64,000 nt of DNA from the NCBI GenBank assembly GCA_031263485.1, contig JAISFS010000099.1, positions 1-64,000 on the forward strand, in the 5' to 3' direction. This DNA comes from Deltaproteobacteria bacterium. GTDB taxonomy: Bacteria; Desulfobacterota; Desulfarculia; Adiutricales; Adiutricaceae. The first letter of the stretch is position 1. Each line of letters begins with the position of its first letter. Made by a program: the position numbers and the translations under genes. The notes below the pieces were generated by a model, which saw only the letters and a list, made by a program, of their open reading frames with translations, was not told the origin of the DNA and ran no database searches. Shown one piece after another: positions 1 to 64,000 of this stretch.

Positions 1-623
1 AGATCATAACATTTTTGTAAGACAAGACAATGCTTCCACTTTTAATTGGTCAGCATACTCTACTAATCCGAATTAAGAGGATAATGAGGATAATTAGATC
101 TCAAAGAGACTAACTGTCATGGAAAGATCTATTATTTTGCTTATTATGTGTATATTGCCGACGCATTGAATCATTTGCCTTCCGGAAAGGCATGCGAATA
201 GTGGATTTTATCTTGGACAGCTGTGCCCAACACGACAACTTGCGTTGAGATCCATTTCACGAAACGACATGACAGTCAGCCTAATATTGCGAAACAGAGT
301 TAAATGCTCTTTCTGGGTGATGTTCAGGCAGAATGATCGACAACGTAGATGCGATGAGAACATGGAGTTGCGTCATGGGGATTTCTGAAACAGAAGGAAC
401 GGACATGACGCAACGTTTCACCACTAATTTCCTCGCCTAATGAGTGTATAGCTACACCCCTATAATACTGAAGCCTGACTGAAGACTTTTCTGAGATCTG
501 CCAGAATAAGGCGTATGTTACGATGTCAAATGGTTCTAGGCCGTACACTCCAAGATGTAATCGCCACCGCCACCATAAGCGCCCTAAAGACCGCAGAGCG
601 CGAAGGGATATTGCCCACAGTCT
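1..623. other. AT-rich gene-free left edge
   Basis: No convincing gene is visible. The stretch is clearly AT-richer than the rest of the window. It contains an 11-bp perfect inverted repeat, GTTGCGTCATG at 367-377 and CATGACGCAAC at 404-414, with a 26-nt loop. This could be a hairpin or part of an insertion-sequence end. It lies downstream of the minus-strand transposase gene. Confidence 0.4.
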
Positions 624-2483
624 TCACCCGTTTCCAATACCGGAGGCATTGTCGTCCGTTGCCCATGGAGTCCTGAGCGCATCCAAAAGCTCCAGGGCCC
701 TCGCCTGGAAACGCGTTGCTTCGTCAGCGTCCAGAAATCGCCGTTTCAGGGCTCCCCCTTCGAACGACACCTCGTAGTAGGACCTGCATTTGGCGAGATC
801 ATCGAGCACCAGACGCCACCAGCGGTTCGTGACGATCCGCCCGTCCTCGGAGGGAGCCCGCCCGTCTTCAGGGGAGGTCTCCGCGCCATCGGCAGAAGCC
901 TGCCAGTCTTCAGGGGATGTCGCCGCGCCATCGGCAGAAGCCTGCCCGTCTTCAGGGGAGATCGCCGCGTCATCGGGAGATGTCCGTCCGGCTTCGGCGG
1001 AGGTCCCCGCGGCTTCGGCGGAGGTCCCCGCGGCATCGGGAGATGTCCGTCCAGCTTCTAGGGAGATGCCTGCATCTGCGGAGGGAGTCTGCACTTCCAA
1101 GGGGGGAAGCGTGGACGTTGTGTTCGGCAATATGTTCTCACTTGCGAGCTGATGCCAGACATCACGTATATGGAAGACAACGTATGAAGACAGTAACCAG
1201 ACAACCGTGTAGCCCTTGATGAGCATGTCGTCCGCGGCCTTGTTTCCTGTGAGCTCGATCCGGAAGGGTTTCATGATTCTCAGTCCAGACTGAACCTCCT
1301 TAATCGTGCCGAAGAGCCTCACGCATTCCTCGGGGCTAATATGCCCGATCGGGAGGCTGGTCCTCAGGACGGTACGGATCGGGTCCCTGGGAGGTTCAGG
1401 CAGGAAGCTCTTCGGCCAGACAACGCCGGGCTTGTCGCCTTTTCTGCGAGGTCGTGGCCCGGTGCCGGGATGGGGCCTCAGGTACCTGAACAGCCTCTCG
1501 CTAGGGAAATCCTTGGAACTAATTTCCAGGACTGGGCCAGGGCCCTTCTCCCCGGGCCCCAATGAGTCCTTTTTAGAAAAGAACTTAGCGGCGGCATCTC
1601 TGGAGGCCTGCCGCGCCTGGTTCTCTGTAAGCATAGTCAGCCACCCCATGCCCCTTTGCTTGAGGAACCGCACGTTGTCGGAGTCGATCATCCTCCTATC
1701 TCCGACCATCACCGCGCCCGCGATCTTAAGGCCGAGCGAGACCATGATCGAGACCGTACGCAGGGCGTACGAGCCTTGGGAATTACCAGGCAAAGCCCTG
1801 ACGGCGACGGGGCGGCCCTCCCTGTCCGCAGCTAGCGCTATCGTGATCCGGAGGCTATTGGAGGCCGGAGGACCCGGTACCATGAGTGTTCCAGCGCCCC
1901 GCTTGGCCGCCTTGGTGACGCCGCGTACCAGCGCCGCCGGAAAGGCCACGGTCGCGCGGTCGGTCAATACCGGATCTCCGTCCACCAGGTGCCGAGCAGC
2001 TAGTTTTCGCTGGATCTCGGGCTGTAGAGGCGCGAGCCATTCCAAGGCCCGGCTGGCGTCCGCTGAGGTAACGCCGTCCAACCTTAGCTCCTCCGCCAGC
2101 GCAGATACAGCCCAGATGTCCTGGATCAGGAGATCGCCCCGGGACGGGTAGAGGACAAAAGCCGCCACGAGTCCCAGGACGATCTCGCGTTCCCGGCATT
2201 CTTCAGAGGAGATGAGGCGGTCTAACCCCAGAATCCTGAAGACTTTCAAGACGGCCCGGACATTGCCTGCGGCAAGCGATACCGCGTAAGGCCCTTTGCC
2301 GGACAGAAATTCTCCGTTCGAGGCCGCGGGTAGCGAATGACTCGCCCGGAGACGGGGAGGCAATGGGGAGAGGCTCACGGCAACCAGGGACGGATCCCTC
2401 TCCTTTCCCTTGAGGACTAGGCCTACGATATCTGAGCTCAAACCCAAGAGGTTCGTGAGGAATAACCTGAGCATAATGTCCAT
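624..2483 (-). CDS. IS1634-type DDE transposase, probably inactive
   Basis: This 619-residue protein resembles IS1634/IS4-superfamily transposases. The region around residues 85-290 has the family layout: a helical stretch before REIVLGLVAAFVLYPSR, then AARHLVDGDPVLTDRATVAF, the ADREGRPVAVRALPGN strand block, and VGDRRMI. The Asp of TDR and of GDR can be the first two catalytic acids. The C-terminal helix that normally carries the Glu reads VRLFGTIKEVQSGLRI, so the Glu seems replaced. The usual N-terminal beta domain is missing because a TAA stop directly precedes the ATG. A low-complexity Ser/Glu/Asp/Ala repeat (see 845-1075) is inserted before the C-terminus. No terminal inverted repeats could be assigned. 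Family assignment is fairly sure; activity is doubtful. Confidence 0.75.
   Translation of the reverse strand: MDIMLRLFLTNLLGLSSDIVGLVLKGKERDPSLVAVSLSPLPPRLRASHSLPAASNGEFLSGKGPYAVSLAAGNVRAVLKVFRILGLDRLISSEECREREIVLGLVAAFVLYPSRGDLLIQDIWAVSALAEELRLDGVTSADASRALEWLAPLQPEIQRKLAARHLVDGDPVLTDRATVAFPAALVRGVTKAAKRGAGTLMVPGPPASNSLRITIALAADREGRPVAVRALPGNSQGSYALRTVSIMVSLGLKIAGAVMVGDRRMIDSDNVRFLKQRGMGWLTMLTENQARQASRDAAAKFFSKKDSLGPGEKGPGPVLEISSKDFPSERLFRYLRPHPGTGPRPRRKGDKPGVVWPKSFLPEPPRDPIRTVLRTSLPIGHISPEECVRLFGTIKEVQSGLRIMKPFRIELTGNKAADDMLIKGYTVVWLLSSYVVFHIRDVWHQLASENILPNTTSTLPPLEVQTPSADAGISLEAGRTSPDAAGTSAEAAGTSAEAGRTSPDDAAISPEDGQASADGAATSPEDWQASADGAETSPEDGRAPSEDGRIVTNRWWRLVLDDLAKCRSYYEVSFEGGALKRRFLDADEATRFQARALELLDALRTPWATDDNASGIGNG
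845..1075. repeat. 21/42-bp tandem repeat inside the transposase gene
   Basis: Imperfect units of 21 bp, often paired to 42 bp, encode seven-residue repeats such as TSPEDGQ / ASADGAA and TSAEAAG. All units stay in frame, so the repeat expands without breaking the reading frame. Transposases of this family do not normally carry such an insert. Confidence 0.75.
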
Positions 2484-2988
2484 TTACCGAGCGGAGCAAG
2501 ACCTTCGGCAACCGGCGAACGTCAGGATCCGGGATACCTTAAGATTAAAACGCGTTTGGCGTCAGTTAGGCGAAACCTAAAAGCATCAGGCTAATGAGCG
2601 GGGAGACCGCCCACCGCAGATCCGTCACGACTATCCTTCCCAGGTCCGGCACCGCCGGGTTCCTCGCTTGCGGGCGGAGCGCAGATCTTGAAATGGGAGT
2701 CCGCGTCCAGGTTCCTTGCGGGGCCCCACAGCATCAAGTCCGGACAAACCATGCCCCGAATAGCACCCATGGCACTGTCCCTCTCCTCAGGCCAGGGCAG
2801 GTCGCGGAAACCCGATATGGACGGGTCGTCCATGACCCGGAGCCACGGGCGCTCGCCTTCCAAGCGGTGAGGCTTTTCCAGGATACAGTAGGCCTCTTCC
2901 ATCCGCCTCCTGGCGGAAGCTCTCGGGTGGTCCCCGATACCCAACAAGGTCTCTGAGTCTATCCAGCGCCCGGCGAGCCCTTTTCAAA
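2484..2988. other. gene-poor stretch upstream of the transposase
   Basis: Short minus-strand open frames exist here (2591-2987), and joining two of them by a frameshift gives about 130 residues. The product resembles no family I know. It could be a decayed gene or the lost 5' part of the adjacent transposase. No functional feature is supported. Confidence 0.3.
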
Positions 2989-3092
2989 GCAATGTCAACA
3001 ACTTAAGGCAGAAATCGGCAGTTTCTCAGATATATTCATCTATGATATCAGTTGCTTGCCAGACTCCGCTCCTCTTAAGTTGTTGACATTGC
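2989..3092. mobile_element. MITE-like element, 104-bp family, copy 1
   Basis: Perfect 19-bp terminal inverted repeats are present: GCAATGTCAACAACTTAAG at 2989-3007 and its reverse complement at 3074-3092. The core is about 66 bp and non-coding. The flanks are the identical direct octamer TTTTCAAA (2981-2988 and 3093-3100), which would fit an 8-bp target duplication. The second copy lies at 7167-7271. Each end carries TTGACA pointing outward, a possible mobile -35 box. The parent transposase is not identified. Confidence 0.8.
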
Positions 3093-3781
3093 TTTTCAAA
3101 GTAGTTCAGGAGATAAATATCAACAACTAAAAGAAGTTCTTGAATGGTAAATCCATGATAATATTGGCCTTTTCATTGACGGAGTTATGTAATTCTGCCT
3201 GACACGTTCATATTGTCAACACCCCGGCGCATGAAACCACGTTACGCCACTACAATATTATGGGTGCCCAAGGCTGGGACGCTCAAGAGAACGTTTCATG
3301 ATAAGTTGTTGACATTGGTTCAGGAAAAAGCCTTTAATCAAGATGTTGGGGTCTGACTCAAGCCCATTGCAGTACTTGATCCTTTAGTTCTGCAGAACCT
3401 CATTCACATTCCCTCCCTCCGCTACAACTCCATCTCTCATCGATGTTCGCCGAGCCCCGCGAAAGGGCGAACCTTATCGGTCCGGCCTCAGGATCTGCGC
3501 CCACTCTAACCATTTTTCTGCATGCTTTTAGCGATGTCAAGCGCCAAGGAAATCAATATGCCCCTTCTTGCGCTGGGTTTCGGCTTCGCCTGCCCCCCGC
3601 CGAGGCGCTTCGACCAACATCCTGCCGAGGCGCACGGGAGCTTGTAGGCATGCGATCGTTTTTATAGATCCTGCAGGTTGACAAGCTCCGATCCGGCATT
3701 ATAATTTAATCTACACTCCATATCGTCAACTCCGGTTCATCGCGCTCCGGCACGATCCCGACACGACTGAGGATTTTCTCG
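3093..3781. other. gene-free stretch with repeat remnants
   Basis: AT-rich and non-coding on the left, ordinary GC on the right. It carries one copy of the ~105-bp dispersed repeat (3201-3304). Directly after it, AAGTTGTTGACATTGG (3304-3319) repeats an end of the 104-bp MITE family. No gene or clear promoter for the following TPR gene could be defined. Confidence 0.4.
3201..3304. repeat. ~105-bp dispersed repeat, copy A
   Basis: It begins GACACGTTCAT, continues with CAACACCCCGGCG and ATGAAAC, has GTGCCCAAGG in its centre and ends CGTTTCATGA. The ATGAAAC/GTTTCAT pair is an inverted repeat. The same order of blocks appears at 45727-45833 and 48254-48357. Confidence 0.75.
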
Positions 3782-6106
3782 ATGATACCCGCAGAAGCGC
3801 CAGTGCGCCCACTTGCCGTCCTCATCCTCGCACTGCTCATGTCAACCCCCCTGGCTGCCCAGACAGAGGGCGAGAGCACGGCCCCCCAAGCCTCCTCGGG
3901 ACAGCCCGTCTTGGCCGCTCCCAAAGGCCAGACCTCAGTGCCAGACGCCCAGGCAACGTCCGCTCCGAACGAACCCATCGGGCCCTCGGGCCCCTGGCGG
4001 CCAGAGTGGAATTTCGGGGGCATGAACAGGGCACTCGAAAACCTTAGGCGGGAGGCAGAACGGGAGGCCGACGGCGGTCAGATCTCGCGGTCCGAGGCTG
4101 CCTGGGATGCCCTCGCGAACAGCATGAGGCGGATCCCCGGACTGGCGGGATCTCCCAGACAGCTAGCGGCGCGAAGCCGTTCCGCGCGGCTACTGCTTGA
4201 GATGGGGCGGCCCAAGGACGCGCTACCGGTCGCACGCGAGGCGGCCGAGAGCCTGGCCAAGGCTTTGGGCGCAGAGAGCCCGGAGGCCCTTTACGCGTAT
4301 GAGACATGGGCACGGGCGCGTGCCTCGACCGGCGAGGCCCCGGCGGCCCGGACCGAGCTGGAAAGGCTTTCCGAAATCTCCCAAAGGACCTTGGGCGAGG
4401 ATCACCTTCAGACGCTATCTATAGCCCACGGACTGGGCCAGGCGCTGGACGAGGCAGGCGAGCTGGCATCCGCTCAGGCCCTTTTGAGGACCACGCTCGC
4501 GGCGCGTACGCGTCTCCAAGGCCCCGAGCACCCCGACACGCTTTCGACTGCAGACGCCCTCGCAACGGTCGATCTGTCTGCCGGGGACCTCAACGAAGCC
4601 AGGGACCTCCTGACGCGACTCGCGAAAGGCCGCAGAAAGGCTTTCGGCTCCGACAACACGATGACCTTAAGCGCCGAGAACAAGCTGGCCTTCGTGATGA
4701 ACTCAATGGGAGACCACACGGGCGCGAGGGAGGTTTACGCGAGGGCGCTCGCTGTCCTGGAAAAGGCCAAAGGCCCCGACCACCCGGACACCGTGGCGGT
4801 CCGTCTGGCATTAGCTTCGGCCGTCAGGTCGCTCAAGGACTACCCCCAGGCCAAGGAGCTCTACCTCAAGGCTGTCGCGAGCCGCGAACGCGAGCTGGGC
4901 CCGGACAACGCCGATACCCTCGCCGCCAAGTCCAACCTCGCCTGGACGCTTAACGCCATGGGTGACCGCGAAAGCGCACGAGACGCCTACGCCCAGGTGC
5001 TCGCCTCCCGCGAGAAGACCTTGGGGCCCGGCCACGAGGACACCATGGCATCACGTGTGTCCCTCGCACGGACGCTTTCAGCGATGGGCGATGCGGAGGG
5101 GGCGCGCGGGCTCTTCGGGCAGGCCTTGAAGGAGTCCGAGAAACAGGGCGGCGCGGACAGCCCCGCGACCTTGGATCTCAAAGAAAGCCTTGCCAAGTCC
5201 CTCGCCTCGCTCGGCGACCGCGAGGCCGCCCGCGATCTGCTCGTGGAGGCGTTAGCCGCGCGGGATCGAACCCAGGGACCGGATCACCCGGCCGCCATCG
5301 CGGACGCGTGGACCCTCGCTCCGCTCCAGAGGTCGCTCGGGGATACGGATGCCGCGAAGGTCCTCTACATCAGGGTACTCGAGGCTCGCGAGGCCGCCAA
5401 GGGGCCAGACGACCCCGACACGCTCTCGGCGAGCGAGGCCCTGGCGTACACGCTCAACGCCGCAGGCGAACGCGAAGCCGCCCGCGACCGCTACTCCGAG
5501 GCGCTAGCCGCCCGCGAGAGGCTCAAGGGCCCGGACAGCCCGGAGGCACTCCAGACCAAGGCCGCGCTTGCCGGGGTGCTGAGGTCTTTGGGCGACTACC
5601 CCCAAGCTACGGACCTGTACGGACAGGTGCTCGCGGTCCGGGTGGCCGCCAATGGCCCCGATGACCCCGACGCGCTCTCCGCTAGGCTGGGGCTCGCGTC
5701 CTCGCTTCTCTCGGGGGGCGACAGAGCCGCCGCAATCGAGAACTACCGCGCTGTGCTCGCTGCCCGTGAGGCCGCCAAAGGCCCTGACGACCACGAAACC
5801 TTATTCGCGGCCAGCTCGCTTGCCAACGCGCTCAACAATTCCTTAGGCGACCCGGCTGCCGCCCGTGACCTTTATGTCCGGGTACTCGCGGCCCGTGAGA
5901 AGACTCTCGGCCCGGACAACAGAGATACGGTAGCCTCCCGAGTGGGACTCGCTTATTCCCTCATGCTCCTGGGCGACCAGGACGGGGCGGTACTACAGTC
6001 CAAGCTGGCGCTCGAGTCGCTGGAGCGCACTCTGGGCCCGAACCATCCCGACACCGTCAAGGCCAGAAACGCCCTGGACCAGGCCTCGGACCCTTTTAAC
6101 TACTGA
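3782..6106 (+). CDS. secreted kinesin-light-chain-like TPR protein
   Basis: This 774-residue protein starts with a signal peptide (basic start, LAVLILALLMS, cleavage near LAAQ at residue 27) and a Pro/Ser-rich spacer. From about residue 90 to the C-terminus it is built of some fourteen 42-residue TPR units of the kinesin-light-chain type (TPR_10/TPR_12). Each unit has a turn such as GPDNADTLAAKSNLAWTLNA followed by GDRESARDAYAQVLASREK. No enzymatic domain is visible. Such proteins act as protein-binding scaffolds; export suggests a periplasmic or extracellular partner. The upstream Shine-Dalgarno is weak, but no better in-frame start precedes a signal peptide. The gene stands alone between mobile-element remnants. 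Confidence 0.9.
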   Translation: MIPAEAPVRPLAVLILALLMSTPLAAQTEGESTAPQASSGQPVLAAPKGQTSVPDAQATSAPNEPIGPSGPWRPEWNFGGMNRALENLRREAEREADGGQISRSEAAWDALANSMRRIPGLAGSPRQLAARSRSARLLLEMGRPKDALPVAREAAESLAKALGAESPEALYAYETWARARASTGEAPAARTELERLSEISQRTLGEDHLQTLSIAHGLGQALDEAGELASAQALLRTTLAARTRLQGPEHPDTLSTADALATVDLSAGDLNEARDLLTRLAKGRRKAFGSDNTMTLSAENKLAFVMNSMGDHTGAREVYARALAVLEKAKGPDHPDTVAVRLALASAVRSLKDYPQAKELYLKAVASRERELGPDNADTLAAKSNLAWTLNAMGDRESARDAYAQVLASREKTLGPGHEDTMASRVSLARTLSAMGDAEGARGLFGQALKESEKQGGADSPATLDLKESLAKSLASLGDREAARDLLVEALAARDRTQGPDHPAAIADAWTLAPLQRSLGDTDAAKVLYIRVLEAREAAKGPDDPDTLSASEALAYTLNAAGEREAARDRYSEALAARERLKGPDSPEALQTKAALAGVLRSLGDYPQATDLYGQVLAVRVAANGPDDPDALSARLGLASSLLSGGDRAAAIENYRAVLAAREAAKGPDDHETLFAASSLANALNNSLGDPAAARDLYVRVLAAREKTLGPDNRDTVASRVGLAYSLMLLGDQDGAVLQSKLALESLERTLGPNHPDTVKARNALDQASDPFNY

Positions 6107-6291
6107 GGCTGATAGACCCCGCGACTTATTGCATGACTTTTCTTGAAATATGCGTATAATTCCAGTGGTCACCCAAGGCGGGTACCGCCCCAAGAAGACA
6201 CAGTGGTCCTCGATGGCATCGCACGGAAGGGAAAAGCCCCTGGCAGGATCATCTTTCGGGTCCCAACCCCACTTTGCGGTATGAGCCCAAG

Positions 6292-6410
6292 GAGCCTGTT
6301 GCATAAATCGCGACGGCATTGTCGCGAGTCAATTAGTTGTGGATTGGCTATCTCTCATCTACCGCATTCATTGTCATGCCCTTCATCAAAACCCTTTACG
6401 CAACAGGCTC
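6292..6410. mobile_element. MITE-like element, 119-bp family, copy 1
   Basis: The ends are GAGCCTGTTGCATAAA and, inverted, TTTACGCAACAGGCTC. The element is exactly 119 bp, as is the second copy at 27135-27253, which lies in the opposite orientation. The right flank is CTAG and the left flank CAAG. A CTAG-type duplication would fit IS5-family insertion. No coding capacity. Confidence 0.8.
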
Positions 6411-6547
6411 CTAGAGGCCCGAGCCAGGAAGATCTGTGCGGGAGCCAGCCGCGAGCTCGTCATTTTGCTTGAGCCCGTAATTTCCTGTAAGACGATTATT
6501 CGGAAAGAGGGGGACCTCGCTTACCATAAAGAAGACATAGGACTGTC

Positions 6548-7165
6548 ATGAAAAACAACTCCAAGTTCGATGGGGCAATCGAGGCAAGACTTATTGCCTA
6601 AGCCAGTACGACACCGGGAGCGGTAAGGTGGACCGTGCAACTTCTGGCGGAAAAGCTCGTGGAACAAGAGATTGCTCCCGGCGGGATATCGCTCGGGACT
6701 GTCTATAAGATTCTAAAAAAATCGAACCTGGACCTAGGATGCGGAAGCTGCGCAAGAGCCCGCTCAACCAAGATCAAGATAGACGAGACGTTCGAAACAA
6801 AACTGATCGCCTGAGCCCATTCTCCGCCGCCATCCGGAGCGTCAAGATGGACAGCGCATCTTCTGGCAAACAAGCTCGTGGAACTGGGGATTGCCCCGAT
6901 GGCATATCGCACACGATTGTCATGAGGAACCTCAACAAATTGCGGATAGACATCAAATCTGGTACTGTTGCCAGTTCCCGGCGGAAATGACACCGAACGG
7001 AGTTGAAGGACGTTCTTGATGTCTACTTCCGCCCCTTCGACCCGAAAAAATCCGCCGTTCGCATTGCCGAATCCGACAAGGGTCCGACTTCCGGCGCAAG
7101 TCCATACCCGAACGCCGTCCCTGGCAAACCATTGAAGGTTGTAAGGTCGTTTCGGTCATTGTCAA
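6548..7165 (+). pseudogene. decayed IS630-family transposase with doubled HTH module
   Basis: Read in one frame from ATG 6548, the sequence gives an IS630 helix-turn-helix module (KFDGAIEARLIA, stop, ASTTPGAVRWTVQLLAEKL). A second copy of the same module follows (FETKLIA, stop, AHSPPPSGASRWTAHLLANKL). At 7003-7150 the start of the catalytic domain follows (KDVLDVYFRPFDPKKSAVRI...GKPL). The stops TAA and TGA sit at the same motif position in both modules, where functional relatives have Leu. The Asp expected after the VYFRPFDPKK strand is gone. The sequence ends at the 104-bp MITE at 7167. This is a dead element. Confidence 0.75.
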
Positions 7166-7166
7166 T

Positions 7167-7271
7167 GCAATGTCAACGTCTTAAGGCAGAATGACTTTGC
7201 CTGGTCAACATAAAGACCAACGGCCTAAACGACTTATAAAAAAACCGCTTCCTTTAAGTTGTTGACATTGC
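7167..7271. mobile_element. MITE-like element, 104-bp family, copy 2
   Basis: The left end GCAATGTCAACGTCTTAAG (7167-7185) and the inverted right end (7253-7271) match copy 1 at 2989-3092 apart from a few changes. The length is 105 bp. Homology with copy 1 continues inward (AAGGCAGAA on the left, CCGCTTCCT-like on the right). The 8-bp flanks here are inverted rather than direct, so no target duplication is visible. It interrupts the IS630 pseudogene. Confidence 0.75.
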
Positions 7272-7556
7272 TTTGACAACCTCATCATAGACGAAACCGC
7301 GTTCCATTGCGATAATCGGGGCGGAAACCCGCCATGAAGACCAAATTGTGAATCCGAAGTGTCGGCGGCCATTGCCGGAGGTGGCTGATACGATGCCTTT
7401 CCACTGGAGGGGAGAGGGGGCCGGGCCTGCGGCCCCGGAAGGCTGGATCGGAAGCTCAATGGGCTTTCCGGATAAAACTGATGTTCCTAGCTGCCCTTGA
7501 AGTGACTATTTTCGTGAAAAGGTATATAATCCTGTTCACAGCTCAAGGAGGTTGCA

Positions 7557-8230
7557 ATGACAATGGATTACAGTGTTTCCCTCACCAATCAGCAGCGGAC
7601 AATGCTCGATAAAATCGTAAAGAAGGGGAATCTTCCTGGCTTTACCATTCTGAAAGCCTTGGCTCTCTTGCTTTGCGATAAGCATCCCGAGGGCCGGGCT
7701 AAGCAGACCCCCGGGGAAGTAAGCCGCGAGCTCAACCTTGCGCCAGCGGCCGTACATGTACTTCTAAAACGGTTTCACGTAGGAGGGGCTACTTACGCTA
7801 TAGGACTCAGGAAGCTGAACATCCCGCGAGATCCCGCATCTTTCGATGACGCTTTCAAGGCAAAGTTGGTTGCCTTGGCATGTTCGCCGCCGCCTCCAGG
7901 TGCTAAGAGATGGAGTTATCGCCGTCTGGCAGACATGCTCGAGGAACTAGGGCTAACTCCCCCCCACGGGATATCGACCACAACTGTCAGCAGGTTCCTG
8001 GCTGAAGCGAAGGTGGACCTACTGTCAGGAACCATCGGAGGTCCCCGCCGGAGAAAGAAAAAGCCGGTTCGTACTGGCAACTATATCCGCACATGAGGCC
8101 TTCCGGCCTCCCTGCGGCCCAAAACTCCTGTCTTAAGCATGCGCGAATCCGACAAGCGAGCAATTTCCGGCAAGGGTTCCATGGCAACCGTCTCGGGCAA
8201 ACCATTGATGATGCGTTCCCAAAAAGTCCA
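7557..8230 (+). pseudogene. second IS630-family transposase, internally deleted
   Basis: An open frame of 179 codons (7557-8096) has an excellent AAGGAGG site and a TATAAT-like -10 box at 7525-7530. It encodes two helix-turn-helix units: residues ~40-90 (GEVSRELNLAPAAVHVLLKR) and ~100-155 (DAFKAKLVALACSPPPPG...HGISTTTVSRFLAEA). A TGA stop ends it. In the same frame a short piece of the catalytic domain follows (ESDKRAISGKGSMATVSGKP, about 8140-8200). The middle, including the DDE core, has been deleted. The N-terminal piece may still be translated and could bind the element's ends. Confidence 0.7.
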
Positions 8231-9550
8231 GAGTATCCTTAAGAGGGGGGAGACCTACCCGCCTCCACCCGCCACTCACTCAGACATCCGGGTTCCGATG
8301 CGCGGAGCCATCGGCCCGGAAGCCTTTGCTCGGACCCCTCGACCCGGGGGTTGACGCCCGGAGCTATTGCGCGGAGGCACCGTTCCGGGGACCGTGAGGG
8401 GGAGTCGGCCCCCGGAGGCCATGCGGGGCACCGCAAATCCGGAGGCCGTGGGGCGGAGATGCATGTCACTGTCTCGTGACTTTTTGCGAACGCATCATCC
8501 ATAGTTCACGGCGAGAATTTCAGGCACGTGACAGCAGGCAGTTCTTCGCTATCGAGACCCTGGCAGGAAAGCGGACGCGGCCCTCAGGGAGTTGTCGAAT
8601 GCTTTAACGCCTGCCCCAGTCCGCAACCCCACAGATAGACCCCGTTTGACGCACCCTTGCCACCATTGAGCGCAAGCCCCTTAAACCCTAGAGACTTGCC
8701 TGCGGCAAGGTACCCTTGGACGAGTTCGGCAATGCGACTTCGTCATATCGCCATCGAAGGGTGAGGGTGATAACTTGGAACCATCTACATAAAATATCCT
8801 AAAAAATTAATAGCGCAGCCTTTATGTCACACAATACCATAAGTATGTCACCCTGAAATTATAATTTCACTCAAACGCGAATATTTTTCCCATTTTATAT
8901 CAGAATATCGTCCGATTACGCGCTCGGCATCCCTGCCCCAGGACAGCGTTGCCACTTGCGGCACAGAGCAACAGAGTTTTTCCAGGGCCCCCTCACGGCG
9001 ATCCCGCCCGTGACGCCGGGACACCTGCCCGGGCCCAGCAGTTGCCACCCACTGATGGCTCGACTCCTCATGGCGGCCCCAAGCGAAACCGAGGTCCCGG
9101 CACCCTGCTCCAAATCTCGGGTGACGGCCCTCCGGTCTGCCAGGCGGCAACGGCTTCAGGAGCCATCCGTTTTTAAGGCACCTGTGCCAGATAGTCCTGC
9201 GGATTGACCAGCTGCCGGAGAAGCGCCGCCCTCTTCGTACGCCCCCAGCCCATGGGCTTTCGCTTGAAAGCCTTGCCCGTCAAGGCCTAGGGCATTCTAT
9301 TGACGCTAAGGGCAAAATAAGGTAATTCTGGTTATTCTCCGGATCATCCCCGGGGCCTTGTCATGCCTTTCCCGCGTATCCTGCGTCTACCTGCCGTCCC
9401 TTTCCCTCAGACGCCGCTCACGCATATGCCGCCCCTGCGAACGTTCGGGCAGACCGCAAGGCCTTGGTCTCGTGCCTTGACGGGGCACATCCGGCAAGTG
9501 CCCGGCCCTCACGAGGTCACCAACGGCGGGCAGGGAGAACTCCCACGAAT
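8231..9550. other. gene-free stretch before the TPR-CHAT pair
   Basis: No gene is supported. Around 8290-8460 there are irregular GC-rich repeats of the type CCGGAGGCCATGCGGGGCACC. Around 8770-8900 the sequence is AT-rich. Nothing recognisable as an RNA gene or terminator. Confidence 0.4.
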
Positions 9551-11461
9551 ATGCCCATATTCAATAGCACGGACAACACTGGCCTTTCCATCCAAGCCCT
9601 CCTGGCTGCCGCCCTGAAGTTGCTGGACGCGGGAGATGCCGACAAGGCCAGAGCCATGCTCGAGCCCGTCCTGGAGGACCGCGCCAAGGGACAGTCAATG
9701 GAAGACTCCATTCTCATGGAGGCGAACCATGCCTTAGGGCTCGCCTTCGCCATGAAAGGCAACCACAAGGCCGCGAAGCTCTGGCACGCCAGGGCCCTGG
9801 AAGGCCAGATTCGGCTCGCGGGACCGAGGGACATGCGCACCGCCTGTTTCAAGATGCACCTGGCACTGGCCCACCTGAGGCTGGGTGAGCTCAAGCGGGC
9901 AGCGGAGATCATGACGGAGGCGGAAACCCTCGCAAGCTCCCCGGGCAACAGGAACAACCCACTAGCTGTGGACTGCGCCGAAGGCATGGCGGAAATCCTC
10001 GCTAAATCGGGAAACTTCATAAGAGCGAGAGCCAAGGCCGAAAAGGCCCTCTCACGGAGGCTCACCCGGCAGGGCCCGGAACATCCGAAAACGGTACGCC
10101 TTCTGTGGCTCCTCTCCGGGATTCTCATGGGCCAGGGGGACGAGGAGGGGGCCAGCCGCCTGCGGCTCGCCGCCCTGCGGGCTCTGGAGAAACGGAAAAT
10201 CCGGGCGCTCGAGAGGGCTGTGGCCCTCCTCGGGGGGAACCGCGACGCAACCCCGAAACCAGTGCATCCGTCGAAGGGCCGGAGACCCTGGCGGGGCTCC
10301 GGGCCCCTCACAAAGTCTCGGCCCGGCCCCCGACGCACAACGCCCTACCCCATGCCTCCCGAGAAGGCCCGGGTGAGGCCAATCGCGGACCATGCCCCCA
10401 TGAGCATGCTGGCCGCCGCCATCCGTGAGCAGGAGAAGCGCACCCGGACTTCAGAACTCATGCTCAGGCTAGAGCGCACGGAAGCCGGTCGGGGGCCGGA
10501 TCACCCCGAAACCTTCCGTTGCCTCGTGAGCCTTGCCAAGGGGTTGCGCACGGCGGGGGAGCTTAAGGAGGCCTTCTCCCCGCTCCACCGAGCGCTGGAG
10601 TCGGCGATCCGGACCTCGGGCCGCGGCAGCGCGGGGGAGGCGCTCGCCGCCGCCGCGCTTGGCGACCTCTTCGAGGAAGGGAGGGACATCAGGACGGCCA
10701 TCTTTTTCCACAAGCTGGCGGTCGCCGCCGCGCTCTCCGGCACCGATGCCCGCAGGGAGCTCTTCTTGGCCGGATCCCCCTTTGAGCAGGACTGGGATGA
10801 GGCGATGGGGGACCGGTACCGCTCTCTCTTCGAGGCCCTACTGATAGAAACGCGGACTTCCGAGGCGCTGACCGTGCTGGAGGCCATGAAACGCGAGGAA
10901 CTCGCGGAAACGGTAGGCACCATGGAGCCGTCGCGTCCCGAAGCGCCTCGAAGCGCCGCAAAGGGCGCGGTCGCGCCCGGGAACCGGCCGCCAGCGTCGG
11001 CTTCAAGCGAGGCGGACGCCTGGCTTGCCGAGGCCCTCTGGGCCGGGACCCCCGATGAGGCGGCATACGCCGTCTATGCAGCCGCTGCCGGGACGCTTGA
11101 CGTCTTGGGCAAGGCGGCGGCGAGGCGCTCCGCTACACTGAAAAGACCCTTGAAGGCGCAGCGCGACCGCGAGCGGACAGACGAGATCGCCGCCGACCAG
11201 GCTCTGGCGGGTGCCGGGCGAAGGCTCCTGGAAATGCTGACGCGGGTCCAACGGCACTACTGGCCGACGGCGGCGCTGGAGAAGGCCGCAGGACGGGCGG
11301 TCAGGCCTGAAATGCCTTCGGTTCCGAAACTTCCCGCGCAGGAGGACACGCTGGCTAAGACGGCTGACGAGACGCGGGAGACGCCACTGGCCGGGACGGC
11401 AGATGCGGGTCGTGCGGGCGGACCGGGTTTGCACAAAGGGGCGGGGGCAACCAGGCGATGA
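9551..11461 (+). CDS. TPR protein, first half of a split TPR-CHAT pair
   Basis: I chose ATG 9551 (636 residues); an earlier in-frame start at 9464 would only add low-quality sequence. Residues 10-220 and 300-440 form TPR-type helical hairpins (GPEHPKTVRLLWLLSGILM, GPDHPETFRCLVSLAKGL), separated by a Pro/Arg-rich linker. Near residue 440 comes the pattern found just before CHAT domains (YRSLFEALLIETRTSEALTV, MKREELAE). The CHAT domain itself is in the next gene, whose ATG overlaps the TGA here (ATGA, 11458-11461), so translation is probably coupled. No signal peptide, so probably cytoplasmic. Together the two genes look like one TPR-CHAT protein split in two. Confidence 0.85.
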   Translation: MPIFNSTDNTGLSIQALLAAALKLLDAGDADKARAMLEPVLEDRAKGQSMEDSILMEANHALGLAFAMKGNHKAAKLWHARALEGQIRLAGPRDMRTACFKMHLALAHLRLGELKRAAEIMTEAETLASSPGNRNNPLAVDCAEGMAEILAKSGNFIRARAKAEKALSRRLTRQGPEHPKTVRLLWLLSGILMGQGDEEGASRLRLAALRALEKRKIRALERAVALLGGNRDATPKPVHPSKGRRPWRGSGPLTKSRPGPRRTTPYPMPPEKARVRPIADHAPMSMLAAAIREQEKRTRTSELMLRLERTEAGRGPDHPETFRCLVSLAKGLRTAGELKEAFSPLHRALESAIRTSGRGSAGEALAAAALGDLFEEGRDIRTAIFFHKLAVAAALSGTDARRELFLAGSPFEQDWDEAMGDRYRSLFEALLIETRTSEALTVLEAMKREELAETVGTMEPSRPEAPRSAAKGAVAPGNRPPASASSEADAWLAEALWAGTPDEAAYAVYAAAAGTLDVLGKAAARRSATLKRPLKAQRDRERTDEIAADQALAGAGRRLLEMLTRVQRHYWPTAALEKAAGRAVRPEMPSVPKLPAQEDTLAKTADETRETPLAGTADAGRAGGPGLHKGAGATRR

Positions 11462-13095
11462 GCGGACCTAAAGACAGGCGTACCGAAGACGCGTCCCGGA
11501 AAGAGGCGGCAACGTCACCTGAAACGTTGAAACGGGCGGAACTGGAGCGGATGGCGGCGGCGGGCCGCGCGAAGATGAAGCGACTGGCGGACGCGAAGCT
11601 CAAGTCTACTGCACCGTGGGTGCCCGATACACAGAGCCCGAAGAAATCAACGCATCCTGCCTGGGACGAGTGCCAGGCCGAGCTGGACCGGCTGACTGAG
11701 AAGGCTGAACGCAGGGCTGAACAGGCGCTCCGGGCGAAGCCCGATCGCCAGCCCGGCGATTCGCGCAGTGCCCGGGAAAACCGCCCTTCGGCGTCCAGGC
11801 TCCAGACGGAGGCCGAGCGTCGGCTTATTGCCGGTCACCGGGCCCAAACCGAACTCCGGGCCGAGGCCAACCGCCGAACCGAAACCGCACGCAAGCGCGA
11901 GGTAGCGCAACTGTCTGTACTTAAGCGCCGGGAAGAGGCTAAGCGCCGCGCCGAGGCAGAGGCCGAGCGTCGGGAAGAGGACTGGCGCCGCATCGAGGCT
12001 GGATTCCGTATCGCATCCAACCGCCGAGCAGAAGCTGAACGCAAGGCAGAAGCGGAGCGCAAGGCAGAAGCGGAGCGCCTCGAATCTGAAGCCATGCCGC
12101 CGCCTGCCGAACGCCTCCGCTTTCTTCAGGCTGAACTAGCCCGATCCTCCGGCGGGTCGGCGCTGGTCTCCCTCATCCCCTCCGACAGGTTCATGTTCGT
12201 GTCGCTCGTGACACCCTCCGGCACCTTCCGCGGCAGGGTGGAGATACGCCGGGACGTCCTATGGGAGATCGTGCATCGCTTCCTCAAGGAGCTCACGGAT
12301 CCCCGAAGCGATCCGAAGGAGACGGCGAAAACGCTCTACGACATCGCGATAAAGCCTCTGGAGGGCCTCATCGACAAGGACGGAGCAGTGACCATCGCGT
12401 TCTTGCTGGACGGCCTCCTCCGCTTCGTCCCTCCGGCAGCGCTGTGGGACGGCAAGCAATGGTTCGCGGAGAAGCGCCCTACAGCCGTCGTGACCGCCTC
12501 CACGGTTGCCCGACTCATGCGGGGGACCCCGCCCTTGCCGACCGTAACGGGGGCACCGGATCTCGAGACGGCCTGGGAAGTCGTACGGGACGAGACGGAA
12601 TTCAGGCGTAGCCTCATCCGCGCCGCAGGTTCCGCCGCAAGGCAACTCCGGGTGGCTAACCCGCTGGCGTACGCGCCTGGCACCGCCGGCGGCTCCTCGC
12701 TCGTCATGGGGAACGGGAAAAGACTCAGACTCTTCGACTTTCTGAGAGATCCGTCCTTGGACCTGCGTGGCCTGGATCTCATGGCGTTCGTGGGAAGCGA
12801 TGTGGAATACTGCGGTTCTACCAACGGCGCCGAGATAGAGATCCTTAGCGACCTCCTCCAGGCGCGCGGCTGTGCCGCCGCACTCGAGCCGTTGTGGAGC
12901 GCCGCGGACGAGTCCGCAGGCACTCTGGTGGGCGAGTTCGTCCATCTTCGGGCGGACGAGGGCAAAAGCAAGGCGGAAGCGCTCCAGGGGGCGCAACTGG
13001 CGGTCCTGGAGAAGGCTACGTCCGGCAGGGCTGAAGTGTCCCTGTCGCACCCGCGCTACTGGGCGTCCCTGGTCCTCAGCGGGGACTGGACGTAA
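11458..13095 (+). CDS. coiled-coil CHAT-fold protein lacking the protease dyad
   Basis: 545 residues. Residues 20-215 are a charged coiled coil (repeats of RRAEAERKAEAER). Residues ~285-545 follow the CHAT caspase-like fold in order: LYDIAIKPLEGLIDKDG, FLLDGLLRFVPPAALWDGK, GLDLMAFVGSDVEYCGSTNG, NGAEIEILSDLL, EPLWSAADESAGTLVGEF, and the C-terminal HPRYWASLVLSGDW. In active CHAT proteases a His lies in an HxATHG motif and a Cys in LSACET. Here the first region reads RVANPLAYAPG, with no His, and the Cys position aligns with Asp448 (FVGSDVE); Cys452 is four residues away. The protein is therefore predicted to be a pseudo-protease. It is co-translated with the TPR gene upstream. Confidence 0.85.
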   Translation: MSGPKDRRTEDASRKEAATSPETLKRAELERMAAAGRAKMKRLADAKLKSTAPWVPDTQSPKKSTHPAWDECQAELDRLTEKAERRAEQALRAKPDRQPGDSRSARENRPSASRLQTEAERRLIAGHRAQTELRAEANRRTETARKREVAQLSVLKRREEAKRRAEAEAERREEDWRRIEAGFRIASNRRAEAERKAEAERKAEAERLESEAMPPPAERLRFLQAELARSSGGSALVSLIPSDRFMFVSLVTPSGTFRGRVEIRRDVLWEIVHRFLKELTDPRSDPKETAKTLYDIAIKPLEGLIDKDGAVTIAFLLDGLLRFVPPAALWDGKQWFAEKRPTAVVTASTVARLMRGTPPLPTVTGAPDLETAWEVVRDETEFRRSLIRAAGSAARQLRVANPLAYAPGTAGGSSLVMGNGKRLRLFDFLRDPSLDLRGLDLMAFVGSDVEYCGSTNGAEIEILSDLLQARGCAAALEPLWSAADESAGTLVGEFVHLRADEGKSKAEALQGAQLAVLEKATSGRAEVSLSHPRYWASLVLSGDWT

Positions 13096-13153
13096 AGCCC
13101 TTCATTACGCAACGCGCCATGCTGTACCCAGATCAGGTCGAAACGGATAGGCC

Positions 13154-14401
13154 ATGCCGGAAGAACCCAAGCGACACGTCGCCCGCAACCCAGCCCCCTT
13201 GCAGATGCATGCGCCGCACGGCCCCTCATCGCGCGAGCCAGGGTCTCGCAGACCATCATCTCGCGGACCTGTGGCTCACAGGCCCTCTTCGCGCGACCCG
13301 GCATCGCGCGTGCCTGCGGTTCACAGCCCAACGCCATGGCTGATGCATGACTTCTTCGCAGGCAGCGGGCTGGTGGGGCTCGGGCTCGCGGGCATGTTCC
13401 GACCGATATGGGCCAACGACTCCTGCCCCAGGAAGGCCGATGTCTATCGGTCAAATTCGTGCGGCGAGCATTTCGTCCTGGGGGACGTACGCAACGTGCG
13501 CGGGCTGGATCTCCCGTTCGCCCACCTGTCCTGGGCGAGTTTCCCCTGTCAGGACCTCTCCCTCGCCGGGCCAATGGGCGGCATCGAGGCTTCAAGGAGC
13601 GGGCTCGTCTGGGAATGGCTGCGCGTGGTTCGCGAGACCTCCCCACGACCGGCCCTGCTCGTCATGGAGAACGTGACGGGTCTCCTCTCGGCAGGCGGGG
13701 GAGAACACTTCCGCAAGCTCCACGTGGCGCTGGGGGAGGCCGGCTATCGGGCGGGCGCCGTGGTCCTGGACGCCGCGATTTTCCTGCCGCAGTCCAGGCC
13801 ACGGGTCTTCGTGATAGCCGTGACCGCCGGAGCGAGAGTCCCGGAGGAGCTCGTGTCCAAGGGCCCGTGCTGGCTCCACAGCTCTGCGGCGTCCTCGCTC
13901 GGGGCCTCGCTTCCGGACTGGATCTGGTGGAGCGCACCCGAACCGGAGATCCGGCGGCCCCGCCTCAATGACATCCTGGAGCCGGATCTGCCCTTCGACA
14001 GGGACGGGGTGCTCCGGCTTCTTGGACCGCGCCACAAGGCGGCTCTGGACGCGCTGGAGAACGCCGTATCCACGGGCTACCGCCGCACCCGGAACGGCCG
14101 ACAGCTTCTCGAGCTCCGTTTCGATGGCATGGCGGGGTGCCTGCGCACCCCTGACGGGGGGAGCAGTAAGCAGTTCCTTGTCGTGAAGAAAAACGGCCGG
14201 GCAGGGGCGCGGCTCCTGTCCCCGCGGGAGACGGCGAGACTCATGGGAGCACCGGATGGCTTCGTCCTGCCAGTGCGCCCCAACGATGCCTACAGGGCTA
14301 TGGGCGATGCCGTGGCGTTGCCCGTGGCGAGGTTCTTGGGCAAGGCCATCCTCGCGAAACTCGCCGAGTCGATCTATGGCGCCACCACCGGCCAGAGCTG
14401 A
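13154..14401 (+). CDS. C5-cytosine DNA methyltransferase
   Basis: Dcm-type enzyme that transfers methyl from AdoMet to cytosine C5. The motifs are in canonical order: I DFFAGSGLVGLGL (residue ~66), IV SFPCQDLSLAGP with the catalytic Cys (~131), VI MENV, VIII QSRPRVFVI, and IX/X at the end (NDAYRAMGDAVALPVARFL). The target-recognition region is short. The first ~60 residues are a 30-bp tandem repeat translated as PSSREPGSRR-like units. The true start could instead be ATG 13343, just before motif I; neither start has a strong ribosome site. No restriction endonuclease is adjacent. It lies 58 bp after the CHAT gene and converges on a second methyltransferase. Confidence 0.92.
   Translation: MPEEPKRHVARNPAPLQMHAPHGPSSREPGSRRPSSRGPVAHRPSSRDPASRVPAVHSPTPWLMHDFFAGSGLVGLGLAGMFRPIWANDSCPRKADVYRSNSCGEHFVLGDVRNVRGLDLPFAHLSWASFPCQDLSLAGPMGGIEASRSGLVWEWLRVVRETSPRPALLVMENVTGLLSAGGGEHFRKLHVALGEAGYRAGAVVLDAAIFLPQSRPRVFVIAVTAGARVPEELVSKGPCWLHSSAASSLGASLPDWIWWSAPEPEIRRPRLNDILEPDLPFDRDGVLRLLGPRHKAALDALENAVSTGYRRTRNGRQLLELRFDGMAGCLRTPDGGSSKQFLVVKKNGRAGARLLSPRETARLMGAPDGFVLPVRPNDAYRAMGDAVALPVARFLGKAILAKLAESIYGATTGQS
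13216..13310. repeat. 30-bp imperfect tandem repeat at the methyltransferase 5' end
   Basis: About three units of 30 bp with the core ATCGCGCGAGCC / ATCTCGCGGACC, each encoding ten residues (PSSR-x-P...). The repeat may be an intergenic repeat that happens to stay open in the methyltransferase frame. Confidence 0.6.
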
Positions 14402-14505
14402 CGGTTCCGGGAGGAAGGGCTAACTCGCCGGCGGACGCTTCAGACGGACGATATCGGACGGGATGGACAGACTGAATCGGACGGACGCTCAGAGTTGCCC
14501 TGACC

Positions 14506-15375
14506 TCAAACGACCACTATCCTGGCCCCGGTAACCCCATCCAGAACGAGCCGCTTGCGTGCGAGTTCCACGTATTCGGGATTGAGCTCGATCCCCACGT
14601 ATTTCCGGCCCGTCTTCCGGCACACTTGGCCGACCGTGCCCGATCCGAAGAACGGGTCGATCACGAAGTCGCCACGCTCCGAGGAGGCGAGGACGCAAGG
14701 CAACACGAGTTCCGGCGGGAAGGTGGCGAAGTGTGCGCCGGTGAAGGGCTTGGTCGGGAGCCGCCACACCGTGCGCAAGGCCCGCCAACCTCCCCCGTCC
14801 GCCGGCTCGCGCACGGCGTCCCAATCGTAGTGGTAGGCCTGGGACTTCGTGAACATGAAGACGTACTCGTGGGCCCTGGTCGGGCGGTCCTTGACGCTCT
14901 CCGGCATGGCGTTGGGCTTGTGCCAGACCACATCGCTCCTCAGATACCAGCCGTCCTCCTGCAGCGCGAAGGCCAGCCTCCAGGGAATTCCCAGGAGATC
15001 CTTGGGCTTCAGGCCTTCCGGGGTGTCCGGGCGAACCTCCATGGCCCGGGCCCGGTTCTTCCTGTCAGGAGCCCTCCAGCCGCGGTTGCCGCTCGTGTAG
15101 CCGTCCCCGATGTTTATCCAGAGGGTGCCGTCGTCCGAAAGCGAGCGCCTAAGCTCCGCGAACACGCTCACCAGTCTCCCTATGAAGAGCTCGGGAGTGG
15201 GCTCCAGGCCCATCTGGCCCTCTATGCCGTAATCCCTCAGCCCCCAGTAGGGCGGCGAGGTGACGCAACAGCGCACGGCACCGGAGGGCAGGCGCCTGAG
15301 CGCCGCAAGCGCGTCCCCCTGGAAGAGCACCGAGCCCTTGAGGGAGTAAGGGCGAGGCTGACGGGAGGCTACCAT
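14506..15375 (-). CDS. beta-class DNA methyltransferase (SPPY type)
   Basis: 289 residues. The catalytic motif IV comes first (TSPPYWGLRDYG, residues ~39-50) and the AdoMet-binding FxGxG motif last (DPFFGSGTVG, ~242-251), the order of beta-class N4-cytosine/N6-adenine methyltransferases. SPPY is more usual for N4-cytosine enzymes, but substrate cannot be fixed from sequence. A GGAG-type ribosome site precedes ATG 15375. It is convergent with the C5 methyltransferase (104-bp gap), and no cognate endonuclease is visible. With the TPR-CHAT pair it forms an island that may be defensive or self-marking; this is inference. Confidence 0.92.
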   Translation of the reverse strand: MVASRQPRPYSLKGSVLFQGDALAALRRLPSGAVRCCVTSPPYWGLRDYGIEGQMGLEPTPELFIGRLVSVFAELRRSLSDDGTLWINIGDGYTSGNRGWRAPDRKNRARAMEVRPDTPEGLKPKDLLGIPWRLAFALQEDGWYLRSDVVWHKPNAMPESVKDRPTRAHEYVFMFTKSQAYHYDWDAVREPADGGGWRALRTVWRLPTKPFTGAHFATFPPELVLPCVLASSERGDFVIDPFFGSGTVGQVCRKTGRKYVGIELNPEYVELARKRLVLDGVTGARIVVV

Positions 15376-17346
15376 GCGCTGGACCTTCTCCCCGAGGATG
15401 ACGCGGGCCGTTGCCTCCGGGATGATAAACCAAGAAGCATCCGCCGCAGCGGCAGGACGTCTGAAACCGAGCCCCGCTCGGCAATGCGATACGGTAGCGG
15501 AAGCCGGATGCCGCGCGGCGACCGGCGTCTCATATGGACGCGGGACGGTGGCCCGCCATGCCGATACGGCACGGCTCCGGAATCGGCACGGGGGCGCAAC
15601 TCCCCCATGAGCGGATCACTTACCACTTTCCCCGGAAATGGTCAAGGCGACCGCGTCCTTTCGATACCCGCGTTACCCAGATACCCGCGATACCCGCGTT
15701 ACCCAGATACCCGCGATACCCGATATACCCGATATACCCGATATACCCGGATACCCGATATACCCGGATACCCGATATACCCGATATACCCGGATACCCG
15801 ATATACCCGGATACCCGGATACCCGATATACCCGGATACCCGATATACCCGGATACCCGATATACCCGGATACCCGATATACCCGGATACCCGCGATACT
15901 CAAAGAAGCTACAAGACGAGACAACCGCTAGATCCCTATCGAGCCTACTGGATCGCTCAGGACGGCCAACATGTGTCTTTTGAGAAGTCAACCCTAAAGA
16001 GCTGGTAAACAGGGAGAACGAGACAACGCGGCGAACTTTTGTCACACTATCGCTCGTGCCGACAAGCCGAGAAGCACCTGAACGGTTTCCTCCTTCTCCT
16101 GCGGCTTGCCGCCCGACCGCCCTACGGCGCTTCATTTCCACGATCGAAGGCAGACTATCGGGCCCGCTGTCGAGGAATACGCCAATCTCTAGAGCCTTAT
16201 CCCCCTCAAATTCTCACCTCGCTCGGGATTTCCTGAGCCGAAGCAACCTCGTCCCCCCGCGCAACAAAATTAGTATCGCAAATTCCAGCCGAAGACTATT
16301 GGGGTCCGGGGGGCAATGACGTCCGCAACGGCACCCGCAACTCTGGAGACTCCCGAACCCCTTCCCCCGGAGCCCCGCTCATTTTGAGGGCGACCATGGC
16401 AGCCATCACTGTCCCGAACATTGCCATCTCTCTCCGCATCATGCAGAATACAAACGAACGCGTCCTCAGGTGTTGACGCGAAATGATACCGATATCCGCC
16501 GCACGCGTTATTCCAGGGGCGGGCCGTGGTGGCAGGACGTAATCAAGAAGCCTCCAGCGAAGCCTTGCAGACATAATCGGCAAGGCGGACGAAAATCCGC
16601 CCGCTGACCGTCCCGACTCGCCTGGGCACGCCGCACTGGGCATCGCCCCCGCGAGACCGCCAGGAAAAAGGCTATCCCCGAGACTGTTCTGACCGGAGGC
16701 TAGCCTTGCGAGGAGATTGGAGCACCTCCCTCGCGGAGGCCTGGAACCTGGAGCTACCTGATGGAGGCGAATGCCGGCCAGGTTGCCCACCCAGCCCATA
16801 GGGTGAAACCTTGCTCGCCACACGGCCAAGATAGCGGGGTCCCTGAGGGAAACGCCGGAAGGAACACTGCAGGCCAGACGGTCGGCGGGCGTCACCTCGG
16901 GGCTCGGATTGCGGCGCAGCGGAAGATGGCTAGGCAGGGGACGTTCAGCAGGAGTCGCGGAACATCCGCGGGTTCCCGTTCGGATGTCTTGTCCGCCTCC
17001 GTGGACGGAGAAGGGCTGACATCAGGATCGAGAACGGATTCGGTTCGCGCCCGGACGGCAGAAGGTCAGCCCCTCGGTTCCGGTGAAAGGCGTCCCTCGA
17101 CATCGAGAAGTCTGCGGACCAAGGGCCCTTGGCGGCTTCAAGCCGCAGATACGAGCGACAAAAAAGCTGTCGGAAGGTTTTCTCCTGCCTGATTGAGGTG
17201 TATAATGGGCTTCACTATTGAAATCGCGTACCATAAGGCAAACGACAAAGCGTCATGGAACCATACTCACTTCAGAGCAACCCTTCGCGCGCGACGCCGG
17301 AGCGGCTATCCCGTTGGCCGGGGCCTTACGGCCGCAGGAGGACAGC
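15376..17346. other. long gene-free region containing a GATACCC array
   Basis: Apart from the tandem array at 15662-15899, no gene is supported. An open frame of 199 codons on the minus strand (16296-16895) resembles nothing and is probably a chance frame in GC-rich DNA. The promoter of the minus-strand methyltransferase should lie in the first part. Confidence 0.4.
15662..15899. repeat. GATACCC / GATATACCC tandem array
   Basis: About 240 bp made of 8- and 9-bp units GGATACCC and GATATACCC. These alternate as a 17-bp unit over most of the length; the left part uses a 26-bp unit with GTTACCC variants. Some 25 copies of ATACCC occur on one strand. All units point the same way and there are no spacers. 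It lies upstream of the minus-strand methyltransferase gene. A small 19-bp repeat with the same GGATACC core occurs at 18564-18610. Confidence 0.9.
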
Positions 17347-18123
17347 TTGACAACCGAAACGACGCCCCGAATCCCCGGCCTGACCTGGGCAGCCATACTG
17401 CTGGCGGCCCTGACGCTGTCAGCCTCCGTATTCGCCGCCCCGGCAGACGGCGCACCTGCGGAGCCCCAGACCCAGAACCAGACCCCGCCCAAGCCCCGCG
17501 CCGTGAACGGCCCCGACAGGGTGGCCGGCCTCACCCTGGCCTCACGGCTGGCCGAGGAAGGTCGGAAAAACCGCTCTGCGCTCACGCTCGCAGCCGCGGC
17601 GGAAATCATGGCGGGCTCCCAGGTCCCAGAAGTGAAACGCGGCAAGACCGTCGAGACCGGACCCGACGGCGCCTCCACGTCCAACTCCCCGATGCCCATC
17701 TCCGACAGGTCGGGGGACCCCCAAGCCCTTTTCGTCGAAGCCGCCGCCATTGCAAGGGAGGACTCTAACGAGCCCCTGGCCGCCGCCATAGAGTCCGCGG
17801 CCCTGACATCATTAAAGGGAAACGGCCGCAGGGGGGCGAGGGGCCGCGGCGAAAGCCACAGCGACCGCGTGATGCCCCACAGCACCGACATCTACAACGT
17901 GAGATTCCCTGGAGGGGTTACGGCCCGGGCCACCGTCGTGACCGGATCGGGCCAGGACGTCGACCTCTTCGTGTTCGACCAGAACGGCAGTATCGTGGCC
18001 TACGACAACGGCCTCGAAAGCACGGGCGCCTGCACCTGGGTACCGGAAAAGACAGGGGAATACAGCCTGAGGGTCAGCAACACTACCGGCGTATCCGTCG
18101 ACTATACCCTCTTCACGAATTAG
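17347..18123 (+). CDS. secreted protein with C-terminal PPC-like domain
   Basis: The start is TTG 17347, because an AGGAGG site sits 5 nt upstream and a signal peptide follows directly (PGLTWAAILLAALTLSASVFA, cleavage near FAAPA). An upstream in-frame TTG (17218) lacks both. The 258-residue product has an Ala-rich middle of unknown role. Residues ~180-258 resemble the bacterial pre-peptidase C-terminal beta-sandwich (VRFPGGVTARATVV, GQDVDLFVFDQNGSIVAYDN, EKTGEYSLRVSN). Such domains accompany secreted proteases and hydrolases, but no catalytic domain is present here. A stand-alone exported binding protein is the best guess. Confidence 0.75.
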   Translation: MTTETTPRIPGLTWAAILLAALTLSASVFAAPADGAPAEPQTQNQTPPKPRAVNGPDRVAGLTLASRLAEEGRKNRSALTLAAAAEIMAGSQVPEVKRGKTVETGPDGASTSNSPMPISDRSGDPQALFVEAAAIAREDSNEPLAAAIESAALTSLKGNGRRGARGRGESHSDRVMPHSTDIYNVRFPGGVTARATVVTGSGQDVDLFVFDQNGSIVAYDNGLESTGACTWVPEKTGEYSLRVSNTTGVSVDYTLFTN

Positions 18124-20354
18124 CGACCGCAGGTCTGTCTACCTCTTACGGAGCCGTTGGCCGCGCCCGCCCGAGCGCCATCGCGGTCATGCGCAACTCC
18201 GTCACGTCCACTTCCCTTGTGCCTCACCGGTCTTGCACCTAAAGGCTTGCTCAAGACATCTCCCGTGCGACATCCTGGCCGCGTCCGGCCACCGTCCTGC
18301 CCCCTTGGCGAACCCCCGGCCAGGCGTATCGGACGATCGTCCCTGCCGCATCGGACGGCCTTTCGGTTTCTTGGCGAATGTCTCTATTCCGGTTGGTCAC
18401 CATGCAAGGCTGTAAGGCTTTCGGACGATCCTGAAACTAGTTCCAGTCGCTTGCCGATACGGTATACATGGCCCCGAGAGATTTTCCGTTCTCGGCAAGC
18501 GATAAGGGAGACAGACACCCGGAGTCCAGCAGTCCGCTTCGGATGCCGAAGCGGAAAAGTCCTCTGGATACCATCCGGATACCTGGATACCATCCGGATA
18601 CCTGGATAACCCTCTAGAACGGCCAACGACTTCAAAAATTCAGCAATGTAGGGCGAGCCAACGGATTGGGGGCACCGCTAATATAATTCTTTCTGCATGA
18701 ATTGTGCGCATTACGATAGTGTTGCCCTTGCCTCCCATCCTCAACTTATTCCAGGCCTTTTCGCGCCGCTATCGCTAAGCCGCTTCGTAGGAAAACCGTC
18801 AACGCACAAGGCAAAGCAAGCTTCTCCGAGACGAGCCCCGGATAAGGTGCCGGTGGCGAGAAGAGGGGCATGAGGCCCAACAGGACGGCTCCATAGGGGA
18901 ATAGATTTCAAACAATAATTTTTAACGATGCTAAACAATTTTGCCTGAATAGAGATTGTGCCTACGAATGCCGCAGATTGCGGCATCAGCCTTCCTCTAG
19001 ACCTTGGATCGTACGCGGAATAGGACGGGCGGATAGTGGACGGTCCATCAGGACATTTCCACCTAAGAAAACGGCGGAGGATACCTGGGCGACACGGGAT
19101 TGGCTGTTTGACTGGGCAGGTTCGCTAATCTGTGAGCTACACGTGCAGGGATATGCCTTGCGCGTCCGAACATGAATTTCCTCTAATGTGCTCAGTTCCG
19201 CACAAGACGTTAGTAGGGAACGGCTTGCGTCCACATCGGCGTCCCGGAACCACAGTGGAAAATCCAGGTTCAGGATAATTGTCAACAGCAGACTTATTGG
19301 ATAAAATTTTGGAAAATCGAATCAGGTTAACCATTAGCACGAGATTGATTACGATTTTCTAGCCATATATCGCATATGGTGATAGGTTTGCCGATCATGA
19401 TTACCAAGTCTGGAAAAGTATCAAACGTTTGCCTGTAATGATCTTCCGTTGCCTCAATATTTTAAAATTTCCAAACGTAATACCCTCAAATCGAAAACCG
19501 ATCGTTTCGCCTGTGCCTCCAGATCCTTCGTCAGGCCTTAGCCCTGTGTCCACGCCTTAAAGGGGTTACCTCAAGGGTTCAAACGGATGTCCAACATCAG
19601 CCGTGAAGCAACCGCCAGCCTTATCCTCTCCCGCACCGACGACTCCATCCATCATTCTGCCGACCATGCCGTTGCGATGTTGCCGCCAGTCATCAGCGTC
19701 TCCGCCACGGCTCCTGCCATCCTGCGTGTAGCGTTGGCTCGATACGGTGGAGGCTGACTAACACCACCCGCGCCGGTCGAGACAGAATGACACATCTTGA
19801 GCATGGACAACCCGCCGTGCGAACGAATTTCTCTCAGGCAAGCGATCTCGTATCGTTTCAGCCTCGCGCCCGCCGATCTCACCGCGGGACAGTAGCCAGA
19901 GCAACGCATTTAGGGGAGATGGTCATTGTCATTTTCCGGATACGCGGTACGGTGATTGCCCCTTAAGCATAACGATTCCGTGAAAGGCACCGTCGCAAAA
20001 AACTTTCCCGCGTAATGCACAGCGCTCTATGCGCTCCACCCGCTCCCCCACTCAGAAAGCTCCACCTGTCTCGAACACGATCGAACGCAACAGGATCACA
20101 ACGTCACTCAACGTATCGGAAAACCCTTCTCAAATTTCAGGGAATGGGAACATAATCTATTTGATTATTTTTGCATAATTTTACACAAATCGACAGATGG
20201 CAGCTGATAGTCACTCATAATACAATCTCTGAATACCCAGTGGACTGCATTTTGTAGTAAGACGTCAAAAGTATACTACGGACAACTCTCCATACCGCGA
20301 ATGTGCGGCGCACTGCCATTTCATACAAATTCCCCCCACCCAAAACTTTGGTGT
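18124..20354. other. gene-free region
   Basis: About 2.2 kb with no supported gene. Near 18540-18610 a 19-bp unit (CTGGATACCATCCGGATAC) is repeated 2.4 times. The stretch 18890-20300 is comparatively AT-rich. Many short open frames occur in all directions but none looks like a protein. Confidence 0.4.
18564..18610. repeat. 19-bp tandem repeat with GGATACC core
   Basis: CTGGATACCATCCGGATAC starts at 18564, 18583 and, partial, 18602. The core GGATACC is shared with the large array at 15662-15899. Confidence 0.7.
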
Positions 20355-21209
20355 TGACAAATGTTCCGCAAAACGCTATTTTTGCATCGTGGGGCAGAGA
20401 TGACCCGTTCCGGCATCTTCATCCAAGCCTCGCTGTTCACCGTTCACCTTTTGATGCTCAGTGCCCATGCCCAGGCCTTTCCCGTTCGGAGTTTTGATTC
20501 ATGTCAAGAGTTTATCCCCTTCTGGCGATTCCCGCCGATTCTTTCCCGCGCCGCCCTTTTCCCTCTTCCTTCAAGCAGCCATCCGCAATTCAACGCTCGA
20601 CTCCAGCCCGCTGACATGCGGGCGTGAGCCCGCCATCTGGCAGGACACGCTCCGTATGAGCCCGTTGCCCTGACGCGTTTCCTGGCGCACCTCATATTGG
20701 CGCCACGGGATGCGTGCGCAATCGTCTTGCCCCGAGTCGTTAAGGTCGTTTTCGGCGCTCCGCGTGTCATCAACCGCACAAACGATCGCTCTGACGTCCC
20801 CTAACTTTCGGATTCACCCTGACAGTTGTCGCGGAACCTTTGGAGACTCAGCATCTCCAAAGGAGATTTAAAGGATTTCTTTCCCTCCTCCCACGCGTTA
20901 CGCCGGAACAGGCGTCATTTCGCATTATTCGGCGGTCCTTTACCCGTCGGAACATAAGGCCGATCCGCTCTCGAGCTTGGTCCGTCCCGGATACGGACTC
21001 AAGACACGCTCGTAAAGATGCCGTCTTCTCCCGCAACGAGCTTCAGCAGAAGCCGACACGCAGGGGCCCTCGACAACCGAAGCCACCGTTCCTGGTTGCG
21101 AACTGACGCACGTTACGTTGTCCAATCATTGTTACATGACATCAGCGAAAATGCCTGGCGTCCGTACCCTGCGGAGACTCTCATCCGCCGCCCCTAAGAG
21201 GAAAATTAT
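20355..21209. repeat. conserved leader, copy 1 (paired with 22890-23738)
   Basis: This non-coding stretch upstream of a TPR gene is recognisably similar, in order and spacing, to the stretch upstream of the next TPR gene. Shared blocks include ATCGTGGGGCA(G/A)AGATGACCC, TTTCCCTTTCGGAG-like text, CCTCTTCCTTC(A/G)AGCA, GCATCTCC(A/G)AA and ATCCGCCGCCCC just before the start codon. The lengths are 855 and 849 bp. It has no open frame conserved between the copies that I could follow. Confidence 0.7.
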
Positions 21210-22325
21210 TTGATCTCCTCAGAAACAACCGCCTCGGCCATCTACACCGAAAAGAAGTCCGCCGCCAAATTTTCCATTTTGGAAGAAAGACTCAGTTCCA
21301 AGATCATACTCCCGCCCTACAGGCTTCACTCGTTCGGGCTCAACTACCTCCAGAAATACAAGCCCAGAGAGATGTGGGCCCCGTCCATTCGCCACTTGAC
21401 CCACCGCTTGGAGTGCAGCAAGGACTCGCGGGTCGATGACTCCGCCCATCTCTTCAACGACTTGATGGCCTTGAAGGACGGCATCGTGACCGGCACCCTG
21501 CGCCACTACTTCTACATGAGCCGTGAGGCAAGATTATGGTTCTTGCTCGATGCGTCCAAAGCCGCAGAAGACATGGCGTCCGCTTCCTTCCAGTACCTGT
21601 CGTACTTCACAAGCAAGAACTCGGAGGAGACGCTGTTCTGCGAGGAGACCCTGGCTCTGGCCGCTTACCGTTCTTGCGGCTGGTCAAAGACAAACTCGGC
21701 ATTGGAGGACGTGGCCCACAGGGCCGGGCTGCTCTACGGCCAACTGAGCCTTCAGGCCATGAGTGCGCTTGCCAACCGGGCCGCCATAGCATCGGAAGTC
21801 GGCGCTAGGGCTCTATCCCTTGAGCTCCACAAACTCCTCGTGAAAAACGACGTCAAGGCCTACGGGTTCTCGCATCGCTTCACGATAAACGACCGACTGA
21901 ACCTCGCGGTCGAGACCGCCCTCGCGGGTGACCTCGTCCACGCCCTCTCGCTTTCCCGCTCCTGCGAGGAAGATGCCCTGGACTGCCTTGGATCCTCGCA
22001 CCCTTTACGGTGTATGGCGGCTGCACGTACCGGTCAGATCCTATCCGCCTTGGGCGAATCGTATCTGGCGGTCATGCGCCTGCGATTCGCGTCAAGTCTT
22101 CACGCGGTTGTTTTCGGGGATGGCCACCACAGGACACTGGACTGCCGCACGTCCGAAGCCTTCGCCCTCCTGCGTTGCGGCTCCCTCAAAAAGGCCAAGA
22201 TGACGCTCCGCGCCGCCTCGCGCGCAAGCGAACCCGTCAGTAACCTCACGCCTCGCGAAGCAGAGGATGCCGAAGGGGCCAGGGAAAGGCTCTGGTTCCT
22301 CATGGAGATCATGGGTATCCACTAG
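21210..22325 (+). CDS. TPR-like protein, duplicated family member 1
   Basis: 371 residues, TTG start with AAGAGG upstream. The next paralogue has the same TTG-plus-leader arrangement, which supports this start. No signal peptide. Residues ~140-350 form TPR-like helical repeats with recurring family motifs: SEETLFCEETLALAAYRSCGW, SHRFTINDRLNLAVETALA, LVHALSLSRSCEEDALDCLG, GDGHHRTLDCRTSEAFALL. The last is a kinesin-light-chain TPR signature. It is clearly paralogous to the genes at 23739 and 25073. No enzymatic motif; probably a cytoplasmic protein-interaction protein of unknown role. Confidence 0.85.
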   Translation: MISSETTASAIYTEKKSAAKFSILEERLSSKIILPPYRLHSFGLNYLQKYKPREMWAPSIRHLTHRLECSKDSRVDDSAHLFNDLMALKDGIVTGTLRHYFYMSREARLWFLLDASKAAEDMASASFQYLSYFTSKNSEETLFCEETLALAAYRSCGWSKTNSALEDVAHRAGLLYGQLSLQAMSALANRAAIASEVGARALSLELHKLLVKNDVKAYGFSHRFTINDRLNLAVETALAGDLVHALSLSRSCEEDALDCLGSSHPLRCMAAARTGQILSALGESYLAVMRLRFASSLHAVVFGDGHHRTLDCRTSEAFALLRCGSLKKAKMTLRAASRASEPVSNLTPREAEDAEGARERLWFLMEIMGIH

Positions 22326-22889
22326 ACCGCGGAGGAGGGCGACCGGCGACCGCCGTATAGGCCAGACGTACTGCCGGACTTTCTCTGCCACGGAATACAC
22401 ACTGAATTCATCACCTTATGCCCCCCCTGCCGCGCACAGGTCCGGCATCGCAGTCCGCAACGGACATGGTTACCCACTTCGAATTGCTCCGTTGACAAGG
22501 CATACTTCCCTCAGGGTCGGACCTGGCGGTGAAACCCCAGCCAATGCACCTCATATAGTGGATATAATCTCTTGTCATAGTCAGGATAATTCGGAAAGGT
22601 CATTGCCCCTTATCCAAGCCAACGCCGTGAACGGTACGCCGCGGAAGCTTTCGCAAGAAGCGCACCATGCTCCCAGCACGAACCAGTTCAACCACTCCGG
22701 AAGCTCCATCCGTCCCGCGCACGATGGAGCGTTGCAGGATCCAAAAGTACCTGCCAGAGCGGACTACTGACCTCAAATTCCCGGTAATGCGGACAATCTC
22801 CAACTTGTTCTTTCTTGGAATATCATGCCGCTCCACATTTTCAAAAAACTTTGCCATCCCCAGCCTCAGCCGCTTGACAACAGCTCTCC

Positions 22890-23738
22890 CAATGATTACT
22901 TTTTGATCGTGGGGCAAAGATGACCCGATCAGGCGTCGCCATCCGCAACTAGCCCTTCAGCCTAGCCGATCATCGTGAATTATCCTGCTCATGGCCCCAG
23001 GCCGACAGCCTTTCCCTTTCGGAGCTTTGTTTCATGTCCAGAGTTTTCCCTCTTCCGCCGATGTCCGCCGATTCATTCCCGCGCCAGCCCTTTTCCTCTT
23101 CCTTCGAGCAACCACCCGCCACTCCACGGACAACTCCACCCCGTTGACATGAGGGGCGGAATCCCCTCGTCTGACGGGTTACTCCATGCCCTGCCCTTAC
23201 GCGTTTCCTTGGCCTTCCCCGCAAAGTGAGCACGGAATACGTTCACCGCCGAACAACCCTGTCGGAACTCGTTGATTTCGTTACCGGCCATCCACATGTC
23301 TTACGAGTACGAACGATCACTTTAGCGCTCCTCAACTTTGCGTCTTCACAGAAACGGTTGTCCTTGAAACTTTTTTCGATTCCGCATCTCCGAAACGAAT
23401 CTCTCTCGGTTTCTTATCGATCGCCAGCGTATCACTCCTGATCCGACGGAATTTTCGCCTTATCCGGCTGTCCTTTTCCCTCAGGGACTCAGTATCGATG
23501 CGCTTTCACGCCTGGTTCGACCCGAACACGGACTTCAGGCCCCCAGCCCAAGGTGCCTCCATCCCGACGCGCGTCATAAGCCGACACTCAGGGACACGCT
23601 ACAGCCTATATCCCGACTCCGGGCTACGAAAAGACGCTCGTTGACTTTATCGAATCATTGTTTCAAACCATCGCCGGAAAAACCTGGCGTCCGCAGTCGG
23701 CGTAGGCTTTCCTCCGCCGCCCCTTCGAGGTACCAGAT
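22890..23738. repeat. conserved leader, copy 2 (paired with 20355-21209)
   Basis: Second copy of the long non-coding leader. The best-conserved blocks lie at 22905-22930 (ATCGTGGGGCAAAGATGACCC), 23010-23200 and 23700-23735. Together with the following gene it forms a ~2-kb tandem duplication. Confidence 0.7.
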
Positions 23739-24887
23739 TTGAACTCCCCAGACCCAACCGCCTCAACACCATCCGACGCCCAGCCGTCCGTCGCCAACAC
23801 CGAAATTTCCGTCGAAGACTTCGGGATCCGTCCAGTGCTGAAGGCCGAAGGCTTGTTCACGTACACGGCGGACGTCCTCAAGGCAGAGCCACCCCGAGAG
23901 ATGACGAGCCCGCCCATTCCCCTGATTGCCGAACAGTTTGGGAGCGAGGTCTCGCGTGACGTTGACCGCGTCCAGCTCCGTAAGGACTGGATGGACTTAA
24001 TGGCCAAGGGCTATGCGGGCTCCCTGATCCCCTACCTCTTCATGAACCGTCTGGCGAGACGCGAGTTCTGGCTCGGCGATCTTGAGGCCGCAGAAACCAC
24101 GGCGTCCATTGTCCACCCGGTAATGTCGTACCGCTTGACCAACAACTCGGCAGAGTCGATCTTCTGCGAGACGACCCTGGCGCTGTCGGCTTTCCATTCC
24201 TGCGGCTGGTCTAAGGCCGACTCGGCCCTGCAGGACATAGCCGACAGGGCCGAGCTGCTCGGCGGCCCACTGGGCCTTCTGGCCATGAGCGCGCTCGCCG
24301 GGAGGGCCGCCATAGCGGCTGAGGTTGAGGGACGCGATCTGTCCATTGAGCTCCACAATCTCCTCGTGGAGAGGAGCGTAAAGGCCTACGGAATCTCGCA
24401 CCCCTTCACTATAAGCGACAGGCTGAACCGCGCGGTCGAGATTGCCCTCGCGGGTGACCTCGTCTACGCCCTCTCGCTTTCCCGCTCCTGCGAGGAGGAT
24501 GCCCTGGTCTCCCTCGGGTCCTTGCACCGGTTACGGTGCATGGCGGCTGCCCGCACCGGCCAGTTCCTCTCCGCCTTGGGCGTCTCGCATCAAGCAGTCA
24601 AGCACCTTCGGCTCGCGGCAAGGCTTCACGCGGCGGTTTTCGGGGAGGATCACCCCCGGACACTCAACTGCCGCACGTCCCTTGCCCTCGCCCTCCTTCA
24701 CTGCGGCTCCACCAAAGAGGCGGAGAGGACGCTTCGAGCCGCCGCGCTCGCGAGCGAACCCGTCGGGACCCGCACTTCCCTCGCTGCCGCGGAAGCCGAG
24801 GAAGCCAGGGAAAGGCTCTGGTTCCTCATGGAGGACATGGGCATCCTCGAGCCCGGTGAGGAGGGCTGGCTGGCGCTCGCCATGTAG
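23739..24887 (+). CDS. TPR-like protein, duplicated family member 2
   Basis: 382 residues, TTG start in the same context as its paralogue at 21210 (CCGCCGCCCC, then a GAGG site). The two proteins align over almost the whole length: SAESIFCETTLALSAFHSCGW, SHPFTISDRLNRAVEIALA, LVYALSLSRSCEEDALVSLG, GEDHPRTLNCRTSLALALLH. The N-terminal ~60 residues differ most, so these may set the partner specificity. No signal peptide, membrane segment or catalytic motif is seen. Confidence 0.85.
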   Translation: MNSPDPTASTPSDAQPSVANTEISVEDFGIRPVLKAEGLFTYTADVLKAEPPREMTSPPIPLIAEQFGSEVSRDVDRVQLRKDWMDLMAKGYAGSLIPYLFMNRLARREFWLGDLEAAETTASIVHPVMSYRLTNNSAESIFCETTLALSAFHSCGWSKADSALQDIADRAELLGGPLGLLAMSALAGRAAIAAEVEGRDLSIELHNLLVERSVKAYGISHPFTISDRLNRAVEIALAGDLVYALSLSRSCEEDALVSLGSLHRLRCMAAARTGQFLSALGVSHQAVKHLRLAARLHAAVFGEDHPRTLNCRTSLALALLHCGSTKEAERTLRAAALASEPVGTRTSLAAAEAEEARERLWFLMEDMGILEPGEEGWLALAM

Positions 24888-25072
24888 GCTTGACGTCCTG
24901 CGTGACTTTGCCGATCTACTGCACGTGTTTCAGTCCACCCTCCCGTGCTGCACGTCGTTCCGGCCTCCCCGTCCTCAGAGGCCATGGACGCTCCCCCAAA
25001 ATCACTCCTCCGACCGGAAATACTCCACCCAGAGCCGATGCCGGGCGGCGGCCATAGCCCGCCGCCCGGCCC

Positions 25073-26395
25073 GTGCCGATAGCTGACTTCCTTTCAGGAC
25101 CTTTCAGGACCATGCGGAAAAATGCGATGACCAGAAACCGCAGGCAGGGCTACCGCCGTGACCTATTGACAACGTACCCCTCTGAAGCATTCCGCAGCGG
25201 TTTCCCATCGCGCTTTGTCTCCGGCCGCAACGTCACGCGTCGCGGCGCCCCCTGCCGCACCGTCCCGGACTACTCGGTACCCGACTACATCGTGCCCATC
25301 AGAAACGTACCCGATGGCATTCTCCCCGACCCCGTCTCCATCATCCCTGAAACCCTTACCGACCGCGTCAGGCTCCCGTTCTTCTACTGGGTCATGTCCG
25401 GCGACGGTTTGACCCTGCTTTGGATGGCGCGGGAAGTGAGCGCACCGCACACGCTCCCGCCCAAGGGCAGTCTGGGGGACATGATCAGCAAGGAAGGCGA
25501 CTACTCCTGGCTGGAACATGACTGGAGCGGTGCGGACTGCCCGCCGGGCCTGTCCGACAGCCCCGGCGAGGGCACCGTACTGAACAGGCTCGCGAGGCTC
25601 CTCCTCATACGCGGCGACATCGCAGCCGCATCGCTCGCGGCCTTCAAAGGCTTACGGCACCTGCTTTCCGGGCTCACTCGGAACCCCGAGGAGGCACTGT
25701 TCTGCGAGGAGACGATAGCGCTAATCGACTGTGCCTGCTCGAACTGGGAAAGCGGGGACGCGGTACTCGCCGACGTCGCGCATAGGTCAGGACAACTGCT
25801 CGGCCCCTGCAGCCCCCAGTGCCTCAGATCCATCGCGTTCCGGGCCGCCATCGCCTCCAGGAGCGGGCACTCCGCCCTGGCCCTGGAGCAGCTCGGGCTT
25901 CTGCTGGCCAGGGACATGACGACATACGGACCCGGCCACCGTTTCACCGTCAACGACAGGATAAGCTACGCCCGCGAGCTAGGCCGCGCCGGTCGCTTCA
26001 AGGACGCGCTCTGCATGGCCCGCGTATCCACCGCCTCGGCCATGGCCGGACTGGGCGAACTCCACCCGTTGTCAGGCGCCGCTACCGCCGTCAAGGGAGA
26101 AATTCTCGCCGCCTCAGGCGACTTCGCCAAGGCGGCCTCAGCACTATCCATCGCCTCGGAAATCTGCCGGACCTCCTTCGGGCCGGATCACCCCCGCACC
26201 CTGGACTGCGCTCTTTCGCTCGCCTCGGCGCTTGTTATGCTCGGACGCGCGGCGGAGGCGGAAGTGGTGATCCTGAAAGCCGCATCGGCTCTGTCCCCCT
26301 ACCCGGAAGGCCGCTCTCCCGAGACGGCGAGCGCCCTGAAAAGGCTCCTGGATCTGGGCGAGGAGATAGGCGTCGTCTGGCCGGACGAGACCTGA
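25073..26395 (+). CDS. TPR-like protein, family member 3, with extra N-terminus
   Basis: 440 residues. The C-terminal two thirds are homologous to the proteins at 21210 and 23739: NPEEALFCEETIALIDCACSN, GHRFTVNDRISYARELGRA, GPDHPRTLDCALSLASALVML. The first ~110 residues are specific and contain short VPDY-/VPD-type repeats. The annotated GTG is only one of several possible starts; ATG 25127 is a reasonable alternative. The long leader of the other two members is absent. Function unknown; likely a protein-binding scaffold. Confidence 0.8.
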   Translation: MPIADFLSGPFRTMRKNAMTRNRRQGYRRDLLTTYPSEAFRSGFPSRFVSGRNVTRRGAPCRTVPDYSVPDYIVPIRNVPDGILPDPVSIIPETLTDRVRLPFFYWVMSGDGLTLLWMAREVSAPHTLPPKGSLGDMISKEGDYSWLEHDWSGADCPPGLSDSPGEGTVLNRLARLLLIRGDIAAASLAAFKGLRHLLSGLTRNPEEALFCEETIALIDCACSNWESGDAVLADVAHRSGQLLGPCSPQCLRSIAFRAAIASRSGHSALALEQLGLLLARDMTTYGPGHRFTVNDRISYARELGRAGRFKDALCMARVSTASAMAGLGELHPLSGAATAVKGEILAASGDFAKAASALSIASEICRTSFGPDHPRTLDCALSLASALVMLGRAAEAEVVILKAASALSPYPEGRSPETASALKRLLDLGEEIGVVWPDET

Positions 26396-27134
26396 TTCCC
26401 CCCGCGTCCGCTTAACCCGACAGGCCCCGTCGACATCGCGTAATGCCCAAGCCCGGCCCGCACCCCATCCCTTTCACGTTTGGCTCGCCTTTTCGAAGGG
26501 CCTTCTCGGGACCTTCCCCTAACCGTTCAAATCCCTCCACTCCAAATGGCTTCCCCGCCTCGGTCCGAGCCCCTCTCGAAATTTTCACCCGAAGGCCTTC
26601 CGGACACGTGACCGTCAGCCTTCCCCCACTCGAACGGCTTCCTTGCAACCCGCAGAGCCCCGTTTCGCCTTGCCCGCCAGAAGGCCTTCCGGACACGTGC
26701 CCGGAACCCTGCCCCCACCTGAAAGTCTTCCGGTGCAGACCCCGGAACCATTCCGCATCCTCAGCCCCGAAGGCTTTCCCGATCCCCTGACATGCCAGGC
26801 AGCACCCTGGCCCATAGGCAAGCCTTCCGGCACCTCTTTCGGAAGGCTTTCCTGCACATACTCCCTTTCTCTCTCTTTGCCCTGTTTGCTCTCTACGCCT
26901 CGCCTCTCTCCACACTTCACCTCTCTATGCCTCTTCTCTCTCCGACGGTGACAGCCGGGCGTGCCTATTAGGACAGTCACGCCCGGTTCCCGTGTCCGCG
27001 ACCGGGTCATTCCCAACATAGCTTTTCAAGAGCCTGCCTCCTGCAGGGCCCGGAATTACCGCTGCCGCGTCCATCCACCGGGGCTCTCCACACCCATCGC
27101 GGAAGGTTATCCCGACTCGACCCCATCGCCCTAG
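26396..27134. other. gene-free region with an 89-bp repeat
   Basis: Contains the repeat described at 26495-26850, followed by a pyrimidine-rich stretch (26860-26945). No gene is supported. Confidence 0.45.
26495..26850. repeat. 89-bp imperfect tandem repeat
   Basis: GAAGGCCTTCCGGACACGTG occurs at 26591 and 26680. A variant (GAAGGCTTTCCCG) at 26769 keeps exactly the 89-bp spacing, and a weaker one lies near 26495. Each unit contains a half-unit of similar sequence (GAAAGTCTTCCGG), so the element looks built by duplication of a ~44-bp motif. Confidence 0.65.
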
Positions 27135-27253
27135 GAGCCTGTTGCATAAAGGGTTTTGAAGAAGGGAGTGGCTCCGGATGTGGCAGGCAGGAGTCAATCC
27201 CTGCACAACCACCAGATTCATGCCAATACTGTAGCGATTTATGCAACCGGCTC
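27135..27253. mobile_element. MITE-like element, 119-bp family, copy 2
   Basis: The ends are GAGCCTGTTGCATAAA and, inverted, TTTATGCAACCGGCTC. It is flanked on both sides by CTAG (27131-27134 and 27254-27257), a plausible target duplication of the IS5 type. It is inverted relative to the copy at 6292-6410 and the interior is similar along its whole length. Confidence 0.85.
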
Positions 27254-27286
27254 CTAGAGAAGGACAGCGACCTCGCCAGAAAGGCG

Positions 27287-28510
27287 ATGGTCCTCCACGC
27301 CGATGCCCTGTACAGACTTGAGCGGTTCGCCGAATGGACTCCAGTCTATGGCAGACTGGTCGAGAGGGACTCCGGTGTTTTGGGGGCTTCGCACGAGAGC
27401 GCCCTGGCCGGCAGGTGGACGCTGGCGTTCAAGATGGCGGACCTGGTAAGGTTCGAAGAAGCGGCGGAAGAGTTCAAGATACTCATCGCCGCCCTGACCT
27501 CCATCCAGGGGGATGACTTCGGCGAGAGCCAGGAGACTCTCATAGCTATGACCGAGTCAGCTCTCCGCGCCCTCTGTCCGGGGGGAGGGCGAGAGAGGCC
27601 GTCGGGTACCTGGAAAAGGTCATGTCCGACGCCCGAAGGCGCAAGGGCCAGCTCCAAACCTGACACTGTCGTCGCGATCGAGAGCCTGTCCGACGCGCTT
27701 CTCGTGGCAGGCTGCAGCCAGCGGGCGCTGGAACAGTACCACCGGCTATTTTCCGCGCTCAGTATCAAACCGCCGGACGATCCGGCCCATCCCCGCCAGG
27801 TGAAGTCGCGGGAAGGCATTGCCGGAGCGCTTGAATCGCTTGGGCGACTCTCCGGAGCCAGCATGGTCCTCGAGGTCCTTCTGCGCGTCCTCGAGGAGCC
27901 CCCGCAGCGCCCGAATCCCCGGAGCGCATCGGCGCACGGCGAGCGGAAGCCGCCAAAGTCCGCGTCATGCCTCGCGTCCGTGCAATACCCGAACGGCGAT
28001 CCGGCAGCCTCGAAGGCGAACTACGAGCGAGCCCTTCCCCAGCTCGACCTCATCGGCTTGGAGGAGCTTGCCGCAACCGTCCGCGACAACATCCAGTTCA
28101 TCAAAGATCTTATGGAGAGAGGAGGTCCAGAGTATCTGCGTAACCGCCTGACCGAGTCGGCGCCCCTGCCAGCAGAAAACGCCCTCCCCGCCCCGGACCT
28201 CTTGCCAGATCCTAAGATCGGACACGTGACGGCCGGCCAGGGGGCCCGGAGCCCGGCCCCCTTCCTGAAGTCCATCGCCTCCTGCTTCAGGGCCCTGGTC
28301 ATGCGGGGCAACGGATCGTTGCCAGAGCTCACGGAAAGCCTGTTTGCCGAAATCGTCCGGTCCCCGGGAATGGGCGACCGCGAGGCTCCGGGGATCCAGG
28401 CCGGGCTCAGCAATCTGGTAGCGTATGCCAGGAAAGGGAACTCCGAAACCCAGGCCTGCATCCTGCAATTACTGGCATCCCTTAGGGAGACTATCGAGCG
28501 GCTCCCCTGA
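27287..28510 (+). CDS. TPR protein, probably 5'-truncated by a MITE
   Basis: 407 residues from ATG 27287. The frame is open further upstream through the right end of the 119-bp MITE (reading QYCSDLCNRLLEKDSDLARKA) but has no start codon there. The element therefore seems to have replaced the original 5' end. Residues 1-100 and 130-210 form TPR-like repeats (YRLERFAEWTPVYGRLVERD, SDALLVAGCSQRALEQYHRL). The C-terminal 120 residues are helical without a recognised family. A functional product is possible, but the missing N-terminus and the lack of a clear ribosome site make decay likely. Confidence 0.7.
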   Translation: MVLHADALYRLERFAEWTPVYGRLVERDSGVLGASHESALAGRWTLAFKMADLVRFEEAAEEFKILIAALTSIQGDDFGESQETLIAMTESALRALCPGGGRERPSGTWKRSCPTPEGARASSKPDTVVAIESLSDALLVAGCSQRALEQYHRLFSALSIKPPDDPAHPRQVKSREGIAGALESLGRLSGASMVLEVLLRVLEEPPQRPNPRSASAHGERKPPKSASCLASVQYPNGDPAASKANYERALPQLDLIGLEELAATVRDNIQFIKDLMERGGPEYLRNRLTESAPLPAENALPAPDLLPDPKIGHVTAGQGARSPAPFLKSIASCFRALVMRGNGSLPELTESLFAEIVRSPGMGDREAPGIQAGLSNLVAYARKGNSETQACILQLLASLRETIERLP

Positions 28511-31157
28511 CTGCCCGCCCGACGGATCAGGAGGCGGCATCCGGCCCTAAATCCTTTGCGTTCCCCATGGTGCGGGATAGCCGATGTCACCGGAACCTCC
28601 ATGGCAGAAAGGCGAGCCGGCGCAGGGCCGACGATGCGGAATGCCCTCCAGTTAGTCGCCTCATGAAGGCTATGCACGCGGCAGCCCGGGGTCGGAGTTA
28701 CCGACATGGTTCGGCCATGGCAGGACAAAGGCCGTTCCCCCCGGGAGGCGTTGACATTTACCTCCCGCGCTCCGCCTCGGCCGCAACGGTCGGAATAGCG
28801 GACAGGGGGCGCCTCAGGACGGGATGTTCATGTCGGTCGACCGCCAGGCTCATGCCCTCGCTTCGATGGGGGATGTCCGAGGCGTTTATCGTCCTCGGGG
28901 AAACCCACGCGGAAGCCGAACGCGACCCCGGTTGCGGGTATCCGGCCTCCCTTCGACCGCGTCCGTCCTCGCAACCGCGAAACGCCGCCCGGGCAACCGC
29001 GAGGACACGGAGGCCTCCCTGTTCGGCGCTTAAGGCCTGCCAGCCATCGGCGGCTCTTTCTGCCCCGATGCCATATGTCTCGGTGAGGATCCGGTATCCG
29101 CCATCCTGCGCTCGGGGACGGTTGCGGGGAAGGGGCGATATTATCCCATGTTGCCGAAGGCAGAACGAAGTACTCCGGGCGTTTCCATCAGATGCCCAGG
29201 CCGCCGCCGCCGGCCTTGCCGCCATCGAGGCTGCCTCCGGGGAGCTCGTCAATATGCCGAGGAACTCTTCAGAAAAATCCAAATGTGCTATGCCTGGTGC
29301 CGCACGCGCATGGTCATGACCAATACCATGGGGAAGGGGCCTCGACTGCGGTGCCGATCGCCCTCAGGCTCCGGCAGAACCTGAAGATCAGGAGGACCCA
29401 AACCAGATAGCCCTCCCAAGCTCCTCGGGGCATCTCTCCAAAACCCGCTTCCGACCCAGCATTCTCCAAAACTTCCTGTCACATTACTCTTTCTACGCCC
29501 TGAGGGCACCGCAACCAAATCGGCTCCCTCGGACACGCCGTAGCCAGATCGGCAACCCTCTCCCTCCCAAAAAATGACCGCGGTCGATAAAAGCACACCC
29601 AATCAACCAGTAAAAAGGGGGAGACCCCCAAAAAATAAGAGCCCGTCACGCAGAAAGTTTTCGGAACATAACAAATAGATTTGCGAAAATATACGAATCT
29701 GAATGAAACGACGATTGCCAATGATTCTAATTATTCAGATGGTTGGCAGGGGAATCAGCTGGTTTTCGTCACGATCGGCAACTGATTCCTTATATATTCG
29801 GCATTTCTAGCAATTGCCCTTTGGAACATCGGTGTTATCTGGCATTGATAAAATGGAACGAGAGGATAGCAGAAATATAAAGAATTTGAATAATGGATAA
29901 ACAATAATGCTTATGAATCAAAGGGGATCATTGGCAATATCTTAAACTGCCCAAATAATCAGACAAGACAAACCATGATATAAAGTACACTTGACAAAAT
30001 ATATGCGAAAATACGAATTTCATGCGAAAATCAGGAGGGAAAAATCTTGCCGATATCTGGCATTGGCAAATGCTTGTCCCGTAAGACCTTGAAGGCTTCA
30101 CCCGGACGCGGACGATCCCCGGCCACAAACACTGAGCTGCCCTAACTGCGTAAAATATTGAAATCACGACCGAAATACGTTTCGCAAAGGCGATTCGCAC
30201 GGCTTCTTGCGTTTGCCTGCCCGACAGGTTTAACGTATCCCATCTGCCTGAACTCCAGCTCCTCCTCCGGACCGGAAAAGAAAGCTCGACCGCCTTCACC
30301 AGCCGGCTTGTCGACAGGCCCGCCAAGTTGGCATCTGAACTTGACAGACGGTGAAACCAGGGGGTCGCATGCTAAACCGTACCTCCGGGGGCGGCAAGGC
30401 CATGCAAGGGCACATGGTCGCTCCCGACGGTCAAGACGGCGCGGCAACCGTCTGGCGCCCGTGGCAACCCGTTCCGCAGACCGGCTTCACCCTGCCTCAG
30501 ACCTCGGACCCTATCGACAAGGCAAACTCGATGGACCACGCGATAACCATAACGACCGGAAACGGTCACCCGACCGAGCTGCCCAAAGACGGGGAAACTG
30601 TCACGGCAGGCAACCTGTTGCGGCTCGATGCGTCCCCGCGCGTCTCCGTGCGTCCGGAAGGCGTGACGGACCCGGTCGTCAAGGCCGACACGATCCGGCA
30701 TGCCGACCCCGCCGGGATCGGGCAGGATTCAGGCGGAGAACGCGGCCAGGAAACCTGCGGGACTGATGCCGTCTCTAAAGCGAAAGGGACGGGTGGAGAG
30801 TCGGCAGTGCCCTCCGGGCCACCTACCCCGATAGCCCGGAGCCTGCCAGCGGTCACGCCGAACGGAATTCAGCCGGAATCCGGCACCGTCAGGCTCGCGA
30901 CGGAAGACGCGGGAACCGGCACCGGCCCGCGTGGCACGCGCGGTCGAACGGCAACCGGGAAATTGCCGGTACCAGGCATCATGACTCTCCTTGTCACGGC
31001 GGCGGCCCTATCATGTCTTGCGGTGATCTGCCTTTGGCTTCCATGTCAGGCGCAGGCCGTGAGAGGAACACAAACGCGGCTTGCCGCAAAGGCGACGAAT
31101 CCCGTCCCGTCCTGGAACGGGAAGTTAGACTTGAATTTAAGGCATCAAGGCAGCGCA
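28511..31157. other. gene-free region upstream of the restriction locus
   Basis: 28511-29300 is GC-rich with open frames that resemble nothing. 29600-30060 is strongly AT-rich. From 30351 an open frame runs into hsdR without a stop; its first 269 codons are discussed with hsdR. The promoter of the restriction locus should be here but no clear one was found. Confidence 0.4.
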
Positions 31158-33737
31158 ATGGCCTTCAAGACGATTTTCGACGGGTATATGTTCGATTTTG
31201 ACAGCGGCACCAGACTCTTCCTCCCAATAGGGATGGTTGGATCTCCCCTCTACAGACACATAGGCATTGAATTCGGGTCAAGCCAATCCGATGCCGAAGC
31301 ATATCCGGAAAGCCCGGTTAAAACGCAACCGTCAACCGGATGCTCGGAAAGGAACGTGCCGGACGGGATCGGCCTGTATCCGAACGAGGCCGAAACAAGG
31401 GCAAGATTCATTGACCCTGTGTTAAGGGAAAAGTATTCCGACAACCAGATCCGGGCGGAATACTATTACACGAACGGTAAGATCACGATAGGCGAATACG
31501 GGGTGACTCGCGGGAGGGGGAAAAGGGTAGATTACATGCTCTTGTGCGCGCCAAATATCCCCATAGGCATCATCGAGGCCAAGGCATACGCCATGCCGTC
31601 AGGGATGGGCTTGCAACAGGCCAAGGCCTATGCCAAGGATCTCAACGTCAATTTCGCGTTCAGCACCAACGGACAACAGGTACGGGAGTTCGACAGCCTG
31701 ACGGGGACGGAGAGGGAATTCGACATGATACAATTCCCAAGCGCGGAAGAGCTGCTGTACAGGATGTCGCGAAACAAAAATTGGACACCGAATCAGACCA
31801 GGATCAACACCACGCCGTTCAGCGATTCCAAAGGAGGAAAGACGCTTCGGTATTACCAGGCGAATGCGGTCAATCTGGCTGTTGAGGCCGTGTCACGGGG
31901 CGAAAAGCGCATCTTGCTCGTGATGGCGACGGGGACAGGGAAAACTCTTACGGCGTTCGAAATAATTCACCGGCTCAAGGATGCAGGCTACATCAATAAA
32001 GTTTTGTATCTGGCCGATCGTAACATCATTATCGACCAGACAATTCAGGGAGATTTCAAGCATTTCAAACAGAAATTAATCAAAATCTCCTGCAATTCCC
32101 TAGACAGCTCTTATGAGATATACATGTCGCTGTACCAGCAACTTGGCGGTATGCCAGGAAAAGAAAGGTTCAGGGAGTTCAAGAAAGACTTCTTTGACCT
32201 TATCATTATCGATGAATGCCACAGGGGCAGCGCGAAAGACGATTCGGTTTGGCGCGAGATACTGGAGCATTTCGACGATGCCATCCAGATCGGCATGACG
32301 GCCACTCCGAAGGAAACAAGATCCGTCTCCAGCACCGGATACTTCGGGGAGCCCGTATACGTATACAGCCTTAAAAACGGCATAGAAGACGGATTCCTAG
32401 CGCCGTTCATGGTCATTCAGGTCGATATAGACGTCGACTTGGAAGGTTGGACTCCGTACCCGGGCGAAACCGACAAGGACGGAAAGGAGATCACGGAAAA
32501 GCGGTACGCAAGGAAAGACTTCGGAGGGTCAATCACGCTCCGGAGCCGCACTCAGCTCATCGCGAGATGGGTGAGCGATTACTTGAAATCCACCGACCGT
32601 TTCAACAAGACCATGGTGGTCTGCCCGACGATTGAATATGCCGAGGAAATGCGAGGCTTTCTGGCACAGGAAAACCCCGATCTGATGTCGGAAAACGGCA
32701 ACTACGTGGCGCGAATCACAAGCGGCGATATCGGCGCTGAAAACCTGCTGGAAGATTTCATCGACCCGCAAAGCAAGTACCCGGTCATAGTCACTGTCTG
32801 CCGGATGATGACGACAGGGGTCGACACCAGAACCTGCAAGGTCATCGTGATAGACACCAACATTCAATCCACGTCGGAATTCAAGCAGATTATCGGGCGG
32901 GGCACGAGGCTGGTCCCAGAGTACATCGTTGACGGAGAAAAACGCGAAAAGTCATTCTTCACGATCATCGACTTCCGAGGCGCCAGCAAAATTTTCGAGG
33001 ACAAGGAGTTCAACGGTGAACCCTTGCCCATCAAAGACAGGGAAATCACCAAGAAATTGGCGAGCCTTGGCTCCGGCGGGAATTCCTACGGGAGCTCATT
33101 AGAGAACGGTTCCGGAAGCAGCGGTTTCCCGAAAGAAATAGAATCCGGAGAAAGGAGTACAGGCAAGGGACATGCCGTAAAATTCTGCGTCGAAGGCGTT
33201 GAAGTGACGGTTGACAGGGAAACGGTCAAATTCTACGACGGCGCAGGACAGTTGGTGTCGGAGAGTGTTTCAGGATACTCCAAGAGAAATTTCCTTAAGC
33301 TATATCCGACGCGCGATGGATTCCTATCTGCCTGGAACGATTGTCGCGTCAAAAACGAGATAATCGAAACCCTGCAGGAACATGGCGTACTCCTAATCGC
33401 TTTGCGGGAGACCATCGAAGGGAAAATCGACGATTTTGATATTTTCTCGAGCATCGCATACGGCATGCCGATGTTGACGAGAGAAGAGAGGGCTAAGAAG
33501 ATCCGTGAGGACGGGATTCTGGACAGGTATCGCGGCAAAGCATGCAAGGTGATGGACGCCTTGATTGACAAATATGTCGAAAACGGAATAGCGGATCTCG
33601 AAGATCTCCGGATCCTCAAGATCGAGCCGTTTCCGTCATTCGGCAACCTGAAAGCCATAGTTGAAGCATTCGGAGGAAGACAAAATTTCATCGACGAAGT
33701 CCACCGGCTGCGGACGGCACTGTATTCGATACCATAG
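31158..33737 (+). CDS. hsdR: type I restriction endonuclease subunit R
   Basis: HsdR cleaves and translocates DNA as part of the R2M2S complex. Family motifs in order: NEAETRARFIDPVL near residue 73, the nuclease core VDYMLL...IGIIEAKA, Walker A MATGTGKTLTAFEII (~255), the DEAD-type box IIIDECHRGSAKDD, GMTATPKE, and motif VI QIIGRGTRLVPE. An EcoEI-type C-terminal domain follows. I prefer ATG 31158 (AAGG upstream, 859 residues). The frame is open back to 30351, which would add 269 residues with one hydrophobic stretch (MTLLVTAAALSCLAVICLWL), unlike known HsdR N-termini. GC content is lower than in neighbouring regions, suggesting acquisition. hsdM and hsdS follow. Confidence 0.93.
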   Translation: MAFKTIFDGYMFDFDSGTRLFLPIGMVGSPLYRHIGIEFGSSQSDAEAYPESPVKTQPSTGCSERNVPDGIGLYPNEAETRARFIDPVLREKYSDNQIRAEYYYTNGKITIGEYGVTRGRGKRVDYMLLCAPNIPIGIIEAKAYAMPSGMGLQQAKAYAKDLNVNFAFSTNGQQVREFDSLTGTEREFDMIQFPSAEELLYRMSRNKNWTPNQTRINTTPFSDSKGGKTLRYYQANAVNLAVEAVSRGEKRILLVMATGTGKTLTAFEIIHRLKDAGYINKVLYLADRNIIIDQTIQGDFKHFKQKLIKISCNSLDSSYEIYMSLYQQLGGMPGKERFREFKKDFFDLIIIDECHRGSAKDDSVWREILEHFDDAIQIGMTATPKETRSVSSTGYFGEPVYVYSLKNGIEDGFLAPFMVIQVDIDVDLEGWTPYPGETDKDGKEITEKRYARKDFGGSITLRSRTQLIARWVSDYLKSTDRFNKTMVVCPTIEYAEEMRGFLAQENPDLMSENGNYVARITSGDIGAENLLEDFIDPQSKYPVIVTVCRMMTTGVDTRTCKVIVIDTNIQSTSEFKQIIGRGTRLVPEYIVDGEKREKSFFTIIDFRGASKIFEDKEFNGEPLPIKDREITKKLASLGSGGNSYGSSLENGSGSSGFPKEIESGERSTGKGHAVKFCVEGVEVTVDRETVKFYDGAGQLVSESVSGYSKRNFLKLYPTRDGFLSAWNDCRVKNEIIETLQEHGVLLIALRETIEGKIDDFDIFSSIAYGMPMLTREERAKKIREDGILDRYRGKACKVMDALIDKYVENGIADLEDLRILKIEPFPSFGNLKAIVEAFGGRQNFIDEVHRLRTALYSIP

Positions 33738-34105
33738 CCAGGAACCTGGACTTTCCGGTTGGAGGAATGGCGATATCCGGCCTCCTTGGGGCAAGGCTTC
33801 CCCGATAATCGGATGCGTCGGCGCCTTTTTCACTGCTAATGGGTACCAAACAGCATAATATTTATCGGCATCGTATCGGGGAGTCATCCCTATTCACGGG
33901 GAATCATGATCGTCGTTTCAGGGCACTTCAGGATATCCAGAGCGGCACTTTCGCCTCTTCTTGGGCATTGCCTTGAGTGAATCATGCGGAACTGTCCTTA
34001 CGACCGGCAAATCGTTCGGACAGACCGTGGAAACGGTCCCGCCGCCGGAAACGGCATACCGCGCGGCACATGCTTTTCATAAGCACCTACTGACGGCAAG
34101 CAATC
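33738..34105. other. gap between hsdR and hsdM
   Basis: 368 bp without a supported gene. It is unusual for this operon type to have such a gap, so hsdM and hsdS may have their own promoter here, but none was clearly seen. Confidence 0.4.
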
Positions 34106-35578
34106 ATGGACATCAACAGCTTCATCAAGAGCGTGAACGATATCATCAAAAACGACGTCGGAGTAAGCGATTCCGTGCAACGGATCGAGCAGACGATCTG
34201 GATCCTGTTCCTTAAGCTTTACGACATCCTGGAAGAGGAATGGGAGCTCATCGACCTCGATTTCTCATCGGTAATACCGGAAGAGTTCCGTTGGCGGAAT
34301 TGGGCGGTAGACCATATGGACGGCAAGGCATTGACTTCGGATGCCCTTCTGTCTTTCGTCAACGACAGGCTGTTGCCCGCACTGAAGTCGATCGCGGTCG
34401 TGCGGGCGATGCCTTTTCGAAAGATCGCCGTCAAGTCGGTGTTCGAGGACTTGAACAACTACATGAAGGACGGCATATTGCTTCGGCAGATCGTCAACGT
34501 CATTGACCGCTTGAAACTCGATACTGAAGACGCGCGTCAAGACTTTACCTGTATCTTCGAAAAGATTCTGCAGAGCCTTCAGTCCGAAAAATCCACCGGG
34601 GTCTTCTACAGCCCCCGCCCGATTACCGACTTCATGGCGCGGATGACGGAACCTAAGATCGGTGACAGGATAGCTGATTTTGCGTGCGGTACCGGCGGAT
34701 TCATGATCTCGTCCCTGAAACTCCTTGGAGATCAGGTCAAGTCGTCTACGGACTTGAGATCGCTTGACAGGACCTTTTTCGGAATTGAAAAGAAATCATT
34801 TCCCTACCTTCTGTGCATGACGAACCTGTTCCTTCACGGAATAGTCGATGCGGAAATATGGCACGACAACTCGCTCTCTAAAAATTTAAGGGACTACTCC
34901 AGCGACGAATTATGTGACTTGATCCTCATGAACCCGACCTTCGCAGGCAATGAAAAGGATTCCGTCAGGTTCAATTTCCCATCGAGTCTACGTTCGACCA
35001 AAACCGCGGATCTGTTCCTGACTCTGGCGATGTATCGCCTCAAGCCTAACGGACGGGCATCGGTGCTCGTCCAGGATTCGTTCATGTACGGAACGGACAA
35101 GATCAAGACAGCGATCAAGAAAAGACTCGTAAACGAATTCAACCTACACACCGTGATCCGCTTGCCCAATTCCGTTTTTGCGCCGTTCAGCCAGACCGCG
35201 ACCAACATTATTTTTTTCGACCGCAGAGGAATGACCGAAGCCATCTGGGTTTATCGCCTGGACATGCCGCAGGGTGCCAGGAACTTCACCGCTGAAAAGC
35301 CGCTGACATCAGAACATTTCCGACAGATCATCGATTGGTGGCATAGACGCGAGGAAATTTCCGTAAACGGCCTTCACAAGGCCAGACGGGTCACGAGAGA
35401 GGAAATTGCCGCCTCCAACTTCAATCTAGATGTCTGCGGGTTCTCGGCCTATTCGGAGGAAACCTACCCTTCGCCTCGGGATTTGATACGGCTCCAGCGT
35501 GACGTTATGACTGAAAGGAGCGGGTCATTGGAACGCAAGCTCGCGGAGATCGAGGCAATACTGGAGGAGAACGCGTGA
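34106..35578 (+). CDS. hsdM: type I modification subunit M, variant NPTF motif
   Basis: 490 residues, N6-adenine methylase subunit. The N-terminal helical domain begins MDINSFIKSVNDIIKND. It has SPRPITDFMARMTEPKIGDR and AdoMet motif I ADFACGTGGFMISSL (~residue 191). The catalytic motif IV, normally NPPF/Y, reads LMNPTF (Asn276-Phe279), with Thr for the second Pro. The VLPDG-like segment reads VLVQDSFM. These changes may weaken or abolish methylation. The next gene, hsdS, starts within its stop (GTGA overlap at 35575), so the two are translationally coupled. A second hsdM downstream keeps the normal motif. Confidence 0.93.
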   Translation: MDINSFIKSVNDIIKNDVGVSDSVQRIEQTIWILFLKLYDILEEEWELIDLDFSSVIPEEFRWRNWAVDHMDGKALTSDALLSFVNDRLLPALKSIAVVRAMPFRKIAVKSVFEDLNNYMKDGILLRQIVNVIDRLKLDTEDARQDFTCIFEKILQSLQSEKSTGVFYSPRPITDFMARMTEPKIGDRIADFACGTGGFMISSLKLLGDQVKSSTDLRSLDRTFFGIEKKSFPYLLCMTNLFLHGIVDAEIWHDNSLSKNLRDYSSDELCDLILMNPTFAGNEKDSVRFNFPSSLRSTKTADLFLTLAMYRLKPNGRASVLVQDSFMYGTDKIKTAIKKRLVNEFNLHTVIRLPNSVFAPFSQTATNIIFFDRRGMTEAIWVYRLDMPQGARNFTAEKPLTSEHFRQIIDWWHRREEISVNGLHKARRVTREEIAASNFNLDVCGFSAYSEETYPSPRDLIRLQRDVMTERSGSLERKLAEIEAILEENA

Positions 35579-37218
35579 TAGCGGCACGGCTGAAATTATC
35601 GGTTCTTCAGGCCGCGGTGAGGGGTAAACTCGCTCACCAGGACATACGCGACGAACCGGCCGTGATCCTGCTGGAGCGGATCGATGCCGCCAGGACAGGG
35701 CGGTACAACTGCGGAACCTCCAAAGGTTCGATCCGATCCTCAAGGATTGTCAGAATCCATGACGGCTCCCCAACGGCGGAAGACGGCATTTCTTGCCGCT
35801 TCGTCGAAAAGAACGACCGCGGTGACGAGCCGGACGTGACGGGCGAGATTCCCTTCGGGGTGCCTCCGTCTTGGGAGTGGGCCCGCCTTGAATCGCTTGG
35901 CATGATTCTCGGAGGCCACACTCCCAGAAGGGACAACCCTGACTTCTGGCACGGCGACATACCCTGGCTTACATCATCGGACATGAACGAAGTTTCCGGA
36001 AAATTTATATACAGCGGCAAGGAATACATCACTGAACGCGGCATGAAGGTGTACCAGAAATCTATGATTCCCGAAGGTTCCATCGTCTATTGCGCGGTCC
36101 AGGGGATAGGCCGCATCGCGATAGCCGGCAACCCGTTATGCACAAGCAACCAATTGAGGTCCATCGCTCCATATGTCTCTGGGATCGTTCCGTATCTCTA
36201 CTACTGCCTGATTGAAAGAACGCCGCATATCAGGAGCATGGCCAGAGGGGAAATTCACCCGAATATCAATTCCGGCGTCCTGGGGCAGACGCTTGTCCCT
36301 ATTCCTCCTTTGGCCGAACAGAAGCGTATCGTAGCCAGACTGGACAGGATATTGCCTCTCATCGACGATTATGCCGCCATGGAAGCGGAAATGACCGACA
36401 TCGAATCCCGTTTCTCGGTCAGCCTCCGGGAATCGTTCTTGCAGACCGCCGTTCACGGCAAGCTGACGGCACAGGAGACCGACGATGACCCAGCGCGCTT
36501 CCTCCTCGATCACCTGCGCCGCAGCCGACGGAATATCGTCGCCACATCCCGTTTTATCGCCGACACGTCAAGGATTGTCCGTGCCGCGAATCACGTCGGA
36601 CGCCTCCCTGACGAGCGCTGCCGCTTTCTGGAGGACGTGCCTGGACGTCCCGCCGTCGACGTCACAGATGATTTGCCTTTCGAAATTCCCGGCACGTGGG
36701 AATGGGCCCGCCTGTCGACTCTCGGCCAAATCATCAAAGGCTCATGTCGTGCCACGGAAAATCCCGACAACTTCATCGACGGCAACATACCGTTCATTTC
36801 GGCTTTCGACATCAGGCGGAACCCCGGCATGCTCGTCAGCGGAGGCGAGAGGATGATCACCGAACGGGCGGTCAAACGCGCTCCCCTGAGAATCGTTCCG
36901 GCAGACTCCGTCGTTTTTTCCTCTCTCCCCGAATCTCAATGCACCGCTGTCACGGCAAATCCTCTATGCATCAACAACAACCTCTTCGCCATAATCCCGT
37001 ATGACACAGTTATCACTGAATATCTGTATTTCGTCCTCCTCCAGCGAACCCGCGAAATTTTCAGCAGGGCAACCGGTTCCGCCATGAAAACGATCACCTT
37101 GCAGAATTTCAAGCTGACGCCGGTTCCGATTCCGCCACTTTCCGAACAGCGCCGCATGGTCCTGCGGCTTAAAAGGCTACTCCCCCTCATTCCCGGCACG
37201 GTCGGCCAGTCGACTTGA
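35575..37218 (+). CDS. hsdS: type I specificity subunit S
   Basis: 547 residues with two target-recognition domains. TRD1 starts IPFGVPPSWEWARLESLG (~residue 92) and ends with PIPPLAEQKRIVARLDRILP. TRD2 starts LPFEIPGTWEWARLSTLG (~363) and ends with PIPPLSEQRRMVLRLKRLLP. Each is preceded by a conserved helical region that binds HsdM (SLRESFLQTAVHGKLTAQE in the centre). The duplicated build is typical of type I systems that recognise a bipartite site. The GTG start overlaps the hsdM stop by four bases. The C-terminus is short after the second repeat. Confidence 0.93.
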   Translation: MIAARLKLSVLQAAVRGKLAHQDIRDEPAVILLERIDAARTGRYNCGTSKGSIRSSRIVRIHDGSPTAEDGISCRFVEKNDRGDEPDVTGEIPFGVPPSWEWARLESLGMILGGHTPRRDNPDFWHGDIPWLTSSDMNEVSGKFIYSGKEYITERGMKVYQKSMIPEGSIVYCAVQGIGRIAIAGNPLCTSNQLRSIAPYVSGIVPYLYYCLIERTPHIRSMARGEIHPNINSGVLGQTLVPIPPLAEQKRIVARLDRILPLIDDYAAMEAEMTDIESRFSVSLRESFLQTAVHGKLTAQETDDDPARFLLDHLRRSRRNIVATSRFIADTSRIVRAANHVGRLPDERCRFLEDVPGRPAVDVTDDLPFEIPGTWEWARLSTLGQIIKGSCRATENPDNFIDGNIPFISAFDIRRNPGMLVSGGERMITERAVKRAPLRIVPADSVVFSSLPESQCTAVTANPLCINNNLFAIIPYDTVITEYLYFVLLQRTREIFSRATGSAMKTITLQNFKLTPVPIPPLSEQRRMVLRLKRLLPLIPGTVGQST

Positions 37219-37488
37219 AGCCGTCGCGCATCCACGAATCTGTCATCCACATCATCCGCCCCGCATGCGCATCCCGCGAGCCGTCCGCTGCCCACTCCCG
37301 ATCGACGTCTATCCCGGAGCGACCCGATGAACGATATCCCGGCTGAAACGTAGCCTTCGGTCGAACGTAGCCTTCAAAGGTCAACGGCTTTGGCTCGCCG
37401 AAGCGGCCGCGATGCCGGAGCGCCCGCCAGAGGCCGATCCGGGTGCGTCGCCCCGCTCCCGGCGTTCCGCCCCCTCAAGGAGATGCCC

Positions 37489-38973
37489 GTGGAGTTGGAC
37501 GGTTTCATCAGGAAGATCAAGGACATAATGAAGTCGGACTCCGGCGTCAACGGCGATGCCCAGTGCGTCGCCCAGACTGCCTGGCTCCTGTTCCTCTGGG
37601 CCTGCGGCTCCCCCTCGGAACGCCCGGACGCCGGAGTCAAGGGCATCGCCTCTGCCGTCCCCCGGAAATTCCGCTGGGACGCCTGGGCCGCCTGCCGGAG
37701 GGACGGCAAGACGATGACCGGGGACACCCTGCTCGACTTCGTGGACAACCGGCTCTTCCCCGCCTTGCGGGATCTGAAGACTCCGGGAGGCGCGCTTTCT
37801 GCCAACGGCGTGGTCAAAGCCGCCTTCATGTCCGCCCGCAACTACATGAAGGACGGAGTCCTCCTGAGGCAGGTCATCGACCTCATAGGCGGCCTCGACT
37901 TGAGCTTCCGCGGCGTGTACCATCCCATGGGGTCGATCTACGAGGGCTTCCTGCACGGCCTGGGCCAGTCGAGTTCGTTGGGCGAGTTCTACACCCCCCG
38001 GCCCGTCACGGACTTCATGGCTCGCATGACTGCCCCGCGCCTAGGCGAGAGGGTGGCCGATTTCGCCTGCGGCACTGGCGGGTTCCTGTCCTCCGCCTTA
38101 AACGAGCTGGACGGGCAGCTCAAGTCAGCGGAAGACGGGAGGATCCGCGAGCGCTCGGTCTTCGGCGTCGAGAAGAGTCCCGTGCCTCACATGCTGTGCC
38201 TGGCCAACCTGCTGGCGCACGGGATATCAAAGCCCGATGTCGTTCTCGGCGACTCCCTCGACGGCCGGATCCCCGGGTGCCGCGGCGACGAGCGCTTCGG
38301 CGTGATCCTCATGAACCCGCCGTACGGCGGCGTCCGTAGACCGGCGGCAAAGGCGGATGTCACCGGGGAGCGACTGCACGCCGGGGATGCCCTCGACGGG
38401 TTCCTGGGGCTCGTCATGAGCCGCCTGAGCCGATGCGGCCGGGCCGCCGTCCTGGTCCCGGACGGATTCATGTCCGGGACGGGCGCCGTCAGGACCGCAG
38501 TCAGGCAAGCGATCGTCCAGAAATTCGACCTCCATACGGTCGTGCGGCTACCCGTCTCGGTCTTCGCGCCCCACACCCGCATCGCGACCAACATCCTTTT
38601 CTTCGACGGCCAGCGGACCGTTCGGACGGCCACATGGTTCTACCGCCTGGACCCGCCGGACGGCAACGGCCGCTTCTCCAGGACAAGGCCGATGACGCCA
38701 GAGCACCTGGTCCCGATCGAGGAATGGTGGCGAAGCCGGAAGGAGCTGTCTCCGGGCGGCGTTCCCAAGGCCCGACGCTACACGGGCCGGGAGCTTGCGG
38801 CCCGCAACTTCGATCTCAACCTCTGCGGTTACGACCGCGCTTCGGAGATCGTCGCTTCCCCCGAGGAGACTATACGGCAGTTCAGGGACGAGCGGGCATG
38901 CCTGCTGGCCAAGATGACGGACGCGCTTGACGCTATCGAGTCCCTCGCGAACGGGGACGGGCGATCGTCCTGA
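37489..38973 (+). CDS. hsdM: second type I modification subunit M with intact NPPY
   Basis: I chose GTG 37489 because AAGGAG lies 6 nt upstream and the product then starts MELDGFIRKIKDIMKSD, aligning with the first HsdM. 494 residues. Motif I ADFACGTGGFLSSAL (~191) and motif IV LMNPPYGG (Asn276) fall at the same residue numbers as in the first HsdM. VLVPDGFM is also normal. The GC content and codon use are much higher than in hsdRMS, like the surrounding chromosome, so the two hsdM genes have different histories. There is no second hsdS. It may supply an active methylase for the upstream complex, or be a relic of an older locus. Confidence 0.92.
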   Translation: MELDGFIRKIKDIMKSDSGVNGDAQCVAQTAWLLFLWACGSPSERPDAGVKGIASAVPRKFRWDAWAACRRDGKTMTGDTLLDFVDNRLFPALRDLKTPGGALSANGVVKAAFMSARNYMKDGVLLRQVIDLIGGLDLSFRGVYHPMGSIYEGFLHGLGQSSSLGEFYTPRPVTDFMARMTAPRLGERVADFACGTGGFLSSALNELDGQLKSAEDGRIRERSVFGVEKSPVPHMLCLANLLAHGISKPDVVLGDSLDGRIPGCRGDERFGVILMNPPYGGVRRPAAKADVTGERLHAGDALDGFLGLVMSRLSRCGRAAVLVPDGFMSGTGAVRTAVRQAIVQKFDLHTVVRLPVSVFAPHTRIATNILFFDGQRTVRTATWFYRLDPPDGNGRFSRTRPMTPEHLVPIEEWWRSRKELSPGGVPKARRYTGRELAARNFDLNLCGYDRASEIVASPEETIRQFRDERACLLAKMTDALDAIESLANGDGRSS

Positions 38974-39478
38974 TCAGACGGGCTTCGCCCATGGCTTCCG
39001 CGCATGAGAGCCCGCGCCGCACTGCCTTTCGGGCTTGCCGGAGATCCTGCCGGCAGATCGCGGGGCTCCTGCCCGAGGCCGCTCCCGCGGCCGGCGGCAA
39101 GGACGCGTACGCTCAAGTTGCCGGGGCCGGGGCAGGAATCCGGGGCAAAACGGGAGAGCCGCGCGCTCCGGTTCTGTTCCGGATCTGTTCCGGGGCAGAT
39201 ATCGGAAGCGGGGAAGGGCCGGAGCCCTTCCATATCGGCTTGACACGGCGCCGGCGGATAGGTGCTGGCGGATGGGCCGCAGGCGTTCTGGCGGGAAAAG
39301 TCGAAAATAGGCAGACGAATGCAGGTAGGCCGGTTGAGGGGCAGGCGGGCGGGGCGAGGCCGTCATGACCGTTACGGGCGCCGGTGTGGGGCGGAGGCAG
39401 GCGCCGGTCAGGGTGACAAGTGCCTGGCGAGGCGGTCCGGAATACCGGGCGGCGGACAGGGCACAGGAGGGCCAGGGC

Positions 39479-39949
39479 TCAGGCGACGCCATCCTTGGCG
39501 CACTTGCGGCAGACCCCGCGCACCTCGACGGAACCGTCCTTGATCTCGAACCCCAGCGCGCTCAGGCGGTGGAAAATGGAGGTGTACAGCCCCTCGTCGT
39601 TGATTTCGGTGGTGGTCTGGCAACCGGGGCAGACGATGATGAGGGGGTTGTGCAAGGGAAGGTGGCTATCCGAGCAGGCCACGAACGCGTTAAGCGCGTT
39701 CACGCGGTGGACCAGGCCGTTATGGAGGAAAAACTCCAGGATGCGGTAGACGGTGGCCGGGGTGAGACGGTGGCCCTTCTCGCGCAGGGTGTCGAGCAGA
39801 TCGTAGGCCTTGACCGGGCCGGTGGCCGTGATGAGGGTCTCCAGCACCAGCCTCCTCAGCTGGGTGAGCTGCGTACCCTGTGCGGCGCAGTAGCTCTCGG
39901 CCTCGTCCAGGAGCCTTTTGACTTTCGCTTCTGCCGTCTCTGTCTCCAT
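39479..39949 (-). CDS. zur: Fur-family regulator, Zur type
   Basis: 156 residues. A winged-helix domain covers residues ~20-90 (QLTQLRRLVLETLITATGPV, TPATVYRILEFFLHNGLVHR). It is followed by FVACSDS and two CxxC pairs, CPGC and CRKC, the structural zinc site of Zur/Fur proteins. Zur represses zinc-uptake genes when zinc is plentiful. It is the last gene of the minus-strand zrgA-ATPase-permease-DUF3299 operon, a context in which the Zur branch is the natural assignment. Palindromes resembling Fur-family boxes cover the operon promoter (44439-44481), so feedback control is likely. Choosing Zur over Fur or PerR rests mainly on neighbours. Confidence 0.88.
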   Translation of the reverse strand: METETAEAKVKRLLDEAESYCAAQGTQLTQLRRLVLETLITATGPVKAYDLLDTLREKGHRLTPATVYRILEFFLHNGLVHRVNALNAFVACSDSHLPLHNPLIIVCPGCQTTTEINDEGLYTSIFHRLSALGFEIKDGSVEVRGVCRKCAKDGVA

Positions 39950-39992
39950 TTTTCACCGGGATGGGCGGGTCCGTTGAAGGTCGGCGGTGCGT

Positions 39993-40631
39993 TCAGCCAT
40001 CCTCCCTGTAGGGCTCGACCTTGTCTGCGGGGAGGGTGTAGCCCGCGTCCCCCAGGTCGGTCTGAAACCGCTCCGCCCTCATCATACCATAGACCCAGAC
40101 CACATCCATAACCCCTATCCCGTCCAAGGCCTGATTGCTCCGCACGAACACGATCTGGTTGGGAGGGGGAGGCGGCACGTGGATGCAGGCGCCGAAATAC
40201 GGGACCAGGAAGAACTCCTTGATCTCCGTGCTCTCGAGATCCAGGGGAACCACGAAGCCCGGGATCTTGATCCTCTTGCCCCCCATGGCCTTGTTGATGG
40301 GCGCCTGGGCCCAGCGCGCCATGAATTCCCTGACTGCCTCCTCGGCCCCGGGATCGTCGTCCCGCATCTTGTCGATGCCGAGTTCCTGGAATATCGCGGC
40401 GGGATCCCAGCCGGGGTCCACCAGCTCGTCCCAGATGAGCCAGCCGTTCTCCGTGTATGCCCCGTCCGCGACGGCGGAGGCCCGGGGCGTACAGGGCGCC
40501 GCCAGGAGGGCCGCGACCAAAAAGCCCGCGAGAAACCTGGCTACCCGGCGGGCGCGTGCGCGGGCAACCTGCCTTGACGCGGCCTCAGGTCGAGGGGCCG
40601 TTTCGAGAACTGCCGCTGTCGATGGTGGCAT
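39993..40631 (-). CDS. DUF3299 protein of the zinc-uptake operon
   Basis: Start ATG 40631, with AGGAGG six bases upstream; an upstream ATG (40685) lacks one. 212 residues. An N-terminal hydrophobic segment (ARFLAGFLVAALLAAP) acts as signal peptide or anchor. The mature part matches DUF3299: WDELVDPGWDP, KRIKIPGFVVPLDLE, EFFLVPYFGACIHVPPPPPN, DVVWVYGMM. The motif ACIHVPPPP with Cys-x-His is the family hallmark and may bind metal. In Pseudomonas a DUF2796-ATPase-permease-DUF3299 set belongs to the Zur regulon, and the same order is seen here. Its biochemical role is unknown. Confidence 0.88.
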   Translation of the reverse strand: MPPSTAAVLETAPRPEAASRQVARARARRVARFLAGFLVAALLAAPCTPRASAVADGAYTENGWLIWDELVDPGWDPAAIFQELGIDKMRDDDPGAEEAVREFMARWAQAPINKAMGGKRIKIPGFVVPLDLESTEIKEFFLVPYFGACIHVPPPPPNQIVFVRSNQALDGIGVMDVVWVYGMMRAERFQTDLGDAGYTLPADKVEPYREDG

Positions 40632-40857
40632 GTCGATCCTCCTGATCACCGGCAGAAGCCGGTCGGGAAGTGTCAAAGCCGACACGGTCGGAGCGAGGCG
40701 TTACGCATGGAGCGAGGCGTTATGCCTGGAGAAAGAAGGCGTTGTGCCTGGAGAGAGACATCACCCTCGAAAGAGGCGATACGCCTAGATCAAGGCGCAA
40801 CGCGCGGAACGAGGGGCCGCGCGCGGGAGCCCCGTGCCTGGATTTAGTCCGGCAGGC

Positions 40858-42126
40858 TCAGGACGAGGGCGAGAGCCCATCGGACAGGCTCAGGAAATAT
40901 GCCCGCACGGCGGGGACGAGGCTGGTCAGGAGCCCAAGGACCAGGATGCCCGCCATGATCAGCCACTCGCGGGCCGTCGGGATCCCCACATCGAAGGCCA
41001 GACCGAAGCGGTCCAGGAGCCAGGGGGCCATGAGCGCCGTGGCAACGGTGAGCGCCGCGATGCCCACGGCTATCCCGCAGAGGGTTAGGAGCAGCCCTTC
41101 GAATGAGAGGAGCGCCGTCACGTCCAGCGGGCCGGCGCCGGCGGAGCGCAATACCGCCAGCTCCCGGCGGCGCTCGCCCAGGCATGCCAGGATGGTCGAG
41201 CCCAGGCCCGCGAGGCCAGTGAAGGTGACCAGGAGCGAGACCGCCACGAGCGCCCTCTCCCAGCCTCCCAAAAGGCCCCAAAGCTGGTCCAGTGCCACTC
41301 CGGGCATCACGGCCGTCAAAGCCTCGCCCCTGTACTCCTGGAGGTCGCGCTGCACCGCGAAGACGGCGCGGCGGTTCTTCAGTCCCACCAGCACGGCGGT
41401 CACCGCCTTGGGCTCCAGATTGAAGCGCCGCGCCTGATCGGCGGAGACCGAGAAGCCCCTGATTGGCGCCCCGCCCTGCCAATCGATGTGGATGGCCTCC
41501 ATCGACTCGAGGCTGATGTAGAGCGAGCGGTCAACGGGTGAGCCAGTGGGCGCGAGCACCCCCGTCACGGTGAAGGGCTTGTCGTCGTGCAACCGCGCGT
41601 GTGGGCCGCCGCCATGGGCGAGGACGATGCTGTCCCCCTCTCGGTAGCCCAGCCGCGAGGCCACCTCGGAGCCCAGCACAGTCTCGAAGACGTCCCCGAA
41701 CGCCCTGCCCGACGCGAGCGAAAGCTCCCTCCCGCCCCGGTACCGGAACCGGGAGAAGAAGTCGCCCGAGGTCCCCACAACCGGATAGCCCCGGTGGCTG
41801 TCGCCCATGGACAGGGGAACCGTCCAGAGCACCTCCGGCCGCGAGGCTATCATCTTCGCCGAATCCCACCCGATGTTGTTGGACGCCCCGCCCAGATGGA
41901 AGACGGCGTAAAGCATGAGCTGCACCGGCCCGCCCCTGGCCCCCACCACCAGATCGGTCCCTGACACGGCCCCCGTGAAGCCCAGCCTCACCTGGCTCCT
42001 CACCCTCTCTATGCCAACCAGCAGGGCGGTGGAGAGGCTCACCGAGAGCATGACCAGTGCCAGGGTGAACCGGCGGTTCCAGGCGCTCTTGATGGCCAGG
42101 AGGAACAGCGATGAAAGTCTCTGCAT
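40858..42126 (-). CDS. FtsX-like ABC permease of the zinc-uptake operon
   Basis: I chose ATG 42126 (AGGAAGG upstream), giving 422 residues beginning MQRLSSLFLLAIKSAWNRRF. A longer frame to 42441 would translate the tandem repeat and is unlikely. One transmembrane helix lies at ~20-40. A large periplasmic MacB/FtsX-like domain follows (SGTDLVVGARGGPVQLMLYA, residues 60-270). Three C-terminal helices span about 270-420. The topology fits MacB/LolC-type permeases rather than classical importers. It works with the ATPase encoded just upstream, and the operon context points to zinc homeostasis. Confidence 0.9.
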   Translation of the reverse strand: MQRLSSLFLLAIKSAWNRRFTLALVMLSVSLSTALLVGIERVRSQVRLGFTGAVSGTDLVVGARGGPVQLMLYAVFHLGGASNNIGWDSAKMIASRPEVLWTVPLSMGDSHRGYPVVGTSGDFFSRFRYRGGRELSLASGRAFGDVFETVLGSEVASRLGYREGDSIVLAHGGGPHARLHDDKPFTVTGVLAPTGSPVDRSLYISLESMEAIHIDWQGGAPIRGFSVSADQARRFNLEPKAVTAVLVGLKNRRAVFAVQRDLQEYRGEALTAVMPGVALDQLWGLLGGWERALVAVSLLVTFTGLAGLGSTILACLGERRRELAVLRSAGAGPLDVTALLSFEGLLLTLCGIAVGIAALTVATALMAPWLLDRFGLAFDVGIPTAREWLIMAGILVLGLLTSLVPAVRAYFLSLSDGLSPSS

Positions 42127-42208
42127 GTGGCCTTCCTGTGCTTTGGAGCTTCCGACCGTCCCGGAGACATACGCCACCGCGAGGGCCAGGATGCGGACGG
42201 CACACGCC

Positions 42209-42395
42209 GTCTCGAAGCGGCTTGAGCGGCGCACGCCGTCTCGAAGCGGCTTGAGCGGCGCACGTCGTCTCGAAGCGGCTTGAGCGGCGCACGTCGTCTC
42301 GGAGCGGCTTGAGCGGCGCACATCGTCTCGGAACGGCTTGATCGGCGTGCACCGTCTCGGAGCGGCTTGATCGGCGCACACCGTCTCGGAGCGGG
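42209..42395. repeat. 29-bp tandem repeat, 6.4 copies
   Basis: The unit begins GTCTCGAAGCGGCTTGAGCG and ends GCGCACGCC. Starts fall at exactly 29-bp steps: 42209, 42238, 42267, 42296, 42325, 42354, 42383. Units differ by a few substitutions. There are no spacers, so it is not a CRISPR array. Confidence 0.95.
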
Positions 42396-42554
42396 TCACC
42401 TGGCGGTGCTCCTTCGGGGACAGCCAGGCAAAAATAAGCACCCCCCGGGCCTGCCAGGGCGATCCCGGCCTCCGCCGCTCAGGGACAGGCTGGGTAGAGC
42501 GGCGGAACGGTCCGGTTGGAGAGACGCCTCAAAGGCGCGGCGCCGGGGGGGCCC

Positions 42555-42582
42555 GGGGCCGCCGCCGCAGGGCGGCGGCCCC
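42555..42582 (-). terminator. GC hairpin after the ABC ATPase gene
   Basis: A perfect 12-bp stem, GGGGCCGCCGCC with loop GCAG, ends 20 bases past the ATPase stop on the minus strand. There is no T-run, so it may reduce read-through or stabilise mRNA ends rather than terminate fully. Confidence 0.5.
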
Positions 42583-42602
42583 GCATTCCTGGGGCAGGAC
42601 TC

Positions 42603-43592
42603 CTAGCCGCTGCAACCCGACAGCGAGAAACGGCGCTCGAACTCTTCCGCCAGCTTCGTGTCGTGGCTCACGAACATCAGACTCGACCCTGCCAGGGCGC
42701 ATTCCTTCAGCAAAAGCCTGAGGAAGGTCAGGCCGGTCTCCTCGTCCAGCGCGGATGTGGGTTCGTCCGCGATCAAAAGGGGCGGGGAGCCTATGAGCGC
42801 CCTGGCGGCAGCCACCCTCTGCTGCTGTCCCACGGAGAGCCGGGTGGCCTTCCTGCCCCACAGATCCTCCGGGATGCCCAGCCTCTCCAGGAGCCGTCCG
42901 GCTGCCAGGGCGGGGGTCGCGGCGGAGGCCACCGCCCTTTTGCGGCGGGCCTTCGAGAAGCCGCAGGGGAGAAGCACGTTCTCGACTGCGCTCAGGTACG
43001 GGACCAGGTTGAACTGCTGGAAGACGTAACCGATGTCGTCCCCGCGCAGGCGATCCCGAGCCGGCCCGGAGAGCCTGGAGAGGTTCCTGCCCCCCACCTC
43101 GATCTCTCCGGAGTCGGGTGCGATGATCCCGGCCACGAGGCTCAGGAGGGTGCTCTTGCCGCAACCGCTGGGCCCGGTGATGAAAAGCCGCTCTCCGCGT
43201 CCGAGCCTCAGATCGAGCCCCTCGAAGACCGGACCTCCGCCCTTAGGCCAGGCAAACGTGATCCCCCTCACGTCCACCGCAACGGCCTCGCCGCCGGTAT
43301 CAGCCCGGGGGCCGCCAGAAGCCGAAGACTCGGACCCGACCGCTTCGGCCGGCGAGCCGAGGTCGGGAGGATCGGCGTCGGAGTCAGCGGAAATCGGAAC
43401 GTCGCTTGGAGAGTCAAAAACGGCATCCGCAACGGAGTCCATGGCCGATGCCTCCGGGTCGGGGCCGCCATCGTGCCTGGGGCCCGAAACGAGGGCGTTG
43501 CGGGGGGCACCCTCCGAAACGGGGCCGGGAATACCCGGCCCGCGGCATCCCGAGGGCGCCCCGCAGACGGCAACGTCAGGGGACGTTACCAT
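42603..43592 (-). CDS. ABC transporter ATPase of the zinc-uptake operon
   Basis: 329 residues. After a ~105-residue Pro/Asp/Ser-rich N-terminal extension comes a LolD/MacB-type ATPase. Motifs: Walker A GPSGCGKSTLLSLVAG, Q-loop YVFQQFNLVPYLSAVENVLL, signature LSVGQQQRVAAARAL, Walker B LLIADEPTSALD, H-loop MFVSHD. It energises the FtsX-like permease. The ATG overlaps the zrgA stop by a few bases (43586-43592), so translation is coupled. The N-terminal extension may be real, or the true start may lie further in, just before VAVDVRGITFAWP. Confidence 0.92.
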   Translation of the reverse strand: MVTSPDVAVCGAPSGCRGPGIPGPVSEGAPRNALVSGPRHDGGPDPEASAMDSVADAVFDSPSDVPISADSDADPPDLGSPAEAVGSESSASGGPRADTGGEAVAVDVRGITFAWPKGGGPVFEGLDLRLGRGERLFITGPSGCGKSTLLSLVAGIIAPDSGEIEVGGRNLSRLSGPARDRLRGDDIGYVFQQFNLVPYLSAVENVLLPCGFSKARRKRAVASAATPALAAGRLLERLGIPEDLWGRKATRLSVGQQQRVAAARALIGSPPLLIADEPTSALDEETGLTFLRLLLKECALAGSSLMFVSHDTKLAEEFERRFSLSGCSG

Positions 43593-44221
43593 GTGATTTT
43601 GGTGCCGGTCGGGCTCAACTCGGCGCCTTTCTGGCCCTTGGACGAGACCAGCTGGACGTCTACGTCAAGGAGGCTCGGAAAGGCCTCGAAGAGGCCTGCG
43701 GCATCGATGAGGGCGCCGTCGCCGACGGTCGTGGTGCAGGCGAATTCGAACTCGGCCTCCAGATCCGAATGGACCTCGCCGTCCGCATGCTCGTGGCCCT
43801 CATCCTCGCCATCGTGGCTGTGGCCCTCCTCGCCCTCGTGGCCGTGGCCGTGGCCTTCGGCGCTGTGGGGATGGCCCAGGATATCCTCGGGTATGTTCTC
43901 CCCGTCCAGCGTCACGCCGGAAGGCTTGCAGCCCCAGGCTGCGGGGAAGGCGAACAGGCTGCCCGATCCGTTCAGCTTGTCCACCATGGCCTTCATCTCC
44001 GCCGTCTGCTCCGGGGTGCTGGGGACATGCTCGAAGGAGATGAAACTGGCAAGCGGCCCGTCGAGGTCGATGTCTATGGACGCGTCTTCGACTGTTATGT
44101 TGAGTGTCGCTGCGCCATGCACGTGAGGGCCGTGGGTCTCGCCCTGGGCCAGGAGTGTGGCGGGGGCCAGGAAAGGAAGCAACGGCGCGAAGGCCAGAAG
44201 GGCTAATGCTTTCGAGTTCAT
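43586..44221 (-). CDS. zrgA: ZrgA/DUF2796 zinc-uptake protein
   Basis: 211 residues, ATG with AGGAGC upstream. A signal peptide (ALALLAFAPLLPFLAPATLLA) is followed by the family opening HGPHVHGAATLNI. SFISFEHVPSTPEQ and a His-rich loop with HPHSAEGHGHGHEGEEGHSH come next. The C-terminal half repeats the conserved pattern (EFEFACTTT). The His-rich stretches make a periplasmic zinc carrier or donor likely, as proposed for ZrgA-type proteins. First gene of the five-gene minus-strand operon. Its promoter at 44464-44499 is overlapped by a Zur-like palindrome, and the predicted 5' leader is about 240 nt. Confidence 0.92.
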   Translation of the reverse strand: MNSKALALLAFAPLLPFLAPATLLAQGETHGPHVHGAATLNITVEDASIDIDLDGPLASFISFEHVPSTPEQTAEMKAMVDKLNGSGSLFAFPAAWGCKPSGVTLDGENIPEDILGHPHSAEGHGHGHEGEEGHSHDGEDEGHEHADGEVHSDLEAEFEFACTTTVGDGALIDAAGLFEAFPSLLDVDVQLVSSKGQKGAELSPTGTKITW

Positions 44222-44438
44222 GAAAAGCTCCTGATGGATCGCGGGCGTGACCGTCCCGCGTGTTTTGAGGGCTCTGGACGTCCTGACGCCTGCGGGCTTG
44301 GATTTGCGGCCGCCGGACTCGGGCGCAGGGAGGCCCCCGTACCGGCGGGGCCGCAGACGCCAGGGCGATGGGCCGGAGACCCGGCGCCTGAATCCGCGAC
44401 CGTTGTCCCGGGCAAGGCGGGTGCCCGATGCCGAGCCC

Positions 44439-44458
44439 CACTACGATATATTATCCGG
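44439..44458. promoter_or_regulatory. Zur-like operator, weaker upstream-numbered copy
   Basis: CACTACGATATATTATCCGG shares the core GATATATTAT with the sites at 44462-44481 and 45108-45127. It starts 23 bp from the first of these, about two helical turns, so two dimers could bind side by side just downstream of the zrgA transcription start. Confidence 0.5.
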
Positions 44459-44461
44459 AGA

Positions 44462-44499
44462 CAGTATGATATACTATTGCAACAACGTGCCTTTGTCAA
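44462..44499 (-). promoter_or_regulatory. zrgA operon promoter with overlapping Zur-like operator
   Basis: Minus strand: -35 TTGACA (44494-44499), spacer of exactly 17 bp, -10 TAGTAT (44471-44476). The operator CAGTATGATATACTATTGCA (44462-44481) covers the -10 box. Repression by a Fur-family protein at this position would block RNA polymerase. The same promoter and operator geometry recurs at 45108-45145. Confidence 0.7.
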
Positions 44500-44751
44500 G
44501 CGGGACAATGCCATGGCGCCATGACAGGCAAAAGCTCGCCCTCGGCAGAGGTTTCCACAGGCTCCGAGGGGGAGGCGCACTCGCCCGACGCGCGGAAGCG
44601 CGACCAATCACCCCGAAAGGCGACCAATCACCCCGAGACGGGGAAGGCCCCGAATGCCGGACGGCGAAGTTGCCGGAATTGCCGAGGATAGGGCCTGACA
44701 GCGTAACGGATGGCGGCAGAGGGCCCGAATCGGCATAAGACCTTAAGATAA

Positions 44752-44781
44752 AAGCGCGGGGGCGACAGCTCCCCCGCGCTT
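44752..44781 (-). terminator. terminator-like hairpin of the candidate RNA
   Basis: A perfect 11-bp stem, AAGCGCGGGGG and its complement, with an 8-nt loop. On the minus strand it is followed by TTTTATC, a short U-tract. It ends a hairpin-rich segment that begins at the promoter at 45108-45145. Confidence 0.65.
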
Positions 44782-45110
44782 CATGGCCCCGGAGGCAGCA
44801 ACGCCCTGCCCCCGGATCGCTCGTTTTGAAGGTGCATCGCTTGCGCGGTGTTTTCGGTCCTCCTTTCGGGTTGTAGAAGCGCCACTCCTCCACGCATTAA
44901 CAATGGTGCGCTTCAAGGATGCCGCCCCGGCGGGGCTAGCCTTCGGCGGAGCCCCGCTGGGAAGCGGTGTCTTATGGCATGGCCTCAAAGCCGTGTCGAA
45001 CAGGTCGAGCTACGGTCCCTCCGTTAGGAGGACGGGGGCTTGCGGGGAGCGCTCCCGCAAGCCTTTCGAGCAAAGGCGTTACCTTGTTATTGGGAGGTCT
45101 CGTTGAATGC
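44752..45110 (-). ncRNA. candidate metal-regulated structured RNA (~360 nt)
   Basis: This minus-strand segment lies between a strong promoter (45108-45145) and a terminator-like hairpin (44752-44781) and carries no convincing gene. Reading 5' to 3', several stems can be drawn: 45061-45077 (GCCTTT/AAAGGC); 45037-45063 (10 bp, GGCTTGCGGG), alternative to the former; 45015-45033; 44930-44957 (8 bp, GCGGGGCT); 44876-44914 (GAAGCGC); and the final 11-bp stem. I could not place it in a known family. HEARO/omega-type RNAs and other large bacterial RNAs should be tested. A small protein on this strand (44474-44893 frame) seems unlikely because it would cross the terminator and the zrgA promoter. Confidence 0.5.
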
Positions 45111-45145
45111 AATGATATATTATTGCATCAAATGCATCCTGTCAA
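45108..45145 (-). promoter_or_regulatory. promoter with near-perfect Zur-like palindrome
   Basis: Minus strand: -35 TTGACA (45140-45145), 17-bp spacer, -10 TAATAT (45117-45122). The operator TGCAATGATATATTATTGCA (45108-45127) is a palindrome at 18 of 20 positions and covers the -10 box. The stretch TGCAATARTATATCAT is shared, at identical distance from the -35 box, with the zrgA promoter. No start codon for a recognisable gene follows on the minus strand. Confidence 0.7.
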
Positions 45146-45862
45146 CCATTTCCCCGCGCCATTACCTTGAAAAATGGCCCTTGTAGAGCATTTTTAGGGC
45201 AACATACTGAAATAACAGATAATTTTTTTTTTGCGCTTCAGCAATCGCCAGACCTCTCAGTGCAGGCTCCAAACCCCTCAGCGCAGGGAAAGCCATCAAG
45301 CTTGGCCAGGATAGGGATGGAATCAGGGCATGGCTCCTCAGGGACCGGGGGGAGCGGGTATTGCACTGCCCAACTAACCAACATACCTGAAGAAAAGTTC
45401 CAGGTTTGGGAGGCTTGCCGCTCCACCGCCGGGAAAGCCCTGGACAGCGTGCTTCTTTTAACTAACTGAAATTACTCATAAAATAAAGGAGATTGCCCCG
45501 GCCAACAGAGCGGCCTGAAGGTCACGCGGAACGAACCGCCCAAAGGCTTACGGCAACTTCACAGGAGCCTTCGACACGCCAAAAGCTCCACGACGTCTCT
45601 CCGCGCCCCGAAGGTCACAGGGCAACTGCCGATCCCTACAGGGCCGCCAGGCGTCTCGCCCATCCATGCGGGGCCGCCAGGCGTCTCGCCCATCCATGCG
45701 GGGACTTCAGTTCCCGGAATCCCCCTACACGTTCATGTTGATTCTCAACACCCCGGCGGATGAAACATGTCGGGGCTTCACAATACGGTGGGGGGCCAAG
45801 GCAACGATGCACGGGAAAGCGTTTCATGACAAAGGGTTTTGGCCAAGCCATCGCCCCGCCAC
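45146..45862. other. gene-free region with dispersed repeat
   Basis: No gene is supported. It includes a run of twelve T at 45223-45234 and a duplicated 31-bp segment (GGGCCGCCAGGCGTCTCGCC...) around 45640-45700. Copy B of the dispersed ~105-bp repeat lies at 45727-45833. Confidence 0.45.
45727..45833. repeat. ~105-bp dispersed repeat, copy B
   Basis: Starts ACACGTTCATGTTG, then CAACACCCCGGCGGATGAAAC, a GGGCCAAGG centre and AAAGCGTTTCATGACAAA. The same block order as at 3201-3304 and 48254-48357. It is closest to copy A in the first 45 bases and to copy C at the right end. Confidence 0.75.
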
Positions 45863-47287
45863 CTAAGGGATACCGCGCCACCATGGCCTGTACAGCGCCT
45901 GCTCATCGTCCAGAAGCACCGTCTCCCCGATAAGCGGCGTCACGAGACGGAAGGCGCTTGTCCGCGCGGCCCCGTCAAAGGCACGCTCCAGCGGCTCGTC
46001 CCAGGGATGCACCGCTATCGCGAACTTTCCCAGATGCACTGGCATATAGCGTCTGAGCCTCAAATCCAGCGCCGCCGTCAGGGCCTCCTCTGGCGTCATG
46101 TGAATCTCCGGCCAGGCGAAATCATACTGCCCCGCGTCCAGAAGCCCCAGATCGAAAGGTCCCAGCCTGTCGCCAGCCTCCATGAAGTGCGGCCCGTAGC
46201 CGGAATCGCCGCTGTAGAAGATCTTCCTGCCGCCCCCCGACACCGCGAAGCCCGTCCAAAGCGCCCTGTCCATGCGCACTCCCCGGTTGGAGCCATGGCG
46301 GGCAGGAACGAGCGCCACCTCCAGGCCTCCTATCCGGAAGCTGTCCCACCACAGGCCCTCGCGGATCCTCTCTGGGTCCCAGCCCCAGCGTTCCAGGTGC
46401 GCCCCCGTGCCCAGCCCGCATACGACCGCGCGGGTGCGCTCCCGGAGCGCGACTGCGGCGGCCTGATCAAGGTGATCGAAGTGGTCGTGACTTATCAGAA
46501 GGATGTCTATCTCGGGGAAGTCCTCGGCCGAGTAGATCTCCGTCCCCGGAAAGGCCCCGTTCACGTATTTTACCGGGGAGGCGTAACGGCCCAGGACAGG
46601 GTCGGCCGCGACCGTGGCCCCCGCCAGCCTCAGCACGAATGACGAGTGCCCCAGCCAGACCAGGCTCCCCTCGGGAAGGCTTTTGAGGTCAGACTTCCGA
46701 GTCGGGAGCGGCACGGCCGGGACTTTGCGGGGGGCCGGATCCAGGGCGCGGGAGAGCATTTCCAGGACACCCGTCCCCTCGGCGCTCCTGGAAGTGGGGA
46801 TCTCGTTCAGGAAAACCCCGTCGCGATAAAGCGGCGAGCCCTCGGCCCGCCGCATCCTCTCGCCAGACGGGAGCGCCCCGAACCTGGGGAGCGAAAGGAA
46901 GACTGTCGCCGCCAAAGCGAGGGCGGCTAAGGGGAGCGCGAGGCCCAGGAGGCTCACCCAGAACATGAGCCTCGCGAAGCCCTTCTCGCGGGGAGTCGAA
47001 GCGCTAAGGGCGGCGCCTTTGCCGCCGGGGCTGTTGCCCAATCCCTCGTCGGAACGCTCGGCTTCCGCAGCATCCGGAAGTGATGCCGTGACGCCTGAGG
47101 TTTCCGTGACTGAAGAAACACCGACCTCGGATTCCGAGGAGAAAGTCGAATCGGTCAAGATTTCTATTGAGGAAGCCGTGTCTGCCGCGGCTGAGGCGGA
47201 GGAAGCCGTGTCTGCCGCTTCGCGCGCTCCGGTAGCTTCCGCCGCGCCGAGCCTGTCGCCCTCACCGTCGTTTTCTCGTCCCGCCAT
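45863..47287 (-). CDS. membrane-anchored MBL-fold metallo-hydrolase
   Basis: Start ATG 47287, preceded by AGAGG at good spacing; a longer frame to 47308 lacks one. 474 residues. Ala/Ser/Glu-rich N-terminus (1-100), then one transmembrane segment (FWVSLLGLALPLAALALAA, ~110-130). An UlaG/NAPE-PLD-like metallo-beta-lactamase domain follows: VWLGHSSFVLRL, LLISHDHFDHLD (the HxHxDH metal motif), PARHGSNRG, FSGDSGYGPHF, YMPVHLGKFAIAVHPWDEP. All metal ligands are present. Probably a periplasm-facing hydrolase of phosphodiester or lactone bonds; the substrate is unknown. A 29-bp perfect palindrome sits just upstream of its ribosome site. Confidence 0.9.
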   Translation of the reverse strand: MAGRENDGEGDRLGAAEATGAREAADTASSASAAADTASSIEILTDSTFSSESEVGVSSVTETSGVTASLPDAAEAERSDEGLGNSPGGKGAALSASTPREKGFARLMFWVSLLGLALPLAALALAATVFLSLPRFGALPSGERMRRAEGSPLYRDGVFLNEIPTSRSAEGTGVLEMLSRALDPAPRKVPAVPLPTRKSDLKSLPEGSLVWLGHSSFVLRLAGATVAADPVLGRYASPVKYVNGAFPGTEIYSAEDFPEIDILLISHDHFDHLDQAAAVALRERTRAVVCGLGTGAHLERWGWDPERIREGLWWDSFRIGGLEVALVPARHGSNRGVRMDRALWTGFAVSGGGRKIFYSGDSGYGPHFMEAGDRLGPFDLGLLDAGQYDFAWPEIHMTPEEALTAALDLRLRRYMPVHLGKFAIAVHPWDEPLERAFDGAARTSAFRLVTPLIGETVLLDDEQALYRPWWRGIP

Positions 47288-47304
47288 CACGGCACCTCTA
47301 GCCC

Positions 47305-47333
47305 GCATATATCCGCGTTACGCGGATATATGC
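47305..47333. promoter_or_regulatory. 29-bp perfect palindrome
   Basis: GCATATATCCGCG, TTA, then its exact inverse complement. It sits 18 bases upstream of the MBL-hydrolase start and 44 bases past the SUFU gene stop. It could be an operator or an mRNA hairpin. There is no T-run, so an intrinsic terminator is less likely. Confidence 0.6.
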
Positions 47334-47377
47334 CGACGCGGGCGAATCCCGTGAAATGCCGTTGCTACAGTCCCCCG

Positions 47378-56081: not shown

Positions 56082-56629
56082 AGGGGTCTCCTCGGATGCG
56101 GCGGCCCTGCGGCGGGGATGCCGCGCGGCGACCGTGCGCCGCCGGGCTTCCCGCTGTCCGCCGGTTCCGCCGTCTGTGTTTCGCCGGCCTTTCCCGTCGC
56201 CGGCGGATCGCCCGGCGGCCCGGACCGGCCGATAAACGATTCTGGGGGCTCCCGCCTCGCCTGTCAAGCGGATTCTCGCCCGCAACGCCGGTTTCCGGCG
56301 TGACACCGGACGGCCCGGCGCTCCATGCCGACGGCCAGGGCGCGCCCGGAGCGCCCCCGGCAGGGCTTCACGCGGCGTCCCCAGATCCCAGGTCGCTCCC
56401 GGCAAGGCACTGCGAGGCACCGCACGGCCCAGGTCACTCCCGGCAAGGCACCGCGCGGCACAGGTCACTCCCGGCAAGGCAGCGCGCGGCACAGGTCACG
56501 CCCGGCAAGGCATCGCGCGGCACAGGACACTCCCGGCAAGGCAGCGCGCGGCACAGGGCACGCCCGGCAAGGCACCGCGCGGCCCAGCTCACTCCCGGCA
56601 AGGCACCGCGCGGCACCAGCAGGGCCAGT
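56082..56629. other. gap holding a 31-bp tandem repeat
   Basis: Between the serpin 2 start and the aas stop. Apart from the repeat at 56398-56624, nothing is supported. Long open frames across the repeat are a by-product of its composition. Confidence 0.5.
56398..56624. repeat. 31-bp tandem repeat, about 7 copies
   Basis: The unit CCCGGCAAGGCACCGCGCGG plus an 11-bp tail. Starts at 56439, 56470, 56501, 56532, 56563 and 56594 are exactly 31 bp apart, with a longer first unit from 56398. It ends just before the aas stop codon, so it would be in the 3' end of that transcript. Confidence 0.95.
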
Positions 56630-59600
56630 TCAGTTCCCGGCGGGGCCGTCCAAGATCCTCGTCACCTCAATGGTGAGCCTTGGGATATCGACCTTACCCG
56701 TGGGGGCCAAAGGGATCTCGGGCACGTTCAGGATGATCTTGGGGCACGCCAGATCCGGATAACCGGCCTCGCGCACCGCGGCCTTCAGGGCGTCGCGGTC
56801 GATATCCTGGCCCTGGGCCGCCAGGACGAGGCGCTCCCCGCGCTGGCCGTCCTGGACGGAGACGACGGCCAGAGCCACGCCGGAAAAGGCCTTCGCCGCG
56901 ACCGCCTCGACCCCGGCCAACGGGACCATCTCGCCGGAGATCTTGGCGAAGCGCTTGAGCCTGCCCCTGATCCAAAGGAACCCGTCCGCGTCCACCTCGG
57001 CGATGTCCCCCGTGTCGTGCCAGCCTTCCGGCGGGCGCCGTATTATCCCCGGCTCGCCCTCGGTCAGGTAGCCCGTCATCACGTTGGGGCCCTTGAGTTT
57101 CAAAAGGCCGCCCCGCCTTACGCCGGGCACGGGCTCCAGCCTCCAGCGGAGGCCCGGGAGAGGCGGGCCCACGGCGCCGTCCCTCACGCGCATCCGAGAG
57201 CCGACGGAAACGATGGGCGCGGCCTCGGTCACCCCGTAGCCCTCAAAGAGCCTCACCGAGAGCTTCTCGAAATAGAGCTCGCGGGTGGACGGCAGGACCT
57301 TCTCGGCCCCGAGGATGAGGAAGCGCACGGAAGAGAAGTCGTAGGGGTGCGCGGCCTCCCCCCAGAGCCGGGCGAAGGAGTCCGAGCCCACCACGACCGT
57401 CGCGCGCGTGTCGTAGACTAGCTCCGGGATGGCCTGGACGTGCAGGGGTGAGGGGTAGTTGAATGAGCGGATGCCGGAAAGGAGCGGCAGGAGGATGCCG
57501 ACGTTCAGGCCGAAGGCGTGGAAGGCCGGCATGGGGTTGAAGAGGACGTCGTCCTCGTTCAGCTCTATCGCGCACAGCGCCTGGCGGATATTGGAAAGGA
57601 GGGCCCGGTGGCTCAGGACCACGCCCTTGGGCGGGCCCTCGGATCCGGAGGTGAAGAGCACGGCCCCGGGGCTGTCCGGGTCGCGGAGCTCGGCCCTGGT
57701 GAACCGCGAGCGAAGGTAATTAGCGATCCCCAGATCCAGGTCCTCCAGCATCACCATGTCGGCCCCGGCGTCCGAGGCGGCCTCCCGGGCCGCCTCCCGC
57801 ACGTGCTCGGCCTTGGCCAGGAACGCCCGCGAGCTCACGACCGCCTTGGCCCCGGAGGCCTTGAGCGCCGTGGCCATGGCGGCGCGCCCCTGGCTGTAGT
57901 TGAGCATGATGGGCACCCTGCCCCCGCGCCAGAGCCCGAAGAGCACGTAGGCGAGCGGGAGCGAGTTGGGAAGGAGCACCCCCGCTGGGGCCCCGGGTTC
58001 CAGCCGCTTCCCCAGCGAGTGGCCCACGGCCTGGGCGCGGTTCATGATCTGGGCGTAGGTGGCGGGACGGCGGTCCGCGTCCTCGGCTATCGGACGCGAC
58101 CTGCCCGCGCGCGCGGCCTCCAGCGTGAGCTCCCGCCAGAGGTTGCGTCCGCACTCCCGCGCCCGGAAGCGGCACTGGAGCATGATCTCGTAGACGTCGC
58201 GGGCGAGCCGAGCCCGGAAGGCCTTGCGTTTCTCTCCCTCCGCGGGGGAGCGGTCCAGGCCGACCGGCGGGAAGACCCGCATCCTGACCTTGAAGCGGTC
58301 CGGCATGTGCCTGAGCGTCCTGCGCATCCTCCCGAAGACGCTGTGCTCCGCCCCGTCTATCACCACCGGGAGCACCGGCGCGCCCGACAGGGACGCCACG
58401 ATGCCCAGCCCCTCCTCCACCTTCATGATCGAGCCGGTGGTCGTGATGCGGCCTTCCGGGAAGATCACGACCGCCGCGCCCGCGTTCAGGGCCTTCACGA
58501 GCCCGCGGAGCTGGTGCGGCCGCTGCGGATCCACTGGCACGGCCTTGAAGAACCGCAGGAAAAGCCTCACCCACCACTCCTTCGCCCATCCCGCGTTGAC
58601 GGCGAAGGTCAGGTCGCGCCTGAGCCAGCAGACCAGGAGCGCCACGTCCAGAAACGAGGTGTGGTTGGGGGCCACGAGTACCGGGCCAGGAGCCTTGTCG
58701 AGGTTGTGGAGCCCGGTGACTTCGGGATCGTAGACGGCCTCGACTATCGCCCGCGCGGCCTGCTTGATGGCCTCGGAGGGGAGGAAATACAGCGTCACCG
58801 CCGTCATGGCGACCGCCGTCACCGCCAGGAACAGAAACAGCGCGGGGATGCCGAGCCCCATGAGCCCGAAGGCGGCCGCAATGCCCGCGCCCGCGGCCAT
58901 GAAGAGCGAGTTCATGACGTTGGCCGCGGCTATCATGCGGGAGCGCGACTCCTCGGGGGAGCGGTGCTGGATGATGGCGTTGAAGGGCACGGCGAAGAAG
59001 CCGGCGACCGCCGCGGTCAGGAACGCGAGGATGGCGAGCCTCAGGTAGGTCCAGTCCGTCGCGAACCTCAGGGCCCCCACGCTCCCCGCCGGCGCGTGCG
59101 GGAGCGTCCCCGCGCACCTGGCGAACAGCAGGAGCAGCACCGCCAGGAGCGCCGCGGAGGCCGGCGCCAGCCTGGCGGAGACGTCCCCTTTGAGGAAGGC
59201 CTGCACCGCCAGCGCTCCCGCGGCCACGCCCAACGCGAACAGGGACACCATGAAGGTGCCCGCCGCGGGCGTGCCTCCCGCGTAGGCGGCCACCAGGACC
59301 GGAGTCTGGGCCAGGAGCACGCTCCCGACGCCCCAGAACCAGCTCGCCGCGAGAATCGAGAGCCACACGTCCCCGTTGGCCTTCGCGTCCCCGAGTATCG
59401 CCCACGCCGAGGCCGCGATGTTGGGCCGCACGCGGAGCGCGGGGTCGCCCTCGCGGGAAGGCGGCTGCAGGAGGGCGAACGCGAGCCCGCCCGCCGACAC
59501 GAGGATGAGCCCCAGGGGCACCGCGAGCCCGGTGCCCCGGATCGAGACGGCCTCCGACGCGGCATCCGCCGCCGCCCCCGCCGAAGCCGCGGCCGCGCCC

Positions 59601-60160
59601 GCGACGGAGGCCGCGACCGCCGTCGCCCCGGACACGGCTCCCGATACGGCGGAGGACGCCCCCAGATACGAGCCCGCGACGGTCCCCAGCACGATGGCCA
59701 GGAACGTGGCCCCCTCCACCAGGCCGTTTCCGGGGATGAGCCCGCGCTCGGGAAGGATCTCAGGGAGCAGGCTGTACTTGACCGGCCCGAACAGGGCGCT
59801 CTGGAGTCCCATCAGGAAGACCGCGGCCATCAGGGGCCACAGCCACCCCTTATAGAAGAGGAACGCCGCCATGCCCACGAAGGCGAGCTCCAGGATCTTG
59901 TAGGCCTTGAGAAGCGACGACTTCCGGTAGCGGTCGGCCAGCTCCCCAGCCGGGGCGGAAAAGAGGAAGAAGGGCAGGATCATGAGCCCGGTGGCCAGGC
60001 TCGAGTACGCGGACTTGCCGGCGGGGTCCAGCCCCGCCGCGCCGAAGGCCAGAAGGGCGATGAGCGCCTGGCGCATGAAGTTGTCGTTGAACGCGCCGAG
60101 CGTCATGCTCGAGAAGAACGGCCAGAAGGTCCTGTCCTTAAGGATTTTCGCGTAAGTCAT
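56630..60160 (-). CDS. aas: LplT-Aas fusion (lysophospholipid flippase and acyltransferase)
   Basis: 1176 residues, ATG with GGAGAGG upstream. Residues 1-470 are an MFS transporter like LplT, which flips lyso-phospholipids inward, with an Ala-rich insert at ~175-215. Residues ~490-650 are a PlsC acyltransferase (NHTSFLD near 499, FPEGRIT near 568). Residues ~665-1176 are an acyl-ACP synthetase (FTSGSEGPPKGVVLSH near 835, GYGVTEAAPI, HDTGDIAEVDADGFLWIRGR). The fused enzyme activates fatty acids and re-acylates 2-acyl-lysophosphatidylethanolamine in the inner membrane. Such fusions are known in several proteobacteria. All catalytic motifs look intact. Confidence 0.95.
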   Translation of the reverse strand: MTYAKILKDRTFWPFFSSMTLGAFNDNFMRQALIALLAFGAAGLDPAGKSAYSSLATGLMILPFFLFSAPAGELADRYRKSSLLKAYKILELAFVGMAAFLFYKGWLWPLMAAVFLMGLQSALFGPVKYSLLPEILPERGLIPGNGLVEGATFLAIVLGTVAGSYLGASSAVSGAVSGATAVAASVAGAAAASAGAAADAASEAVSIRGTGLAVPLGLILVSAGGLAFALLQPPSREGDPALRVRPNIAASAWAILGDAKANGDVWLSILAASWFWGVGSVLLAQTPVLVAAYAGGTPAAGTFMVSLFALGVAAGALAVQAFLKGDVSARLAPASAALLAVLLLLFARCAGTLPHAPAGSVGALRFATDWTYLRLAILAFLTAAVAGFFAVPFNAIIQHRSPEESRSRMIAAANVMNSLFMAAGAGIAAAFGLMGLGIPALFLFLAVTAVAMTAVTLYFLPSEAIKQAARAIVEAVYDPEVTGLHNLDKAPGPVLVAPNHTSFLDVALLVCWLRRDLTFAVNAGWAKEWWVRLFLRFFKAVPVDPQRPHQLRGLVKALNAGAAVVIFPEGRITTTGSIMKVEEGLGIVASLSGAPVLPVVIDGAEHSVFGRMRRTLRHMPDRFKVRMRVFPPVGLDRSPAEGEKRKAFRARLARDVYEIMLQCRFRARECGRNLWRELTLEAARAGRSRPIAEDADRRPATYAQIMNRAQAVGHSLGKRLEPGAPAGVLLPNSLPLAYVLFGLWRGGRVPIMLNYSQGRAAMATALKASGAKAVVSSRAFLAKAEHVREAAREAASDAGADMVMLEDLDLGIANYLRSRFTRAELRDPDSPGAVLFTSGSEGPPKGVVLSHRALLSNIRQALCAIELNEDDVLFNPMPAFHAFGLNVGILLPLLSGIRSFNYPSPLHVQAIPELVYDTRATVVVGSDSFARLWGEAAHPYDFSSVRFLILGAEKVLPSTRELYFEKLSVRLFEGYGVTEAAPIVSVGSRMRVRDGAVGPPLPGLRWRLEPVPGVRRGGLLKLKGPNVMTGYLTEGEPGIIRRPPEGWHDTGDIAEVDADGFLWIRGRLKRFAKISGEMVPLAGVEAVAAKAFSGVALAVVSVQDGQRGERLVLAAQGQDIDRDALKAAVREAGYPDLACPKIILNVPEIPLAPTGKVDIPRLTIEVTRILDGPAGN

Positions 60161-60848
60161 ACACCTCTCCGGAAACCCCGGCGGCGGCGGGGCTTCCCCC
60201 CGAACCCTGGAAACGGACTGCCGACAAGGCGGCAGGCCAGGCTGGAAAATGGCGGATACTGCCGCGGGGCATATAGTATCACAGGACGCTCGCGGCCCGC
60301 ACCGCCCGCCCGGGCTTCCGGAAGCCCTGCCCAGGCGGCGTTTGGGCCGGCGCCCCCGGAATCCTCGCGCGCCCGGTCCGGCCCGGCTCGATCCGGATAT
60401 CCTCGACCTCCTTCAGGGGACGGGCTTCCGCCGCCGCCGGCGAAGCGCCCCGCCCCGAACGCGCCCCGCGCACGGCAGTGCCCTGCCGGCGGGCACTGCG
60501 CGCCAAGCGGCGCGGCAATGCCCGACCTCCGGCCCAACGCGCCACGCGCGCGGCAGAACCCTGCCGGCGGCCATACGCGCCCCGCGTACCGTCGAGCCCC
60601 GACTGTCGGGCCGAACGCGCCTCGCGCACGGCCGTACCCCGCCTCAGGGCCGAACGCGCCTCGCCCGCGGCCGCTCCCCGCCTCAGGCCCGAACGCGCCT
60701 CGCGCACGGCCGTTCCCCGCCGACGGGGTCAACTCGACGGGCGGTATCCCGCAAGCCCCATGCGCCGCGCCTGGCCGCTTGCCAAAACGGCCTTTTCCGG
60801 GTAATCTCAGGCGATCGTAGCGGGCCCGCCCCGCAGAAGCCCACCGCC
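60161..60848. other. divergent gap between aas and trmB with a 39-bp repeat
   Basis: Both genes point away from this gap, so their promoters should lie here, but most of it is occupied by the repeat at 60457-60730. No clear promoter was recognised. Confidence 0.5.
60457..60730. repeat. 39-bp tandem repeat, about 7 units
   Basis: GAACGCGCCTCGCGCACGGC with a CCCCGCCTCAG-type tail. The three right-hand units start exactly 39 bp apart (60613, 60652, 60691), and degenerate units extend left to 60457 at the same period. Confidence 0.9.
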
Positions 60849-61781
60849 ATGAACCCCGTATCCAACCGAAAATACTACCGCTCGCTCGCGCCTCTCCTGA
60901 CCGCCGGGGTCCTGAACCGGAGGCCCTCCTGGAGTGAAATCTTCGGGAGGGACGCTCCACTGGAGCTGGAGATCGGCTTCGGGAACGGGGAATTCCTCCA
61001 CCGCTCATCACTGGCCGCGCCGGACAGGGACTTCGTGGGACTGGAGATCTCCTGGCCCAGCGTTAAGAGGGCCCTGCGCCGCCTGGGGAACCCGCCCAGG
61101 GGCAACGCCAGGCTGGTCTGCCTGCCGGCGGGGCCCGCGCTGTCGCTGTACTTCCCGGAACGGTCCGTGTCGGTGGCCCGGGCGCTCTTCCCGGTGCCCT
61201 GGCCCAAGGAGCGGCACGCCAGAAAGAGGCTCTTCTCCCGCCGGTTCCTGGACCTTCTCGCGAGCCGCCTGGTCACGTCGGGACGCTTCCACATGGTGAC
61301 AGACGACCCGGTCCTGGCCGCCTGGACGGAGGAGGAGTCGCGGTGTTCCGCGCTCCCGCTCGCCCTGGCCGAGCGGGATGAGGGGCTTGACACGAAATAC
61401 GGGAGAAAGTGGTCCCACCTGGGCGCCCGATCGTTTTTCCACCTTGAGGGCACGAAAGCCCGTCACCCGGAGGTCCCCGACAGGGGAATCGCGGAAATGC
61501 AGCCGACGTTCATCGACTCCCTCGACCCGAATTCCTACCGGCCCGGAGGGATTTCCGGCGAGACCGCCGTGGTCTTCCGGGACTTCGTCTACGACCGGGA
61601 AAAGCGCGAGGGTCTCCTCTCCACCAAGGTTGTGGAAGGTGACTTCATACAGGAGTTCTTCATCCGCCTGCGCCCCGACGGAAACCGCTGGAGGCTCTAC
61701 CCGGCGCTCTCGCACCAGGTCTTCCCCACCGAAGGCGTGAGGAAGGCTCTCGAGCTCGCCGCGTCCGCCGGTGACGGCTGA
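60849..61781 (+). CDS. trmB: tRNA (guanine-N7)-methyltransferase with C-terminal extension
   Basis: 310 residues from ATG 60849. Methylates G46 in the variable loop of tRNAs. The AdoMet motif LELEIGFGNGEFL lies near residue 40. The family motif FPVPWPKERHARKRL, usually FPDPWPKKRHHKRR, has Val in place of the Asp that is nearly always present. RFHMVTDDPVLAAWTEE and KYGRKWSHLG follow. The protein is about 80-100 residues longer than typical TrmB; the extra C-terminal part (QPTFIDSLDPNSYRPGGI to the end) is of unknown role. The next gene starts inside its last codons. Confidence 0.9.
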   Translation: MNPVSNRKYYRSLAPLLTAGVLNRRPSWSEIFGRDAPLELEIGFGNGEFLHRSSLAAPDRDFVGLEISWPSVKRALRRLGNPPRGNARLVCLPAGPALSLYFPERSVSVARALFPVPWPKERHARKRLFSRRFLDLLASRLVTSGRFHMVTDDPVLAAWTEEESRCSALPLALAERDEGLDTKYGRKWSHLGARSFFHLEGTKARHPEVPDRGIAEMQPTFIDSLDPNSYRPGGISGETAVVFRDFVYDREKREGLLSTKVVEGDFIQEFFIRLRPDGNRWRLYPALSHQVFPTEGVRKALELAASAGDG

Positions 61782-64000
61782 CCCCGGAACGCAGGGCCCT
61801 CGCGGCCCCGACGGCCGCGACGGCGGGCCGGAAGGCCCTGCGCCGCATAGCCGCGCCGCGCTCCGGGGACGGGTAATCCGCGTCATCGAAATCGACGGCA
61901 TGACCGGCGCGGCCAGGGTCCTCGTGGACTCGGGCGCCTCCGCGCCTGTCCTGGCCGCGGGCCCCTTCGGCCTGCCCGTGCCGGGCGAGTTCTGCGAGCT
62001 GGAAGGGGCCTTCGTGCCGGGCGCGCCCGCATCGGGCGGCGGCGCCGCGCGACATGCGGCGGTACGCCCGGGCCCACAGGAACGGTCCTCGGCGCCGGCG
62101 GCCGCCGCGCCATCGGCCGCCGCGCGAAACGTGACCGTGCGCCCGGGCCGCTTGCCGCCCCGCCTCTTTTCGGCCAGCGGGTGCTCCCTGCTTCCGCCCA
62201 GAGACCCCGGAGGCTACGCCGCGTTCCTCTCCTCCGGCCTTATCGGCGGCCTGGACCGCGCCGCCGCCCAGGAGCTGGTCAAGGCCTTCGGGGAAGACGT
62301 CCTGCGCGCGCTTGCCGAGGCGCCCCACGATCTCGCGGGCGTCCGCGGGCTCAAGGCGGCATCGAGGGAACGGGCAGTCGCGGGCGTCCGGGCTTTCCTG
62401 GGGCTGAAGCGCCTGGCGGCGCTCCTGGCGCCGCGCGGGCTGGGACCGCTGCCCGCCGCCGCGCTCCTTCGGGCCTTGGGCCCCGGAGCCCCCGAGACGA
62501 CGGAAAGGGATCCCGGTCACGCCGCCCGCGCGCTCGCCGCGCACCCTGACGCGGCGAACCCGGGCGCGTTCCGCCGCGCGGCCGCCAGGCTCCTGGCCAC
62601 GGCGGATCCGCCGCTTGGGACCCAGGCCCTGGCGGAAGGCGAGATACTCGTGGCCCTGGGCGCCATGAGGGCCGCGGGGGAATACTCCGCCCCGGAGTCG
62701 CGGCTCTGGCGGGCCGCAAGGGCCTCCATGCCCGGAACCGGCGAAGGCGGGACGCGGGCGGCCTTCAGGGAGGGGCTGGAGGGGCTCGTCCGCAAGGGCG
62801 GCGTCCGCTTCAGGCCCGCGCCGGCGCCCTTCGACCCTGACGGCAGGAGGATCTTCCTCCCGGAAAGCCTGCGCGAGACTCAGGCCGCGGAGGGGGGGCT
62901 GGCGGCCCTGATCTCCGCCGCTCCGCCCGCCGCCTACCCGGAACCGCGGGAGGCCCTGGCGCGGGCCGAGGCTCTGTGCGGCTTCCCCCTCGACGCCGGG
63001 CAACGGGCCGCCCTGGCGGCCGTGCTAGAACGCAAGGCGGCGCTCGTGACCGGTCCCCGGGGGTCCGGCAAAAGGCTCCTGGCCTCGGCGATGGGCGCCG
63101 TCTTCCGCGAGCGGGGGCTCCCCGCGCTTTTCGCGTCCGCCACCCGCCGGGGAGCCGGGGAGCTCTCCCGGGCCGCAGGCGCGCCGGCGCACGTCCTGGC
63201 GGACATCCTGGCCGTTCTCCCCGAGCGTGAGGGACCGGGCGGCCCCGGAGGCCCGGGAGGCATGCGGAACGCGGGAGGCTCCGGCCTCGGCGCGGCCCAA
63301 CTCTCGATCGCGGGCCGGGCGGCGCTCGCGAAGGCGTTGGAACGCCCGCCTGGCTCCGTGCCTATCGGCCAGTCTGGCTCAGTGCCTATCGGACCGTCGG
63401 GATCCGTGTCTGCCGGCCAGGGGGCTTCCGTGCCAGGCGGACCGCCGGGAACATTGCCGGTCGGCCACCCGGGTTCCGCGGCGGCCGGCGCGGGCGGAGG
63501 GGGGCCGCATCCCCTCACCGCAAGTGCCGTCCAGGCCGGGCTCCTGGCCGTGACCGAGGCCGAGCTCACGTCGCCTGGCGATCTGGCCCGGCTGCTTCTG
63601 GCCGTTGCCCCCGGAACGGCGCTGGCCCTGTTCGCCGACCCCTGGCGTGTCGCCCCGCCGGGGCCTCCGCCGCCGCGCCCAGGCGACCGCGAAGGCCCCG
63701 GCGGCACGGAAACTCCGGAGGCCGGGGGTTGCGGCGCGGACGGCGTCCTGCCCGGCTGGCTCGCGGCCTTGGCCGAGGGCAGGCGCGAGCAGCCCCGAGG
63801 GGACCCCCGCTCCGCCGCGCCCAGGCCGGGGCCCCGGGAGCGGCTTCTCAGGCCCGCGCGGCTTTCTGGCACGTACAGCCGGCCCGGCGCCAGGATCCCG
63901 GCTGCCCTCGCGGCGCTCAGGGAAGGCGTGGCCCCCCCGGGCTCGGAGTCCCCGGACGGGGACTTTTTCTGGATCCCGGGGGACGACGAGTCCGAGCTTG
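61771..64000 (+). CDS. RecD2-like helicase homologue with degenerate ATPase motifs (partial)
   Basis: The frame is open from GTG 61771, overlapping the trmB end by 11 bases, to the window edge (743 codons, incomplete). The order of domains matches RecD2: OB-like start LRGRVIRVIEIDG; helix-hairpin-helix region FLSSGLIGGLDRAAAQELVK and VRGLKAAS; then the helicase core QRAALAAVLERKAALVTGPR. The Walker A reads GPRGSGKR (residues ~429-436), with Arg for the essential Thr/Ser. Where RecD2 has DEASM and GDPDQLPPVG, this protein has TEAEL (~596) and ADPWRVAPPG. The FRQ motif is also changed (TYSRPGARIPAALAALREG). The order of domains supports homology; normal ATPase activity is doubtful. A Gly/Pro-rich insert lies at 63230-63500. 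Confidence 0.75.
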   Translation, partial: MTADPGTQGPRGPDGRDGGPEGPAPHSRAALRGRVIRVIEIDGMTGAARVLVDSGASAPVLAAGPFGLPVPGEFCELEGAFVPGAPASGGGAARHAAVRPGPQERSSAPAAAAPSAAARNVTVRPGRLPPRLFSASGCSLLPPRDPGGYAAFLSSGLIGGLDRAAAQELVKAFGEDVLRALAEAPHDLAGVRGLKAASRERAVAGVRAFLGLKRLAALLAPRGLGPLPAAALLRALGPGAPETTERDPGHAARALAAHPDAANPGAFRRAAARLLATADPPLGTQALAEGEILVALGAMRAAGEYSAPESRLWRAARASMPGTGEGGTRAAFREGLEGLVRKGGVRFRPAPAPFDPDGRRIFLPESLRETQAAEGGLAALISAAPPAAYPEPREALARAEALCGFPLDAGQRAALAAVLERKAALVTGPRGSGKRLLASAMGAVFRERGLPALFASATRRGAGELSRAAGAPAHVLADILAVLPEREGPGGPGGPGGMRNAGGSGLGAAQLSIAGRAALAKALERPPGSVPIGQSGSVPIGPSGSVSAGQGASVPGGPPGTLPVGHPGSAAAGAGGGGPHPLTASAVQAGLLAVTEAELTSPGDLARLLLAVAPGTALALFADPWRVAPPGPPPPRPGDREGPGGTETPEAGGCGADGVLPGWLAALAEGRREQPRGDPRSAAPRPGPRERLLRPARLSGTYSRPGARIPAALAALREGVAPPGSESPDGDFFWIPGDDESEL

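Follow-up and report, generated by a model that had tools for sequence, protein, structure and literature searches.

A TPR-CHAT protein without its catalytic dyad beside a cytosine methylase gene: a candidate regulator in an expanded bacterial family

The catalytic residues of TPR-CHAT have been given as H585/C627 in one numbering (PMC9729208) and, for TPR-CHAT/Csx29, as H615/C658 in another (PMC10028731). Replacement of the Cys by Ser or Ala inactivates the TPR-CHAT of Craspase (PMC9729208), and the H615A/C658A mutant of Csx29 is likewise inactive (PMC10028731). Caspase-like proteins that are inactive are already known from animals, as in the case of FLIP(L) (PMC7586951), and from the bacterial orthocaspases (PMC6426788). 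The literature searched contained no account of dead TPR-CHAT proteins forming a clade that is kept in several species.

The present analysis concerns a pair of overlapping genes in a 64-kb window, i.e., the whole stretch of 64,000 nucleotides that was analysed, from a genome that is 82.8% complete (the source genome, called G000 in the comparison with the genomes G001 to G005 of the same genus). The features needed for the discussion are the following.

9551..11461, + strand: TPR half, 636 aa (Pfam TPR_12, E 3.7e-18; codon usage supports the start at 9551)
11458..13095, + strand: CHAT half, 545 aa (Pfam CHAT, above the threshold with E 5.7e-17; start overlapping the TPR stop in ATGA, coding frame switching where the two ORFs meet)
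12100..13092, + strand: CHAT domain proper, 331 aa folded (AlphaFold2; matches to PDB structures)
12649..12651, + strand: Arg398, at the position of the first His in HxASH, the family motif (alignments)
12661..12663, + strand: Pro402, replacing the catalytic His (alignments, including one by profile to TPR-CHATs of known structure)
12796..12798, + strand: Ser447, replacing the catalytic Cys, with Asp448 next to it (alignments)
13154..14401, + strand: cytosine-C5 DNA methylase, 415 aa, 58 bp downstream of the CHAT gene (Pfam DNA_methylase, 8.8e-42)

By homology of its CHAT domain the CHAT half is a member of the TPR-CHAT family, as it matches Pfam CHAT, clusters with the TPR-CHATs of the genus, and has a predicted structure that matches Csx29. 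The AlphaFold2 model, obtained with 44 sequences, has a pLDDT of 88.6 and a pTM of 0.89 (a single-sequence model was poor, with a pLDDT of 41, and was not used), and its best matches in the PDB are Csx29/TPR-CHAT (lowest E value 7.6e-12) and separase. When the PDB was searched with the sequence by itself, only chance matches came back, and the 44-sequence profile was needed. Since CHAT is the sole Pfam match and the PDB matches are to TPR-CHAT and separase, the protein is not a pseudo-orthocaspase of the C14 p20 type. The model also matched the ciliary central-pair entries 7sqc, 9ijj, and 7n6g, which ranked after TPR-CHAT and separase.

The active-site motifs of the genus, as obtained from alignments, are HxASHF and LSACDT. 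A profile of 44 relatives was used to align the CHAT half to TPR-CHAT proteins of solved structure, and the catalytic positions map one to one. The position of the catalytic His is occupied by Pro402, and the preceding His of the family motif is Arg398, in agreement with the sequence-only reading, which had reported the His as missing. The same reading had placed an Asp at the position of the catalytic Cys, which turns out to be off by one: the residue there is Ser447, and the adjacent Asp448 corresponds to the acidic residue (Asp/Glu) found right after the Cys in the SACDT/SACET of active members. The nearby Cys452 lies five residues downstream of Ser447, in a poorly conserved loop, and does not align with the catalytic position. 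In the AlphaFold2 model, Pro402 (model residue 188) is found on the strand that carries the His in the relatives, and Ser447 (model residue 233) where the Cys-bearing strand ends. Of the conserved columns, 2 of 10 are kept near the catalytic site, compared to 45 of 63 elsewhere (Fisher p = 0.003), so that the loss is concentrated at the site. The confidently predicted CHAT/separase fold agrees with the earlier statement that the fold motifs are kept. With Pro402 and Ser447 where an active CHAT protease has its His and Cys, the dyad is gone, and the CHAT half is therefore predicted, from its sequence, to be unable to cleave by the known mechanism. The designation as a pseudo-caspase is thus supported by the TPR-CHAT alignment, by the inactive Cys-to-Ser mutant of Craspase (PMC9729208), by the fold, and by the dyad-less sister sequences discussed below.

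A reading in which the CHAT half is an active hydrolase, with Ser447 assisted by another base, was also considered and is very improbable. Ser is a possible nucleophile and sits at the Cys position, but there is no His at the His position and the Cys-to-Ser exchange abolishes the activity of the Craspase TPR-CHAT (PMC9729208). Moreover, the position of Ser447 is taken by Gly in both sister sequences, on which ground the Ser-protease reading was rejected. A re-purposed conserved pocket was looked for within the three-member clade and none was found: the region of the former active site, with 8 of 44 columns conserved, is less conserved than the rest (41 of 143), so that no such pocket is visible.

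In the tree, the CHAT half forms one clade, with a support of 100/98, with G001:C589 and G004:C206, two proteins from other genomes of the genus. The search for relatives with the same substitutions that had been proposed yielded two sisters that also lack the dyad, the two positions being Pro/Ser in the CHAT half and Ala/Gly and Pro/Gly in G001:C589 and G004:C206, respectively. The former, which is cut by a contig end, is 48% identical to the CHAT half over 181 columns, and the latter is fused, its TPR and CHAT matches being 255 aa apart. No clade members were found in G002, G003, and G005, a single-protein scan of the collected genome contigs gave no relative, and scans of viral contigs with the CHAT half and the cytosine methylase gave none either. 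The relatives that could be named, 'Deltaproteobacteria' metagenome bins with codes such as Gx481, Gx485, and Roe453, appear to originate from termite guts, as suggested by this naming and by a termite-gut survey (PMC9137090).

The clade is of importance for a less favorable interpretation, according to which the locus is a pseudogene in decay, one of many paralogs, whose function is lost and whose dyad loss and split both reflect degeneration. Fragmented or interrupted CHAT copies do occur in the genus (L085, L091, L113, and L093, which has an internal TGA), and the split is present in the source genome only. However, the loss of the dyad is common to three species at 35-48% identity, the codon periodicity and 45 of the 63 conserved columns outside the active-site region persist, and the CHAT fold is predicted with confidence, all of which makes decay unlikely.

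The numbers of Pfam TPR-CHAT rows in G000 to G005 are 9, 36, 13, 0, 24, and 15, respectively, fragments included. One or both catalytic residues are missing in 12 of the 56 complete CHAT domains of the genus (both in eight, only the Cys in two, and only the His in two), and in the source genome 4 of 7 CHAT domains are degenerate. Incomplete or interrupted copies can be degenerate as well, L083 lacking both residues and L093 the His. The tree requires six changes between the intact and degenerate states, four of them forced by well-supported branches, which suggests that catalytic loss in the genus arose through at least 4-6 separate changes. In a sister genus of the same family, two of the CHAT domains read from G019 are degenerate. 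Among the contig loci, which were picked by similarity and are thus not a random sample, the dyad-less sequences besides the CHAT half are two, both of the genus of G000 to G005. The active TPR-CHATs of the source genome are located on other contigs, none near 9551-13095. Orthologous tandem pairs, in which an intact TPR-CHAT is directly followed by a degenerate one, are found in G005 (L106:5693-14830) and G004 (L135:1704-11396). By analogy with FLIP(L) and caspase-8, such pairs would fit a regulation of the active copy by the inactive one; their degenerate members belong to a different degenerate clade from that of the CHAT half at 11458-13095.

Among the elements of the finding, the division into two genes is the one on the weakest footing. 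The TPR half contains two TPR_12-type repeat blocks, at about aa 12-214 and 307-526, the second of which scores 227 bits against the family's CHAT-proximal TPR, and the CHAT half starts with a charged linker of about 205 aa, rich in Ala, Glu, and Arg, that precedes the CHAT domain. A codon-usage model trained on the other genes of the source genome places the start of the TPR gene at the ATG at 9551 rather than at the TTG at 9464, and shows the reading frame of the coding signal shifting at about 11420-11460. In the sequence as assembled, TPR and CHAT are not on one polypeptide at 9551-13095, where two overlapping ORFs lie in different frames. As stated in the sequence-only reading, the two parts normally occur in one protein: in nearly all relatives checked a single ORF covers both, most often joined by a linker of about 57 aa; the exceptions in the genus are contig-end copies, broken copies, and L096, an ORF of 597 aa in which no TPR was matched. 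Since the closest complete relative is also fused, the split is specific to the source genome, and it may result from a frameshift or from misassembly.

The split may stem from a frameshift introduced in assembly or sequencing, with the true gene encoding a fused TPR-pseudo-CHAT protein of about 1180 aa; this is a serious possibility, if somewhat short of an even chance. The closest complete relative has 1174 aa (compared to 636 + 545 for the pair), the frame change sits in the unconserved linker close to G runs, and the source genome is a draft of 337 contigs. Against this stands the ATGA overlap at the junction, which is typical of coupled genes. The split position coincides with the annotated junction to within about 30 bases, and a one-base frameshift there would give an identical picture. 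Of the proposed split pair, the two ORFs overlapping by ATGA are confirmed, and their being separate genes is indistinguishable from a frameshift. The frameshift concerns only the split and is compatible with the preferred reading of a catalytically dead protein. If the split is real, the halves would probably be made by coupled translation and then reassemble. Scans for promoters and terminators yielded no signal exceeding that of shuffled sequences, and no Rfam families were found in the window. A partial IS630-family transposase is located upstream of the TPR gene (7557-8096, + strand).

The cytosine methylase downstream of the pair has PCQ and ENV motifs, as active enzymes do. Orthologs of it, 68-76% identical, lie on the same strand downstream of the two other clade members, about 0.5 kb away in G001 and some 3 kb away in G004, where one gene, encoding 600 aa of no known family, is found in between. 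Of the six genus genomes, only the three with the pseudo-CHAT clade contain the ortholog, and no close ortholog was found in G002, G003, and G005. The pseudo-CHAT and the methylase are adjacent by observation and probably constitute one maintained module. The link comes from three related genomes that are 74-83% complete and is suggestive only, with shared ancestry of the region as a live alternative. The adjacency may be explained by the shared synteny of related species, because a PPC-domain gene is also syntenic between the source locus and G001. A methylase that is a mere positional neighbor, kept by shared ancestry while the pseudo-CHAT acts without it, would agree with this synteny and with the intervening gene in G004, but not so readily with the restriction of the ortholog to the genomes that have the clade; we regard it as quite plausible, though not the favored view of the methylase link.

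Among more distant methylase homologs (43-56%), the methylase is followed by a DUF4928 restriction enzyme in three genomes and by a TIR protein in one. In G009 (L237:5620-7346), a cytosine methylase homolog overlaps a CAP12/Pycsar-type TIR gene. PADLOC gave no match for the TPR and CHAT genes. No restriction enzyme cognate to the cytosine methylase was found at the source locus, although an unrecognized nuclease may serve it. A second DNA methylase, of the N6/N4 type, faces the cytosine methylase (14506-15375, - strand) and is without a counterpart in the other TPR-CHAT loci that were retrieved. The 17-base unit GATACCCGATATACCCG is repeated in tandem about 13.5 times at 15663-15899, between a methylase gene and a PPC-domain gene. 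The window also contains the Type I restriction-modification genes hsdR, hsdM, and hsdS (30351-37218, + strand), a SUFU-domain protein (47381-48232, - strand), and a Serpin-family protease inhibitor (54759-56492, - strand; PF00079, 2.4e-94).

On balance, we lean toward the CHAT half being a catalytically dead member of an expanded TPR-CHAT family that acts by binding, in a methylase-linked module. The residues required for cutting are lost, the shape is kept, and disabled relatives lie beside the same methylase in at least three species, so that the protein is probably a regulator rather than a protease. The non-catalytic role of scaffold, decoy, or regulator put forward in the sequence-only reading is a reasonable inference; that reading did not bring up the conserved methylase neighbor or the repeated inactivation within the genus. 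In such a mechanism, the TPR part would recognize a partner or a signal, and the CHAT body, like FLIP(L), may dock onto TPR-CHAT paralogs that are active, or onto the substrates of these, and tune their activity. A more far-reaching version, in which the pseudo-CHAT replaces the restriction enzyme beside the methylase and controls active TPR-CHATs elsewhere, in a FLIP-type surveillance linked to DNA methylation, is speculative and has a low probability. A genus having active and dead TPR-CHATs side by side is a natural system in which to ask whether inactive paralogs regulate bacterial caspase-like proteases, and the methylase neighbor suggests a tie to the marking of self and non-self DNA.

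It is instructive to compare the locus with the known systems. Csx29/TPR-CHAT of the type III-E CRISPR system (Craspase) has the same TPR + CHAT architecture and fold, with corresponding catalytic positions, but it keeps the His and the Cys, which are both absent here, and works with Cas7-11, whereas no cas genes, including gRAMP/Cas7-11 and Csx30, were seen among the annotated genes of the window. The bacterial pseudo-orthocaspases (C14 p20) also have a caspase fold with the His and Cys replaced, the Cys often by Ser, and their FS variant also carries TPRs; they are, however, p20 proteins, mainly of phototrophic Alphaproteobacteria and Cyanobacteria (PMC6426788), while the CHAT half is of the CHAT/separase type. 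The human pseudo-caspase FLIP(L), an inactive paralog of active caspases (PMC7586951), is the proposed working model for the CHAT half, although the two have no adaptor domain in common and the partner of the CHAT half is hypothetical. Finally, the neighboring methylase is of a family whose members elsewhere in the class are paired with DUF4928, as in Type II restriction-modification; in the genus, where the DUF4928 enzyme had no match in G000-G005, it is the TPR-pseudo-CHAT gene that adjoins the methylase instead.
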